Shown: in pieces, positions 1 to 64,000 of the stretch | Numbering within the stretch: position 1 is the first letter of the stretch | Layout of the letters: every line of letters starts with the position of its first letter | Assembly (NCBI GenBank): GCA_030833925.1 | Contig: JAURGE010000002.1 | Span: 1-64,000, forward strand | DNA length: 64,000 nucleotides | Direction: 5' to 3' | Source of the DNA: Alphaproteobacteria bacterium | GTDB lineage: Bacteria > Pseudomonadota > Alphaproteobacteria > Bin95 | Notes under the pieces: model-generated | The model's database searches: none | What the model was told of the DNA's origin: nothing | Seen by the model: the letters and a program-made list of their open reading frames with translations, nothing else | Translations under genes and position numbers: made by a program

Positions 1-78
1 CGGTATGGCGCAATCCATTCGGGATTTTCATGCAAAATATGAACTGTAGTCATCACGAAGCAATTCCATAGGTCTACC

Positions 79-120
79 AAAAAAAGAAGGGCCGCATGGA
101 AAATCCACGCGGCCCTCCTT
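79..120 (-). terminator. Rho-independent terminator downstream of groESL
   Basis: Minus strand reads AAGGAGGGCCGCGTGGATTTTCCATGCGGCCCTTCTTTTTTT: GC-rich stem GGGCCGC/GCGGCCC extended by GTGG/CCAT, followed by a T run, just after the groEL stop. Confidence 0.85.
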
Positions 121-162
121 GTTGGTGCATATGCACCAGAAGAGGCTTTGGTTAGCCTGGAC

Positions 163-1818
<1,656 letters not shown>

Positions 1819-1910
1819 CTAGCTCCTATTGTTTATACAGTGTTTATGCGTCGATTTGCGACGCACCTAAATCTTTAAAAGTGCGAAGAATTCAAAGTTC
1901 CGCTAGCGGA

Positions 1911-2225
1911 TTACTTCTTCTTTGCACCTTTTGTTTCGATGATACCGAGGATGTCGCTCTCTTTCATGATGAGCAGATCTTCGCCACCAACCTTTACTTC
2001 TGTGCCGGACCATTTTCCGAAAAGGATCTTGTCGCCAGCTTTAACATCAAGCGCATGCACGCCACCGTTGTCATCGATACGACCACCGCCAACAGCGATG
2101 ATTTCGCCCTCTGATGGTTTTTCCTGAGCGGTATCAGGAATGATGATGCCACCGGCACTTTTCTGGTCCTGGTCAACACGACGGACCAGAACGCGGTCAT
2201 GCAGCGGCCGGAAATTCACAGCCAT
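1911..2225 (-). CDS. groES: 10 kDa chaperonin GroES (start at [16 protein letters not shown])
   Basis: GroES sequence. The internal ATG at 2225 is preceded by AGGAGG on the minus strand, so it is a better start than the ORF-track start at 2288. Confidence 0.97.
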
Positions 2226-2343
2226 GGAAGCCCTCCTAAAAATTTGGCTATATTCACTCACACCAAACGGCGTCCTGAACAATTTCAAGGCCGGTGTGTG
2301 AAAGGGGATATAGGAAATCCTTCCCTGAGGTTCAAGAAAAAAA

Positions 2344-2368
2344 TAGCACTCTCCCCTAGTGAGTGCTA
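2344..2368 (-). promoter_or_regulatory. CIRCE (HrcA) operator upstream of groESL
   Basis: TAGCACTC-N9-GAGTGCTA perfect inverted repeat, matching the CIRCE consensus TTAGCACTC-N9-GAGTGCTAA. Confidence 0.95.
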
Positions 2369-2615
2369 ATAATCTGCAAAAATATGAGATTTTAAATTAA
2401 TATTTAATTATTTATTGCTGTTTTTATTTACTTTTTTCTCTTTCTCTTCAAATGCCCGTTGCATCGATATCACAGCAAAGTATTGCTGCGCCGTCGTTTT
2501 TGAAAAAATTGAAGCCAAAATACTTTTAAAAACCTATCACTGCTCCTTGCCACACGTCCCGGCCATAGTTAAGCGTTAAAGACACAGTTATTTTCCCTTG
2601 TGAGGATTAAAGACC

Positions 2616-3821
2616 ATGGCCCGTCGCGGGATGCGTTTTGGTATTTTTCTGGCTCCATTCCATGCCGTTGGAGAAAATCCAACCTTATCCATGGATCGTG
2701 ATATGGAGCTAATCGAATGGCTTGATCATCTCGGTTATGATGAGGCCTGGATTGGTGAGCACCACTCCGCAGGCTGGGAAACCATTGCTTCTCCAGAAAT
2801 CTTTATTGGAGCAGCTATCCAGCGGACGAAGAATATCCGACTTGGTTCGGGCGTGACTTCCCTGCCCTACCACCATCCGTTTCTTGTGGCCCAACGCTTT
2901 GTTCAACTTGATCATATGAGCAAGGGTCGCGTTATGCTTGGCTGTGGCCCAGGAGCCCTTCCATCTGATGCGTACATGATGGGCATAAACCCAGTCGATC
3001 AGCGGCGACGCATGCTAGAGGCACTTGATGCAATCATGGGCCTGCTCAGGTGCGAAGAACCGGTCACAATGGAAACAGATTGGTTCACTCTTCGTGATGG
3101 TCGATTACACCTAGCACCCTGGTCCACCGAGTTGCCTGTCGCAGTTGCATCGACAATAACGCCGTTCGGGATGATGGCTGCGGGAAGGCACGGTATCGGG
3201 GTACTTTCTATAGGTGCAGGAATTCCCGGCGGACCAGAAATGCTTTCAAAGCAATGGGAAATTGCTGAAGACGAAGCGGCTAAGCATGGCAAGACCATGG
3301 ACCGGAATAATTGGCGTGTCGTCGTCAACATGCATTGCGCCGAAGATGACGAAGAAGCACTACGCCAAGTCAAAGCCGGTGAGCGATTGGAAACAATTAC
3401 TTACTTCGAGGAAACTCTAGGAAGGCCACCAGGCCGATCAGACGACCCGTTACGCGACGGTGTCAAAATGGGAACAACCTTGATCGGTTCGCCTGATACA
3501 ATCGCAAAAGGCATCGAATATTTACTTGAGCTTTCAAAGGGTGGCTTCGGAGCCATCACATTCCGTGCGAACGAATGGGCCAATCGTGAGCAAATCATGA
3601 AAAGTTACGAGCTGTTTGCACGCTATGTAGCACCCCGCTTCCAGGGACAGCTCGAAACAGTTCATAAGTCCAATGCCTTCGTGAAAGCGAACAGAACCAC
3701 CGTCCTGGCCGGAAACGTCGAGGCTGTAAAAAAAGCCTTTACTGATACAGGCCGTGCAGTCCCGGAAGAATTTGCTGCCCGGACCCTTGGCGCCAATGAT
3801 GTGAAGGACCCAAATAGATGA
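2616..3821 (+). CDS. LLM-class flavin-dependent oxidoreductase (luciferase-like monooxygenase)
   Basis: MRFGIFLAPFH...DHLGYDEAWIGEHHSAGWE...RTKNIRLGSGVTSLPYHHPFLVAQRFVQLDHMSKGRVMLGCGPG: bacterial luciferase-like family. Confidence 0.9.
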   Translation: MARRGMRFGIFLAPFHAVGENPTLSMDRDMELIEWLDHLGYDEAWIGEHHSAGWETIASPEIFIGAAIQRTKNIRLGSGVTSLPYHHPFLVAQRFVQLDHMSKGRVMLGCGPGALPSDAYMMGINPVDQRRRMLEALDAIMGLLRCEEPVTMETDWFTLRDGRLHLAPWSTELPVAVASTITPFGMMAAGRHGIGVLSIGAGIPGGPEMLSKQWEIAEDEAAKHGKTMDRNNWRVVVNMHCAEDDEEALRQVKAGERLETITYFEETLGRPPGRSDDPLRDGVKMGTTLIGSPDTIAKGIEYLLELSKGGFGAITFRANEWANREQIMKSYELFARYVAPRFQGQLETVHKSNAFVKANRTTVLAGNVEAVKKAFTDTGRAVPEEFAARTLGANDVKDPNR

Positions 3822-4222
3822 TCGGACGCCTTAACCACGTTGCGATAGTGGTGCCTGATCTGGAAGCTGCGGCAAACCAATACCGTTCTGCGCTTGGAGC
3901 GTCCGTATCACAACCAGAAGACCTCCCGGAACATGGTGTCACTGTCGTATTTGTTGAACTTCCGAACACCAAGATAGAGCTTCTACAACCCTTTGGAGAG
4001 GGCTCTCCAGTCGCTGCATTTCTGGAAAAGAATGCATCGGGCGGCATGCATCACATATGCTACGAGGTGGATGACATCATATCCGCGAGGGATAAACTAA
4101 AAGCCGAGGGAGCAAGGGTCCTTGGCGACGGAGAACCCAAAAACGGGGCTCACGGAAAGCCAGTTCTATTCCTTCACCCAAAAGACTTCTGCGGCACGTT
4201 GGTAGAACTCGAGCAAGCTTAA
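3818..4222 (+). CDS. Methylmalonyl-CoA epimerase-like VOC protein
   Basis: MIGRLNHVAIVVPDLEAAANQYRSALGA...GGMHHICYEVDDI...VLFLHPKDFCGTLVELEQ. ATGA overlap with the upstream gene. Confidence 0.85.
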   Translation: MIGRLNHVAIVVPDLEAAANQYRSALGASVSQPEDLPEHGVTVVFVELPNTKIELLQPFGEGSPVAAFLEKNASGGMHHICYEVDDIISARDKLKAEGARVLGDGEPKNGAHGKPVLFLHPKDFCGTLVELEQA

Positions 4223-4250
4223 AGGAATTTCTTTTGGCTCTTTTCCAACT

Positions 4251-4826
4251 TTGTCTCCCAGTTACCTTATGACCAAGTTTCTTAGCACTTTAACATTGGG
4301 CATTTTTTTAACCTTGTCGGGCCAATCAGCATGGGCTGATCAGAATGACCCTCGACTTAGTGCTCTTTTTGATAAGCTTAAAAATGCTGAGAGTGCTGCA
4401 ATAGCAAATACATTTGAGGAAAAGATCTGGCAGATTTGGCTGGAGCATTCAGATAAGCGTACTCAAGAAGTAACGCTCATAGGTATTTCATTCATGAATA
4501 GCGGACAGTTTGACCTCGCTGAATTAGCATTCACAGAAGCCATAGATAAAAACCCTAACTTTGCTGAAGCCTGGAACAAGCGTGCAACTTTGAGATACTT
4601 GGTTGGTGATCTTGAAGGTTCAGTTGCTGATTGCGCCAATGTCTTAAACTTAGAACCCAGGCACTATGGTGCAATGGCAGGGCTAGGTATGATCTCAGCT
4701 GCTCGCTCAAATTGGAAACAGGCGATAGAATGGTACCAACGTGCACTGACGATACATCCCAACTTTACTGGCGCAAAAATTGGACTGGAACAATCAATAG
4801 CCAATCTGAATGCCGAACAGATATAA
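4251..4826 (+). CDS. Secreted TPR-repeat protein
   Basis: N-terminal signal-like segment, then TPR-like repeats (LAELAFTEAIDKNPNFAEAWNKRATLRYLVGDLEGSVADCANVLNLEPRHYGAMAGLGMI). Confidence 0.75.
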   Translation: MSPSYLMTKFLSTLTLGIFLTLSGQSAWADQNDPRLSALFDKLKNAESAAIANTFEEKIWQIWLEHSDKRTQEVTLIGISFMNSGQFDLAELAFTEAIDKNPNFAEAWNKRATLRYLVGDLEGSVADCANVLNLEPRHYGAMAGLGMISAARSNWKQAIEWYQRALTIHPNFTGAKIGLEQSIANLNAEQI

Positions 4827-4855
4827 TGAGCTAGAAGATAAAGAGGAGACGACTG

Positions 4856-5260
4856 ATGTCCGAGAACACCCCCACCCCAAAAGGCACTCTTGCCCATGCA
4901 ACAAAAGAAAATGCCCCGCTGGTTGATGGGCGTCGCGACTTCTTCAAATATCGTGATCTCGGAGTGATGGCTGCTTCCAATGGTACGCTTCGCGCTCAAA
5001 CAATGACCGCGGTCCGTGGAATGACAGAGCCAACCGGATGGCATTACCATCAATGCGATGGTCAGTTTGTTTACGTTCTAAAAGGCTGGGTTGATCTGGA
5101 ATTTGAGACAGGTGAACAGCTGCGTGTGAAGGAAGGCGAGTCACTTTTCATACCTGGCGGAATGAAGCACAACGAGTTTGGTTGCTCAGAAGATCTCGAT
5201 ATTCTGGAGCTATCCACGCCTGGAGAAATGGGCACTGTTCCTTGTGCGCCCCCAGCATAG
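4856..5260 (+). CDS. Cupin-domain protein
   Basis: GWHYHQCDGQFVYVLKGWVDLEFETGEQLRVKEGESLFIPGGMKHNE cupin motifs. Confidence 0.85.
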   Translation: MSENTPTPKGTLAHATKENAPLVDGRRDFFKYRDLGVMAASNGTLRAQTMTAVRGMTEPTGWHYHQCDGQFVYVLKGWVDLEFETGEQLRVKEGESLFIPGGMKHNEFGCSEDLDILELSTPGEMGTVPCAPPA

Positions 5261-5298
5261 GGCAGAACCCACTTTATCCAGATTAAACGCAGTCGCTA

Positions 5299-6129
5299 CT
5301 AACCAGGCTTTCTCCCCGCGGCGAGCACTGCGGGCATGTCTAGGTTCAAAATGCTGCCGCCACGCTTCTTCATGAGTGCTTGAGCGCGTTTTATGATGTC
5401 GGCCTCAATTTTTGGCTTAGCTTCTTCTGACTGAGCCTCGAAAAGCGCGCGGGTACGAACGGTTGCTTTGGAGAGATTTGCTAGAAGTGCTTCAGGGCTC
5501 GATTGACGAATTAAATTTAAGCGTCTGGCCTCAATATTGACAAACCCAGCGGCAGCCAATGCTTTAGATGCTTCGTCGTCACGGCCCAGTCTGAACATAT
5601 CTGGCCCCGGCGGAATGGGTGCTTCCAAGCTACCGTGCGCAGCAATGGCGCCTCTGAAGATCTGAAAAGTCTCTACTTCGTCTGACGACCGCCAAACAGT
5701 GAAGGCATATCGACCGCCAGGTTTCAAAATACGGAACGCTTCAGCTATAGCCCTGTCGGGATCGGCAAAATGCAGAAGACCAAACGCGCAAACTGCAGCA
5801 TCAAAGCTATGGTCCTGAAAAGGTAAACTCTCTGCATCACCTTGCTTGAAACGCGCTGTTGGATATAGCTCAGCCGCCTTTTTTACCATCGAGCTTGCGA
5901 AGTCGAGACCTATAGCCTCCGCCCCTCTTGAAGCTGCCAAACCAGCTGAATACCCAGGGCCGCACGCGATATCGAGTACTTTCATTTTACGCGAGTACTC
6001 ACCTTCACAACCTACCATTCCTAAAAGCGCCTCAGCTGCTTTTGAGGTGGAGGCGTGAGTAACCTCATAATAGCTATCTGCCAGTTGTTCCCACCCTGCT
6101 TGCTCGAACTCTTTGAAGTCTTTGTACAT
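5299..6129 (-). CDS. Class I SAM-dependent methyltransferase
   Basis: VLDIACGPGYSAGLAASRGAEAIGLDFASSMV...ILKPGGRYAFTVW: Methyltransf_11/UbiE-like. Confidence 0.88.
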   Translation of the reverse strand: MYKDFKEFEQAGWEQLADSYYEVTHASTSKAAEALLGMVGCEGEYSRKMKVLDIACGPGYSAGLAASRGAEAIGLDFASSMVKKAAELYPTARFKQGDAESLPFQDHSFDAAVCAFGLLHFADPDRAIAEAFRILKPGGRYAFTVWRSSDEVETFQIFRGAIAAHGSLEAPIPPGPDMFRLGRDDEASKALAAAGFVNIEARRLNLIRQSSPEALLANLSKATVRTRALFEAQSEEAKPKIEADIIKRAQALMKKRGGSILNLDMPAVLAAGRKPG

Positions 6130-6198
6130 CGCTCTCTAATCCCCTCGACGACTGAAAGCTTCGGCGGCATCATCTCAAAACGCAAGGGAGATCAACGA

Positions 6199-7794
6199 AT
6201 GGCTGAGGTGCTTACTCTCACTGGCCAACTGACGCGTGCTGCACTCGCTGCTGGGCACAAAATGGCACTCATTCACGAGGGTGGTGAAACTACATTTTCT
6301 GAGCTTGAAGAGATGGCGCAGCGTTACGCGGCTGGATTGCAAGCGCTTGGTTTAGGGAGAGGCGACAGGATCGCTCTTTGGCTTCCAAACTCCCCAGAAC
6401 ATTACGCTCTTACCTATGCCATTTGGCGAATTGGCGCGATTAATGTCGGGGTTAATACTCGCTTCAAATCCAAGGAAGTCGAAGACATTGTTGGCCGGTC
6501 TGGCGCTAAACTTCTCGCATTTGAGCCAGGTTTTAAGGACATAGATTTTGCCGGTATTCTGGCCGGCGTAGATAGCAACGAGCTCAAGACGCTGAAAACG
6601 GTTATTCTTTTCGGCGAAACGTCACCTGGTGTGGTCCTAGGCCGCCCTGCTCTTCCACTGACAGAGCTATCTCAACATGGGAGAATGGCAGAAGATCAAG
6701 CCACCCCCGATACTCCATGCCAAATTTTCACGACCTCGGGCACCACATCCAAGCCAAAGTTTGTGCTGCATGCTCACCGCAGCCTGGCAATTCATTCTGA
6801 GCGCCTACCAGCCTTTTGGGGATTAGACCGACCAGACGGGGTTGCTTTTCAGGCTTCTCCTCTATGCGGCGTTGTTGGCCTCAACGTTGCCACTTTAGCC
6901 ATCGCAGCAATGCGCCCGCAGATAATTCAATCGATTTATGAACCGGTTTCTGCGGCCGACTTATTTGTGCATCATGGAGTAACTCACATGATAGGCATGG
7001 ATGCCATGTACGAACGCATGGTTGAGAGCCGTCCTGAAAAAATTCCATTCCCAAAACTCGCCCCAGCTCCTTCATTTGGAGCCAATCCACCCCTAGAGCC
7101 CTTCCGTCAAATTGCAAGAGAACGAGGCATTCCAATTTGTGCTGTTTATGGCATGAGCGAAGTGTGTGCCCTTTTCGCTTTTCAGGAAATGTCTCTACCT
7201 GAAGACGAACGCGTAATTGGTGGTGGGCAGCCCGTCCATCCCGAAACAGAAGTTCGAGTTAGCGATCCAGATACAGATGCCCCACTTCCTCTAGGTCAGG
7301 AAGGGGAAATACAGATTAAGAGCCCAACTAGAATGTTGGAGTATGCCGATAATCCAGACGCAACAGCGGCAGCCCTCACCTCAGACGGTTTCTTTAAAAC
7401 TGGTGACCTTGGACGAATGCGTGAAGATGGCAGTTTTGTTTATCTTGCGCGGATGGGCGACGTACTACGGCTAGCCGGGTTTTTAACGAACCCAATGGAT
7501 ATTGAAAAAGAGCTTGAAGCTGACCCAGCTATCCACGAAGCACAGGTAGTTCAGACGCGTATCGGAGTGCGAGACAGAGCATTTGCATTTGTGCTGTTAA
7601 CTGGTACGACCCCTTTCGATGAGACCAGGGCAATTACCCGTTGCCGAGAAAGGCTAGCGGACTACAAAGTTCCTGTTCGAGTAATACCTTTAGATGCCTT
7701 CCCCGTTACTGAAAGTGCCAATGCAATCAAGGTTCGAAAGACCGATTTGCGCCGTATGGCAGAAGAAATCCTCGCGAAGGAGGAACTGACTTGA
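6199..7794 (+). CDS. AMP-dependent acyl-CoA synthetase/ligase
   Basis: IFTTSGTTSKPKFVLHAHRSL motif and C-terminal AMP-binding signatures. ATG at 6199 (MAEVLTLTGQ) is the likely start rather than 6055. Confidence 0.88.
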   Translation: MAEVLTLTGQLTRAALAAGHKMALIHEGGETTFSELEEMAQRYAAGLQALGLGRGDRIALWLPNSPEHYALTYAIWRIGAINVGVNTRFKSKEVEDIVGRSGAKLLAFEPGFKDIDFAGILAGVDSNELKTLKTVILFGETSPGVVLGRPALPLTELSQHGRMAEDQATPDTPCQIFTTSGTTSKPKFVLHAHRSLAIHSERLPAFWGLDRPDGVAFQASPLCGVVGLNVATLAIAAMRPQIIQSIYEPVSAADLFVHHGVTHMIGMDAMYERMVESRPEKIPFPKLAPAPSFGANPPLEPFRQIARERGIPICAVYGMSEVCALFAFQEMSLPEDERVIGGGQPVHPETEVRVSDPDTDAPLPLGQEGEIQIKSPTRMLEYADNPDATAAALTSDGFFKTGDLGRMREDGSFVYLARMGDVLRLAGFLTNPMDIEKELEADPAIHEAQVVQTRIGVRDRAFAFVLLTGTTPFDETRAITRCRERLADYKVPVRVIPLDAFPVTESANAIKVRKTDLRRMAEEILAKEELT

Positions 7795-8918
7795 CTGGAT
7801 GCCGATATGTGAATCCGCGCTCAGGCGCAGAGTGGGATATTGAGGAACCTCTTTGGCGCGCTCCCGATGATGGAAGCTATCTCAATCTTACACCTTCAAC
7901 TTCCTTTGATGCGAAGGAAATTGAAACCCATGAACCGTCGATCTGGCGGTACAGGAAAATGCTTCGAATAGATGCACCGCCACTCTCGCTCGGAGAAGGT
8001 TGGACACCCCTGATTGAGGGTGAATGGGATGGCGTAAATGTTGCGTTTAAATGCGATCACATGATGCCTTCCGGTTCATTTAAGGACCGGGGGGTTTCTG
8101 TAATGATGGCTTATCTTAAAGGCCACGGAATTGATAAAATTCTGGAGGACTCTAGCGGAAATGCTGGCTCATCTGTTGCGACTTATGCCGCGCGTGCGGG
8201 CATGGAAGCCACAATCTTCTCACCAGCTTCGGCCCCTCCTGCAAAACTAACGCAGATGAGAGCAATGGGCGCCCAAGTTCGCGCTATAGAGGGACCACGA
8301 CAAAATGCGGCAGATGCTGCCCTGAAGGAGGCTTTGGGAGGTACGTTTTACGCGGGTCATAATATCCAGGCCTTCTTCCTAGAAGGCTGTAAAACGGTTG
8401 CCTTTGAGATTTGGGAACAAATGGGTGGCTTTTCACCCGACCACGTCATCGTGGCCTGCGGTCAGGGTGGCAACGTTATGGGTCTGGACATTGGCTTTAA
8501 AGAATTGTCCGCCGCCAAACTCATTAAGAAAGTTCCAGCAATTCATGGTGTTCAGGCGTTAAACGCTGCACCTTACCTGGCCTCTTGGGAAGGCAACGGT
8601 GAGCCTGTGACGGTTAACCCAAAACCATCCGTTGCAGATGGCATAACTTCCTCAAAGGGCGTTCGGGTTGCTGAAGTCTTATCATCCTGCCGAGAAACTG
8701 GTGGCAGCCTGATTGGAGTTAGCGAAGCTGAGATCTTAGGCTCGATGCGCAGACTTCATCAGAAAGGCTTCTTCGTTGAGCCAACAACAGCGGCTGGTGC
8801 TGCGGGCCTTTCCAGACTTATTTCTTCGGGAGCAATTAAGAAGGGCGATAGCGTAGTCTTACTGCTAACGGGCATTGGACTGAAAGCTATAGATACGATC
8901 AGGAATAACGAAGCTTAG
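7791..8918 (+). CDS. Threonine synthase-like PLP-dependent enzyme
   Basis: GEGWTPLIEG...MMPSGSFKDRGVSVMMAYLK...EDSSGNAGSSVATYAARAGM fold type II PLP enzyme; TTG start overlapping the upstream stop. Confidence 0.85.
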   Translation: MTGCRYVNPRSGAEWDIEEPLWRAPDDGSYLNLTPSTSFDAKEIETHEPSIWRYRKMLRIDAPPLSLGEGWTPLIEGEWDGVNVAFKCDHMMPSGSFKDRGVSVMMAYLKGHGIDKILEDSSGNAGSSVATYAARAGMEATIFSPASAPPAKLTQMRAMGAQVRAIEGPRQNAADAALKEALGGTFYAGHNIQAFFLEGCKTVAFEIWEQMGGFSPDHVIVACGQGGNVMGLDIGFKELSAAKLIKKVPAIHGVQALNAAPYLASWEGNGEPVTVNPKPSVADGITSSKGVRVAEVLSSCRETGGSLIGVSEAEILGSMRRLHQKGFFVEPTTAAGAAGLSRLISSGAIKKGDSVVLLLTGIGLKAIDTIRNNEA

Positions 8919-9661
8919 AGCCCCAGTCCCCCATCCACGTGAATAATCTGTCCGGTAACATAAGCGGCATCATCTGAGAGGAAGTAAGCTGTCGCAGCAG
9001 CACATTCTTCTGGTTTACCAAGGCGGGCTAGAGGTATGCGCTCTAAAATTCTAGTCCATCGTTCCGACGAAAGTGCAGCGTGAGCTCCCTTGTCTTTTTG
9101 AGTATAGCCAGGGGCCACTATATTCACGGTAACTTTTGCACTTGCGAGCTCTGCGGCCAATCCGCGAGCCAAAGCTTCTAATGCCGCTTTAGCCGCTGCC
9201 GATGCCGGGAAAAGATCTCCCGCAGGGGCATAGCGATGAGCAACAAATGACGAAATTGCCACTACGCGCCCACGGTCAGATGCCTTTAAATAAGGCAACG
9301 CTGACCTCGCCATTCGAAAAAAACTATCCGCTATCGGCGTTATGCTGGCATGGACACCATCATCTGGCAGTTCTGCAAATGACCGGGCATCAGCAAATCC
9401 GGCGTTAGCAACTAACCAGTCCAGCCCCCCCATAGAGGTCGCCGCACTCTCTACTAATTTTGCCGCATTGGTTGGATCCGTTAAATCGGCAATGAGCGTT
9501 GTTGCTTCAGCACCAGCTGCTCGAGCTTCATTAGCCACGGCCTCGAGACCATTCACATTTTTCCGGGTATGCAAAACGAGTTTCATACCCGGCGCCGCTA
9601 AGCGGCGCGCAATAGCGGCACCTATGCCAGAAGCTGCACCAGTAATTAAAACAGATGTCAT
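8915..9661 (-). CDS. SDR-family oxidoreductase
   Basis: [19 protein letters not shown]...NAGFAD...[12 protein letters not shown]. Confidence 0.92.
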
Positions 9662-10359
9662 TCGTGAGGCTTCAAATACCGCGCCTTTGTCTTGGGCTTT
9701 AAATTTTCATCAAGATCATAGACGAGCGGGTTACCAGTTGGGATTTCAAGCTGGGGTATTTCATCATCCGAGATACCGTCCAGATGTTTGACCAAGCTAC
9801 GCAGACTATTACCGTGCGCAGAGATAAGTACACGCTGCCCAGACCGGATTTTTGGCGCAATTTCTGCCTCCCAGTAAGGTTGAACCCGGGCGATAGTGTC
9901 CTTTAGGCTTTCGGTCAGGGGAACAATTTCCTTTGGCAGGTTGCGATAACGAGGGTCATCAACAGGATAACGGCTGTCATCAGCCGTGAGGCTTGGTGGC
10001 GGAATATCAAAACTGCGACGCCAAATCATTACCTGCTCAAGACCATGCTTCTCTGCTGTCTCGGCTTTATTTAGGCCTTGCAGACCTCCATAACTTCGCT
10101 CATTCAAGCGCCAATCTTTGATCACTGGCAGCCAACGTCGATCCATTTCATCCAAGACAATCCAAAGAGTGCGGATCGCACGCGTTAAAACAGAAGTGTA
10201 ACAAATATCAAAATCAAAGCCCTGTTCATGCAGCAGCCTGCCACCCTCGCGAGCCTCTTCCTCACCTGCTTTGGTAAGATCAACATCTTTCCAACCGGTA
10301 AAGCGATTTTCTAAATTCCACTGGCTTTGGCCGTGGCGAATGAGGACCAGATTTGACAT
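9658..10359 (-). CDS. gpmA: 2,3-bisphosphoglycerate-dependent phosphoglycerate mutase
   Basis: [33 protein letters not shown]...[22 protein letters not shown]. Confidence 0.95.
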
Positions 10360-10427
10360 TGGTTTAGTGATACTCCGTCATGACTTCTAAAGGACCCAAA
10401 AAAAGAAACATATAATAAGTTTTAAAG

Positions 10428-10928
10428 CTATCGGGCGAGGATGAGTTCAATCAACTCAGCACCAAGAATAGCGAACGGAAGAGCAATAAAACCTCCGGCG
10501 AGACGCCTGGCTGCCATGCTCATACCAACCAGTGGCACTTCCCATATTATGAATCGCTGCACGTTAACTAAGGTCCACGATGCATAGAGCGTCAGAATCT
10601 GAGCAAAACCAGCATCCGCCTGTAGTAATGCCGCTCCAAGGGGCAGAACAACCATTGGCCCCGTTGGAAGAATAGCACCAGCTACAGCTGCAAGTGCAAA
10701 CCCAAGTATACCACTCTCAGGACCTACTAAACCTGACACCAACTCCCTTGGCAGAAGTTCTGCAAGAAAACCAGCAATGAACGCGGCAGGTATTACTATG
10801 GGCAACACCCTGATTGCCTGGCTTTTCGAAATCTGAATTGCTTCTCGAAAACTAACCCCTGGCTTTAAAGCGGTGGCAAGGCCAGCCGCCAAAACCAAAA
10901 CTATCATTATGATGAGAGAGGCAGACAT
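10428..10928 (-). CDS. Half-size permease (DUF318/YraQ-ArsP-like), second of coupled pair
   Basis: GAILPTGPMVVLPLGAALLQADAGFAQILTLYASWTLVNVQRFIIWEVPLVG. ATG at 10928 overlaps the stop of the upstream gene (ATGA). Confidence 0.7.
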   Translation of the reverse strand: MSASLIIMIVLVLAAGLATALKPGVSFREAIQISKSQAIRVLPIVIPAAFIAGFLAELLPRELVSGLVGPESGILGFALAAVAGAILPTGPMVVLPLGAALLQADAGFAQILTLYASWTLVNVQRFIIWEVPLVGMSMAARRLAGGFIALPFAILGAELIELILAR

Positions 10929-11458
10929 CAGCGCACAGCCACGTAGGGAAGGAAACGGCGCACCACAAGACCAGCTAAAATTGGCAGAGGTAATGCTAGC
11001 AGCCAACGAAGGGCGGCTGTTTCAAAACCTAGGAACGGCAATTCCCAAACAAGCAAACGGTTGAGACCGAGAGAAGACCAAGCCACAACGAATGCAACAC
11101 ACGCGCCAGCATCAGCTCCAGCACGCGCAATAGTGAGAGCCAGGGGCATGATTACCCATGGCCCACCAGGCAAAAGTGCTCCCGCTGCAGAAGCAAGCAT
11201 CAAGCCCTTCATTCCTGAATTGCCGCCAAGGGTGCGTGCAACTGCTTCGCGAGGTGCTAAGACAGTCAAAAACCCGACTAAAGCCAAACCAAGAAGAAAA
11301 CGTGGCGCCATGGTTTCAACTATTCCCATGTCGACCCAAAATGCCCGGATAAAGGCCTGCTCTCCTTTGATGGCATAGCAAAGCACTGCGAGCGAGATCG
11401 CCAAACACCAGATGAACAGCGCCGGCCCATGACCGCCAAAACGCTTTCCTTTAACCAT
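10928..11458 (-). CDS. Half-size permease (DUF318/YraQ-ArsP-like), first of coupled pair
   Basis: GALLPGGPWVIMPLALTIARAGADAGACVAFVVAWSSLGLNRLLVWELPFLG; several predicted TM segments; similar to the downstream gene product. Confidence 0.7.
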   Translation of the reverse strand: MVKGKRFGGHGPALFIWCLAISLAVLCYAIKGEQAFIRAFWVDMGIVETMAPRFLLGLALVGFLTVLAPREAVARTLGGNSGMKGLMLASAAGALLPGGPWVIMPLALTIARAGADAGACVAFVVAWSSLGLNRLLVWELPFLGFETAALRWLLALPLPILAGLVVRRFLPYVAVR

Positions 11459-11639
11459 AAGCCTACTGCTTTGAATCGGAATGAAGTTTGCGAAGATAAT
11501 CGGTATGCCGCAGCACGGAAAGCACTTCGTATTCCATGAAAAAACTCAAATCAGGTGAGGACAGAATGAAAATTAAAACTCACTAGTCTGAGACCTAGTG
11601 CTCAAAAGAAAAATCAATGTTTAGCCTTTCCTGAACAGA

Positions 11640-13019
11640 CTAAGATCCTTCACCGATATCCCAAAACAACCCGGTCATCAGGCTTAAACCTTCCTTTAAA
11701 ATAGGAGCCAAAGCGTGCTCATTTGGGGCATGCTGTTGACACCCTGCATAGGAATGCGGAACCCAAACAGTTGGCATTCCCAATATATCTGTAAACACAT
11801 CGTTTGGAATTGAACCACCAAGGCTGGGGAGGATTGCTGGCCTATGACCAGTGGTTCGCTCAAAAGATTTTACCACTCGCCCAACCCAAGGCTCGTCCAG
11901 TTCTGTTCTGGTTGCCATCATTGCCCCGCGAGCAGGCTTCACTTCAACCATACCATAACCATGCAATTTTAGATGATTACGGATAGCGGGAAGAAACTTT
12001 TCATGGTCCGAACCAGCAACGAAACGTATCTGACAGACGGCGAACGCACTTCCGGGAATAGCATTCACGGGCGCTGCGGGAATACCGGTCTCCATTGCTA
12101 GGATTTCTAATGTATTCCAAGCAAAGACCCGCTCATTAGGAGTTAAATCTTTAGCACCCCAGTCATTATCTATTTCTGGCGCGTCTGGCCCACCATCTAC
12201 AATCAGGTCAGCTAAGGCCGCGCGGACAGCATTGGATATTGGAGGCGGTTTCAATCCATCAACGAGCAGCTGCCCGCGCCCGTCAACCAGCGTTGAAATT
12301 GCGTTCACCAACTGGACCGCTGGGTTGGAGATTAAACCACCCCAATTTCCTGAATGATGAGCTCCTTCACGAGCATTAATAGATAGCGTGAAATTTAAGT
12401 TGCCTCTGCTGCCAAGGAATAAGGTTGGTCGTTCTGGCTGCACTCGAGGTCCATCGGAGGCAATCAGAACGTCTGCTTGGAGCCGGGCCTTGTTCGCAGT
12501 GGCGAACTCTCGCAAACCCTTCGATCCCATCTCCTCGCCGGTTTCAATAAGAACACGTAAGTTAAAACCTAAGCGTCCCCTCTCAGCCAAAACTGCTTTC
12601 AGGGCCTCAAAATTTGTTGTGTGCTGTCCTTTGTTATCGGCAGTACCGCGCCCATACCATCTCTCACCCTCAACGGTGATTTTCCATGGAGTGATACCCT
12701 CTCGCCAAAGATCGGCCTGACCACGAACTGTGTCACCATGACCGTAGATAAGAATGGTCGGCAAATCCGATCCCTCATGCCGTTCGCCTATCAAAATTGG
12801 ACCGGCATCAAGAGGATTAGGTTGGACTTCCCAAACAACATCCAGATCGTTTTCAAGGCGAGGCCCCATCTCCTCTCGAAGATATCTGTCCAATTCCGAG
12901 GCGTGGGCAGGATCTTGGCTAGTACTTTCTATTCGGACGCGGCGGTCCAGAACGTCGAAAAATTCGCCATTATCAAAAGCTGTAGTAGCGCGTGTGATAG
13001 CTGTGGAACGGTTAGTCAC
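11640..13019 (-). CDS. M20-family metallopeptidase/amidohydrolase
   Basis: LIYGHGDTVRGQ...RWYGRGTADNKGQHTTN...LIETGEEMGSKGL M20 motifs. Confidence 0.92.
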   Translation of the reverse strand: MTNRSTAITRATTAFDNGEFFDVLDRRVRIESTSQDPAHASELDRYLREEMGPRLENDLDVVWEVQPNPLDAGPILIGERHEGSDLPTILIYGHGDTVRGQADLWREGITPWKITVEGERWYGRGTADNKGQHTTNFEALKAVLAERGRLGFNLRVLIETGEEMGSKGLREFATANKARLQADVLIASDGPRVQPERPTLFLGSRGNLNFTLSINAREGAHHSGNWGGLISNPAVQLVNAISTLVDGRGQLLVDGLKPPPISNAVRAALADLIVDGGPDAPEIDNDWGAKDLTPNERVFAWNTLEILAMETGIPAAPVNAIPGSAFAVCQIRFVAGSDHEKFLPAIRNHLKLHGYGMVEVKPARGAMMATRTELDEPWVGRVVKSFERTTGHRPAILPSLGGSIPNDVFTDILGMPTVWVPHSYAGCQQHAPNEHALAPILKEGLSLMTGLFWDIGEGS

Positions 13020-13893
13020 GTGCTCGAGCCTCAGGTTCGACGATATCCAGAATTTTTCGGGTCATTTCCTTCACCTGACGTCGTCGCTTAGCTACGTCTT
13101 TCCCACTCCAGTCGTAAAATCCTCGACCGGCGTCTGCTCCTGTAAATCCTTGTTTTGGTAAATTTTGAACGAAGGGTGCTGGCTCTTTAGTTAGTGTGAG
13201 TTTGGGAATGATTTCGGATTGAGAAGCAGCATGGACGACTAATCCCCCTAAGTCCTTTATCTCTATAAGACCGCCTGCGCACATCCGCGGCCCCATCGCC
13301 AGCCTTGCGAATTTGTCGACATCTTCAACTGAGCAAAGCCCCTGCTCAATCATCCAATAAGCTTCATGCAGCATTGCGTGCTGCAGACGATTGAATAGCG
13401 CACCGATGACTGGACGATTAAGAAGAACAACTTCTTTATCGGTCCGCTCTAAAGCATCCACCACCCGATCTTTGGTTTCATCCGAAGTTTCTGCAATCCG
13501 GATAGCCTCGACGCAGGCAAACGCATCTGCAGGCTGCAGATAATGCACGCCCATAAACATATTTTTATGCCGGAGTGGAGCTGCTAGCTCCTCTAAATCA
13601 AGACCTGAGGTATTAGAAGCTATGACACTTGCTCCCCCCCACTTTGCCTCTATCTCCACAAATAATTCCTGCTTCGGCGCGATTTCTTCTGGAAAATTTT
13701 CAGATACATAATCTGGTGGTTCATCAGGTAGCTTCGACACTGCCTTCACACCCTCTGGTGCATCGGCCAAAGCTCGTGCTGGATCTCGGGTAAGTATAGT
13801 GACGTCAAAGCCACCAGAATGAAATGAATTAGCAACACCCTTGCCCATCACGCCATAGCCAGCAACAAGGATCGTTTGAATAGTTTTGGGCAC
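13012..13893 (-). CDS. 3-hydroxyacyl-CoA dehydrogenase family protein
   Basis: ILVAGYGVMGKGVANSFHSGGFDVTILTRDP Rossmann motif; HYLQPADAF...EVVLLNRPVIGALFNRLQHAMLHEAYWMIEQGLCSVEDVD. Confidence 0.9.
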   Translation of the reverse strand: MPKTIQTILVAGYGVMGKGVANSFHSGGFDVTILTRDPARALADAPEGVKAVSKLPDEPPDYVSENFPEEIAPKQELFVEIEAKWGGASVIASNTSGLDLEELAAPLRHKNMFMGVHYLQPADAFACVEAIRIAETSDETKDRVVDALERTDKEVVLLNRPVIGALFNRLQHAMLHEAYWMIEQGLCSVEDVDKFARLAMGPRMCAGGLIEIKDLGGLVVHAASQSEIIPKLTLTKEPAPFVQNLPKQGFTGADAGRGFYDWSGKDVAKRRRQVKEMTRKILDIVEPEARARD

Positions 13894-13897
13894 TAAA

Positions 13898-15391
13898 TTA
13901 ACTCCCGATATGAGCGCCGGCAGGACTAGTTTTTACACCTGGACGCAGCTTAGTGAAATTTAGATCTGCTGGATTAGCCGACATGGCGCCTGGTGCCGCC
14001 ACATCTAGTACGGCCTCTGCTATTGGCTGAAAGTGACCACGAAAATGTGCGGAGCTTTTCAAAGCCAGAAGTTTTGTCCTTGCAGGTTCGATACCAAAAT
14101 GCCGGAAACTCTCTTGGTCTGCCGCCTGCACCCTCTTCCCTACAACAACTATATCTAGCCCTCCAATGCGTATGCGGGCAGCTGGCGCGAGATCCATGCG
14201 TGCGCCTTTATAAAGCGGCCCCGATCCAATCATCTGCCCATCGGATGCAACAATAACTTTGAATTGACCTGCTAGCGGCTTATCGCCGGAAATTCCGTGC
14301 TTTCCACCAAGAGCAACCGCTATCTCTGATCCCTCTCCTGCACGCAGGGCAATGGTAGCTACGTGGGGATCGTAAACCAGTCCAGCTACAGAACCAGTTA
14401 CGCCAGCAGCAAGCATTGCGTGGATCAAACCCATTGTATCGCCGGTACCGCCAGCGCCTGGATTATCTTGGATATCCGCTAATATAACGGGCCGGCAGGC
14501 TGTGGCCGAAATCTTTAAAGCCTTCGAAACAGCCTCTTCAGGTGTTAAGACAGCACCGCCCCAAGCAGGTTCAAAAGCTTCAATCAAATCGGCTATGCGG
14601 TTCACGGCGGCGGTAGCAGCTGGCCCATAGCCATAAACACTGGGGCCACAATCAGCGATATCAGCAGCTGGAAAGCCACCGGCAAAAGTTAGCAATACGT
14701 TTGTTTCTGCTTCGATTGCCTTTACGGCAGCAACGACATCAGATGCAGGCTGCCGCATGGTGCACCCTGCAAAAAGCGGTATCAGGAACGGAATTTGACG
14801 AAAAGCTGACTCCGGGCGAGCTTCTCCACCGTGAAGGTGCTTATCCAGCCATCGAGCCATGCGGCTACCAGTTTCAGCCATATCAGCGTGCGGATATGTT
14901 CTATAACCGGTTATCGCCGTTGCATGTTCCAACGCCGCCTGGGTCATGTTTGCGTGGTAATCAAGTGTGACAACGATTGGCAGATTGGGACCGAATTTCT
15001 GGCGAAGACGCCCCAGGAGCTCCCCTTCCCCATCCTCAAGATGTTCCGCAACCATAGCCCCATGCAGAGCTAGGTAGAGCGCGTCAAATTTCCCTGCACC
15101 TGCTAGCTCTTCAAAAATCATGGCTACGATATTCTCGTAGGCTTCTTCTGTAACCTCAGCGGATGGCGCTGCTGAGGCGAAAACCAAAGGCAAAATTTCA
15201 TGACCCTGGGCCAGGGCTGTTTCGATAAAACCTGCGATTGCCAGATTGAAACCTTTAACTGCGGCAGGCAGCTCTTCACCCCTGACCAATGCCGGCCAAC
15301 TGTAACCCGTCTCAAAATCAACCATGGCTGCTTTATGCGGCGCGAACGTATTCGTCTCGTGTCTAAAACTGGCAACAGCTATACGTGCCAT
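13898..15391 (-). CDS. M81-family metallopeptidase (microcystinase MlrC-like)
   Basis: RIAVASFRHETNTFAPHKA...LHGAMVAEHLEDGEGELLGRLR...VTLDYHANMT...YRTYPHADMAETG. Start at MARIAVASF (15391). Confidence 0.9.
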   Translation of the reverse strand: MARIAVASFRHETNTFAPHKAAMVDFETGYSWPALVRGEELPAAVKGFNLAIAGFIETALAQGHEILPLVFASAAPSAEVTEEAYENIVAMIFEELAGAGKFDALYLALHGAMVAEHLEDGEGELLGRLRQKFGPNLPIVVTLDYHANMTQAALEHATAITGYRTYPHADMAETGSRMARWLDKHLHGGEARPESAFRQIPFLIPLFAGCTMRQPASDVVAAVKAIEAETNVLLTFAGGFPAADIADCGPSVYGYGPAATAAVNRIADLIEAFEPAWGGAVLTPEEAVSKALKISATACRPVILADIQDNPGAGGTGDTMGLIHAMLAAGVTGSVAGLVYDPHVATIALRAGEGSEIAVALGGKHGISGDKPLAGQFKVIVASDGQMIGSGPLYKGARMDLAPAARIRIGGLDIVVVGKRVQAADQESFRHFGIEPARTKLLALKSSAHFRGHFQPIAEAVLDVAAPGAMSANPADLNFTKLRPGVKTSPAGAHIGS

Positions 15392-15484
15392 TCGGTTATC
15401 TCCATCCCAAACCTCTTGCGAGCATAAACCCCGTTCCCGCATTCGCAATCCAGAGCATATAGTGTTCACCAAGGAGAATGCTTC

Positions 15485-16696
15485 ATGGAATACAGACCAG
15501 ATGCCGATTGCCCTTTAGACGGCGTGCGTGTGCTCGATCTGTCTCGACTTGTAGCGGGAAATATGTCGACGCACGTTTTGGCCGATCATGGCGCCGAGGT
15601 AATAAAAGTAGAACCTCCAGGCAAAGGTGATCCTCTGCGCGACTGGGGAGCTGATGGCATCAGCGTCCAATGGAAAATTTATGCCCGTAACAAGAAAAGC
15701 ATCGTCCTGAATCTGAGAGACGAGAGAGCAAAGGCCATCTTGTTGAACTTGGTCGAAGGTGCGCAGGTTTTTGTAGAAAACTTCAGAACTGGTGGACTGG
15801 AAAAGATGGGGCTTGATCCTCAGACTTTGTGGTCTCGAAATCCAAATCTGATCATTTTGCGAGTTACCGGATTTGGTCAAACCGGCCCCTACAGTCACAA
15901 GCCGGGTTTCGGCACCCTTATAGAGGGCATGAGTGGCTTTGCTATGAAGACTGGATCAGCTGACCGGCCACCCTCACTGCCTAACATGGCGTTGGCCGAT
16001 ATGGTGGCTGGACTCTATGGCGCTTTCGCATGCATGACGGCCCTGCGTGAAGTGGAAACTAAGAGCAGAAAGGGACAGATTATTGATCTGTCACTTCTCG
16101 AACCTCTGATCTCAATTCTTGGAGGTGATGCCGCTATCCATCATGTGACGGGGAAAGCACCGATGAGATCTGGCAATCGCTCAATGACAGCCAGCCCGCG
16201 CAATACATACCAGACCAAAGATGGCCACTGGCTCGCGATCTCAGGCTCAATGCAAGCTATGGCAATGCGCCTTTTCCGAGCCATTGGGCGGGCGGACATG
16301 TGTGATGACCCACGCTACTCAACGAATGCAGCCCGAGTTGCTCACGCTGATGAAGTAGATGCGATTGTCCAAGGCTGGGTGGGTGCACGTACGCTGGCAG
16401 AAAATCTAATTTTCTTCGAAGAGACGGAAGTTACGGCAGGCCCAGTATATGATGCTGGACAACTCCGCCAGGACCCTCACGTTCAAGGCCGAGAAGCGCT
16501 TGTTAACATGACCGACAGTGACGCGCCCGACGGCTATCTTCCGATGCATAATATCGTTCCCAGGCTCTCCGAAACACCTGGCGCTATCCGAACACCTGCA
16601 CCAAGACTTGGCGAACATACGAACGCTTTGCTGACCGAACTCGGATTATCAGAGGCGGAAATTATGGATCTTAAGACTGAAGGCGTTGTGGCTTAG
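15485..16696 (+). CDS. CaiB/BaiF-family CoA-transferase
   Basis: PLDGVRVLDLSRLVAGNMSTHVLADHGAEVIKVEPPGKGDPLRDWG...NKKSIVLNLRDERAK. Confidence 0.95.
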   Translation: MEYRPDADCPLDGVRVLDLSRLVAGNMSTHVLADHGAEVIKVEPPGKGDPLRDWGADGISVQWKIYARNKKSIVLNLRDERAKAILLNLVEGAQVFVENFRTGGLEKMGLDPQTLWSRNPNLIILRVTGFGQTGPYSHKPGFGTLIEGMSGFAMKTGSADRPPSLPNMALADMVAGLYGAFACMTALREVETKSRKGQIIDLSLLEPLISILGGDAAIHHVTGKAPMRSGNRSMTASPRNTYQTKDGHWLAISGSMQAMAMRLFRAIGRADMCDDPRYSTNAARVAHADEVDAIVQGWVGARTLAENLIFFEETEVTAGPVYDAGQLRQDPHVQGREALVNMTDSDAPDGYLPMHNIVPRLSETPGAIRTPAPRLGEHTNALLTELGLSEAEIMDLKTEGVVA

Positions 16697-16741
16697 TCAA
16701 ACCATCCTCGTTTAATAAACACTCAAAAGGGAGAGCATTTT

Positions 16742-17239
16742 TTGGCGTTAGATGAGAGCATCGATGTTCTAGCCATCGAAGAGATCCGCCGCCTTAAAGC
16801 CAGGTACTGTCGGTTCGTTGATACAAAGGCATGGGATCGTCTAATTCGATTGTTCACACCCGAAGCAAAGCTTTCGGGGTTTGGCGCAGTTCCTGACGGA
16901 ACCTCACCTCAAGGTTTTGTAGATGGCATTGCCGCTAACCTCAAAAAAGCGACCTCCATACACCACGTGCATCAACCTGAAATCGTTCTAGACAGCCCAC
17001 AAAGAGCTAGAGGGGTCTGGGCAATGATGGACTATGTAGAATTTCCGCCTGATGCTCCGAGCCCATATGGAGCTCGTGGCTGGGTTGGATGGGGTTTCTA
17101 TGAGGAAGAATATGTTTTGCAGGACGGTGCGTGGCTAATCGATGTTATGCGGCTCGCCCGTTTGCGCATGGATGAACTGGATCAAGCACGTCCAGCCATC
17201 AAACCAGGGAGATTAGCCCCCAATCCTGAGTGGCTTTGA
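16742..17239 (+). CDS. SnoaL/NTF2-like protein
   Basis: IEEIRRLKARYCRFVDTKAWDRLIRLFTPEAKL...IHHVHQPEIVLDSPQRARGVWAMMDYV. Confidence 0.85.
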   Translation: MALDESIDVLAIEEIRRLKARYCRFVDTKAWDRLIRLFTPEAKLSGFGAVPDGTSPQGFVDGIAANLKKATSIHHVHQPEIVLDSPQRARGVWAMMDYVEFPPDAPSPYGARGWVGWGFYEEEYVLQDGAWLIDVMRLARLRMDELDQARPAIKPGRLAPNPEWL

Positions 17240-17273
17240 GCAGCGATACACAGAACATTGATGTATCTGGCAG

Positions 17274-17561
17274 TTAGAGATCGCAGACAGTAACCGTCCT
17301 ACCTATAATCAAATCTTTGTAGCGTTCACGCACATTTTCCAAACGTTTTGATTTGGAATGAATTATGTAGGCTGCCTCGTCCACATAGACCTCGTGCAGG
17401 TGGACAGCGTCACTACCATCCTTCACCGTCATAACATCAAAACGCTCGCAGCCTGGTTCTTCTGCCAAAGTTCCAGCTGCATGATCACGAATTATTTCCA
17501 AAAAGTGCTCCATGTGGCCTTCTTTTACCTGAAACGCCACAAGCACCACGGTTTTAGCCAT
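17274..17561 (-). CDS. Antibiotic biosynthesis monooxygenase (ABM)-domain protein
   Basis: VVLVAFQVKEGHMEHFLEIIRDHAAGTLAEEPGCERFDVM...LHEVYVDEAAYIIHSKSKR. Confidence 0.88.
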   Translation of the reverse strand: MAKTVVLVAFQVKEGHMEHFLEIIRDHAAGTLAEEPGCERFDVMTVKDGSDAVHLHEVYVDEAAYIIHSKSKRLENVRERYKDLIIGRTVTVCDL

Positions 17562-17657
17562 TTTTTTGTCCCGACTTTAAAAAGTACAATGGCAGATGTA
17601 CCAAAAGACAAGCGTCCTGTAATTCACACTAGAAAGAGATATGACCGTTTCTGGTGC

Positions 17658-17870
17658 TCAATCTTCTGGAAAAATAGCTTCTTCTAAAGCGTGGAATTCA
17701 CTCTCCACTTCATGGTTTTTACCGGTCTCATCTTCGTAATCCCAGAGAGCTTCCCGAAGATCAATCAGCAGATCAACACATTCCGCAGTAGGTTTATTCA
17801 ACTTAATTGAGGCAGCTAATTCAGCCCGTATCATTGTTATACGGGCTTCCTGAGATAAATTCATGTTCAT
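17658..17870 (-). CDS. Small hypothetical protein
   Basis: 70-aa ORF (MNMNLSQEARITMIRAELAASIKLNKPTAECVDLLIDLREALWDYEDETG...) filling an otherwise empty interval; no family recognised. Confidence 0.5.
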   Translation of the reverse strand: MNMNLSQEARITMIRAELAASIKLNKPTAECVDLLIDLREALWDYEDETGKNHEVESEFHALEEAIFPED

Positions 17871-18051
17871 GAGACTGATTGCGCCTGTCCGAGTATTCCT
17901 TGCGTTCTAATTAGATCGATAACAGCCAGAAGAAAGGGGCAACAGCATACTGATCCTAGGACCCAATTGTGATGCTCAAGCCTTTATCTTCGATCTACCA
18001 AAACGAAAAACGCGCACGCAATAATCTGTTAAAAACGCTCCGAATTGAGCC

Positions 18052-19446
18052 TTAACTTGACGCCTTAACAACTTTAACTAAATCATTAACTATTCTTTCT
18101 AAATGCTGAAGTGTATTCACTTCTCTCATAAGATTACAGTACGGCTTGTATCGATATATCTCGCTGTCGCCGGTTCCCCATAGCGGTGGTGGTTCAGGGT
18201 TGAGCCAGAGGATACGCTTAGACCGCTCCGATAATTCCTTAAGAATATCAGATCGAGGCTCAGTATTGTTTGATCGCCCATCTCCAAGGATAACAATGGT
18301 GGTGCGTTTATCGACATCCTCCAACCAGCCTTCTCGGAAATCCTCTAAGCTTTTTCCATAATCTGTAGACATATAGCCAACAGCGTTCATCACCTGATCA
18401 ACGGCAACTTCCACATCATGGCGCTTAAAAAAATCAGAGGTTTCTATGAGCTTTCCAGAAAAGGCGAAGCTGCGAACATCATTCAAAATGTCATGAAGAG
18501 CGTACAGGAACTGAAGCAAGAAACGGGCAACAGCTGCCACAGAACCAGAGACGTCGCATATGGCCATAACTTTTGGCTTGGCTACTTTTTTTCGTTTCCA
18601 TTCGAGATCAAACATAATCCCGTCATTTGCGTAGTTTTTCCGCATCGTGCGACGAAGGTCGAGCGTTCCTCGGTTTCGGCGCTTTGGTTTTCTGGAATGA
18701 AGAGCCGCTAACCGCTTGGCAATGCGCGTAACAAGTCGGCGCATCTCCTCTTGATCTCGCCGATCCAAATTACCAAGCTTTGAACGTCTGAGCCTACTTT
18801 CTTTTAAATCACGACTAGTCTCAGCCCCGTAAATTGAAAGCCGACGCTCAACAAGATCCTTAGCTGACTCGAACAATCGAGCCCGAGCAGCTTCAAGATC
18901 ACCAGCAAGACCTGGGCGCTGTCCTGATCCTTGGCCATTTCCTAGCCCGTCACCAACCCCGCCTGCTTGCTGGGCTTCACGAATTGCCGCATCCAGTCCC
19001 TCAACACCCATTTCCCGGAGTATGCGCTGGGTATAGAGTCCACGTTGTGTGAAAAATCTTATTTCATTTAAATCCACAGCAGCGGCAGCTTCTTCTAAAG
19101 CAGCAATTATCTCTGCGCGATCGCCGTCCAGAAGGAGCCGAGCCAGACCATCATCTACATCATCGGATGAACTTGTCTCTTCGCTCTGATCAAATTCATC
19201 TTCATTATCTACTGTGTTTGCGACGGCAGAGAAAAACGCATCAAAGGTCGCATCAAACCGGGTTTTCTCCTCAACAGTTTTGGCAAGAGCGAGCCCAAGC
19301 CCCTGTTTCAAAGCATCACGATTTTCCCAGCCAACAAACCGAGCAACTTCCACTGCGTCAAGCGTCTCGGCAACAGATACCCTGACATCCGCACCTCTGA
19401 CAGCACGCAAAAAATTTACGAGGGTCCGGTCAATCTCACCCGGCAT
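18052..19446 (-). CDS. VWA-domain protein, CoxE-like
   Basis: RRNRGTLDLRRTMRKNYANDGIMFDLEWKRKKVAKPKVMAICDVSGSVAAVARFLLQFLYAL (VWA/MIDAS DxSGS). Confidence 0.9.
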   Translation of the reverse strand: MPGEIDRTLVNFLRAVRGADVRVSVAETLDAVEVARFVGWENRDALKQGLGLALAKTVEEKTRFDATFDAFFSAVANTVDNEDEFDQSEETSSSDDVDDGLARLLLDGDRAEIIAALEEAAAAVDLNEIRFFTQRGLYTQRILREMGVEGLDAAIREAQQAGGVGDGLGNGQGSGQRPGLAGDLEAARARLFESAKDLVERRLSIYGAETSRDLKESRLRRSKLGNLDRRDQEEMRRLVTRIAKRLAALHSRKPKRRNRGTLDLRRTMRKNYANDGIMFDLEWKRKKVAKPKVMAICDVSGSVAAVARFLLQFLYALHDILNDVRSFAFSGKLIETSDFFKRHDVEVAVDQVMNAVGYMSTDYGKSLEDFREGWLEDVDKRTTIVILGDGRSNNTEPRSDILKELSERSKRILWLNPEPPPLWGTGDSEIYRYKPYCNLMREVNTLQHLERIVNDLVKVVKASS

Positions 19447-19454
19447 CAGACGAC

Positions 19455-20417
19455 CTACTTAGCCATAGCCAAGGGAGTTGCTTTCTCAGCTTGCCTGACG
19501 AGATCCAGCACCTGTCTGTCCACGGCGGCAATGTCTTCTTCAAATTTTAAGATAACATTTAAGGTTTCACGGACGAGGTCACCATCAAGTTCAGAGGCAT
19601 TAAGTAGCATCAACGCCTTTGCCCAATCTATTGTTTCAGAGACACTTGGATGCTTTTTAAGATCAAGCTCCCGCACTCCTTGCACAAATGCAACGAGCTG
19701 ACGCATCAAATGATCGGTGATTTCGGGCACGCGCGCCTTAAGAATATTTCGCTCCAACTTCGCATCGGGAAACGGCACGTAAAGGTGGAGACAGCGACGT
19801 TTTAAAGCGTCAGATAGCTCGCGAGTATTATTAGACGTCAGAAACACGATCGGCCTGCACTTGGCTTTAATGGTTCCAAGCTCGGGAATTGAAACCTGAA
19901 ATTCAGAGAGTATCTCTAGAAGGAAGGCTTCAAATTCGTGGTCTGATTTATCAATTTCGTCAATTAAAAGAACACAGCCATTTTCTTCACGCAGGGCCTT
20001 TAGAAGCGGCCTGGGGGCTACAAATTCTTCTGAAAAGAAAAGGTCTGCATGGCTGTGAAGCCTGTCCATGGAATCTTTGAGTGATTTGGCATCACCCATA
20101 ACCTCCCCGATCTTATCACGAAGAATTTGGGTGTAGAGCAACTGCTTGGCATAACGCCATTCATAGAGTGCTTTGGCCTCGTCCAAACCCTCGTAACATT
20201 GCAACCTTATCATTGGCAGACCGGCAAACGTGGCCATGGTGTTTGCAAGCTCGGTTTTCCCTACGCCCGCCGGACCTTCGACAAGCAACGGTTTCCCCAA
20301 ATTACCCGCAATATACAGCGCCGTGGCAATTGATTTCGAGCAAATATAGCCAAGATCGGCAAAGCCATCTGTAATCGATGTAACGTCTGTGAATTTACCA
20401 GAAAGCTCAGGGGTCAT
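19455..20417 (-). CDS. MoxR-family AAA+ ATPase (CoxD-like)
   Basis: LGKPLLVEGPAGVGKTELANTMA Walker A; CVLLIDEIDKSDHEFEAFLLEILSEFQVSIPELG Walker B. Confidence 0.93.
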   Translation of the reverse strand: MTPELSGKFTDVTSITDGFADLGYICSKSIATALYIAGNLGKPLLVEGPAGVGKTELANTMATFAGLPMIRLQCYEGLDEAKALYEWRYAKQLLYTQILRDKIGEVMGDAKSLKDSMDRLHSHADLFFSEEFVAPRPLLKALREENGCVLLIDEIDKSDHEFEAFLLEILSEFQVSIPELGTIKAKCRPIVFLTSNNTRELSDALKRRCLHLYVPFPDAKLERNILKARVPEITDHLMRQLVAFVQGVRELDLKKHPSVSETIDWAKALMLLNASELDGDLVRETLNVILKFEEDIAAVDRQVLDLVRQAEKATPLAMAK

Positions 20418-20480
20418 TGAAATTCCAAGGTTTCGAAATTACTGAATTTAGTGTGCGCTGAGGTCACCTCAGGCGCAAGT

Positions 20481-20888
20481 TCATTGGCGGGGCGTAATTT
20501 GAGGTGTCTTTTCCTCATCGAAATATTTTGCCCTGTGGGCCTCAATAGCAGAGCGCGTCCGCTCCAAATCTTGAAGCGCTTCGGCACGTGACTGCGTCAT
20601 GCCATTCTCGAGTACTTTCCTCATCGCCTCATAGTCCTGGTTACCCTCCGCCCCGACGCACTCCATGAAGGTTTTCATTTGATCGAAATAGCGATTAAAC
20701 GCATCAACAGTTAAGTTGTATGAGCGCGCGTCCGTCACCTCAACAGGCGGCGGTACTGGTTTGTAGCATCGCGTAGACCGCCAAACACGAAAGTCCGCAA
20801 TTTCGGGACCATCTAATGATCCAGCAAATGAAGTGCTGGCCAGCGCCGCAGCAAACACCACCAATAGAGCTTTGGACAAAAAATTCAT
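20481..20888 (-). CDS. Secreted hypothetical protein
   Basis: MNFLSKALLVVFAAALASTSFAGS signal peptide; start at ATG 20888. Confidence 0.6.
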   Translation of the reverse strand: MNFLSKALLVVFAAALASTSFAGSLDGPEIADFRVWRSTRCYKPVPPPVEVTDARSYNLTVDAFNRYFDQMKTFMECVGAEGNQDYEAMRKVLENGMTQSRAEALQDLERTRSAIEAHRAKYFDEEKTPQITPRQ

Positions 20889-21087
20889 TGATATTGCGCC
20901 GCAAGCATCGAGTATCATGCTAGTATCTTATTACATCAAACCAAGAACAAAATGGTGAAAGCGGAAATAAGATCAATTTAGCTGGTTATAGAGAGCGATA
21001 AGTGCGCAACTAACCGAAAAGGGAGACAATCTCTTTGCAAAAAATACTTGCCCCCTTTCAAGTTCGTCAGACAGAGACGTAACACCA

Positions 21088-21972
21088 TTGGCAGTTCAAA
21101 TTGAAAAATTAACGTCGCACTTCGGTGCTCGTCTTACAGGTTTCAGCATCCAGGATGGAATATCTGAAGATGACTTTCGTGTAATCAACCGCGCCATCAA
21201 CGAGTATGGCCTGATAGTGATGCCTAATCAGCCACTGACTGATGACACTCAAATTGCTTTCTCAGAACGTTTTGGTCCTTTGGAGGAGACCCTAACAGGT
21301 GCTGTGGGGGCCGGGTCAAAACTCGTGCGTGTTACAAATATACTTCCTGATGGAACGATAAAGGATCCGAACAGTCAGCTTGCGCTTTTCACCCGCGCAA
21401 ATTTTCTCTGGCACACCGATAGCTCTTTCAAAGAAACGCCAGCTAAATTCTCGCTGCTTTCAGGAAGAGAGCTTCCCAAGAAGGGTGGCGGCGATACAGA
21501 ATTTGCATCAACTGCGGTAGCGTTTGACGAACTCCCTACTGAACTGCGGCAGGTGGTCGAGGGGAAAATCGCTATCCACTCCATTGCCCACTCCCGCGAA
21601 AAATTTCAGAAAGGCTCATCAACTGAGGAGCAACGCCGTCGTTTGCCCCCAGTTCAACAAGCCTTAGTCCGAACCAATCCTCTAACCGGTCGAAAAAGTA
21701 TCCATATTGCCAGTCATATCTCGGGTGTGGTGGGTATGGCAGATGATGTAGGTCAAAAGCTTGCCGAAAAGCTGCTAGAGGTCGCTGCTAATCCCTCAAA
21801 GATTTATAGACATCAATGGTCTGCCAACGATGCCGTGATGTGGGACAATAGAGCGACCATTCACCGTGCCACACCTTATGATGAAACAGGCGACAGACGG
21901 CTGATGATCCGAACTACAGTTTCCGACTTCGGTCCAACTGTCATGAATGGAACGATTGTCGAGGGGGCGTGA
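21088..21972 (+). CDS. TauD/TfdA-family 2-oxoglutarate/Fe(II) dioxygenase
   Basis: FLWHTDSSFKETPAKFSLLSGRELPKKGGGDTEFASTAVAFDEL...DNRATIHRATPYDETGDRRLMIRTTVS. Confidence 0.95.
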   Translation: MAVQIEKLTSHFGARLTGFSIQDGISEDDFRVINRAINEYGLIVMPNQPLTDDTQIAFSERFGPLEETLTGAVGAGSKLVRVTNILPDGTIKDPNSQLALFTRANFLWHTDSSFKETPAKFSLLSGRELPKKGGGDTEFASTAVAFDELPTELRQVVEGKIAIHSIAHSREKFQKGSSTEEQRRRLPPVQQALVRTNPLTGRKSIHIASHISGVVGMADDVGQKLAEKLLEVAANPSKIYRHQWSANDAVMWDNRATIHRATPYDETGDRRLMIRTTVSDFGPTVMNGTIVEGA

Positions 21973-21973
21973 T

Positions 21974-23788
21974 ATGGGAATAGCTGCCGCAGAAAAAGAA
22001 CGGCTTCTTTCGAAATATGATAGCTGGGCAAGCTTGCCATCAATGGCGATGGATATGCTCGTCGCCGGAGGAGACAAACCTTTTCTATGGTCGAAATCTA
22101 GCGAGAGCAATGGGTACGCGCCCTTAACCTATGCTCAAGTCCGTAAGCAAATCATATCACTTTCCCATGGGCTAATTGCGGCAGGTCTCAAGCCTGGTGA
22201 CCGCGTTGTTTTAGCATCAGAAAACAGGCCCGAATGGTTAATCGCAGACGTTGCAATAATGCTCGCCGGAGGCGTGTCTGTTCCAGCTTACGCAACAAAC
22301 ACCGAACAAGATCATTCTCATATTATAAGTGATTCAGGTGCGGTCGGCCTAATCACATCAGGCGGAAAAGTAGCAAAGCAGGCTCTTTCTGCAGCTGCCA
22401 AGTCAGAGAACATCCGGTTCACCATTGCTTTTGACGATGATACTGGTGCTGATCAAATCATTGGCGACATATATGAGGGTCAGCAAACGAGTATCGAACC
22501 GCCCTCAACCCTGAATGACATCAGCCGCAGTGATTTATCGAGCCTCATATACACCTCAGGAACTGGCGGCGCTCCTAAGGGTGTAATGCTCTCCCATAAA
22601 GCGATTTTCACCAATTGCAAAAGCGCCCTCGACTTGGTCTTTGAACTTGAAGAGGTAAATAATCTGGGGGACGAAGCCTTTTTAAGTTTTCTTCCTCTTT
22701 CGCACTCCTACGAGCGAACATGCGGGCAATTTTTCCCCTTATCCGCAGGGTGCCAGATCTACTACGCAGAAGGGCTGGATAAGCTTGGAGCAAATCTTGT
22801 AGAAACCAGACCAACAATTATGACAGCGGTCCCGAGGCTCTACGAAAGCCTTCACGCCCGCATCCTTCAGGGCCTGAAAAAAGAGTCAGCTTTCAAGCAA
22901 AAACTATTTCAGCGCGCTGTAGAGCTAGGCCGCAAAAAAGCAGAAACCGGCAGGCTTAATATTAACGAGACGATACAAGATGCCCTCCTGAACAAACTAG
23001 TCAGGCGTAAAGTTCAGAAGCGTTTTGGAGGTCAATTGAAAGCACTGATTTCTGGAGGGGCCCCTCTTAATTACGACATCGGTATGTTCTTCGCCGGATT
23101 GGGCCTACGCTTGCTGCAAGGCTACGGCCAGACAGAAGCAGCGCCGGTCATTTCCTGCAACAGACCCGACTCAATAGACCTCGCGACGGTTGGCCCGAAG
23201 CTTTTAGGGGTTGAATTAAAAATAGCGACAGACGGTGAGATACTGGTAGCCGGCGATCTCTTGATGGATGGATATTGGAACCGCCCTGCTGAAACAGCTG
23301 AGGCAATCAAGGACGGGTGGCTGCATACAGGTGACATTGGTGAGCTAGACAGCCTAGGAAGGCTGAAAATTACGGACCGGAAGAAAGACTTAATAGTCAA
23401 TGCCGGTGGCGATAACATTTCACCTCAACGTGTTGAAGGCATATTGGTCCTTCACGAAGCTATAGATCAGGCAATGGTGTTTGGTGACAGACACCCCCAC
23501 CTAGTTGCATTGATTTGCCCAAGCTCGGACTTTTGCGAGCAATGGGCCAAATCCCATGATGTTGAGTTGAGTAAACTTCAAGAGAATGACCAATTCCGGC
23601 AAGTGATTTCAGAAGCAGTGGATCAGGCTAACCAGCAATTATCTCCAATAGAACGCATACGCCGTTTTACGTTCGCCGGCGAACCTTTCACGATTGAAAA
23701 TGGTCTCATGACGCCGACAATGAAGATCCGGCGTCGCTTTATAACGGATCTCTATAGAGATCAGCTTGAAGCTTTATATCCTCGTTAG
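21974..23788 (+). CDS. Long-chain acyl-CoA synthetase (AMP-forming)
   Basis: SSLIYTSGTGGAPKGVMLSHKAI...LQGYGQTEAAPVIS...GWLHTGDIGELDSLGRLKITDRKKDLIVNAGGDNISPQRVE. Start at MGIAAAEKE. Confidence 0.94.
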   Translation: MGIAAAEKERLLSKYDSWASLPSMAMDMLVAGGDKPFLWSKSSESNGYAPLTYAQVRKQIISLSHGLIAAGLKPGDRVVLASENRPEWLIADVAIMLAGGVSVPAYATNTEQDHSHIISDSGAVGLITSGGKVAKQALSAAAKSENIRFTIAFDDDTGADQIIGDIYEGQQTSIEPPSTLNDISRSDLSSLIYTSGTGGAPKGVMLSHKAIFTNCKSALDLVFELEEVNNLGDEAFLSFLPLSHSYERTCGQFFPLSAGCQIYYAEGLDKLGANLVETRPTIMTAVPRLYESLHARILQGLKKESAFKQKLFQRAVELGRKKAETGRLNINETIQDALLNKLVRRKVQKRFGGQLKALISGGAPLNYDIGMFFAGLGLRLLQGYGQTEAAPVISCNRPDSIDLATVGPKLLGVELKIATDGEILVAGDLLMDGYWNRPAETAEAIKDGWLHTGDIGELDSLGRLKITDRKKDLIVNAGGDNISPQRVEGILVLHEAIDQAMVFGDRHPHLVALICPSSDFCEQWAKSHDVELSKLQENDQFRQVISEAVDQANQQLSPIERIRRFTFAGEPFTIENGLMTPTMKIRRRFITDLYRDQLEALYPR

Positions 23789-23973
23789 GTCTGGTCCCTT
23801 GAATTAGCTATGGGTCTCGAGGCGGGTCATCCTTTGTCCTGCCTTTAAAGAGCATTATTAATTGCGATTGCTTTACCAAGCTCAAAGTTTAAATCTTGAG
23901 GGCCAGGTCTTTAAGACCCATACCTTACGCCATCTCAGTTATTCGGATCAAAATCGAGTAGAATTAAAAAATT

Positions 23974-25389
23974 ATGGGATTTTTAGTCAAAATTTTCTTG
24001 GTTGGCGCGTTTTCAGCGCTCGCCTTTTCAGCACCGCAAGCAGTTGCTCAAACGCGGTCAATACCAACATCCCATGCAGAGGTTCAGCTTTCTTTTGCTC
24101 CGCTGGTGAAGCGAGTTGCTCCCGCCGTTGTAAACATCTTTACTCGAACCATCGTGCAAGAACGTCGGGTTTCCCCTCTTTTCAATGACCCATTCTTCAG
24201 ACAATTTTTTGGCGACCGCTTGCCTGGCGGAGGAACAAGAGAACGAGAAGAAAGTTCTCTTGGATCAGGTGTCATTGTTGATGCCAGTGGGATCATTGTC
24301 ACAAATCGGCACGTAATCGAGGGTGCTGATGAGATCCGTGTGGTCCTAAACGACCGGCGTGAATTTGAAGCCGAAATCCTTCAAGAAGACGAGAGATCTG
24401 ACCTAGCGGTACTCAAGATTAACACTAATGAAGTAACAATCCCCACAGCAATTCTTGCACCAGAAGATACGATAGAAGTCGGAGATCTGGTGATAGCTAT
24501 CGGCAACCCATTCGGCGTTGGGCAGACAGTAACAAGCGGGATTGTCTCTGCTTTGGCCCGTTCTCGCCGCGGCCTCACAGATTTTGGCGTTTTTATCCAA
24601 ACTGACGCCGCCATAAATCCTGGAAATTCAGGTGGAGCTTTAGTGGATATGCAAGGTCGCGTAGTCGGAGTGAACACTGCGATCTATTCAAAATCTGGCG
24701 GCAGTCTCGGTATTGGGTTCGCTATTCCATCCAGTTTAGTAGCTCGCATGGTCGAAGCTGCTAAAAATGGGGGACGGATTGTACGTCCATGGCTTGGGGC
24801 TCATGGTCAGGAGGTAACAGCCGAAATTGGAGAGGCGATAGGCCTTTCACCCCCAAGAGGGGTCTTGATTGACTTTTTAAGTGAAGGTGGCTCACTGATG
24901 AATGCCGGACTGCAGCAGGGTGATGTGGTCTTAGCCGTTGATGGTCGGCCGATCGGGGATCCTCTAGAGCTGCGCTTCCGCGTATCAACCAAACCAATTG
25001 GCAGCACAGCCGAATTTGATTTTTGGCGAGCTGGAAAAATACTCCAGACAAAAGTGCGTTTGGAAGCTCCGCCGGAAGACCCTCCTCGCAATATAACTAT
25101 AATCCAGGAGGGCTCACCAATTGATGGCGCGGAAGTTGCAAATCTTTCGCCTGCAGTAAAAGAAGAATTTAATCTGAGTGTCCAAGGTGGTGGTGTTGTA
25201 GTCCTTCGCGTCTTGAATCGCGGTTTTGCAAGAAGACTTGGCCTTCGCCAGGGTGATGTGATCATGGCCGTTAATGGTCGAGATATCACCCGCGTGAAAG
25301 ACCTAATAGTCTCAGCAAAAGCTCGGCCTAGAACCTGGGAAATAACAATCCTTAGAGGCGGGAGACGCATCTCTCTCCAAGTTGGTTAA
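23974..25389 (+). CDS. DegP/HtrA-family periplasmic serine protease with two PDZ regions
   Basis: Signal peptide; SLGSGVIVDASGIIVTNRHVIEGADEIRV; DLAVLKI; TDAAINPGNSGGALVDMQGRVVGVNTAI (His/Asp/Ser triad). Confidence 0.95.
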   Translation: MGFLVKIFLVGAFSALAFSAPQAVAQTRSIPTSHAEVQLSFAPLVKRVAPAVVNIFTRTIVQERRVSPLFNDPFFRQFFGDRLPGGGTREREESSLGSGVIVDASGIIVTNRHVIEGADEIRVVLNDRREFEAEILQEDERSDLAVLKINTNEVTIPTAILAPEDTIEVGDLVIAIGNPFGVGQTVTSGIVSALARSRRGLTDFGVFIQTDAAINPGNSGGALVDMQGRVVGVNTAIYSKSGGSLGIGFAIPSSLVARMVEAAKNGGRIVRPWLGAHGQEVTAEIGEAIGLSPPRGVLIDFLSEGGSLMNAGLQQGDVVLAVDGRPIGDPLELRFRVSTKPIGSTAEFDFWRAGKILQTKVRLEAPPEDPPRNITIIQEGSPIDGAEVANLSPAVKEEFNLSVQGGGVVVLRVLNRGFARRLGLRQGDVIMAVNGRDITRVKDLIVSAKARPRTWEITILRGGRRISLQVG

Positions 25390-25392
25390 CGA

Positions 25393-26706
25393 ATGGCTAA
25401 CCTTTTCGAAGCTTCTGGAATGGCAGCCTCGGTTCCAATGCCGCTCGCTGAAAGACTGAGGCCGAAGTCTCTCTCAGAGGTTGTGGGTCAAGATGGCTTG
25501 TTAGGAGAGGATGCTCCACTAACTCGCATGCTTAACGACGGCAGGCTCGCCTCTCTGATTTTCTGGGGACCGCCAGGTTGTGGCAAAACGACGATTGCAC
25601 GGTTATTGGCAGGGAAAGCCAATCTCGAATTTGTTTCGCTTTCTGCAGTTTTTTCTGGTGTAGCTGATCTTCGCAAGGCTTTTGAGGAAGCTCGCAAAAG
25701 AAGGGAAACTGGGCGAGGAACACTTCTGTTTGTGGATGAAATCCATAGATTCAACCGTTCCCAACAAGATGGGTTTCTCCCATTTGTCGAAGAAGGCATT
25801 GTAGTCTTAGTGGGCGCTACAACTGAGAACCCATCATTCGAATTGAATGCTGCACTTCTCTCAAGATGCCAGGTCCTGGTTCTATCACGGCTTAACGAAG
25901 AAGCGCTGGAACAGATAATCTGCAAAGCAGAAAAGGAAGCTGGACGTTCATTACCGATTGATTCCAATGCCCGACAGGCTTTGAAGGCTATGGCAGATGG
26001 TGACGGACGTTATCTACTCAACATAGTAGAGGAGCTATTGCATCTCCCCAGGGAACCAATACTAGACAGTGCTGGCCTTGGTCGGGTGATACAAAAACGA
26101 GCACCCGTCTACGACAAGGCTCAGGAAAGTCACTACAACCTTATATCTGCTTTACATAAATCTATGCGCGGCTCAGACCCTGACGCAGCTCTATACTGGC
26201 TAGCTCGTATGTTAACTGGAGGTGAGGACCCTAATTATATTGCCCGTCGGGTCGCGCGTTTTGCTGCCGAAGATATAGGTCTTGCCGATCCACAAGCGCT
26301 TCCTTTAGCTCTCGCTGCCTGGGACCATTACGAACGCATCGGCTCTCCCGAAGGGGAACTCGCAATAGCTGAGGCTGTCGTTTATCTAGCGCTAGCTCCA
26401 AAATCGAATGCAATTTACTCGGCCTTCAATGCTGCGATGCGAACTGCTAAGGAGAGTGGTTCACTAATGCCGCCGAAACACATTTTGAATGCGCCAACGA
26501 AACTTTTGAAGGAGCTTGGGTACTCAGAGGGGTATGCCTACGACCATCAAGAGCAAGATGCCTTTTCCGGTCAAAACTATTTCCCTGATGGAATGGCAAG
26601 GGAAGTTTTTTACAAACCAGTCGAGCGTGGCTTTGAGCGAGAAGCGATAAAGAGGCTCTCTTACTGGGCCAAACTCCGGAATAAAAGGGAAGAGAAAGAA
26701 ACGTGA
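25393..26706 (+). CDS. rarA: Replication-associated recombination protein A (RarA/MgsA AAA+ ATPase)
   Basis: PLAERLRPKSLSEVVGQDGLLGEDAPLTRML...LIFWGPPGCGKTTIARLLA...LLFVDEIHRFNRSQQDGFLPFVEEG. Confidence 0.95.
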   Translation: MANLFEASGMAASVPMPLAERLRPKSLSEVVGQDGLLGEDAPLTRMLNDGRLASLIFWGPPGCGKTTIARLLAGKANLEFVSLSAVFSGVADLRKAFEEARKRRETGRGTLLFVDEIHRFNRSQQDGFLPFVEEGIVVLVGATTENPSFELNAALLSRCQVLVLSRLNEEALEQIICKAEKEAGRSLPIDSNARQALKAMADGDGRYLLNIVEELLHLPREPILDSAGLGRVIQKRAPVYDKAQESHYNLISALHKSMRGSDPDAALYWLARMLTGGEDPNYIARRVARFAAEDIGLADPQALPLALAAWDHYERIGSPEGELAIAEAVVYLALAPKSNAIYSAFNAAMRTAKESGSLMPPKHILNAPTKLLKELGYSEGYAYDHQEQDAFSGQNYFPDGMAREVFYKPVERGFEREAIKRLSYWAKLRNKREEKET

Positions 26707-27092
26707 AAGCGCTGGTACTCGTCATGATAGGCGGTGGACTAGGAGCCGGACTTCGTTACGGAGTTGGCCTGGCAGCCTCTAGAGCGTTTGGGCTCAGTTT
26801 TCCTTGGGGCACAATGATATGCAATCTGACAGGCTCGTTATTAATGGGAGCTTTAGTCGGTGCAGCTGCGATCGGATTTCTTGGGGACACAAAAGAAGCA
26901 GAACAGATACGGCTCCTGATTGGAGTTGGGGTTTTAGGTGGTTTTACGACTTTTTCTAGCTTTTCCCTTGAAGCCATTAGCCTCTGGCAACGCGGCGAGA
27001 CCATTCAGGTTGCAATCTATATTTTGCTATCTGTAGGTTTGGGCCTTGCGGGGTTCATAATTGGTGAAAAATTGGCGCGGGGGTTCGCTTGA
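26703..27092 (+). CDS. crcB: Fluoride efflux transporter CrcB
   Basis: MIGGGLGAGLRYGVG...FPWGTMICNLTGSLLMGAL...IRLLIGVGVLGGFTTFSSFSLEAISL. Confidence 0.95.
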   Translation: MKALVLVMIGGGLGAGLRYGVGLAASRAFGLSFPWGTMICNLTGSLLMGALVGAAAIGFLGDTKEAEQIRLLIGVGVLGGFTTFSSFSLEAISLWQRGETIQVAIYILLSVGLGLAGFIIGEKLARGFA

Positions 27093-28087
27093 GCGGTGTC
27101 GACAATAAAAGTGTATCGGCAGACGAAGATGGCCTGCGGCTTGATCGTTGGTTCAGGAAGCACTATCCAAATTTGCCGCAAAGTCGATTGCAGAAGCTAG
27201 CAAGAACAGGTCAGGTCCGTGTCGATGGCAAGAGAGTAAAACCTGCTGACCGGCTCTCATCGGGACAGAGTGTGCGCGTGCCACCAATGGCACTCAATAC
27301 TCCGCAATCAGACTGGAAGCCGAAGCCAATTAAGGCATCGGCTAGTCCCGAAGATCTTGCGATGATCAGAGCTAGCGTCATCTTTGAAGATGAAATGGCC
27401 CTAGCCATTAATAAACCAGCAGGCTTAGCCAGCCAGGGTGGCACGAATACAACCAGACACGTGGACGGCCTAATGGCAGCACTAGCTGGGGAGAATGAAC
27501 GACCAAAGCTAGTACATCGACTGGACCGTGATACTTCCGGTGTCCTGCTCCTAGCTAAGACCGGCAAAGCTGCCGCCGCCCTTACTCAATCATTCAGAGA
27601 TCGGTCAGCGAGAAAGGTTTATTGGGCAATAATTGCTGGCGTACCCAAGGTAGAGCGAGGCCGAATAGACCTTGCCCTTAAGAAGGCAGGTGCCCGTGGG
27701 TCCGAGCGTATGGTTTGGGATGACCAAGATACCGGCGATAAAGCATCAACTGACTATGCCGTTTTAGAAAAGGCGGGCCGTTTTGCTAGTTTAGTCGCTA
27801 TGATGCCTTTGACAGGGCGTACGCATCAGCTTCGAGCACATATGGCCGCAATTGGTCATCCAATACTTGGCGACGGGAAATATGGGGGCGAAAAATCTAT
27901 CCTGCCGGGGATGAAGCTTCCTAGGGGCATGCTACTTCACGCCCGTAGTTTGGATCTCCCTGCCCCAAATGGCAGGGGTCGCCTTTTTATTGAAGCTGAT
28001 CCTTCGCAAGTTTTCACTGAAGCGCTAGGTATATTTAATTTCAATCCATATGACCTTCCAGATCCTTTTATCGAGGCGGGTCGATGA
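27089..28087 (+). CDS. RluC-type pseudouridine synthase (S4 + RluA domains)
   Basis: LDRWFRKHYPNLPQSRLQKLARTGQVRVDGKRV (S4); KLVHRLDRDTSGVLLLAKTGKAA; PLTGRTHQLRAHMAAIGHPILGDGKYGG. Confidence 0.95.
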   Translation: MSGVDNKSVSADEDGLRLDRWFRKHYPNLPQSRLQKLARTGQVRVDGKRVKPADRLSSGQSVRVPPMALNTPQSDWKPKPIKASASPEDLAMIRASVIFEDEMALAINKPAGLASQGGTNTTRHVDGLMAALAGENERPKLVHRLDRDTSGVLLLAKTGKAAAALTQSFRDRSARKVYWAIIAGVPKVERGRIDLALKKAGARGSERMVWDDQDTGDKASTDYAVLEKAGRFASLVAMMPLTGRTHQLRAHMAAIGHPILGDGKYGGEKSILPGMKLPRGMLLHARSLDLPAPNGRGRLFIEADPSQVFTEALGIFNFNPYDLPDPFIEAGR

Positions 28088-28758
28088 CAGCGCTCGCAGT
28101 TTTTGACTGCGATGGCACTCTAGTGGACAGCCAACGTCGCATAATTCGCGCGATGGAAATGGCATTCGAAAAACAAGGTCTAACTCCGCCAACAGCTGAA
28201 AACACACGTCGCTCTGTTGGGCTTGCACTACCCAACGCGGTCGCATCCGTAGCACCAAACAACACCGCCGCTGAATTACTCGCTCTTCTCACGGAAAATT
28301 TCCGTGACGCCTACAGAAGCCTTCTTACGGATCCATCATATGAGGAACCGTTATATCCAGGTGCCTTGAAGGCTCTCGACACAATTGCCGAAGCAGGAAT
28401 TCTTCTGGCTATTGCAACTGGGAAAGGCCGACGGGGCCTAGCACATACTTTGGAACGCCATAACTTGTCGGGACGCTTCGCGGTACTAAAAACGGCCGAC
28501 GATGGCCCAAGTAAACCTCATCCACAAATCTTATTAGATCTGATGGCCGAGGTGGGTGCCTTTCCAGGATCAACAGTAATGCTTGGAGATACCAGCCATG
28601 ATATGGCGATGGCTAGAGCAGCACGCGTTTCACCAATTGGGGTTGCGTGGGGCTACCATCCCCCGGAAGAATTAAAACTCAGTGGTGCAGTCGACGTTTT
28701 ATATTCTTATGATCAAGCACCTTCGACAGTCATTAAAGTTCTGGAGCACCGCGGATGA
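28084..28758 (+). CDS. HAD-family hydrolase (phosphoglycolate phosphatase-like)
   Basis: LAVFDCDGTLVDSQRRI...GILLAIATGKGRRGL...KPHPQILLDLM...MLGDTSHDMAMARAA. Confidence 0.93.
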   Translation: MTALAVFDCDGTLVDSQRRIIRAMEMAFEKQGLTPPTAENTRRSVGLALPNAVASVAPNNTAAELLALLTENFRDAYRSLLTDPSYEEPLYPGALKALDTIAEAGILLAIATGKGRRGLAHTLERHNLSGRFAVLKTADDGPSKPHPQILLDLMAEVGAFPGSTVMLGDTSHDMAMARAARVSPIGVAWGYHPPEELKLSGAVDVLYSYDQAPSTVIKVLEHRG

Positions 28759-29447
28759 AGCGTTTTTACAAATCCGCCTCTACGCATTTTACTGGAAAGG
28801 ACTTTGAAGTGCGCCTTGACGACAGACCTGTGCGCACACCAGGCCGCAATATGCTAAAGTTTCCAACATTAGCATTAGCTGAGGCGTCAGCTGCAGAGTG
28901 GAACAATCAAGGCGAAAAGCTTGTCATAACTGATATGCCAATCACTACCTTGGCTTATGCAACCACCGACCGTGTCGCCGCTAACCCCGAACACTTCATT
29001 CAAACTGTGGCAAAATTCGCGGAGACCGACCTCCTCTGCTATCGAGCAACTGATCCAAAAGCTCTTCGAGATCGTCAGGATGAACTCTGGGACCCATTAT
29101 TGAAGTGGTTCAAAACCCAATTTGGCGAAAATTTCGCCGTGACAGAGGGCATAATGCCTATTGATCAGCCCGAAAAAACTACCGCAGCTGTCATTACGGC
29201 ACTTAGAACCCTAGACCATTTTCACCTTACTTCCGCCCATTCAACAGCTGAATTAACCGGCTCTGCAGTTATAGCCTTAGCGCTAACAAAGAGAGAGATT
29301 AGTGCTTCTGATGCCTTTAATGCCGCGCATATCGACGACTACTTTCAGTTAAAGGAGTGGGGTGAAGATCACGAAGCCGAACTGCGCCTTAACCAAAGAA
29401 AAGCAGAATTGAACGAAATTGGTAATTTTCTCAACTTGTTAAATTAA
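28755..29447 (+). CDS. ATP12-family F1-ATPase assembly chaperone
   Basis: MKRFYKSASTHFTGKDFEVRLDDRPVRTPGRNMLKFPTLALAEASAAEWNNQGEKLVITDMPITTLAYATTDRV. Confidence 0.93.
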   Translation: MKRFYKSASTHFTGKDFEVRLDDRPVRTPGRNMLKFPTLALAEASAAEWNNQGEKLVITDMPITTLAYATTDRVAANPEHFIQTVAKFAETDLLCYRATDPKALRDRQDELWDPLLKWFKTQFGENFAVTEGIMPIDQPEKTTAAVITALRTLDHFHLTSAHSTAELTGSAVIALALTKREISASDAFNAAHIDDYFQLKEWGEDHEAELRLNQRKAELNEIGNFLNLLN

Positions 29448-29597
29448 AAACCCTTAAGCCGGTTGCGGGTTAGCTGTACGGCTTGCGCTCGGCAATAAAA
29501 ATACGAGTACCTAACAACCAAAATCTTGCAAAAAAGTTGCAACAGAACTTCAACACAAAATCAAAAATCCGCCTGCAATAAAATTTGGAACTTCGCT

Positions 29598-32198
29598 ATG
29601 CGCACCGAACAACCAGTAGAAATTCGTCGTGAAGAGTATACCCCACCCCCCTACGGTATATCTTCGGTGCATCTGGAATTTGACCTGTCCCCAGGGGCTA
29701 CAATGGTTACCGCAAAACTGGGTATGCAACCATGGTGCGAAGAGAGCGCAGGTCAGACAATTAGGCTGGACGGTGAAGCTCTGAATTTACTTGAGATAAT
29801 GATTGATGGTGAGGAACTTCCAAAAAGTTCATACACCGTTGACGAAGCCGGACTCACTCTTACCTCCCCGCCAATTAAAGCTTTTACTCTGTTCACTAAA
29901 GTTAAAATTTCACCCGAATTGAATACTCGCTTAGAGGGGCTTTACCTCTCCAATGGTATCTATTGCACACAATGTGAGGCCGAAGGCTTTCGCCGGATCA
30001 CATATTTTTTAGATCGTCCTGACGTAATGGCCGCCTACGAGGTGGAAATCAGAGCCCCTAAAGACGAAGCACCTATTCTACTTTCCAATGGCGACCTAGT
30101 GGAGTCTGGAAACTTACCAGACGGCCGCCACTTTGCTCGCTGGCATGATCCACATAACAAGCCCTGTTATCTGTTCGCACTTGTTGCCGGTGATCTTGGA
30201 AAGACTTCTGACAGCTTTACGACGAGGTCTGGTAAGAATGTTGAATTGGCTATTTGGACTGAGCACGATCAGGTCGATAAAACCAGTTATGCCATGGATG
30301 CGCTAAAGCGTTCGATGGCCTGGGAAGAAAAAATATATGATCTCGAATACGACCTTAGCCAATTTAACATCGTCGCAATTTCTGACTTCAATATGGGGGC
30401 AATGGAAAACAAAAGCCTTAATGTTTTTAACGCCAAATACATTCTTGCTGATCCATTAACCGCAACGGACAGCGACTATTCCTTCATCGAAAGCGTTGTC
30501 GCCCATGAATATTTTCATAACTGGACTGGCAATCGAGTAACTTGCCGAGATTGGTTCCAACTTTCTCTTAAAGAAGGCCTGACTGTATTCAGGGATCAGC
30601 ACTTCTCCGCTGACATGAGATCAGAACCTGTTCAGCGCATTCAAGATGTGCGTCAACTCCGAGCTCGACAGTTTCCAGAGGACGCAGGGCCACTCGCACA
30701 CCCCATCCGTCCCGAAAGCTACATGGAGATAAACAATTTCTATACGGCAACTGTTTATGAGAAAGGGGCAGAAGTAATACGAATGCTTTCCCGCCTCATT
30801 GGCTGGGATAACTTTAAGAAGGGCATCGACCTTTATTTTAAGCGCCATGACGGCACTGCAGCCACTTGCGATGACTTCATCAATGCAATGGCTGATGCCA
30901 GCGGTAAAGATTTGTCTCTATTCAGCCGATGGTATTACCAAGCAGGTACACCGACACTGTTCGTAACCGAAAATTTCAAAGATGGAATCTTTGAATTAAC
31001 AATTCGGCAAGAAGTACCGGCAACGCCCGGCCAAGTAGAGAAAAAGGCCATGGAAATGCCCATCGAGATTGGTCTTATCGGTGCTGATGGGCAGGATTTA
31101 GTTTCACAAATGTTAATCCTAAAGGAAGACAGACAGAGCTGGGAATTTGATGGCCTCACCTCAGCACCGATAGTCTCCATTAATAGATCTTTCACCGCCC
31201 CAATTAAATTAGTTCATGGCGAAACGGCAGCTAACAGAACTTTCCGTATGGCCAACGACAGAGACCCATTTAATCGATGGGAAGCCGGGCAACAATTTGC
31301 CCAAGTTATATTAAAAAGCATGGCACTAGATATAGCGGCCAACAAATCACCTGAAATTCCAGTTGAGTTCATTGATGCATGGGGACTAGGCCTTGTTGAC
31401 CCTGAAATTGATCCGGCGTTTCGCAGTCTAATAATGACGCTACCAAGCGTGGAGACGATCGCCGAAGCGATGGAAATCGTAAATTTTGATGCGATACACG
31501 CAGCTCGACAAAAACTCAGAAATTCGTTGGCTTTGGCTCACAGAAAAAATTTGCAACTACTTTGGGAAATGTCGAAAGACGGAGGCCCCTTCGAGCCATC
31601 AGCCGAAGCTGCTGGCAAGAGAGCACTAGGCGGAACTGCATTAGGATATCTATCTCGTCTCGATCAAGGAACTGCACTCGCTTTAGAAGCTGCAACTGCA
31701 GCAACCAACATGACAGATAGAATGGCAGCGCTCTCCGCTTTGAATGATCAACCTGGGTTTGTTCGTGATGCTGCGTTAAAGAGTTTTCGAGAAGAGTTCG
31801 ATGGGCAAACACATGTCTTAGATAAATGGTTCATGCTGATTGCAACAGCACCTATCCCAACAGTTCTTCAGGATATACGGCAGGCAATGGAAGATCCTGC
31901 CTTTAAGCTTTCAAATCCAAACAAGGTGCGTGCTTTAATCGGAGCATTTGTTTCGGCCAATCCGACAGAATTCCATAATAAGGACGGCTCTGGTTATGCA
32001 TTCCACGCTGAAATGACACTAAGTCTTGATAAAATAAACCCACAGACTACCGCCAGAATGCTTGCTCCTCTAGGGCGCTGGAAGCGAATGGACGAAAGCA
32101 GGAGAATTAAGATGCAGGATGCACTTAAGAAAATTGTATCGGCTGACGGTGTGTCTCGCGATGTTTTCGAGATTGCCTCTAAAGCACTAAAGGCTTGA
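29598..32198 (+). CDS. pepN: Aminopeptidase N (M1)
   Basis: AISDFNMGAMENKSLNVFNAKYILADPLTATDSDYSFIESVVAHEYFHNWTGNRVTCRDWFQLSLKEGLTVFRDQHFS (GAMEN, HEXXH). Start at MRTEQPVEIRREEY. Confidence 0.97.
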   Translation: MRTEQPVEIRREEYTPPPYGISSVHLEFDLSPGATMVTAKLGMQPWCEESAGQTIRLDGEALNLLEIMIDGEELPKSSYTVDEAGLTLTSPPIKAFTLFTKVKISPELNTRLEGLYLSNGIYCTQCEAEGFRRITYFLDRPDVMAAYEVEIRAPKDEAPILLSNGDLVESGNLPDGRHFARWHDPHNKPCYLFALVAGDLGKTSDSFTTRSGKNVELAIWTEHDQVDKTSYAMDALKRSMAWEEKIYDLEYDLSQFNIVAISDFNMGAMENKSLNVFNAKYILADPLTATDSDYSFIESVVAHEYFHNWTGNRVTCRDWFQLSLKEGLTVFRDQHFSADMRSEPVQRIQDVRQLRARQFPEDAGPLAHPIRPESYMEINNFYTATVYEKGAEVIRMLSRLIGWDNFKKGIDLYFKRHDGTAATCDDFINAMADASGKDLSLFSRWYYQAGTPTLFVTENFKDGIFELTIRQEVPATPGQVEKKAMEMPIEIGLIGADGQDLVSQMLILKEDRQSWEFDGLTSAPIVSINRSFTAPIKLVHGETAANRTFRMANDRDPFNRWEAGQQFAQVILKSMALDIAANKSPEIPVEFIDAWGLGLVDPEIDPAFRSLIMTLPSVETIAEAMEIVNFDAIHAARQKLRNSLALAHRKNLQLLWEMSKDGGPFEPSAEAAGKRALGGTALGYLSRLDQGTALALEAATAATNMTDRMAALSALNDQPGFVRDAALKSFREEFDGQTHVLDKWFMLIATAPIPTVLQDIRQAMEDPAFKLSNPNKVRALIGAFVSANPTEFHNKDGSGYAFHAEMTLSLDKINPQTTARMLAPLGRWKRMDESRRIKMQDALKKIVSADGVSRDVFEIASKALKA

Positions 32199-32333
32199 TA
32201 CCGTGCCCATGTCCCCGACTTTTAATACAATTAGATGGCACTACTCATTTCACGGGTCAGCAACAAATATTTTTAATGGCGACAAAGAGGCTCTCAACTT
32301 CCAGCTTTTAAAACAGCAATTTAGACTGCCTCT

Positions 32334-32720
32334 ATGATCGACCACATATCAATTCAAGTTCGCAATCTTGCACTCAGCAAGACCTTCTACAGTGCCGTTC
32401 TGGCACCCCTTGGCCTTACCGAATTTGTTTCAAGGCCGGCCGCAGTTGGGTTTGGAAAGAAATATCCTGAATTCTGGATAAACCTTCGTCCTGAGTCATC
32501 TCCAGAAAATGTTAACTCGGGAAACCATATTTGCCTTCGGGCACCTTCTGAAGAATCAGTTTTAGCATTCTATGACGCTGCTCTAGCTCATGGTGGGAGC
32601 TGCAGTGGTCCTCCTGGCGTTCGTAAAGCTGAACTTAGACCCTACTTTGCAGCATTCATTCTTGACCCTGATGGACACAAAATCGAAGCAGCAACTTTTC
32701 CATCATCAGGAAACGTCTGA
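32334..32720 (+). CDS. VOC/glyoxalase-fold protein
   Basis: MIDHISIQVRNLALSKTFYSAVLAPLGL...YFAAFILDPDGHKIEAATF. Confidence 0.9.
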   Translation: MIDHISIQVRNLALSKTFYSAVLAPLGLTEFVSRPAAVGFGKKYPEFWINLRPESSPENVNSGNHICLRAPSEESVLAFYDAALAHGGSCSGPPGVRKAELRPYFAAFILDPDGHKIEAATFPSSGNV

Positions 32721-32723
32721 CTA

Positions 32724-33302
32724 ATGCGTATTGGCGTCGTTTCTGACATTCACTGCAATGCGCCCGCGCTCGAACGGGCAATAGCTCTTATGGGCGAAGT
32801 TGATGAAATATTTTGCCTTGGAGACTCAATTTTTGAGTACCGCTTTTCTAACGAAGTGGCAGAGATTCTTAAAAATAGCGGCGCACATGTTATCCGCGGA
32901 AATCATGAGGAAGCTTTCTTCAGTCCTGCTGGAATTCGCGCCCGCGCCGCACCGGGTATCAACAATGAACTTGCAGAATGGCTTGCATCTCAGCCTTTGC
33001 GCAAACGCGTAACTATAGACAACGTTGATTTTCACCTTTGTCACTCAACACCATGGGAACCGCGAGGGGACTATGTAGTTCCAGAGCACCCTGCTCTTCT
33101 AAAATTTGGTGAAACAGATGCTCACGTTGTCTTGTATGGCCATACCCATCGGCAAGTTGTGCGTGAAATAAATGGAACACTTGTTGTTAACCCAGGATCA
33201 ACTGGAGACGCCCGGGATATGACAAATGGCCGACGCCTATCGTTTGCAATAATAGATACCAAACCTTTAGAGGCCCGGATCATAGATTTCGATTTAAACT
33301 AA
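32724..33302 (+). CDS. Metallophosphoesterase (YfcE-like)
   Basis: MRIGVVSDIHCNAPALERAI...IFCLGDSIFEY...VIRGNHEEAF...VVLYGHTHRQVVREINGTLVVNPGSTGDARD. Confidence 0.92.
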   Translation: MRIGVVSDIHCNAPALERAIALMGEVDEIFCLGDSIFEYRFSNEVAEILKNSGAHVIRGNHEEAFFSPAGIRARAAPGINNELAEWLASQPLRKRVTIDNVDFHLCHSTPWEPRGDYVVPEHPALLKFGETDAHVVLYGHTHRQVVREINGTLVVNPGSTGDARDMTNGRRLSFAIIDTKPLEARIIDFDLN

Positions 33303-33381
33303 GTTTGCTCAGAGCATTCTACAGCTGGACAAAACTGGGGATCTAACCTCAGAGCAAATAGATTGGGACTAAGATTTATTA

Positions 33382-34656
33382 ATGACACCATCAAAACTTA
33401 CTGCCTCAGAGGCATCCCGAGCGATCGCTAGTGGGAAACTTACATCAGAAGCTCTTCTGCGAAGCTGCCTTGAGCGCATTCAAGAGCAAGAAGAACAGGT
33501 AAAGGCTTTTGCTCATCTTGCTGAGGGCCCCGCGCTAAAAGTAGCACGGGCATTGGATCAGATGCCGTCAAAGGGTCCGCTGCATGGAATTCCTTTTGCG
33601 GCAAAAGACATAATTGATAGCCATGACATGCCGACTTCTTATGGATCTGCAATATACACTGGAGCGCAACCCTTCGCAGATGCGAGCTGCATAGCGCTTG
33701 CGAGACGTTCGGGAGGTATACTTTTAGGGAAAACTGTTACAACAGAGTTTGCTAATCTCACCCCTAACGAGACCCGGAATCCAGTCGATATAACCCGAAC
33801 ACCTGGAGGTTCTTCATCGGGCTCGGCAGCTGCTGTTGCAGCAGGCATGGTTCCAGTAGCATTCGGCACACAAACAACTCAGTCCACAATTCGGCCATCC
33901 GCCTTCTGTGGAGCCCATGGCTACAACCCTACTACGGGCGATTTCCGGATGTCTGGGATACGAGAAGCCGCTGGAACTTTTGATCGGCTTGGATTGATTA
34001 CACGGAGCCTGGAAGACATAAGGCTGTTCCGTGATATCCTTTTATTTCGTCCACCGTCAGTTTTTGAAATAGCGTCGAAAGCACCTCGAATAGGTTTCTG
34101 TAGATCGCACCTATGGGACGAAGTAGACAATTTTTATAAATCTGAAATTGAAGCAGCAGTCGAACGTCTAAAGCTTGCTGGCGCGACAGTTAAGGAAATA
34201 GATCTACCCATCGAATTTTTAGGATTACCCGAGGCACACCGCTGGGTTTCCTCATTTGAATTTGCAAGAAACTTCGCATTTGAAATTGACTTGCACTGGG
34301 AAAAAATAAGCCAACGCCTTAGAGACGGCCGTATCACTGATGGTTTAAATTGCTCGCCAGAGCGCTACTTTGAAGCACTCATGACAATACGCGTTGCGAT
34401 GGAAAATCTACCTAAGATCTTTGATGGAATAGATGTAATTATTACCGCCAGCACGTTGGGGCCTGCCCCTATTGGAATCAATGCAACTGGTTCTGCATCC
34501 ATTGGTTCTATTTGGACACCATTGCATCTTCCATGCGTAACTTTACCAGTATTTAAAAATCCCGAGGGACTACCCCTTGGATTGCAGGTCTTAGGCCCTT
34601 TGCACGGTGACGATAAACTCTTAGCGGACGCAGCCTGGATCGAGCATTCGCTGTAA
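33382..34656 (+). CDS. Amidase signature-family protein
   Basis: GPLHGIPFAAKDIIDSHDMPTSYGS...RTPGGSSSGSAAAVAAGMVPVAFGTQTTQSTIRPSAFCGAHGYNPT. Confidence 0.93.
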   Translation: MTPSKLTASEASRAIASGKLTSEALLRSCLERIQEQEEQVKAFAHLAEGPALKVARALDQMPSKGPLHGIPFAAKDIIDSHDMPTSYGSAIYTGAQPFADASCIALARRSGGILLGKTVTTEFANLTPNETRNPVDITRTPGGSSSGSAAAVAAGMVPVAFGTQTTQSTIRPSAFCGAHGYNPTTGDFRMSGIREAAGTFDRLGLITRSLEDIRLFRDILLFRPPSVFEIASKAPRIGFCRSHLWDEVDNFYKSEIEAAVERLKLAGATVKEIDLPIEFLGLPEAHRWVSSFEFARNFAFEIDLHWEKISQRLRDGRITDGLNCSPERYFEALMTIRVAMENLPKIFDGIDVIITASTLGPAPIGINATGSASIGSIWTPLHLPCVTLPVFKNPEGLPLGLQVLGPLHGDDKLLADAAWIEHSL

Positions 34657-34665
34657 ACTGAAATT

Positions 34666-35907
34666 ATGGCTTTTCGATTCGTTCACACAGCTGATATCCA
34701 TTTAGACTCACCGCTAAAAAGTCTTGCGCTACGAAACCCCGTCCTTGCAGCAGAGGTGGAAACGGCTACGCGGTCGGTATTTAGGCGAATTGTAAATCTT
34801 TGCCTTGATGAAGATATTGATGCCCTGCTCATTTCGGGCGATCTCTACGATGGTGAACAGACGTCCATTAAAACCGCTGGTTTTCTCTCAGCAGAATTCC
34901 GAAAACTCTCAGAAGCCGGCGTTTTTGTTTGCATTATCCGCGGGAACCATGATGCCCGTGCGAAAATAACAGAAAAACTAGATCTACCTGACGAGGTGAA
35001 AAATTTTAGCGCCCGCGCAGCAGAAACACTGATACTCGAGGATCATGCTGGCCCCAAAGTCGCAATCAATGGCCTAAGCTTTCCCAACCGACATATTCCT
35101 GAGAGCCTGCTCAAAAAATATCCAAAACCGATTGAAGGGGCGATCAACATTGGAATGCTTCATACCAGCTTAGCAGGCGCTGAGGGACATGACGTATACG
35201 CCCCCTGCACAGTTAAAGAACTGGTGGATCACGGTTATGATTATTGGGCGCTTGGCCATATTCATAAACGCCAAGTTTACTCGGAATCTCCTTTCGTTGT
35301 AATGCCTGGCATCCCGCAAGGCCGACATATTAATGAAGCGGGACCAAAGTCGGTGACGGTCGTCACCATTGGAAATGACAAATCCATCACCACTGAAGAG
35401 AGGTTTTTAGCAACTACCACTTTTATGAGGATCAGTACCTCAGTCGCAGGCACTTGGAGTAATGCTCGCGCCACTCTCGAAGACGCCCTCTCTAAGGCTT
35501 TAGATGAAGATTGTGCGGAAAAAGTAATCGCCCGACTTCATATCAATGCAAGCGATGGCCTCTCCTGGCGTCTTCGGCGCGACTCTGACTTGTTTCTAGA
35601 AGAGTTGAACACAGCTTTTGGCGAGGCTGCCTGGATCGAAAAAATCGAAATTTCTCAGAACGTGATAGCTCCTGTTGGCCCAGTCTCGCGAATAGCCGAA
35701 CTAATGCAGGACAAGAATGCCAAGATTGCTTTGAATTTAGAGGCAATCACGATGCTTAATGATCTTTCGCGGATACTGCCACCTCAGGCCAGGGATGCTC
35801 TTGGCTCGACGGAGGCAGAACAAGCAAAATTAGCTGAAGAGTTGGCTTCTGAAGGTATTGCCGAAGCTCTAGCTCGCCTCTCCGCAATGGATGAGGAGAA
35901 GGTATGA
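34666..35907 (+). CDS. SbcD/YhaO-like DNA repair exonuclease (metallophosphoesterase)
   Basis: FRFVHTADIHLDSPLKSLALR...DALLISGDLYDGEQTSIKTA...IIRGNHDARAKI...YWALGHIHKRQVY. Confidence 0.93.
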   Translation: MAFRFVHTADIHLDSPLKSLALRNPVLAAEVETATRSVFRRIVNLCLDEDIDALLISGDLYDGEQTSIKTAGFLSAEFRKLSEAGVFVCIIRGNHDARAKITEKLDLPDEVKNFSARAAETLILEDHAGPKVAINGLSFPNRHIPESLLKKYPKPIEGAINIGMLHTSLAGAEGHDVYAPCTVKELVDHGYDYWALGHIHKRQVYSESPFVVMPGIPQGRHINEAGPKSVTVVTIGNDKSITTEERFLATTTFMRISTSVAGTWSNARATLEDALSKALDEDCAEKVIARLHINASDGLSWRLRRDSDLFLEELNTAFGEAAWIEKIEISQNVIAPVGPVSRIAELMQDKNAKIALNLEAITMLNDLSRILPPQARDALGSTEAEQAKLAEELASEGIAEALARLSAMDEEKV

Positions 35908-38900
35908 GGTTTGAACGTCTAGGCCTTGTTCGATTTGGTAAATTTACTGACCATGAACTCCATTTCCCTCTCCCTAAAAAAGGAATATCGGACGTTCATC
36001 TTATTTACGGTCCAAATGAAGCCGGCAAATCAACTGTGTTCGCCGCCATGCTGGATCTAATGTTCGGTATTCCTGACCGAACCGCGTACGGTTTTCTCCA
36101 CGATTATTCAGCAATGAGAATAGAGGGACGTGTTCGACACAAAGGCGACAGTGTTGAATTAGCCCGCATCAAACGAAGGACAGATGATCTCCAAGGCTCT
36201 GATGGTAGAGCACTTACTCATAATCCACTGGTCGAAATGTTAGGCGGCCTTGATCGTTCAGGATATCAGGCCATGTTTTCTCTGGATGAAACGTCACTAC
36301 AGGCTGGCGGAAGGGAGTTACTCAACGCTAACGGAGACTTCGGCCGCATACTCTTTTCCGCAAGTTCCGGTCTTTCAGATCTTACAAGTCGACTTAAGGA
36401 ATTGGATGCGGAAGCAGATACTTTCTATCGTCGCGGAGGACGAAACCACAGACTTCGCGAACTGATGGACAAGCTCGAAGTTCTGCGGCAAGAGCAGGAA
36501 GCCAACGATGTCGATACCGCTAACTTCGACCGCCTAATAAGCAGTCGAGATGCTTCTAAAATAGCCAAACAACTGGCTGAAGAAAAAGAACTAGCGGCTC
36601 GAACAAAATTTCATTCCATTAGCCGTCAGTTGGATGTTCTCTCAAAGCTGGAAGATTATCGAATAGCAAAAGCTGCAGATGAAAAGCTTCGTGATCTGCC
36701 ACAACCTTCACCTGACGCTCGCAAACAACTTGAATTAATTCGTGATGCGGAGAGTTCGCTCACAACTCGCCAGGGTGAAATTAACCGGCGCATTGCGGTT
36801 CAAAAAGACAAACTGGCTACATTAGAAATAGATACAAGTACCCTTTCTGCCAGGCATCAAATTGATGCTGCGACTGACTTAGTAAGCCGGTTCAAAACAG
36901 CGTCTCAAGACCTTCCAAAAAGGCAGCGGTCGCTGGATGAGACCGAAGCTGAAATAAGCGCTTTGACACGTAAACTCTCAAACAAAACTGATGATGATGT
37001 TCATGCCCTCTTCCTTGAGGCAGAACAGATAGCAAAAATCTCTGAGCTTGCGGACAAGTGGCCGGTGCTTCACGAAAGGCTTGAAAACGCTCAAAACGAA
37101 GTAACAAGTGCAGAAGTTGTAATCCAGATCCCTCCTTTGACAGAGGCCAAGCAAGCTCAACTGAAAGCTGCGCTTAATGCCGCTCGGTCCAGCGAGGCGA
37201 TCGCCCGCCTGCATCAATCGTCCAGGGATAAACAGGCACTTGAAATTGATCTAGCCACCGCGTTGCAGCGCCTCGCTCCTTGGGAAGGAAATTCAGAAGC
37301 ACTAAAATTAATGCAACTGCCCGCCAGGGATATTCTAGAAGACTGGAAAACCGACCTTTATTCTCTTCGCACAGAAAAAACAAATATCGAAGATTCAATT
37401 GACTCCGCCAGGTCGGCATATGCGCTGGCAGCAGCAAATATTGATCTCTACACGAATTCAACGATGGGTTTGGATGACACCTCACTGTCAGACTTAAAGA
37501 TAAGTCGCGACAGTGCATGGCAGCATCATAAGGAAAAACTATCGCTAGAAACCGCCGACACCTTTGCTCTGGAAATGTTGGCTTTAGATCAGGCAATTAA
37601 CTCTAGGTTGATGTATTCATCCAAATTATCGGAACTTGAGATTGCAAAAAGAGCTGCAGCCGAACAAGCAGCAAAAATTAACGAACTTCAAAAATCCCTC
37701 GAAAAGTGTGATCACAAGATAGAGACAATTAACAAAGCGATCTTGAACACTGCCGACTTAATCGGCTTACACCCGGCAACGACGCCTGAAACACTTATCA
37801 AGTGGACCCAAGACCGGGAAGAAGCATTAGCGGTTAATATGAGAAAGGTTGCTGCTTCAGCGCGGTGTACCGAAGCACAATTGGAAATCGATAGCCTTGT
37901 TTTAGATTTATCCAAAGTTCTTCAAATGGATGGGAATCTAGCCACACTCTCTGAAGCAGCGGACTCCCGCTTAAAAGAATCTGAAATTGCTCGACAGTCG
38001 TTAAACGCTCTAAACGCCAGGAAAAATGGACTAGTTAGAGCAGAAGAGAATTTAAAAACCTGGAGCACCAAATGGACGGAGGCACTTGGTAATTCCTGGA
38101 TAAAACGCTTCGCTAATACACCTGAATTGGTTCGAGATGCTTTATCAGAATTACGAGATCTAGAGGATTTAGTTAGAAAACGTGATGAAATGTTAAAACG
38201 CGTTCGTGATATGAGCGAAGACCGGGAGAACTTTATAACCCAGGTAAATAAGGCCCTAAGTCACCTCGAAGCGACTGGTACAAAGGATGATCCAATAGGC
38301 GATTACGAGTATCTTAAAACACGCCTTGATAAGGCTAGAGAAGTTTCGGAGGAGGCAAAGCGTTTACAAAATTCACTTGCCGTTGAGTCCGAAACAGCGG
38401 CCACAGTAGAAAGAGAACTTGAAGACCACACAGCTAGAAAAGAGAAACTTCTTGCTACGCTTGGCGTATCCACATTGGCAGACGCTGGCCAAATATTAGA
38501 CGAAATTACTGAGGCCAGGGCTTCTTCCGACACTGTAACCAGACTTGAACGCGAAATATTAGAAGCCGCCGCAGTTGATGATCCAAAAGCAGCACTGGAA
38601 TTGCTAGAAAAAATGGATAGTGCATCCCTCCAAGGCGAAATGGCACTGCTTAATTCGGAAATAACGGCCCTAGCTGAGGAAACCCGGGATCGGCATGCGG
38701 ACGTTCGCGATGCACAAACTGCTCTTGATGCTATTGGAGGAGACAGTGCAGCCGCAGCTTTGCAAACACGAAGACACACCGTCCTTGAAGAAATCGTGGA
38801 AGGAACAAAAAAAGCCATTCGACTTCGCTTGGGTGCACTCGCTGCCAAATCGGCAATGGAAGCTTTTCGAGCAGAGCAGCAAAGTAGCATGCTGAAATTT

Positions 38901-39284
38901 GCCTCCGAAGCCTTTGGTAAAATTACTGGTAGCGCCTATCAAGGCCTTCGCACCCAGGCAGGAGACAAGGGTGAAGAGTTGATTGCGATCGCTGCTAACG
39001 GCGCCTCACGCATAGAAGATGAACAAATGTCGGCAGGTACCCGAGCACAACTCTACTTGGCCCTTCGCATTGCTGGATTTCACACTTTTGCTGATGAATA
39101 CCTTCCGCCACCCTTTGTAGCGGACGACATTTTTGAAACCTTTGATGACAATCGCGTAAAGGAAGCATTTCGACTTCTTGGTGGGATGGGAGAGCGTGGC
39201 CAGGTGATTTATCTGACTCACCATCAACATCTTCTGGATATTGCGTCTGATGTAATACCTGGCGTTAACATAATAATGCTTTAG
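35904..39284 (+). CDS. YhaN/SbcC-like AAA ATPase with long coiled coils
   Basis: IYGPNEAGKSTVFAAMLDLMFG Walker A; MSAGTRAQLYLALRIAG signature; PPFVADDIFETFDDNRV Walker B. ATGA overlap with the exonuclease gene. Confidence 0.93.
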   Translation: MRFERLGLVRFGKFTDHELHFPLPKKGISDVHLIYGPNEAGKSTVFAAMLDLMFGIPDRTAYGFLHDYSAMRIEGRVRHKGDSVELARIKRRTDDLQGSDGRALTHNPLVEMLGGLDRSGYQAMFSLDETSLQAGGRELLNANGDFGRILFSASSGLSDLTSRLKELDAEADTFYRRGGRNHRLRELMDKLEVLRQEQEANDVDTANFDRLISSRDASKIAKQLAEEKELAARTKFHSISRQLDVLSKLEDYRIAKAADEKLRDLPQPSPDARKQLELIRDAESSLTTRQGEINRRIAVQKDKLATLEIDTSTLSARHQIDAATDLVSRFKTASQDLPKRQRSLDETEAEISALTRKLSNKTDDDVHALFLEAEQIAKISELADKWPVLHERLENAQNEVTSAEVVIQIPPLTEAKQAQLKAALNAARSSEAIARLHQSSRDKQALEIDLATALQRLAPWEGNSEALKLMQLPARDILEDWKTDLYSLRTEKTNIEDSIDSARSAYALAAANIDLYTNSTMGLDDTSLSDLKISRDSAWQHHKEKLSLETADTFALEMLALDQAINSRLMYSSKLSELEIAKRAAAEQAAKINELQKSLEKCDHKIETINKAILNTADLIGLHPATTPETLIKWTQDREEALAVNMRKVAASARCTEAQLEIDSLVLDLSKVLQMDGNLATLSEAADSRLKESEIARQSLNALNARKNGLVRAEENLKTWSTKWTEALGNSWIKRFANTPELVRDALSELRDLEDLVRKRDEMLKRVRDMSEDRENFITQVNKALSHLEATGTKDDPIGDYEYLKTRLDKAREVSEEAKRLQNSLAVESETAATVERELEDHTARKEKLLATLGVSTLADAGQILDEITEARASSDTVTRLEREILEAAAVDDPKAALELLEKMDSASLQGEMALLNSEITALAEETRDRHADVRDAQTALDAIGGDSAAAALQTRRHTVLEEIVEGTKKAIRLRLGALAAKSAMEAFRAEQQSSMLKFASEAFGKITGSAYQGLRTQAGDKGEELIAIAANGASRIEDEQMSAGTRAQLYLALRIAGFHTFADEYLPPPFVADDIFETFDDNRVKEAFRLLGGMGERGQVIYLTHHQHLLDIASDVIPGVNIIML

Positions 39285-40387
39285 ACGTTCATCGCCTCCC
39301 GCCAACTACTTATGACGGCTTCAGGCTGTTCTTGTTGAACCCAGTGACCAGCTTCATTTATGAGGTATGTCCCGCGCCAATCTTCGGAACCTCTTGCCTC
39401 CATTGTTTCAAGCGCTCCAGGAACCTGACGAACCCCCCAGTCCTGAGCCCCAGCAATAAAAGCCATTGGAGCCCGCATTTTTATGCCGGCTGCCAGGCCC
39501 AGCTCTCGGAGATATTCAGGTACAAACCGGCATCGATACCAATTTAGGGCACCCTGAAAGCCTGTCCGTGCGTACTCCTCTGTGTAAACATCAAGAGCCC
39601 CATCATTCATCCAGAGATCCGCTCGAGCCGATGAAGCCACTGCAACTGCTTCGGGCATCGTGTGCTCAAGATCCATTATGTAATACGTCGGCATTTGCGC
39701 TAAAGCATCAGCCGTCCATCCATCAAGTTTAAAGGGGCTATTTTCATGCCAACCAGCCCCTTTCATATGAAAATAGGCACGAAGAAATGCTTTCAATCCG
39801 CCCTGTGGGTTAAGCATATCCCCGTTAGCTGCTCGGGTTGAGTAGTAAAGCTGGTAGTGCTTACGAGGACGAGCAAGAGCGGCAAGCTCTGCTTGGATTT
39901 TATCTTCCGGCGGGTCCCCAAGACCTTTTAACGGGGCTGGTGGCGTAGCAAATGGAGCACTCATTACTGTAATTGTGCGAAAAATATCAGGCCGCAGGAC
40001 ACCGGCCCAACCTGCTACTGAAGCACCAAAATCATGGCCTAAAACATGCTGCGCGTGATCATGTCCCATGCGGAAAAGGAGCCCCATTGCATCCCGAACC
40101 AGATTTGGCATTCGAGATGTAAACAAGTCATCATCAAAACCGGAAACCCAACCCGTGGTCCGGCCGTATCCCCGCTGATCTGGAGCAATGACATGGAAAC
40201 CAAGTTCAGATAATGGCACCATAACTTTGCGCCAAGAATAGGCTAACTCTGGAAAACCATGTAACAAAAGTAAGGCAGGCCTCTGGGGGTCACCTGCTTC
40301 CAACACATGAATGTTTAAGCCGTTAACCCCTGTTACAATGCGAGAGGTTACACCATTCGGCAGAGGTAAAGGCTGCAAGTCACTCAT
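39281..40387 (-). CDS. Alpha/beta hydrolase (epoxide hydrolase-like)
   Basis: ALLLLHGFPELAYSWRKVMVPLSELGFHVIAPDQRGYGRTTG...LGHDFGASVAGWAGVLRPDIF. Confidence 0.92.
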   Translation of the reverse strand: MSDLQPLPLPNGVTSRIVTGVNGLNIHVLEAGDPQRPALLLLHGFPELAYSWRKVMVPLSELGFHVIAPDQRGYGRTTGWVSGFDDDLFTSRMPNLVRDAMGLLFRMGHDHAQHVLGHDFGASVAGWAGVLRPDIFRTITVMSAPFATPPAPLKGLGDPPEDKIQAELAALARPRKHYQLYYSTRAANGDMLNPQGGLKAFLRAYFHMKGAGWHENSPFKLDGWTADALAQMPTYYIMDLEHTMPEAVAVASSARADLWMNDGALDVYTEEYARTGFQGALNWYRCRFVPEYLRELGLAAGIKMRAPMAFIAGAQDWGVRQVPGALETMEARGSEDWRGTYLINEAGHWVQQEQPEAVISSWREAMNV

Positions 40388-41280
40388 CAGTAACCGGCCC
40401 GACGAGTTTCATCAGTTACATAACGCTCTTCTAACGCCTTAACCTCGTCCATACCCATCAAGTCAAAGAATTCCTTAAAGCTTACAATTTCATTGGCCAG
40501 ACTTTTTACATCGCCAGTTTCTTTAAGATGTTTCAAAATTCTTCGGATGGCGGGGATAGCAGCCAGAACAACAAAGTTTGGATATATCACAACCCCAAAG
40601 CCCAAATCGTGTATCTCGTTGGTAGGTAAAAAGGGTGTCTTTCCACTAGATGCCATGTTGTAGAGTAACGGCTTAGAAAAAAGTTTTGGAGCTTCTGTGA
40701 GCTGCTCCATGGTAGTCATAGCTTCCAGGAAAAGCACATCAGCTCCAGCCTCTTCAAAGGCATGCGCACGATCAAGCATAGCATTCCAGCCCTCAACCGC
40801 GAGCGCATCAGTCCTCGCAACAATTTGGAAATCGTGATCAATCCGCGCATCAACAGCAGCTTTTATCTTTTGCACCATATCCTCAGTCGAAATAACTGCT
40901 TTGCCCGCTAAATGACCACAGCGTTTTGGCCACTCCTGATCCTCAATGTGCAAACCTGCGACACCAGACCTTTCATAGAGTTGTACCGTACGACGTACAT
41001 TCAACGGGCCGCCCCAACCGGTGTCTGCATCCGCTAATAACGGCAACCCTGAAGCATCAGCGATTCGAGCCGCGTTATCGGCCATCTCATTCATGGTTAA
41101 TAAGCCAACATCGGGCATACCAAGTCGGTTAGCTGAAGTGCCGGCGCCTGTCATGTAGATGCCAGTGAAGCCTTCGGCAGCGACCAAGCGAGCATTAAGG
41201 GCATCAGCTACGCCAGGAAGTACAGCCAAATCTGGCCCTTCTATCATTCGCTTCAATTTAGTTGTGACACGGTCAGACAT
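40387..41280 (-). CDS. Isocitrate lyase/PEP mutase superfamily protein
   Basis: LPGVADALNARLVAAEGFTGIYMTGAGTSANRLGMPDVGLLTMNEM...LPLLADADTGWGGPLNVRRTVQLYERSGVAGLHIEDQEWPKRCGH. Confidence 0.92.
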   Translation of the reverse strand: MSDRVTTKLKRMIEGPDLAVLPGVADALNARLVAAEGFTGIYMTGAGTSANRLGMPDVGLLTMNEMADNAARIADASGLPLLADADTGWGGPLNVRRTVQLYERSGVAGLHIEDQEWPKRCGHLAGKAVISTEDMVQKIKAAVDARIDHDFQIVARTDALAVEGWNAMLDRAHAFEEAGADVLFLEAMTTMEQLTEAPKLFSKPLLYNMASSGKTPFLPTNEIHDLGFGVVIYPNFVVLAAIPAIRRILKHLKETGDVKSLANEIVSFKEFFDLMGMDEVKALEERYVTDETRRAGY

Positions 41281-41373
41281 TGCGAACCTCCATTGTTTTA
41301 AGGATGATCATGACGACTTGCGTCGTTCCCTCAAGCCCCATAGCCTTACATTCGTATAACTGTTGGAAGACCT

Positions 41374-41643
41374 ATGGCCGCAGACCGTGAGCTTACTCTC
41401 TATGAAAAGCGTGTTGATGCTTTGTTGCAGCTTCTGCCCAAAGCTGGTGGACAAGCTCGCAAAACTTTTTTGCGAACACAAAAAAGTTTAAAAACTGCAT
41501 CAGATGATGCCGGCTATTTCGATCGATGGATTGAGGCACTTGGGGCTAACCTAGTCTCTGATGGTGTGATTACTGAAGAAGACCTCTCAAAGAGATTGGC
41601 AGAGACCCGCGATCGATTACAACATTGGGAGACTGCTGAATGA
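41374..41643 (+). CDS. SCNase/NHase-type hydratase, small subunit resembling the NHase beta N-terminal half (ScnB-like)
   Basis: 89-aa helical protein (LTLYEKRVDALLQLLPKAGGQ...YFDRWIEALGANLVSDGVITEEDLSKRLAETRDRL) directly upstream of, and ATGA-coupled to, the beta C-terminal-like gene. Confidence 0.7.
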   Translation: MAADRELTLYEKRVDALLQLLPKAGGQARKTFLRTQKSLKTASDDAGYFDRWIEALGANLVSDGVITEEDLSKRLAETRDRLQHWETAE

Positions 41644-41918
41644 CCCCTCGCTTCAAAGCTGGCGATAGAGTTTTAGTAGAAGCCCGCGACCATGATGGTC
41701 ACTGCCGCACGCCCATGTATCTTCGTGGTAAGATCGGACGTGTTCGGAAGCTTATCGGTGTCTACAAAAACCCGGAAGAGTTGGCGTACTACAAGGATGC
41801 GGGTGAACAGCCCCTGTACGATATCGTGTTCGAATGGAAAGAAGTTTGGGGCGTTGAAAGCCCAGACGAAATCGCTGCTGACATCTATGAACACTGGCTA
41901 AAGCCAGGAGGAGCCTAG
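41640..41918 (+). CDS. SCNase/NHase-type hydratase, SH3-like subunit resembling the NHase beta C-terminal half (ScnA-like)
   Basis: FKAGDRVLVEARDHDGHCRTPMYLRGKIGRVRKLIGVYKNPEELAYYKDAGEQPLYDIVFEWKEVWG: NHase beta C-terminal signature (GDRV...GH.R.P.Y.RGK.G). Confidence 0.85.
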   Translation: MTPRFKAGDRVLVEARDHDGHCRTPMYLRGKIGRVRKLIGVYKNPEELAYYKDAGEQPLYDIVFEWKEVWGVESPDEIAADIYEHWLKPGGA

Positions 41919-41921
41919 AAA

Positions 41922-42551
41922 ATGCCCCATGACGGCCATCATCACGACGACCACGCTCCAATTGAGGAATCCAGTGGAATAACTGAATTCGAGGTAATGG
42001 AGCAGGCAATTCGCGAACTTCTAATAGAAAAAGGCATATTGTCCGCGAGCCAAATTCAAACACAAATTGATGACATGGATAGTCGAACACCAGTGATGGG
42101 ACAAAAGATCATTGCTCGTGCTTGGACAGATCCAGAATACAAACAAAGGCTTATTTCGGACCCTAACTCTGCCTTTGCGGAGATGGGGGTAACAAGGCTC
42201 GATGAAAATCCTGAGGTGGTCGTAGTAGAGAATACTCCAGATCGGCATAATGTGATCGTCTGTACACTTTGCTCCTGTTATCCACGCGTTGTCCTCGGCA
42301 TGCCACCAGCATGGTACAAAAAACGTGCTTATAGATCGCGCGTTGTTAAAGAACCCCGTAAAGTTTTAGAAGAATTTGGTACCGAGTTGCCCGACAACGT
42401 AAAAATTGAAGTGCACGACTCAACCGCGGATATGCGCTACCTAGTGTTGCCAATGCGACCTGACGGCACTGAGGGTTGGAGTTCGGAGCAACTTGAAGCG
42501 CTTGTTACGAGAGATTCGATGATAGGCGTGAAGGTTCCCTCCACAGCTTGA
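41922..42551 (+). CDS. SCNase gamma/NHase alpha-like metal-binding catalytic subunit
   Basis: VVENTPDRHNVIVCTLCSCYPRVVLGMPPAWYKKRAYRSRVVKEPRKVLEEFG: the C-T-L-C-S-C claw-setting motif of NHase alpha/SCNase gamma (Thr variant typical of Co enzymes). Confidence 0.93.
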   Translation: MPHDGHHHDDHAPIEESSGITEFEVMEQAIRELLIEKGILSASQIQTQIDDMDSRTPVMGQKIIARAWTDPEYKQRLISDPNSAFAEMGVTRLDENPEVVVVENTPDRHNVIVCTLCSCYPRVVLGMPPAWYKKRAYRSRVVKEPRKVLEEFGTELPDNVKIEVHDSTADMRYLVLPMRPDGTEGWSSEQLEALVTRDSMIGVKVPSTA

Positions 42552-42624
42552 ACTTCAGTCGGCTTGCGAGTTCCTTAATATCCCGTCCATAGTTCTATCT
42601 GGAAACACAACGGGAGGGAGCCCA

Positions 42625-43110
42625 ATGGCCGACAAGGTCACCATGCCGATCGAGGCGACGCACATCATGATGTTTGCGCGCTCGGTCAATGACGACAATC
42701 AGATTTATTACGATGCGAACTACGCCAAAAACACAGAAGTCGGGCATGTTTTGCCACCTCCGACTTTTTATCGATCCGTAGCACAATTCGATCCAGACTA
42801 TTTTCTCCGACCTAAAGTTGGACAGAAATGGTTTGGGTCCGCAAAGGGTCCATCCGGTATTGAGGGTAAACCAGCAAGCTCTGGAGGCCTCCATGCCGAG
42901 CAGCACTTTGAGTACCATCTCCCAGTAAAGCCTGGCGACGTTCTTACAGTTACAACAAAGCCAGGAAAGGTTTGGGAAAAGGAAAGTCAACGGGCAGGAA
43001 AGCTTGTCTTTACGGAGACAATCCTAGAGTACCGCAATCAAGACGGTGAACTCGCAGTCACATCTCGAGGCGTGGGAGTCAAAACCGAACGCCCGGTCGA
43101 TCAAGGCTAA
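42625..43110 (+). CDS. MaoC-like dehydratase, N-terminal (FAS1/HadA-like) type
   Basis: IEATHIMMFARSVNDDNQIYYDANYAKNTEVGHVLPPPTFYRSVAQFDPDY...GGLHAEQHFEYHLPVKPGDVLTVTTKPG. Confidence 0.88.
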   Translation: MADKVTMPIEATHIMMFARSVNDDNQIYYDANYAKNTEVGHVLPPPTFYRSVAQFDPDYFLRPKVGQKWFGSAKGPSGIEGKPASSGGLHAEQHFEYHLPVKPGDVLTVTTKPGKVWEKESQRAGKLVFTETILEYRNQDGELAVTSRGVGVKTERPVDQG

Positions 43111-43123
43111 GGGGGACTTAAAG

Positions 43124-43531
43124 ATGAGTTTAAGAGCAGCTGACCTTAAAGTTGGAGATGTCCATGAGGAAGTAGTCGTCGAGAACCTCTCTCGCGGACT
43201 TCTAGTTATGTATGCAGGCACATCAGGTGACTACAACCCACTCCACACTGACGAGGTATACACCACGCAATCAGCAGGTTATCCGAGCGTTTTCGCCCAT
43301 GGGATGCTGACAATGGGTCTTACAGGCAAAATGTTGACCAATTTTGTTGGCGATGGTCGCCTGAAAAAATTTGGTGTCCGTTTCACAAACCAAGTGTGGC
43401 CAGGCGACACATTAACTTCGAAAGCGACAGTTGTTGCTATTGGTGAGGGTGAGATCGAGTTGGAATTGGCTACAACCAATCAGGATGGAAAGACCGTGGT
43501 TACCGGCTCTGCCACGGCTCGCGTCGACTGA
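43124..43531 (+). CDS. MaoC-family dehydratase (HadB-like hotdog)
   Basis: LLVMYAGTSGDYNPLHTDEVYTTQSAGYPSVFAHGMLTMGLTGKMLTNFVG (hydratase 2 motif). Start at MSLRAADLKVGDVHEE. Confidence 0.9.
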   Translation: MSLRAADLKVGDVHEEVVVENLSRGLLVMYAGTSGDYNPLHTDEVYTTQSAGYPSVFAHGMLTMGLTGKMLTNFVGDGRLKKFGVRFTNQVWPGDTLTSKATVVAIGEGEIELELATTNQDGKTVVTGSATARVD

Positions 43532-43558
43532 CGTATTCAATTCTGCACTTATATATCA

Positions 43559-43584
43559 GCCGCCAGCAGGAAACTGCTGGCGGC
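43559..43584 (+). terminator. Perfect 11-bp hairpin with GAAA tetraloop; probable terminator of the MaoC transcript
   Basis: GCCGCCAGCAG-GAAA-CTGCTGGCGGC immediately 3' of the MaoC gene, followed by the weak U-rich stretch GTTATATT. Confidence 0.65.
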
Positions 43585-43695
43585 GTTATATTGCCCGACA
43601 AGTTAATAAAAACGCACGCCCTCATGATCTCCGCATCTCGAGCGGCACCCCGGCAATCTAACCTTTTAAAATATTCGAATTTCAAAGGATCATAG

Positions 43696-44337
43696 ATGAA
43701 ACTTTTCTGGACTCCCGCCTCACCCTTTACTCGCAAAGTCTCGGTGGCTGCTAAAGAAATTGGCCTATGGGACAAAATCGAGATCATTCAAACAAAGTGG
43801 CCATTATCTTGGGGCTACGAGACGGTCCAGTTCACAGCGGGACTTGCAGAAAATAATCCTGTCGCACGCATTCCAACTTTAGTGACTGATGCGGGTCATC
43901 CTTTAGGCTGCTCAACCCTGGCCTGCCAACACCTCGACCGCTTATCGGGCGGTAGATTGTCTGGCCCTGACCCAGATAGGATGTGGTCTCTTTACGCGAT
44001 CGCAGACGGTCTGATCGAGGCGCAAATTCTAATGCGCGCTGAGCACCTTAGGCCTAGCGAGTATAGAATGGAGAGTTTTCTTCAAAAACAACGCGATCGG
44101 ATAACGCGCTGTTTTGATGCGATAGAGGCACGCGCTGACGAGCTTCAGACTAAAAAGGACGGAAATTTGCCTAATCTTGCAGAGATCACAGTTGGTATCG
44201 CGGCAAGTTACCAGGATTGGCGAGAATGGCTAGAAGACTTCAGGCCTGGCCGACCTTCTCTGAGCAACTGGTACGAAAGCTTCCGGATGAGGCCAAGCAT
44301 GCAAACAAGTGAACCCGCCGAGACACCTGAAGCATAA
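43696..44337 (+). CDS. Glutathione S-transferase family protein
   Basis: MKLFWTPASPFTRKVSVAAKEIGLWDKIEII...NNPVARIPTLVTDAGHPLGCSTLACQHLDRLSGG. Confidence 0.9.
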   Translation: MKLFWTPASPFTRKVSVAAKEIGLWDKIEIIQTKWPLSWGYETVQFTAGLAENNPVARIPTLVTDAGHPLGCSTLACQHLDRLSGGRLSGPDPDRMWSLYAIADGLIEAQILMRAEHLRPSEYRMESFLQKQRDRITRCFDAIEARADELQTKKDGNLPNLAEITVGIAASYQDWREWLEDFRPGRPSLSNWYESFRMRPSMQTSEPAETPEA

Positions 44338-44387
44338 AAATTAGATCATCATCACTCGCAAATTTTTCAAAAAAATTTTAGAGAAAA

Positions 44388-45266
44388 TTAAATGACCTGA
44401 TTTATCTCCACGAGGTTCATGGATGGGTCGTAGGCGTACACTTGTGCCATGCCGGCCATTGCATAGGATCCAGCATCAGTAAATTGCACATGAGCTGCTG
44501 CTAGGCGCGATTTAACGATCTCCAGATCGGGCACTGTTACTGCGAAATGACCGCCGATCGTAGGGTTATGGTAAAAGCCATTTTTAGCAGCAAAATCAGG
44601 CGTGGGCTTCACCACATGTATGCCACGATTATCCTCTCCAAAAACTGCAAGCATTTCAGGATCGACAATAAAATCAGCTATTGAGGAACTGTTAGCAGGT
44701 ATCCAGGTGCTTTCCTCTAGCCCAATAAGATTACGCAGATATGCAACCGTCTCGGGGACATTATGAGCTGGTAAATTAACGTGGTGTAAGGTCCAACCAC
44801 CCTCTTGCATCTCAAGGTCGTGCGCCTCTTCCTCTCGAGGACTTCGGCCAGCCGTTGGGTCAATAGCCTGATTAAATTCCATCACGCGCTGGCACGGATC
44901 GAATACGTAGATTTGGCGCATCCCAGCCATAGCATAAACACCTGCATCGGACACAATGTGGCCCGCTGCCTCCAGCCTCGCCTTTATGACATCCAAGTCA
45001 GGAACGGTGATAGCAAAATGGCCGCCAATTGTTGGATTATGGAAAAGTTTATTCTGGGCAGGGAAACTTGGATTTGCCTTCACAACGTGGATACCCCGAT
45101 TTTCGCGCCCAAAGGCAGCAATTCGATCAGGACCACTGCTCATATAACCAACTGTTTTGGGGTATGTGCGCACCCCCTCCTTCAAACCGATAACATCTCG
45201 GTAAAACTTGGCGCTTTCTTGCACGTCAAACGCTTGCACATTCACGTGATGAACAAACCAGCCCAT
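44388..45266 (-). CDS. Tandem VOC-domain protein (extradiol dioxygenase-like fold)
   Basis: Two similar VOC modules: GWFVHHVNVQAFDVQESAKFYRDVIGLKEG...NPTIGGHFAITVPDL and GWTLHHVNLPAHNVPETVAYLRNLIGLEES...NPTIGGHFAVTVPDL. Confidence 0.9.
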   Translation of the reverse strand: MGWFVHHVNVQAFDVQESAKFYRDVIGLKEGVRTYPKTVGYMSSGPDRIAAFGRENRGIHVVKANPSFPAQNKLFHNPTIGGHFAITVPDLDVIKARLEAAGHIVSDAGVYAMAGMRQIYVFDPCQRVMEFNQAIDPTAGRSPREEEAHDLEMQEGGWTLHHVNLPAHNVPETVAYLRNLIGLEESTWIPANSSSIADFIVDPEMLAVFGEDNRGIHVVKPTPDFAAKNGFYHNPTIGGHFAVTVPDLEIVKSRLAAAHVQFTDAGSYAMAGMAQVYAYDPSMNLVEINQVI

Positions 45267-45303
45267 GAAAATCTCCCAGCAATCAAACCAATAGAACTCA
45301 GCG

Positions 45304-45963
45304 CTAACTCTGTTCTATGCGCTCACGATTAGAAGTGAATTTAGACGGAGGATCAGCACATACAATTACCGATGGCCGTCCTTGATAAATAGGAAGTTCT
45401 AGTTGACGAGCGTGCAGCATCAGATCTCCCTCTCCACCACCATATTGCGCGTCACCTAAAATTGGGAAGCCAAGTGTTGCGGCGTGCACACGAACTTGGT
45501 GGGTCCGTCCAGTTTTTGGACGAAATTCAAGCCAAGCGCCTTTAGAGCCACGAGCAAGAACGCGCCATTGGGTTTGAGAGGGTTTGCCAGCAGGGTCAAC
45601 AACAATCCGCCACCCCTGACGCGTATTCAGTTTCATTAACGGTGCGTCGATAACCCCCTCGTCCCTCAATGGAGCACCAGTCGTTAACGCCCAATAGACT
45701 TTATCAACAAGTCCCTGTCGAAATAACCGATGAAGTCGCTTAAGGCCATTCGGACCACGGCCCAACGCAAGACACCCAGAAGTATCGCGATCTAATCGAT
45801 GAGCAATCGCTGGCGCATGCTTAGTACCGAACCGCAACCCATCCAGAGCTAACTCAATATTCAACTCACCGCTGGGGCCAGCATGCACAGGAACGCCTGC
45901 TGGCTTGTCGATTACCAAGACCATTGGATCTCTATAGAGAATGCGGTCGGACAGATTTAGCAA
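45304..45963 (-). CDS. RluA-family pseudouridine synthase
   Basis: AIAHRLDRDTSGCLALGRGPNGLKRLHRLFRQGLVDKVYWAL...PKTGRTHQVRVHAATLGFPILGDAQYGG. Confidence 0.93.
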   Translation of the reverse strand: MLNLSDRILYRDPMVLVIDKPAGVPVHAGPSGELNIELALDGLRFGTKHAPAIAHRLDRDTSGCLALGRGPNGLKRLHRLFRQGLVDKVYWALTTGAPLRDEGVIDAPLMKLNTRQGWRIVVDPAGKPSQTQWRVLARGSKGAWLEFRPKTGRTHQVRVHAATLGFPILGDAQYGGGEGDLMLHARQLELPIYQGRPSVIVCADPPSKFTSNRERIEQS

Positions 45964-46139
45964 AGGAGGTTCCTGGATTAGCAGTCCACGATGCCGTTGG
46001 ATGCAGGGTTAGTTTTTACAGTCAAAAGAAATCGAGCAAATGGGTCAGCCAGAAGTTTACCATCTCCACCACCAAGACTTAAACGTTCAAGACGCATTAA
46101 AACGAGAACGCAGTGGATTAGACGAAAAAGCTTGATCCT

Positions 46140-47339
46140 TTAAATACGACTCGCCCTCCGGTTGATGCCCTCACTCTCCAGGAAGCCTGGTGAAAAATTA
46201 GCACCATGCCCAGGACCATTTGGAAGCTGTAAGCGGCCAGATACTACCTCAGGAAGTCCTGTGGCAACTTCTCGATACCAACCTGAAAGATAAGCGCGGA
46301 CAATTTCTTGGGTTAGTGTGTTGGGACTAGCAAACGCTAGATGACAATCAGCAGCAAATAAAATTGGGCCCACACAGTCATGAGGAGCAATCGGACGGTC
46401 AAACGCTTCAGCTATTGCCTGGATTCGGCGCCCCTCAGAAATACCGCCGACCCAGCCCATATCAAATTGGACTACATCAACGGCGCCTGCAACCAATGCA
46501 TCACGCAACCAACGAGTGGTTCCAAGGTTTTCGCTTGCAGCGACACGACCTCCTGTTTCATCCCGGTAACGTCGCAGATCCGTAATGTTGGAGAGGTCTA
46601 TTGGGTCCTCATGCCAGTAAATTCGATACTGACCAAGCGCCTCTGCAATATCTAGGGCAGCAGGAAGACGCCATAGACCATGATACTCAAGCATAATTTC
46701 AATTTCATCGCCGACTTCTTCCCGGATCTTTGCGATAATGTCGGTTGCCTCTTCTAAGTCTGCTCGGTCAATGTGCCAGCCATCGTGCTTGGACGCGAAC
46801 CGGTCATATGGCCATATTTTCATGCCAGTAATCCCGTCATCTAGCAGGGATCGAGCAAGTCCGCCTGGGTCACTTACCTGACGCGCGAGGTCATCCTCTC
46901 CCTCTCCCGCAGCGCGACTATCGCCGATTACCTTTGCTGCAAGATTGTAACCATCGCTTGCACAAGTATTATAAACGGGCAGTGTTTGATGAGCTGGGCC
47001 TCCCAGTAATTTGTACAGTGGTGCATCAAGAGCTTTTGCTGTTAGGTCCCAGATGGCAATATCAACTGCAGAGTTCCCACGAAGCTCAATAGAACGTGTA
47101 GGAAACCCTTGGAAGCGATTACCAAGCAAGCGGTTGAATGCTGTTCGGTGAACTTCCGGTTGACAGGGATCCTTCCCCAGCAAGTATGGAGCAAGAGTTT
47201 CATGAATATAAGCTTCGGTGGCTTTGGGATTCCGAAATGTCTCACCGAGACCTACCAGGCCCTCGTCAGTCTCCAAACGAACCCAAATACCATTCGGATA
47301 GGCCTCCGAAAGAACGGTTTCAATAGCTGTGATCTGCAT
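46140..47339 (-). CDS. Mandelate racemase/muconate lactonizing enzyme (enolase superfamily)
   Basis: MQITAIETVLSEAYPNGIWVRLETDEGLVGLGETF...SAVDIAIWDLTAKALDAPLYKLLGG...WHEDPIDLSNITDLRRYRDETGGRVAASENLG. Confidence 0.93.
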   Translation of the reverse strand: MQITAIETVLSEAYPNGIWVRLETDEGLVGLGETFRNPKATEAYIHETLAPYLLGKDPCQPEVHRTAFNRLLGNRFQGFPTRSIELRGNSAVDIAIWDLTAKALDAPLYKLLGGPAHQTLPVYNTCASDGYNLAAKVIGDSRAAGEGEDDLARQVSDPGGLARSLLDDGITGMKIWPYDRFASKHDGWHIDRADLEEATDIIAKIREEVGDEIEIMLEYHGLWRLPAALDIAEALGQYRIYWHEDPIDLSNITDLRRYRDETGGRVAASENLGTTRWLRDALVAGAVDVVQFDMGWVGGISEGRRIQAIAEAFDRPIAPHDCVGPILFAADCHLAFASPNTLTQEIVRAYLSGWYREVATGLPEVVSGRLQLPNGPGHGANFSPGFLESEGINRRASRI

Positions 47340-47394
47340 AGATCTTGCTCCAAAAACTACTTTTAGAAGAAAGCATACGGGAAAGGGCGTCAAC

Positions 47395-48591
47395 ATGCGC
47401 GAAGGTGACATGCAAAGTGGTGGCGGGATGGGTTTTGATTTTGTTCAGGATTATCGACCCAATTGGGAAACAGATGATGTAGCTATTTTCCGAAACGCGG
47501 CTCGCAAATTTCTAGAAGCAGAATTCAAACCTCATATTGAGCGTTGGTCTAAACAGGGTTTTATCGATAAGTCAGCGTGGCGCGCAGCAGGACAAGCTGG
47601 CTTCCTTTGCCCATCAATCCCGGAGGAATATGGCGGTGGTGGTGGCTCAATTGCCCACCATTTTGCGTGGTTGGAAGAAGTAGAGCGCATTACCCTGGGC
47701 GCTGCATTTGGAGATGGCGTCCATTCCGGGATCTGTGCCCATTATCTCTTAGAATTCGGAACAGAACCGCAAAAGCGCTCATGGCTGCCAAAGTTGGCAT
47801 CTGGCGAAGTGGTGTGTGCCATTGGGATGACAGAACCTGGCACAGGCTCTGATCTTCAGTCTGTAAAAACACGGGCAGTAGCAAACGGTGATGGCTTCCA
47901 AATAAATGGTCAAAAAACTTTCATAACGAACGGCCAAAACGCAGATCTGATCATACTTGTGGCGAAAACAGACCCAGAGGCACGCGCAAAGGGAATATCG
48001 CTGATGCTGGTGGATATGAATCTGCCAGGTGTTTCACGCGGCAGAAATTTAGAGAAAATAGGCTTACATGCGGCGGACACTTCGGAACTTTTCTTCGAAG
48101 ATGTGCTTGTTACTTCAGAGGCCGTCCTAGGTGGGAAAACAGGCCAAGGTTTCTATCAGCTCATGAACCAATTACCGCAGGAAAGATTACTGATTGCCGT
48201 CGGAGCTGTTGCCTCCATGGAGACAGGGCTCGACCTAACCATTGACTACGTCAAAGCACGACGCGCCTTTGGGCAGGCAATATTCGATTTCCAGAACACC
48301 AAACATAAGCTGGCTGAGGCCGTAACCGAAGCCAGAGTAGCGCGAGTTTTTGTCGATGACTGCGTCGAACGCCTCTTGGCAGGAACACTGGATTCAAAAA
48401 TCGCATCTATGGCCAAGTGGTGGGCTACCCAGAAACAAAACGAAGTTCTTGATCTCTGTGTCCAACTCCACGGAGGGTATGGCTATATGTCGGAGTACCC
48501 GATTGCTCGAATGTGGACGGATGCAAGAGTACAAAAAATCTACGGGGGCACTAATGAAATCATGAAAGAGTTAATCGCACGCTCTTTGTAA
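47395..48591 (+). CDS. Acyl-CoA dehydrogenase
   Basis: AIGMTEPGTGSDLQSVKTRAVANGDGFQINGQKTFITNGQNADLIILVAKT...LHGGYGYMSEYPIARMWTDARVQKIYGGTNEIMKELIARSL. Confidence 0.95.
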   Translation: MREGDMQSGGGMGFDFVQDYRPNWETDDVAIFRNAARKFLEAEFKPHIERWSKQGFIDKSAWRAAGQAGFLCPSIPEEYGGGGGSIAHHFAWLEEVERITLGAAFGDGVHSGICAHYLLEFGTEPQKRSWLPKLASGEVVCAIGMTEPGTGSDLQSVKTRAVANGDGFQINGQKTFITNGQNADLIILVAKTDPEARAKGISLMLVDMNLPGVSRGRNLEKIGLHAADTSELFFEDVLVTSEAVLGGKTGQGFYQLMNQLPQERLLIAVGAVASMETGLDLTIDYVKARRAFGQAIFDFQNTKHKLAEAVTEARVARVFVDDCVERLLAGTLDSKIASMAKWWATQKQNEVLDLCVQLHGGYGYMSEYPIARMWTDARVQKIYGGTNEIMKELIARSL

Positions 48592-48682
48592 GAAGATGAA
48601 AAGCTTACATAAACTCACGATTGACTATAGTCTTAAAAATCTTCAGCGTTTTTATCGAAATCCAAATAGTGGCCAACATCCC

Positions 48683-48865
48683 ATGCGTATTTGCATATGC
48701 AATGGCATCAAAGAAGAAGCTATCCGTGCAGCACTGGAAAGTGGTGCAGCAAAAGTTGCAGACATATATCGCCACAGCGAGTGTGCGCCGAGCTGTGGTC
48801 AATGCGTACCTCTCATTCGGGAGATCCTAAACAACCATGCACCGCTTCAGTTCAGCTCAGACTAG
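48683..48865 (+). CDS. BFD-type (2Fe-2S)-binding protein
   Basis: MRICICNGIKEEAIRAALESGAAKVADIYRHSECAPSCGQCVPLIREIL: four conserved Cys (C-X-C...C-X4-C-X2-C region) as in bacterioferritin-associated ferredoxin. Confidence 0.88.
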   Translation: MRICICNGIKEEAIRAALESGAAKVADIYRHSECAPSCGQCVPLIREILNNHAPLQFSSD

Positions 48866-48874
48866 GTCGAAGCA

Positions 48875-49282
48875 ATGTCACTTGGTCGTCTGACTATAAT
48901 AATTCAAACTAAGGCACTAGACAGAGTTCACTATGCTCTGATGCTCGCTGCATCACACGCAGCCCTTGATGGGAAAGTGCACCTTTTTTTCGGCATAGAA
49001 GGTGTAGAGACGCTGAAGGTAAATAATTGGCCTAACCTGAAGACTGCCTCTGGCGAAGGGGGAGCGGCCTACTTGGATAGACTAGAAGTGGCGGGCGCAG
49101 CTCATCCAGATGAGCTATTTTCGGCTCTCAAGGAATTAGATGTCGAAATAACCGCATGTGACACGGCACTCTCCGTAGCTGGAATGTCCCCCGGAAGCAT
49201 GATGCAAAGTGTCAATATAGAAATTTCTGGTATCACTTCTGCGCTATCCAATGGGAAGGATGGCCAGATCATTTACGTCTAA
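48875..49282 (+). CDS. DsrE/F-like protein
   Basis: LTIIIQTKALDRVHYALMLAASHAALDGKVHLFFGIEGVETL: DsrE-fold N-terminus. Confidence 0.7.
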   Translation: MSLGRLTIIIQTKALDRVHYALMLAASHAALDGKVHLFFGIEGVETLKVNNWPNLKTASGEGGAAYLDRLEVAGAAHPDELFSALKELDVEITACDTALSVAGMSPGSMMQSVNIEISGITSALSNGKDGQIIYV

Positions 49283-49318
49283 TCGACGGGTAACGTATAT
49301 TCTTCAAAACCGTTTTAA

Positions 49319-50008
49319 TTGTTGGAGGTATTCCCTATGGGCACGGTAATTTCACTCAAGGCTGCAGATGGACATCAGTTCGATTGCTACAAGGCGGATC
49401 CCTCCGGGACACCTAGAGGCGGATTGGTGGTCATCCAAGAAATTTTTGGCGTTAACAGTCACATACGTGAAGTTGCAGACGGTTATGCAGCCGATGGCTT
49501 TGCTGTTTTAGCGCCGGCACTCTTTGACAGAGCAGAGAAAAATTTTGAGGTAGGCTATACCCCCGACGACATTGCCAAGGGCCGTGACACGCGTGCCAAG
49601 GTTGACTGGAATGATGCTGTCAAAGATGTTGCTTCTACAGTAGCAGCCCTGAAGGCCGCTAATGTTGGCAAGATAGGGAGCGTTGGCTACTGCTGGGGCG
49701 GATCGATGTCATGGCTCACAGCAACTCGCGTCGGCATAGATGCTTCCGTCTGTTACTATGGAGGCCAGATTGCGATGTTTAACGACGAGGCCCCCAAGAA
49801 TCCCGTGATGATGCACTTTGGGGAAAATGACCATGGCATTCCTATGGCTGACGTTGAAAAAATCCGTGCAGCCCACGGGGATGCACAAGTGTTTATTTAC
49901 CCAGCTGGCCATGGCTTTAACTGTGACCATCGCGGGGATTTTAATGACGAAAGTGCCAAGCTTGCTCGGTCACGGACGCTGGAATTCTTTGCCAAGCACA
50001 TAGGGTAG
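49319..50008 (+). CDS. Dienelactone hydrolase family protein
   Basis: GGLVVIQEIFGVNSHIREVADGYAADGFAVLAPALFDR...GSVGYCWGGSMSWL...HGFNCDHRGDFN. Confidence 0.94.
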   Translation: MLEVFPMGTVISLKAADGHQFDCYKADPSGTPRGGLVVIQEIFGVNSHIREVADGYAADGFAVLAPALFDRAEKNFEVGYTPDDIAKGRDTRAKVDWNDAVKDVASTVAALKAANVGKIGSVGYCWGGSMSWLTATRVGIDASVCYYGGQIAMFNDEAPKNPVMMHFGENDHGIPMADVEKIRAAHGDAQVFIYPAGHGFNCDHRGDFNDESAKLARSRTLEFFAKHIG

Positions 50009-50169
50009 AGACATCACAGAGCTCAAAAAAAAACTGCAAAACTGGCAACTAACACCAATTAGTTGCAGCCGGCGAGTCCTCCGTTGGAAGTCCAGTAGCC
50101 TTTAGGATGCAATGACATGAGCCAGTGTTACTGTTTCGATAAACTTGTATTTCTGGAAGGCTGAGAGAA

Positions 50170-50808
50170 TTGTACGTTCCGTCACACTTTTTGGGCTCCA
50201 AGGAGGACGCCTTAAACATAATCAGTGAGCATCCTTTCGCTGTTTTGGTCACAACGGCAGCAAATGGCGGTTTACCGCCAGTTACTCAGCTACCTTTAAT
50301 ATTAGATCAAAACTCGCCGCATGAGCGGCTACTTGGCCATGTAGCCCGAAGTAACCCCCATGCGAACGCTCTTTGTCAGCCAAGCCCGGCAATAGCTTTA
50401 TTCTCCGGTCCAAACGCCTACATCTCGCCAACTTGGTACCCCTCTAAGAGTGATAGGCACGGGGTTGTACCAACATGGAATTATGTAGCAGTCGAAATAA
50501 CCGGCAAAATCGAACCGATAAGTGACGATGTAGAGAAGCGACGATGCGTAAATGATCTCTCGAAAGTTTTTGAAGGTGATGAGCCGAATTCTTGGCGACT
50601 TGATGATGAGCCAGAAGATTACGTCAGAAAGATGCTCGGTGGCATAGTGGCTTTTGCAATCGAGATAGAAAAAATCGAAGCAAAATATAAGCTTAGCCAA
50701 AATAGATCTAAGCTCGATCAGAGCGGTGTCATTGAGGGGCTACACACCTCCGGAAGATCTGGCGCGGCCAGTATTATGCACGAAATGGTTAAGCGAGGAT
50801 TGGGGTGA
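50170..50808 (+). CDS. PaiB-family FMN-binding negative transcriptional regulator
   Basis: MYVPSHFLGSKEDALNIISEHPFAVLVTTAANGGLPPVTQLPLI...SNPHANAL...AYISPTWYPSK...VPTWNYVAVEITGKIE; TTG start. Confidence 0.92.
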   Translation: MYVPSHFLGSKEDALNIISEHPFAVLVTTAANGGLPPVTQLPLILDQNSPHERLLGHVARSNPHANALCQPSPAIALFSGPNAYISPTWYPSKSDRHGVVPTWNYVAVEITGKIEPISDDVEKRRCVNDLSKVFEGDEPNSWRLDDEPEDYVRKMLGGIVAFAIEIEKIEAKYKLSQNRSKLDQSGVIEGLHTSGRSGAASIMHEMVKRGLG

Positions 50809-50828
50809 TAGAAAACTTGACCCGCAAA

Positions 50829-51956
50829 TTATCGCCAGACCGGAATATCTGTCCTGTCGCCATGGCTAAGTAATACTTGCCACAGTTGGTTAAGGCGCAG
50901 CCTAAAACCCGCTGCAGAGGCAGCAAGGTAAAAGACAAACATGCGACGGAAACGTTCATCATACCGTCCAGGATCTAGTTCCGAGTATCGGTCACCGAGA
51001 TTTTGTAACCAGCACATAAGTGTTTTGTCATAGTCGGGACCAAAATTATGCCAATCTTCTATCACAAAAACCTTCTCTGCTGCCGCAGCAAGCTCACTGG
51101 CAGATGGCAAATAACCGTTAGGAAAAATGTAACGGTTGAACCAAGGATCGAGGTAAGGGCCTTTTTCACGATGGCCTATTGTATGGAGTAGGAAGCGTCC
51201 CTGAGGCTTCAACGCGGCTTTTACGGTCTCAAAATATGTATCGTAGTTCTTGGCCCCCACGTGCTCAAACATTCCGATCGAGTAGATAGCATCAAAAGTT
51301 TCGTTGACATCACGGTAGTCTTGAAGACGGATCTCGACATCCAGACCTGCGTTGCGCTGGAGACCAAGCTTAACTTGCTCCTCTGAAATAGTGACTCCTA
51401 CAACCTGAACCCCGAAGGTTTGTGCCAGGTGATAGGCGGAACCGCCCCAGCCACAGCCAATATCCAGAACCTTCATCCCTGGTTTCAATTCTAGTTTGGC
51501 GGCAATTAAGTTTAACTTTGCAATCTGAGCTGATGCCAGATCTGAGGCACCACTGCACCAATACCCGCAGCTGTAGATCATCAATTCATCGAGCAAAATC
51601 TCAAAAAGTTTATTTCCAGCGTCATAATGTGTTTGAGCTACCTTAGTAGCGCGAAGCTTAGACTGACGGTTTAAAATCGAATTATTGATGGCCTGAATGT
51701 GCCTGCTCGTCTTCAAAATCCAAAGCTTGTCTCGAATGCCAGCAGGTTTCATTAAACGGACGAGGAGCTCATCCATAGCCAATGCATCGAACCAACCATC
51801 CATATAGGCTTCGCCAAATCCAAGAGAGCCTCCGAGCATTGCACGACGCCATAATCTATTGTCGTGAACCTGAATGTCCCAGGGTCGGCTACCGCCAACC
51901 TCGATATCTGCTTCTTCAAGCCAACGCCTAGCTTGACCCTCAAAAAACCTGTCCAT
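50829..51956 (-). CDS. cfa: Cyclopropane-fatty-acyl-phospholipid synthase family
   Basis: AQTHYDAGNKLFEILLDELMIYSCGYW...KPGMKVLDIGCGWGGSAYHLAQTFGVQVVGVTISEEQ...SIGMFEHVGAKNYDTYF. Confidence 0.95.
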   Translation of the reverse strand: MDRFFEGQARRWLEEADIEVGGSRPWDIQVHDNRLWRRAMLGGSLGFGEAYMDGWFDALAMDELLVRLMKPAGIRDKLWILKTSRHIQAINNSILNRQSKLRATKVAQTHYDAGNKLFEILLDELMIYSCGYWCSGASDLASAQIAKLNLIAAKLELKPGMKVLDIGCGWGGSAYHLAQTFGVQVVGVTISEEQVKLGLQRNAGLDVEIRLQDYRDVNETFDAIYSIGMFEHVGAKNYDTYFETVKAALKPQGRFLLHTIGHREKGPYLDPWFNRYIFPNGYLPSASELAAAAEKVFVIEDWHNFGPDYDKTLMCWLQNLGDRYSELDPGRYDERFRRMFVFYLAASAAGFRLRLNQLWQVLLSHGDRTDIPVWR

Positions 51957-52072
51957 GCCCCTTTCCCCTGGGGCGGCCAACAGATTCCTTATGCGGCTAG
52001 CGCGCCCTCTGGTTATCTACGGTGATAAAAAATATTACCAAAAAGGGTTTTATGTAAAGTTTTAGACAATAG

Positions 52073-53341
52073 TCAGAGGCCTTCATCAAAGTCCTTGGAG
52101 ACCCGATAAAAATGAGGCATCACCGCGCTCAAACCATTCTTTTCGTGATTTCGAACAAGGCTGCGAGCGATTGTACGCAAATGTACTTCGTCGGGGCCAT
52201 CGATAAATTGAAGCGCTCTACCCCATGTCCAAAGGTATGAAAGCGGCGTATCAGGCGTTAGGCCCATAGCACCGAATACTTGCATAGCACGGTTGACAAC
52301 CGTTGTTTGAAGACGGGCAGCTACTACCTTAATTTTTGACACTTCCATTCGGGCTGCGCGCGGACCTTCAGTATCAATCATCCAAGCTGCGCGGAGGACT
52401 AAAAGCCGGGCCATATCTATCTCCTGGCGTGACAGTGCGACGGCTTCACGGACAGTATCGTGATCAATAGTTCTTTTGCCGAATGTATTCCGGTTTAATC
52501 CACGCTCTATCATAAGCTCTAGTGCCACCTCACACTGGCCTATGGTCCGCATGCAATGGTGGATTCGGCCCGGGCCGAGGCGTGCCTGGGCGATCATAAA
52601 GCCATCGCCCTCTTCGGCTATAATGTTAGATGTCGGCACCCGAACATTGTCGAAAACGACCTCGCAATGTCCCTCTGGACTGATGTGATGCATCACAGGC
52701 AGGTTGCGGCGGATAGAAACACCTGGCGTATTGGGGTGTACGAGGACCTGAGACTGTTGACGGTGGGTCTCTGCACTTGGATCGGTCTTACCCATCACTA
52801 TCATCACGCCAAGATTAGGGTGCTCAGCATTGGTAATGAACCACTTGCGCCCATTTATGACATATTCATTTCCATCTTTTTCAATTCGAGTCTGGACGTT
52901 CGTGGCATCAGAGGAAGCTACTTCCGGCTCGGTCATGCAAAAAGCTGAGCGAATTTCACCTTCTAAAAGGGGCTTCAAATAGGCGTCTTTCTGCTCAGGC
53001 GTACCAAACATGTGAAATACTTCCATATTTCCGGTGTCAGGTGCGTTGCAGTTAAACATCTCCGGCGACCAATAGATGCGGCCCATTATTTCAGCAAGTG
53101 GCGCGTATTCCAGGTTAGTCAGACCTTGGCCTGGGGCATCCTCGGGCAGATCCGGCAAAAAGAAATTCCACAACCCCTCGGACTTGGCTTTAGCTTTAAT
53201 ATCTTCACAAAAAGCCGGGGGGAAAGTCCCCGCCTCAGTCAACTGATGCCATTCCTTATCGCGCGGCACGATCTCTCGCTCCATAAAGTCTGAAACACGC
53301 TCCTGCAGCTGTTTCACCTTTTCCGAATAGCCGAAGTCCAT
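52073..53341 (-). CDS. Acyl-CoA dehydrogenase
   Basis: FCMTEPEVASSDATNVQTRIEKDGNEYVINGRKWFITNAEHPNLGVMIVMGKT...FGAMGLTPDTPLSYLWTWGRALQFIDGPDEVHLRTIARSL. Start at MDFGYSEKVKQL (53341). Confidence 0.94.
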   Translation of the reverse strand: MDFGYSEKVKQLQERVSDFMEREIVPRDKEWHQLTEAGTFPPAFCEDIKAKAKSEGLWNFFLPDLPEDAPGQGLTNLEYAPLAEIMGRIYWSPEMFNCNAPDTGNMEVFHMFGTPEQKDAYLKPLLEGEIRSAFCMTEPEVASSDATNVQTRIEKDGNEYVINGRKWFITNAEHPNLGVMIVMGKTDPSAETHRQQSQVLVHPNTPGVSIRRNLPVMHHISPEGHCEVVFDNVRVPTSNIIAEEGDGFMIAQARLGPGRIHHCMRTIGQCEVALELMIERGLNRNTFGKRTIDHDTVREAVALSRQEIDMARLLVLRAAWMIDTEGPRAARMEVSKIKVVAARLQTTVVNRAMQVFGAMGLTPDTPLSYLWTWGRALQFIDGPDEVHLRTIARSLVRNHEKNGLSAVMPHFYRVSKDFDEGL

Positions 53342-53430
53342 TGTTTTAATCCGCTTATCTCTAGATTCAATTTTTCTAATGTAGCGCCGCATCTCCTCTG
53401 GGGCTATCGTTTGTCCGGGGAGGACAGACA

Positions 53431-54873
53431 ATGCGTTTTGTCGCGGTTGTAAAAGAAGATTGCCCAACATGCAGATTGGCAGTTCCTGCGTTGGCAGAAA
53501 TGCGCGCTGCCGGACTAGAACTCGAGATAATAACACAGGATATAGCCCAGTTTCCTCGGGGCTTGAGCCCTAGACACGACTCAGACCTTCTTGAAAGCCA
53601 TAAGCTCCGCATCGAGATAGTTCCAACAGTTATTGCCTTTGACGAAAAGACAGAAAATTCTCGCGTTTACGGCTGGAATAAAAACGAATGGCGCTCAATC
53701 ACCGGACTTAGCGAACTCGGCAACACAATGCCTGAAAACATGCCCGGTTGCGGTGCCCTTAATGTAGCCCCCGGAATGCCCGAAAGGCTAGCTTTACGAG
53801 CTGGGGAAATTTCACTGAATTCACGCTCAATCGAAGTTGATGACGAAAGCGACCCAATGGAGGTTGCCTTCGATCGCGGTTGGACCGATGGCCTGCCAGT
53901 GACGCCACCGACTGATTTGCGGGTCGCAAGAATGCTCGCCGGCACAAGCAAGAAGTCAGATGAAATTATTGGATTAATCCCCCCTAATCTCGTCCCATGC
54001 ACCGTCGAGAAAGCTGCCATAAATGCAGTCATGGCAGGCTGTCGCCCTGAGTACTTTCCGGTTTTATTAGGAGCCATAAAAGCGGCTCTGGAGCCCGAGT
54101 TTGCTATGCATGGACTTCTTTGCACCCTTGCCTTTTCTGGTCCTCTTCTGCTGGTGAATGGCCCCATTTCTCGACGTATCGGGATGAACTCTGGTGGGAA
54201 TGCCCTTGGGCAAGGTAACCGAGCAAACGCTACCATCGGACGGGCATTTCAGCTGATAATCCGAAATGTTGGCGGCGGTCGACCACAAGAAATCGACCGC
54301 GCATGCCTTGGCCAACCAGGAAAATACACTTTCTGCTTTGCAGAGGATGAACGCGACGAGGACTGGGTTCCACTTGCGCAGGCCAGGGGCATTGAGGCTG
54401 GAAAGTCGGCAGTCACACTTTTCCACGCCGATGGAGTTACTGGATTTGTTGACCAAAAAAGCAGGACGGCAGCAGAACTATGTGAATCAATGGCCATGCA
54501 ACTATGGAGCGTAAATCACCCAAGGCTAGCTCGTTGGGGCAATGCGATTCTTGTTATTTCTCCTAATCACTATGAAATTTTTCGGAAAGATGGATGGGGT
54601 AGAGCAGAGATTGAAGATGGACTGCATCAAGCCTTAAAACGACCAGTATCAGAAATTATGGAGGGAGCTGGCCATCCGCTCGGCATGACGCCAGCACAGG
54701 CGGATCAGTATGCCGACTCTAAGGGCATGATTGACAAATTCCATCCAGGAGGTCTCTTGATAGTCAGAGCTGGTGGCCCCGGCGCTCTAATGTCCGCTAT
54801 TATTGGCGGGTGGACTGGTGGTCGAAATAATGCAGAAGTGCGGCCTGTTACCCGCGCCTTAGAGGAGTTTTAA
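53431..54873 (+). CDS. Thioredoxin-like domain (CPTC) fused to a ~350-aa uncharacterised domain; candidate partner of the UGSC selenoprotein
   Basis: FVAVVKEDCPTCRLAVPALAEMRAAGLELEIITQD N-terminus; C-terminal region DPMEVAFDRGWTDGLPVTPPTDLRVARML...IPPNLVPCTVEKAAINAVMAGCRPEYFPVLLGAI. Ends 4 nt before the selenoprotein ATG. Confidence 0.8.
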   Translation: MRFVAVVKEDCPTCRLAVPALAEMRAAGLELEIITQDIAQFPRGLSPRHDSDLLESHKLRIEIVPTVIAFDEKTENSRVYGWNKNEWRSITGLSELGNTMPENMPGCGALNVAPGMPERLALRAGEISLNSRSIEVDDESDPMEVAFDRGWTDGLPVTPPTDLRVARMLAGTSKKSDEIIGLIPPNLVPCTVEKAAINAVMAGCRPEYFPVLLGAIKAALEPEFAMHGLLCTLAFSGPLLLVNGPISRRIGMNSGGNALGQGNRANATIGRAFQLIIRNVGGGRPQEIDRACLGQPGKYTFCFAEDERDEDWVPLAQARGIEAGKSAVTLFHADGVTGFVDQKSRTAAELCESMAMQLWSVNHPRLARWGNAILVISPNHYEIFRKDGWGRAEIEDGLHQALKRPVSEIMEGAGHPLGMTPAQADQYADSKGMIDKFHPGGLLIVRAGGPGALMSAIIGGWTGGRNNAEVRPVTRALEEF

Positions 54874-54877
54874 GCCT

Positions 54878-55393
54878 ATGACCTACGCTATGCGCGACCC
54901 AACTGCGGAAAGTGCCTCATCGCTTAGAGAAAGACGACCGCCACCTGGCAGTCTTAACGGGAAGACTGTTGCCCTCCTTTCAATTTCCAAAGAGCGTTCA
55001 GACGAGTTCATGGACGCCCTAGAGCCATTGATCCAAGCAGCCGGCGTAAAAACCATTAGATTTAAAAAGCCAACCCATACAAAGCCTGCGCCAGAAACTG
55101 TCCTCCAAGACATTGTTGAGAGCTGCGACCTGGTTGTCGAAGCCCTAGCAGATTGAGGCTCGTGCACGTCGTGCAGTTTGCATGACATTCACCAGCTCGA
55201 CATTCGCGGGATTCCTGGGTGTGCCACAGCCACGGTTGAGTTTCAGCAGGCCGCAGAAGCTCAAGGAAAGGCTTTAGGTTTTGCCCCCGCGATAGTTTGG
55301 ACAGCGCATCCTATCCAAAATAAGACAGCCGAAGAGTTGAAGGCGCTCGCCAGGGAAGCAGCTCCCGAAATTCTCAGAAGCATACAGGCTTAG
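54878..55393 (+). CDS. UGSC-family selenoprotein with in-frame TGA (Sec93) at 55154-55156; ~171 aa
   Basis: ORF-track pieces 54878..55156 and 55178..55393 are in the same frame (offset 300 nt), separated by one TGA. Read-through gives ...CDLVVEALAD-U-GSCTSCSLHDIHQLDIRGIPGCATATVEFQQAAEAQGKALGFAPAIVWTAHPIQNKTAEEL.... A SECIS-like hairpin begins at the TGA. Confidence 0.93.
55154..55199 (+). promoter_or_regulatory. Bacterial SECIS element for Sec insertion at UGA 55154-55156
   Basis: Hand fold: upper stem GUCGUGCA(55168-55175)/UGCAUGAC(55179-55186), 8 bp with one G-U, loop GUU (55176-55178). Lower stem UGAG(G)CU/AGCUCG (55154-55160 with 55194-55199) and GUG/CAC (55162-55164 with 55190-55192). 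Loop begins 19 nt after the UGA, with G in loop position 1. Confidence 0.82.
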
Positions 55394-55551
55394 ATCACGT
55401 GATTAGGTAATAACTGCGATTAGAAGCTGATAAAAAATACGTTCAACTGACTGCAAAGTGCTGACTTAACACCTCAGCACTTGCAAAATTCGATTTTAAC
55501 AATCGATTAGTTTATTTCCGAGAGCACAACTAATTACTTCACACATTTATA

Positions 55552-55565
55552 ATTAGTACGCTAAT
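55552..55565. promoter_or_regulatory. Palindromic candidate operator (ATTAG-TACG-CTAAT) upstream of the marR gene
   Basis: Perfect 5-bp arms, 46 nt before the GTG start, in an AT-rich promoter region. Confidence 0.5.
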
Positions 55566-55610
55566 ATATAGGAACCTTATAATTGACATACTGATTAGTG
55601 GGATGCTTCC

Positions 55611-56072
55611 GTGGCTTGGAAAACACCGAGAAATTTAGGTCGTCAAACGGGCCTTCTCGCCAGGCTTTGGCGAACAGAACTCGACAATAGGCTCAGACCC
55701 CTAGGCCTATCCCAAGCACGTTGGATCTTGCTTATGCATCTGAATGATAATGCAGATGGAATGTCGCAACTGGATCTTGCCACGCGGGCTGGTGTCTCAG
55801 CCGCAACCCTCGTCCGCCAAATTGACCAATTAGAGGAAGCTGACCTTGTTAAACGCTGCCCTCATCCAGAAGATCGCAGGGCAAACCTTGTCCATTTGAC
55901 CGAGCTAGGACGCGCTCGGTTCCAGCAAGTGGATGCGATAGCCGCTGAATTGCGCCAAGAAGTCCTAGGCGATTTCGATCCCGGACAGGTTAACGCAATG
56001 ATTGATTTCACTACCCAATTAATAGGCCGCTTTGAAGCTCTTTCAGCATCGGCCGAAAAAGGAGTTTCTTGA
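55611..56072 (+). CDS. MarR-family transcriptional regulator
   Basis: LGLSQARWILLMHLNDNADGMSQLDLATRAGVSAATLVRQIDQLEEADLVKRCPHPEDRRANLVHLTELG; GTG start. Confidence 0.95.
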   Translation: MAWKTPRNLGRQTGLLARLWRTELDNRLRPLGLSQARWILLMHLNDNADGMSQLDLATRAGVSAATLVRQIDQLEEADLVKRCPHPEDRRANLVHLTELGRARFQQVDAIAAELRQEVLGDFDPGQVNAMIDFTTQLIGRFEALSASAEKGVS

Positions 56073-57274
56073 TGTCAGAGGGCAATGAGAAAAATTCAGG
56101 AGCGGAGCAGAAATCCAACTCCCAAAGTTCCGATGACAATGAAACCGCACCCCAAACTGCCTCAAACCCGCAAAAGAGGTTTCGCCGCAGGCCTTCAAGA
56201 GCTCTTCGGTATTTTGTGATTGGAACCATCGCCATAGTCGCCGGTATTTTTGCTGGTCGTGAGGTTATGAGCCGAATGACCCATGTTTATGAGTACGATG
56301 CTCGTGTAACGACAGACCATATCACGGTAGGCAGTCGGGTTGATGGTTTGCTCATCCAACTCAATGTTGAATCTGGTGACCGCGTCGATGCCGGCACCCT
56401 TCTTGCCCAAGTGGATGACCAAGTTCAGACATTTGAATTAGAGGCTTTAAGAGCTTCCTTAGCCGGTGTCAAAGCTGAACGGACCGAGTATGCAGCCCGG
56501 ACCGATATGGTGACTCGGCAGACAGATAGTCGTTTTCAGACCCGAACGACGGAAGTCCAAGCTCAGCAAGCACGCCGCAGCGCCTTGGCCGCTGAACTAA
56601 GATTAGCTAACCAAGAATTAGAGCGCTTCCAAAGCCTATTTAATCGACGGGTTATCTCGCGTGCACGTTTGGATCGAGCCGAAGCAGAAGTCTCACGACT
56701 AGAAAGTGAATTGCGCCGCGCTGACGCTGATATCGCATCATCCCGAGGAGAAGCGGCGGAGGCCGAAGCAGATAAAGGTGAACTGACTGTTATACAAAGT
56801 GAGCTTGCCATTCTTGACCATAAGGAAGCCGAGCTTCTGGCGAAGATAGCTCGACAAGAGGCACTGATTGCCCAGCGAGCTATTCGTGCACCAATACCAG
56901 GAATCATTGATCGCGTTTTTGTAGAAAACGGCGAATTTGTTGGCCCAGGCCGTCGCGTTTTAATGTTGCACAATCCCGAAAACGTCTGGGTAGAAGCTAA
57001 TATAAAGGAAACGCAGGTCCGCCGCCTCAACATTGGTCAAAGTGTACACATTACTGTTGATGCTTTTCCCGATGATAACTTCATCGGGCGGGTGGAGAAA
57101 ATTGGCACTGCCGCAACATCGCGTTTTGCTTTGTTACCCACCCCAAATCCCAGCGGTAACTTCACGAAAGTAACTCAACGTATTCCGGTCAAAATAGCCT
57201 TTACCGAAAGGCCAAAGCCCCTCTCACCCGGTATGATGGTTGAAGTAGAAATTGACGTCAGAGATCAAAAATAA
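56069..57274 (+). CDS. HlyD/EmrA-like membrane fusion protein
   Basis: N-terminal TM segment; YDARVTTDHITVGSRVDGLLIQLNVESGDRVDAGTLLAQVDD; AIRAPIPGIIDRVFVENGEFVGPGRRVLMLHNPENVWVEANIKETQVRRL. Confidence 0.94.
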   Translation: MMSEGNEKNSGAEQKSNSQSSDDNETAPQTASNPQKRFRRRPSRALRYFVIGTIAIVAGIFAGREVMSRMTHVYEYDARVTTDHITVGSRVDGLLIQLNVESGDRVDAGTLLAQVDDQVQTFELEALRASLAGVKAERTEYAARTDMVTRQTDSRFQTRTTEVQAQQARRSALAAELRLANQELERFQSLFNRRVISRARLDRAEAEVSRLESELRRADADIASSRGEAAEAEADKGELTVIQSELAILDHKEAELLAKIARQEALIAQRAIRAPIPGIIDRVFVENGEFVGPGRRVLMLHNPENVWVEANIKETQVRRLNIGQSVHITVDAFPDDNFIGRVEKIGTAATSRFALLPTPNPSGNFTKVTQRIPVKIAFTERPKPLSPGMMVEVEIDVRDQK

Positions 57275-57309
57275 TCTAAAAATATAGACCACCGTTTTCT
57301 TCTAAACCG

Positions 57310-58857
57310 ATGGCCATTAACGCCAACCAAGAGTGGACAGCTTTTACCGAGACTGAGCGTTGGTTGATGACTGGCTCCGGACTGATCGGCATGATCGGCA
57401 TGGTCCTATCGTCTACCAGCGTTAACACTGCTGTACCGGCGGTGATGGGTGCCTTTGGTATTGGTCAAGACAAAGCGCAGTGGCTTTCAACAGCTTATTT
57501 CGCCTCAATGACCGGCGCCATGTTACTAACCTCTTGGCTACAACAACGCTTTGGACAGAGGACAGTGTTCCTCACAACAATGGCTATTTTTATAGCGGGC
57601 TCTTTTCTGGCGTTCTCAGCAACAGATTATTCGACAGTCATCCTGGCACGGGTCATACAAGGTTTCTGTGCAGGTCTTATGCAGCCCTTCACTATGGCAA
57701 TTATCTTCACAGTCTTTCCGCCAGATAGACGCGGCGCAGCGATGGGTCTTTTCAGCCTTGGAGTTGTTCTTGCTCCAGGCCTTGGTCCAGCTATTGGCGG
57801 GTTCATAACCGATGAATTTAGCTGGCGATTTGTTTTCCTAGTGCCCCTGCCCTTGGCAATGGCAGCAATCATAGCTGGCGGAGCCTTCATGCCAACAGCT
57901 CGGTCAGGTATCTCCCGTCCTTTTGATTGGGCAGGTCTCATTCTTATGGCTATTGCTCTAGGCCTTCTCTTAGATGGCCTTGCGAGTGGGCGGCGCTTTG
58001 GCTGGACTTCAGACAGGATTGTTTTGGAATTAGTGGGTGGGATACTAGCAACCATTGCTTTTATCGCCCGGCAACTCACTGCCAAATGGCCCATGTTAGA
58101 TCTTCGACTTTTTTCAAATATTCGCTTTGCATCTGCAATTTTAGTCGGGATCATTTTTGGTTTCGGCATGTTTGGGTCTATTTACGCAATCGCCGTTTTT
58201 ATGCAGCAGGTTCAGGGCTTCTCGGCCACAAAGGCAGGTCTTGCTCTGGTTCCTGCTGGGATCTTAATGGTGGTAATGTTTCCAACAGCTGGACGCTTGG
58301 TTGACAGGTTCCCAGCACACATTTTGATCATGACTGGACTGTTCTGGTTCGGATTCGGGTTCCTTCTCTTATCCATTGCAGATTCCAACACGCCCTTTTG
58401 GATGTTTGTTTTTTTTACACTGGTCAATCGGTTTGGGCTGTCATTGATAATTCCATCTCTTAATACTGGAGCACTGCGGTCTCTTGGGTCGGCACAGGTG
58501 AGCCAAGGAGCCGGACTAATAAATTTTGCGCGAACATTTGGAGGTGCAGCCGGTGTTAATCTTATGGTTGTATTCTTGGAAAGTCGTACCGCTGATCATG
58601 CACAAACCATTTCTGACAGCCAGACCCCAGATAACTCTGCAGCGCAGGACCTTCTAGCCCACATCATTGCTTTAATGCAGGATTCTGGTGTTTCGGCTAT
58701 TGATTCTTCAGCTGGGGCCCTTCGTTATTTGGGAGAAACCGTGTTCGCTCAAGCTCAAACGCAGGGGTTTCAAGACACATTTATGCTAACGGCACTGATA
58801 GCAGCTCTAGCTCTACTACCCGCTCACATCATGGGCCGAGGTTTCAATCGAGGCTAA
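57310..58857 (+). CDS. MFS drug transporter, DHA2 (EmrB-like) family
   Basis: 14-TM-type MFS sequence: MGAFGIGQDKAQWLSTAYFASMTGAMLLTSWLQQRFGQRTVFL...RVIQGFCAGLMQP...GPAIGGFITDEFSWRFVFLVPLPLA. Confidence 0.94.
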   Translation: MAINANQEWTAFTETERWLMTGSGLIGMIGMVLSSTSVNTAVPAVMGAFGIGQDKAQWLSTAYFASMTGAMLLTSWLQQRFGQRTVFLTTMAIFIAGSFLAFSATDYSTVILARVIQGFCAGLMQPFTMAIIFTVFPPDRRGAAMGLFSLGVVLAPGLGPAIGGFITDEFSWRFVFLVPLPLAMAAIIAGGAFMPTARSGISRPFDWAGLILMAIALGLLLDGLASGRRFGWTSDRIVLELVGGILATIAFIARQLTAKWPMLDLRLFSNIRFASAILVGIIFGFGMFGSIYAIAVFMQQVQGFSATKAGLALVPAGILMVVMFPTAGRLVDRFPAHILIMTGLFWFGFGFLLLSIADSNTPFWMFVFFTLVNRFGLSLIIPSLNTGALRSLGSAQVSQGAGLINFARTFGGAAGVNLMVVFLESRTADHAQTISDSQTPDNSAAQDLLAHIIALMQDSGVSAIDSSAGALRYLGETVFAQAQTQGFQDTFMLTALIAALALLPAHIMGRGFNRG

Positions 58858-60150
58858 TTATTGAACGAGTTTTTCTGGCTTTGGTCCACCAGTTGCCCAG
58901 TCAAGAAGTTCAACCGTGTGAAGCACTGGCTTGCCCACTGCTCCCTGCAGTTGGCCAATGCAGCCAATATTACCAGCTGCCACAGCATCAGGCTGAAGCC
59001 GAGCTAGGTTAGCCGCCTTTCGCTCTTTTAATTGGTTAGCAATCTTAGGCTGCATGATGTTGTATACGCCCGCAGAGCCACAACAGAGGTGTGGCTCTAA
59101 GGGCGTGACAACCTGAAACCCAGCATCCTCTAAAAGGGCCTTCGGCTCATCTTTTAATTGCTGTCCGTGCTGCATGGAGCAAGCTGAGTGATAGGCAAGC
59201 CTCATCTGCTCAGGCGGCTTCGGATTTTGTAAGCCTATTTCCCCCATGAACTCGACGATGTCCTTGGTCAAAGCGGAAACGCGTTCAGCATTTTTTGCAT
59301 ACACCGGGTCATTTCTAAGCATGAACCCGTAGTCTTTTACGCTTGTTCCGCAACCGGACGCGTTGATTATGATAGCATCTAAACCCTCACCATCGATTTC
59401 CCTTGTCCATGCATCAACATTCTGACGAGCTGCGTCATGTCCTTCCTCAGCGCGTCCCATGTGGTGCACAAGCGCACCACAGCATCCGGCTCCCTTTGCA
59501 ACAACCACTTCCACTCCGTGGCGATTCAGAAGACGAATTGTTGCCTCGTTTATAGAGGGGCTAAGAACTTGCTGAGCGCATCCGGCAAGCAGCGCAACAC
59601 GCTTTATCCTGGAACCCTCCGCTCGATGCACTTTATGTCCTTCAATCGGAGAACGGGGTGGAATACTTTTTGGCACAAGGCGCAACATTGCTCCTATTCG
59701 CCCACTAACTAATCCAGCGAAGGGACGGAAAAACCAGGCAACTGCTAATGCGGCCCGGAAACGGGCTGGATATGGCAAAATACGAGCTAGGGTTAATCGA
59801 AAAACCCTATCAAAAATTGGTCGGTTAAATGTTTCATTGATATATGATCGCGCATGGTCAACTAAGTGTTGATAGTGCACACCCGAAGGACAAGTGGTCA
59901 TACAGGACAGGCACGATAGACAACGGTCAATATGCTTAACGACCGTCTTCGGCGCTGGACGGCCAGATTCCAACATATCCTTAATTTGATAGATACGACC
60001 TCTGGGACTGTCTAGTTCGTCACCAAGCAGTACGTAAGTGGGGCACGTCGCAGTACAAAAACCACAATGCACGCACGATCTTAAAATCGACTCGGACGCA
60101 GCCATGTCCGGGTCAGAAAGTTGGACTAGTGAAAAATTTGTTTGCATCAA
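58858..60150 (-). CDS. glcF: Glycolate oxidase iron-sulfur subunit (GlcF-like)
   Basis: SCVHCGFCTATCPTYVLLGDELDSPRGRIYQIK and CLSCLSCMTTCPSGVHYQHLVDHAR (two 4Fe-4S), plus CCG domains (CCGALVHHMG, HLCCGSAGVYN). Confidence 0.95.
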   Translation of the reverse strand: MMQTNFSLVQLSDPDMAASESILRSCVHCGFCTATCPTYVLLGDELDSPRGRIYQIKDMLESGRPAPKTVVKHIDRCLSCLSCMTTCPSGVHYQHLVDHARSYINETFNRPIFDRVFRLTLARILPYPARFRAALAVAWFFRPFAGLVSGRIGAMLRLVPKSIPPRSPIEGHKVHRAEGSRIKRVALLAGCAQQVLSPSINEATIRLLNRHGVEVVVAKGAGCCGALVHHMGRAEEGHDAARQNVDAWTREIDGEGLDAIIINASGCGTSVKDYGFMLRNDPVYAKNAERVSALTKDIVEFMGEIGLQNPKPPEQMRLAYHSACSMQHGQQLKDEPKALLEDAGFQVVTPLEPHLCCGSAGVYNIMQPKIANQLKERKAANLARLQPDAVAAGNIGCIGQLQGAVGKPVLHTVELLDWATGGPKPEKLVQ

Positions 60151-60251
60151 TCAGGCCCCTAGGTAGGCCAAAAAACTAGCCTATTTAGATGTAACCTGAC
60201 TGCGAAGTGGAGAGCAACAGCGCTTCTTTTTCAAGAAACCAACCAGGACGA

Positions 60252-60377
60252 TCAGCCTTGGCGTGCCTTGAATTTTCGAACCTGCTTGTTGATCACGTAA
60301 ATTCGTCCCTTTCGTCGTACCACCTGGCATTGACGATGACGGCTCTTAAGTGTCTTGAGCGAACGCACAACTTTCAT
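60252..60377 (-). CDS. rpmJ: 50S ribosomal protein L36 (zinc-ligand-less form)
   Basis: [41 protein letters not shown], 41 aa; internal start in the ORF 60252..60467. Confidence 0.93.
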
Positions 60378-60585
60378 GGGACCAGCCCTCAAAAAACAAA
60401 CAAACTGCGGTGGAATGTCAATCAAGCCCTGAAGCTTGTGATCACAAAGAGTTGTTACCCGAACCACCCCCTAAATGTCAAACCTTAGCTACCTGCTATT
60501 ATCAATCGAAGAGCCCTTAGCAAAAGAAATTTTTCTAATCTTTTACGTTACCCAGAAAAATATTCGAAAAAATTTTCCGGACACA

Positions 60586-61458
60586 TTAGTCAACCGCTTT
60601 TAGCTGACGTTTTTTTGCCGAGGTGATGTTCAAATACGTTGCCGCTAAAATTAAAGCACCACCACCAAGTGTATATGGATCAATGTGTTCACCATAAAAA
60701 GCAAAGCCCGCCAGAGCCATCAAAGGCAATTGAAGAAAATTGACTGGCATCACCACACTGGCATCCGCCAGTTGAACCGATCGCGCCATCGAATAGTGAG
60801 CTGTTAGTCCGCCAATCGCCACTAAAATCACAAATGGCCATTCTTCCTCTGCTGGCAAGGCAATCTGTAGATTGGTACACGCAAGTGCAAAAATTAATTG
60901 AATCAACATCATAAAAAAAACGATGCGTAATGGCGGTTCTGTGCGCGTCAAAGCTTTCACCATAATGATTGAAACGGCGTAACAAAACGCCCCAAGCACG
61001 GTAACGCCAGTCGCTAACTCCAATGGAACAACACCAGGCCGAATGACAATCAAAACGCCTAAAAACCCAACTAGAATGATGGTGAACCGACGTAATGAAA
61101 GAAATTCACCCATGAAAATAACCGCTAAAGCCACTCCAAATAATGGTGTTGAAGAGGTTAATGCAGTCACATCCGCCATCGGTAAAAAGGCAATTCCGTA
61201 AAACCAACCGAATTGTCCGATAAAATGAATACTATTCCTTACACAATGACCAATGGGTCGTCTTGTCGTAACATTTTTGGCACCGCCAAAAGCTATTGCG
61301 ATGGGTGTTATAAGGGCAAGACCAATCAGACTACGAAAGAGTAGTATGGCAAAAGGGTCATGTTCGCCTGAAAGTTCCCGTCCGGCTATCTGCATGCATG
61401 CGAAGCTTGCCACCGCTCCAAGCATCCAGAGCGCCCCGCGAAGCGTATTGTTCGGCAT
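60586..61458 (-). CDS. EamA/DMT-family transporter
   Basis: 10-TM DMT-like: GALWMLGAVASFACMQIAGRELSG...FLGVLIVIRPGVVPLELATGVTVLGAFCYAVSIIMVKALTRTEPPLRIVFFM. Confidence 0.92.
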   Translation of the reverse strand: MPNNTLRGALWMLGAVASFACMQIAGRELSGEHDPFAILLFRSLIGLALITPIAIAFGGAKNVTTRRPIGHCVRNSIHFIGQFGWFYGIAFLPMADVTALTSSTPLFGVALAVIFMGEFLSLRRFTIILVGFLGVLIVIRPGVVPLELATGVTVLGAFCYAVSIIMVKALTRTEPPLRIVFFMMLIQLIFALACTNLQIALPAEEEWPFVILVAIGGLTAHYSMARSVQLADASVVMPVNFLQLPLMALAGFAFYGEHIDPYTLGGGALILAATYLNITSAKKRQLKAVD

Positions 61459-61700
61459 CGCCGTCCTTTCGGCATGTCATTTTGCAACTATTCTGAAAAT
61501 GCTGATCGCCTGGGCGTTCAACCTATCATCGGACCAAACACTAGATTTTAGCGCTCCTAGAACGAGCTCCGCTAAATCTCTCTTAAAAATCTTTTTATCA
61601 AACGAATAAAGGCGCTGCCTGATCGGAACAACTCATGCCTCGACGCTGCAGGCCCATATTCTAAGAATCTGCTATGAAAAGAACTTCAGGCTGCTGCTTT

Positions 61701-62495
61701 CTATCTAAAATCGAAACCCCGTTCCTTTAATTCTGAACGCAGGTTTTCACGGGGTTCAGGCATAAATTTCTTAGCAATATCATGGGACCAGCTATCGTCT
61801 GTCGTAGTCATTCCAACACTTCGGTAATGAGCTGCCAGAGCCTTATCATATGCATCAACTTTAGGGTCTAATCTTGCACCACTTATGGTTTTTCCATACT
61901 GCTCGTAGTGCACAACTGCATCTTGGTCCATACGAGGCTTCTGTTGCGGTACCTTGTCCGGCCAACCAAGAACCATTCCAAAAACACAATAGACACGCTT
62001 GGGTAGGCCTAAAATTTCAGCAGTCTCGGTAGCATTATTCCGAACGGCACCAATCATGACACCTTTCATGCCGAGTGAGTCAGCAGCAATGTAGGCTGAC
62101 ATTCCGACAAGTGCCGCATCAACCGAGGACACTAGACCTGTTTCGAGGTTATTTGTCTCCATATTACCGCCTCTATCACGCATCGCCTTATCGATACGTG
62201 TTAGGTCGGCACAGAAAGCAAGGAAAACTGGCGCGTTCGCTACGTGTTTTTGTCCCGAGGTCACAACTGCAAGTTTTTCTAATGTTTCTTTATCGCGGAC
62301 TACGATAACGCTGTAAGATTGAATATTCGAAGAGGTTGGCGCCCTAAATGCTGCCTGCAACACAGCATCAACTTGTTCATCGGTTACGGGCTCATCCGTG
62401 TAGGAACGAACCGAAACCCGATTAGCAAATGTGCGGGTTGTATCACTTTCGAGCGAACGCTCTGGGTACACCGTCTCTTCCATTAAAATCTCCAT
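61701..62495 (-). CDS. Nitroreductase (NADPH-dependent oxidoreductase, NfsA-like)
   Basis: RVSVRSYTDEPVTDEQVDAVLQAAFRAPTSSNIQSYSVIVVRDKETL...MKGVMIGAVRNNATETAEILGLPKRVYCVFGMVLGWPD. Start could be 62483. Confidence 0.92.
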   Translation of the reverse strand: MEILMEETVYPERSLESDTTRTFANRVSVRSYTDEPVTDEQVDAVLQAAFRAPTSSNIQSYSVIVVRDKETLEKLAVVTSGQKHVANAPVFLAFCADLTRIDKAMRDRGGNMETNNLETGLVSSVDAALVGMSAYIAADSLGMKGVMIGAVRNNATETAEILGLPKRVYCVFGMVLGWPDKVPQQKPRMDQDAVVHYEQYGKTISGARLDPKVDAYDKALAAHYRSVGMTTTDDSWSHDIAKKFMPEPRENLRSELKERGFDFR

Positions 62496-62500
62496 ATCCT

Positions 62501-63787
62501 TTAAAGCCAGGCGGGAGCATGCTGCTCCCTGATTATATCGTCATAAGATCGAGGGTTCCTTGTGAACGACCATTGACCATCACGCACAACTGCCTCTGCC
62601 GCTCTCGGACGGCTGTTGTATTCTGAACCCATAACTGACCCGTAAGCCCCTGCGGCTAAGAATGCCACCTGGTCTCCTGGCTGCAGCGGCGGCAGAGGCC
62701 GTTGATCAGCAAATTTATCGGTAGATTCACATACAGGACCAACCACGTCAGCAGGAGTCCAGGGCACACTACCAGGATCAATGAGCGGGACAATTTCGTG
62801 CCAAGCTTTATATAAAGCTGGTCGGATAAGGTCATTCATTGCGGCATCTAGTATCACGAACCGGCGACCTCCGGATTCCTTTACCGAAATCACCGTCGAG
62901 AGCAGCACTCCCGCAGGCCCCACGATGCGGCGCCCAGGCTCCAAAACCACTTCCGCGTCCAGCCCCGATACTGCTTTCTTTATGGTGTCAGCATAACTTT
63001 GAACAAGGGGTGCAGTCTCATTCTTGTAGCGGATGCCAAGGCCACCACCTACGTCAAAACGCTCCAGTTTTAAACCAGAGGCCGATAGACTTTCCCATAG
63101 TGATCTGAGTTTTGCGCAGGCCGCTGCAAGAAAATCCGTATTTCCAATTTGTGACCCAATATGCATCGCTATGCCTTTGGGGGCTAAACCTGGCGTTTTT
63201 TCGGCCTCCATATAGAGCCTGGGGGCATCCTCATAAGCGACACCAAACTTGTCAGTGGCTCTACCGGTTGAAATCTGGTCTAAAGTGCCCGCCTCAAGGT
63301 CTGGGTTAACACGAAGAGCAATTGGAGCCTCTTTTCCTAGTGACGTAGCAATTTGGGCAAGCTGACCAAGCTCATATTGTGTTTCCACGTTGATTTGCAT
63401 GACGCCGGCTTTAACAGCCTGTGCCAACTCACGGTCACTCTTACCTACGCCGGAGAAGACAATTCGATTGGCTGGAATTCCCGCGGATAACGCAAGCGCA
63501 AGCTCGCCGCCAGATACAACATCAACACCTGAACCAGCGCCCCCTAAGAGTTTAAGAATAGCCAAGCAATCATTAGCTTTCATGGCATAACAGATACGCG
63601 TTGGCTGATCCGCAAAAGCTCGCTGAAAATCCAGAAAATTCTCTAAAACAGCATCTAATGAGTAGACGTATACCGGTCCTCTCGCTGCATTAACGACTTC
63701 TGAAAGATCTACGCCACCGGCCTCAAGACGGCCATTTTTGTATGAAAAGCCAGGCGCAATGGCTGCAAGTTGATCCTTAAACATCAT
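62501..63787 (-). CDS. lysA: Diaminopimelate decarboxylase
   Basis: GPVYVYSLDAVLENFLDFQRAFADQPTRICYAMKANDCLAILKLL...GVDVVSGGELALALSAGIPANRIVFSGVGKSDREL...GPVCESTDKFADQRPLPPLQPGDQVAFLAAGAYGSVM. Confidence 0.96.
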   Translation of the reverse strand: MMFKDQLAAIAPGFSYKNGRLEAGGVDLSEVVNAARGPVYVYSLDAVLENFLDFQRAFADQPTRICYAMKANDCLAILKLLGGAGSGVDVVSGGELALALSAGIPANRIVFSGVGKSDRELAQAVKAGVMQINVETQYELGQLAQIATSLGKEAPIALRVNPDLEAGTLDQISTGRATDKFGVAYEDAPRLYMEAEKTPGLAPKGIAMHIGSQIGNTDFLAAACAKLRSLWESLSASGLKLERFDVGGGLGIRYKNETAPLVQSYADTIKKAVSGLDAEVVLEPGRRIVGPAGVLLSTVISVKESGGRRFVILDAAMNDLIRPALYKAWHEIVPLIDPGSVPWTPADVVGPVCESTDKFADQRPLPPLQPGDQVAFLAAGAYGSVMGSEYNSRPRAAEAVVRDGQWSFTRNPRSYDDIIREQHAPAWL

Positions 63788-63796
63788 GGCTTTGAG

Positions 63797-63919
63797 CTAC
63801 CGGCTTGGGTAAATTTTAGGATAGGACATGTTGGCTTCATCGGTGTGCTTTAGTTCGCCTTTTTTCCCGCATGATGAAAGTGAAATCAAAATGGCGGCCA
63901 ATACAAATAGGCGACGCAT
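63797..63919 (-). CDS. lptM: LptM-like small lipoprotein (missing from the ORF track)
   Basis: 40-aa translation MRRLFVLAAILISLSSCGKKGELKHTDEANMSYPKIYPSR: lipobox LSSC followed by GKKG, between argH and lysA. Confidence 0.85.
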   Translation of the reverse strand: MRRLFVLAAILISLSSCGKKGELKHTDEANMSYPKIYPSR

Positions 63920-64000
63920 CACGCCTCCTCTGCCAGCAGCCTACTGCGGGCCGTAGCAACAGCCTGCCGAACCCGTTCTGGTGCGGTACCGCCATAGCTT
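63919..64000 (-). CDS. argH: Argininosuccinate lyase, C-terminal end (truncated by window)
   Basis: Minus-strand translation ...SYGGTAPERVRQAVATARSRLLAEEA*, the typical ArgH C-terminus; ATGA overlap with lptM. Confidence 0.85.
   Translation of the reverse strand, partial: SYGGTAPERVRQAVATARSRLLAEEA

Follow-up and report, generated by a model that had tools for sequence, protein, structure and literature searches.

A UGSC-family selenoprotein gene with an obligate upstream partner points to a thioredoxin-linked two-protein redox system

Introduction

A TGA codon interrupts an otherwise continuous reading frame in a 64,000-nucleotide stretch of alphaproteobacterial DNA (contig JAURGE010000002.1 of assembly GCA_030833925.1, positions 1 to 64,000; hereafter, the window). 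Does this codon end a protein or encode selenocysteine (Sec), and if it encodes Sec, what might the protein do? The frame was originally predicted to encode a member of UGSC, a family with a UxxC motif that has been described as a major one among aquatic selenoproteins (PMC2398784). A 2026 review, in the part that covers the family, still lists it as uncharacterised and without known function (PMC13188914), in agreement with the earlier statement that its function is unestablished.

The informative parts of our analysis, absent from the original prediction, are a partner gene, a relation to PrdB/GrdB and a link to the thioredoxin system. The partner, this kinship with glycine and proline reductases, and operons with thioredoxin and thioredoxin reductase turn UGSC from a motif into a testable biochemical hypothesis, for which two purified proteins would suffice. 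In the open literature as far as searched, we found no report of an obligate UGSC partner, PrdB/GrdB kinship or thioredoxin operons, and to that extent the obligate partner, the PrdB/GrdB homology, the predicted flavodoxin-like fold and the adjacent trxB/trxA genes are new.

Results

A single reading frame with one in-frame TGA

The locus contains the following coding features:

54878..55393, forward strand: UGSC-family selenoprotein gene
55154..55156, forward strand: in-frame TGA, Sec93, the predicted catalytic residue of UxxCxxC; TGA in all close orthologs, and a C/U93 column that is invariant in 51 homologs
55163..55165, forward strand: Cys96, a nearly invariant residue (at least 90% conserved) and the resolving-type Cys of UxxC
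55172-55174, forward strand: Cys99, which completes UxxCxxC; Trp or another residue in some paralogs

The TGA is the sole interruption of the frame, which encodes a product of 171 aa (MTYAMRDPT...EALAD-U93-GSCTSCSLHD...RSIQA) and then ends in TAG; the coordinates and the reading originally given for it are exact. A mechanical ORF list divides the frame into 54878-55156 and 55178-55393, also as predicted, and the TTG 'start' of the second of these ORFs sits within the loop of the SECIS hairpin described below and is not a genuine start.

Searching with the read-through product gave a match to the PF24696 profile with 127.9 bits (cut-off 25; E=5.7e-37, positions 2-170 of 172), while NF041046, 'UGSC family (seleno)protein', scored 124 bits, 1 bit short of its cut-off of 125. 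The [U/C]-G-S-C motif is present as U93-G-S-C96 and conserved across the 51 homologs, with Sec aligned to Sec or Cys at position 93 throughout. By these profile and motif matches, the product is a member of the UGSC family, as predicted: the match is full-length, Sec stands within UGSC, the size is the same, and we see no essential difference.

Conservation of the TGA codon

Among 385 Alphaproteobacteria genomes, a search for the UGSC family returned 100 matches, of which 95 contain exactly one in-frame TGA. Four have no stop and are Cys versions reading CGSS, CGSC or CGLC (L083-L086), and one, a fragment, stops short of the Sec site. The source genome itself has four UGSC genes, with one TGA in each. 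Orthologs with 80-90% protein identity to the window gene (L051-L054, L101, L104) have TGA at the same codon and an open frame downstream of it, in which close orthologs differ mainly at third codon positions. Between L051 and the window gene, the differences 3' of the TGA fall 7/4/40 at codon positions 1/2/3, which shows selection at the protein level on the downstream half.

A SECIS hairpin supported across the family

Decoding of the TGA as Sec would involve a SECIS element, which the original prediction had called plausible:

55157..55197, forward strand: bacterial-type SECIS hairpin, supported by its fold against synonymous recodings over 47 genes and by compensatory changes

The hairpin has an apical stem of 8 bp (55168-55175 with 55179-55186) and a GUU loop (55176-55178) 19 nt after the UGA. 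Both the distance from UGA to loop and a loop starting with G match the bacterial SECIS rule. Pairing probabilities are at least 0.99 for seven of the eight apical pairs; taken alone, the window hairpin is moderately unusual, with one of three tested stretches reaching z -2.2. Over 47 Sec-UGSC genes, each compared with 300 synonymous recodings, the 45 nt from the TGA gave a mean z of -2.15, compared with -0.13 to -0.54 for five control segments elsewhere in these genes. The apical stem is paired in 88.6% of alignment cells, and it contains two-sided changes, with C-G becoming G-C at columns 21/27 in 8 genes. A scan of the window gave no Rfam match above cut-off, so support for the element comes from fold and covariation. 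We regard this family-wide fold test as strong evidence for a SECIS, compared with the moderate evidence of the single-window fold.

Sec machinery in the source genome and its relatives

The source genome, a draft of 2.78 Mb that is 91% complete, contains tRNA-Sec (selC; 71.5 bits, C156:5421), selB (434 bits, C117:19867) and selA (515 bits, C117:18515). The machinery implied by the original prediction is thus present except for selD, for which a profile search of this draft found only a weak best match (L017). Since NusB/RibH-like genes adjoin it, this match is most likely ThiL, and we rejected it as selD. Each of the eight genomes searched from the same genus or family has selD above cut-off, which makes an assembly gap the likely reason for its absence from the draft. 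The selD frames in these relatives are 715-765 aa long, a length that would fit the known Ndh-SelD fusion.

In a wider comparison, selB is above cut-off in 34/38 genomes with UGSC and in 18/334 others (Fisher 1.4e-30). The four UGSC genomes lacking it are G024, which is 77% complete, G348, in which selB is cut by a contig end, and G336 and G373, which have Cys-UGSC.

At individual loci, UGSC adjoins selD in one genome (G002:C104:19065-20648), and in G070, G103, G135, G351 and Paracoccus it is only about 4-7 kb away from selB. These positions suggest that UGSC travels with Sec machinery.

Four independent lines of sequence evidence, namely TGA conservation, the machinery, co-occurrence with selB and the SECIS, agree in supporting Sec, and 54878-55393 is strongly supported as encoding a genuine selenoprotein. 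If the TGA were instead a true stop, the locus would be a pseudogene or encode two separate short proteins, as the division of the frame by mechanical ORF calling would have it. We give this practically no credence, given that 95 of the 100 homologs keep the TGA, the downstream frame is open and selected, and a SECIS and Sec genes are present. A sequencing error, which had been named as an alternative at the outset, is ruled out together with a pseudogene and two ORFs by the conservation of the TGA, the downstream codon pattern and the SECIS fold.

That standard gene callers mis-split such genes, as originally claimed, is true in part. In Paracoccus ferrooxidans (plasmid pFER4, L162, 5435-6004), the annotation breaks a Sec-UGSC at the TGA into two hypothetical proteins, with selB ~4 kb downstream; public pipelines, however, know the family, which NCBI annotates under the name 'UGSC family (seleno)protein'. 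Our analysis points to where Sec members still get annotated as two short hypotheticals.

In another reading, UGSC could be a selenium or metal(loid) handling protein (Hg, As or selenite) rather than an enzyme. UxxCxxC could bind soft metals, atom or moiety binding, mostly of metals, is predicted for about 20% of selenoprotein families in the relevant part of the 2026 review (PMC13188914), and selB is close by at the loci named above. We consider this very improbable, as Trp often replaces the third Cys and the loci examined show no consistent mer or ars neighbours, while a nearby selB is to be expected whenever a gene moves together with its Sec machinery.

An obligate partner gene upstream of UGSC

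Immediately upstream of UGSC lies a second gene on the same strand:

53431..54873, forward strand: partner gene, 480 aa, with a thioredoxin-fold domain and a ~330-aa domain without a family model; adjacent to UGSC at 46/46 loci
53431..53685, forward strand: thioredoxin/glutaredoxin-fold domain of the partner (residues 1-85; AlphaFold2 pLDDT 96-98, Foldseek matches to thioredoxins), with C11-P-T-C14 (CPTC) at 53461-53472
53848..54870, forward strand: core domain of the partner, common to all paralogs (residues about 140-480)
54862..54867, forward strand: Shine-Dalgarno sequence GAGGAG in the partner 3' end, 10 nt before the UGSC ATG

Only 4 nt separate the partner stop from the UGSC start, and the two genes share a strand at every one of the 46 UGSC loci examined. 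In tblastn and profile searches, it is the C-terminal ~330 residues of the partner that go with UGSC throughout. A search of 372 genomes found the partner in 38, exactly those with UGSC and none discordant. Judged by this co-occurrence, the gene at 53431-54873 is the obligate partner of UGSC, and the upstream 'hypothetical protein' merits a family model of its own.

The arrangement of the pair varies. In type A, to which the window belongs, a thioredoxin domain and core are followed by UGSC; in type B, the core alone precedes UGSC; in type C, UGSC is followed by two core genes; and in type D, UGSC is fused to the core. Paired genes also occur in Haloarchaea (Halorientalis, Natrinema, Halalkalicoccus, Halosolutus), Actinomycetota (Arthrobacter, Embleya) and Betaproteobacteria (Variovorax, Acidovorax). 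Conversely, 7 of 104 partner matches have no UGSC match within 3 kb, and UGSC is absent at each of the five of these loci that were examined. One such orphan partner-domain gene (L150, G000:C170, 6049-7230) has genes for Rieske dioxygenase subunits and an RND efflux operon as neighbours; G001, G002 and G078 contain four more orphans.

The invariant residues of the partner are D153, G154, P156, A202-G203-C204, R271 and E305. The core domain matched nothing in Pfam, NCBIfam or PDB sequences. The AlphaFold2 model of the partner is confident (mean pLDDT 94.3, pTM 0.90), and a Foldseek search with its core domain gave no significant match; weak matches to class I fumarase and Toblerone-fold hydrolases were disregarded. 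A domain fused to UGSC, 'Unknown_1', was described in 2008 as rare and limited to a few aquatic organisms in the portion of that survey concerned with it (PMC2398784). The partner core may be this domain; its distribution differs, as the partner lies beside every UGSC locus examined, in two domains of life.

In two UGSC-partner fusions, from Sporomusa termitida (L161) and Vibrio europaeus (L163), Met replaces Sec/Cys (DMGTS), and genes for aconitase X and DUF126 are close to each. It is possible that these Met-type fusions form a non-redox subfamily.

A predicted flavodoxin-like fold and distant kinship with PrdB/GrdB

The AlphaFold2 model of UGSC (pLDDT 94.1, pTM 0.88) is a five-stranded alpha/beta sandwich of beta-alpha repeats, in which Sec93 is placed between a strand (85-91) and a helix (94-109). 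Flavodoxins rank first in Foldseek, and no thioredoxin occurs among the 50 matches listed, leading us to predict that UGSC is flavodoxin-like and not thioredoxin-like. A thioredoxin-like fold had been suggested in 2008, in the section of the survey dealing with the family (PMC2398784), and is not supported by this model or its Foldseek matches. Searches of PDB sequences with UGSC and with the partner gave no meaningful relatives.

A comparison of profiles with hhalign, 51 UGSC proteins against nine PrdB-like proteins, gave a score of 46.9 (E 1.5e-6, probability 84-90%) over about 60-75 residues, in which Sec aligns with Sec and Cys with Cys. By comparison, 200 column-shuffled trials reached at most 21.7, and unrelated profiles scored 12-15. 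UGSC models also weakly match one PrdB-like selenoprotein of the source genome (E=0.0016, 0.0095). PF07355 gave no match to five UGSC members at E<=10, and we therefore reject membership of UGSC in GrdB/PrdB proper and conclude, from the profile alignment, that its Sec half is distantly homologous to PrdB/GrdB.

Several features are shared with PrdB/GrdB (PF07355, TIGR04483). These are UxxC(xxC), the following G-I-P strand and an H/F-P segment; a two-subunit arrangement, as in UGSC and its partner; thioredoxin and trxB beside the genes; and, for GrdB in the passages concerned (PMC10838667), several copies per genome. The difference lies in the PF07355 result and in the partner, which is not PrdA/GrdE; these pyruvoyl subunits have no detectable relation to it in Pfam or NCBIfam. 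The hosts also differ, as those of the UGSC loci examined are mostly what we take to be respiratory proteobacteria, actinobacteria and haloarchaea.

Linkage to the thioredoxin system

A TrxR-like flavoprotein with an invariant CAxCDG, for which thioredoxin-disulfide reductase is the best model, is encoded beside 8 of the 46 alphaproteobacterial loci, and 208 kb of background loci contained no TrxR-like match. All eight are of types C and D, which have no fused thioredoxin domain; no trxB was found near type-A loci, including that of the window. On plasmids, an Arthrobacter encodes trxB-trxA-partner-UGSC in a row, a Roseovarius has partner-UGSC-trxB, Variovorax sp. SRS16 has trxB near its UGSC locus, and two further plasmids have a similar flavoprotein at theirs. 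Given the Arthrobacter gene order, the fused thioredoxin domain of the window corresponds to the separate trxA.

This linkage mirrors glycine reductase, in which thioredoxin supplies the electrons. There, according to the relevant part of the 2026 review, the presumed contact of the GrdB UxxCxxC motif is GrdA (PMC13188914), and the passages on GrdB-type proteins in PMC10838667 infer that these attack even C-F bonds through Sec.

Paralogs and their gene neighbourhoods

Genomes contain up to eight divergent UGSC paralogs, in differing catabolic and transport neighbourhoods. The copy in the window adjoins an acyl-CoA dehydrogenase gene. Enzymes encoded at other loci include a molybdopterin oxidoreductase, amidase, Rieske dioxygenase and CoA transferase/ester lyase, and transporters there are of the TRAP, tripartite-tricarboxylate and Liv types; single loci pair the amidase with a Liv-type transporter and the CoA transferase/ester lyase with a TRAP transporter. 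These neighbours vary so much that no single substrate pathway emerges, and the different settings suggest that the paralogs act on different substrates.

Another paralog has its partner/UGSC pair just a few bases downstream of a gene for a 771-aa molybdopterin oxidoreductase (L080, G000:C64, 1610-3925). Within the window, the neighbours of a gene for a DsrE-like protein (48875-49282) encode a Bfd-like [2Fe-2S] protein and a dienelactone hydrolase, and L055 shows partial synteny with the block that reaches up to UGSC.

The paralogs bear on another reading, in which UGSC serves generic thiol or peroxide defence as a selenol peroxidase or disulfide reductase without a specific metabolic substrate, with the partner as reductase or scaffold. 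Sec in UxxC coupled to thioredoxin and TrxR is indeed typical of peroxiredoxin-like selenoproteins. Nevertheless, we hold this role to be unlikely, as the predicted UGSC fold is neither thioredoxin nor peroxiredoxin, up to eight divergent copies per genome occur in such different neighbourhoods, and the large conserved core domain of the partner would be left unexplained.

Discussion

Taken as a whole, a model in which a true selenoprotein forms one subunit of a thioredoxin-fed two-protein redox enzyme with its upstream partner is probably correct, and the broader claim of a thioredoxin-fed selenoreductase is quite likely. For the chemistry, our leading idea is a reductive cleavage like that of GrdB/PrdB, which we see as evenly poised between right and wrong. 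What the sequences themselves show is Sec, the SECIS, the obligate pairing, the distant PrdB/GrdB homology and the tie to the thioredoxin system; the electron route, the cleavage chemistry and the range of substrates among paralogs are deduced from these.

In the proposed mechanism, UGA-93 would be decoded as Sec by SelB and tRNA-Sec through the hairpin just downstream. UGSC would contribute a flavodoxin-like domain, akin to the Sec domain of PrdB/GrdB, with the Sec93 selenolate placed where a helix begins. This selenolate would then attack a substrate that UGSC and the partner core domain hold between them at their interface, cleaving or reducing it. The product would be a selenenyl-sulfide (Sec93-Cys96) or a substrate-Se adduct, which the CPTC thioredoxin domain fused to the partner may reduce in the subtype of the window. 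In other subtypes, separately encoded trxA/trxB would do so, and electrons would thus ultimately come from NADPH; we infer a route from NADPH via a TrxB-like protein and the thioredoxin domain to Sec/Cys of UGSC.

More tentatively, and with some doubt on our part, UGSC and its partner might represent a widespread unrecognised class of thioredoxin-dependent two-subunit selenoenzymes, with Cys versions in Haloarchaea and Actinobacteria. These would reductively cleave imported carboxylate-type compounds in organisms other than Stickland fermenters, with a partner unrelated to the pyruvoyl subunits of glycine and proline reductases.

The non-clostridial source genome also encodes two PrdB/GrdB-like U-x-x-C proteins (L121, G000:C115:67652-68005; L124, G000:C43:33285-33680), which match TIGR04483 (84-103 bits) and PF07355 and are probably further selenoproteins. 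They resemble UGSC as Sec UxxC proteins but differ in their N-terminal region, and no UGSC partner was seen in ~3.4 kb around them. L124 is adjoined by a hydantoinase-B-like end and a TauD-like gene.
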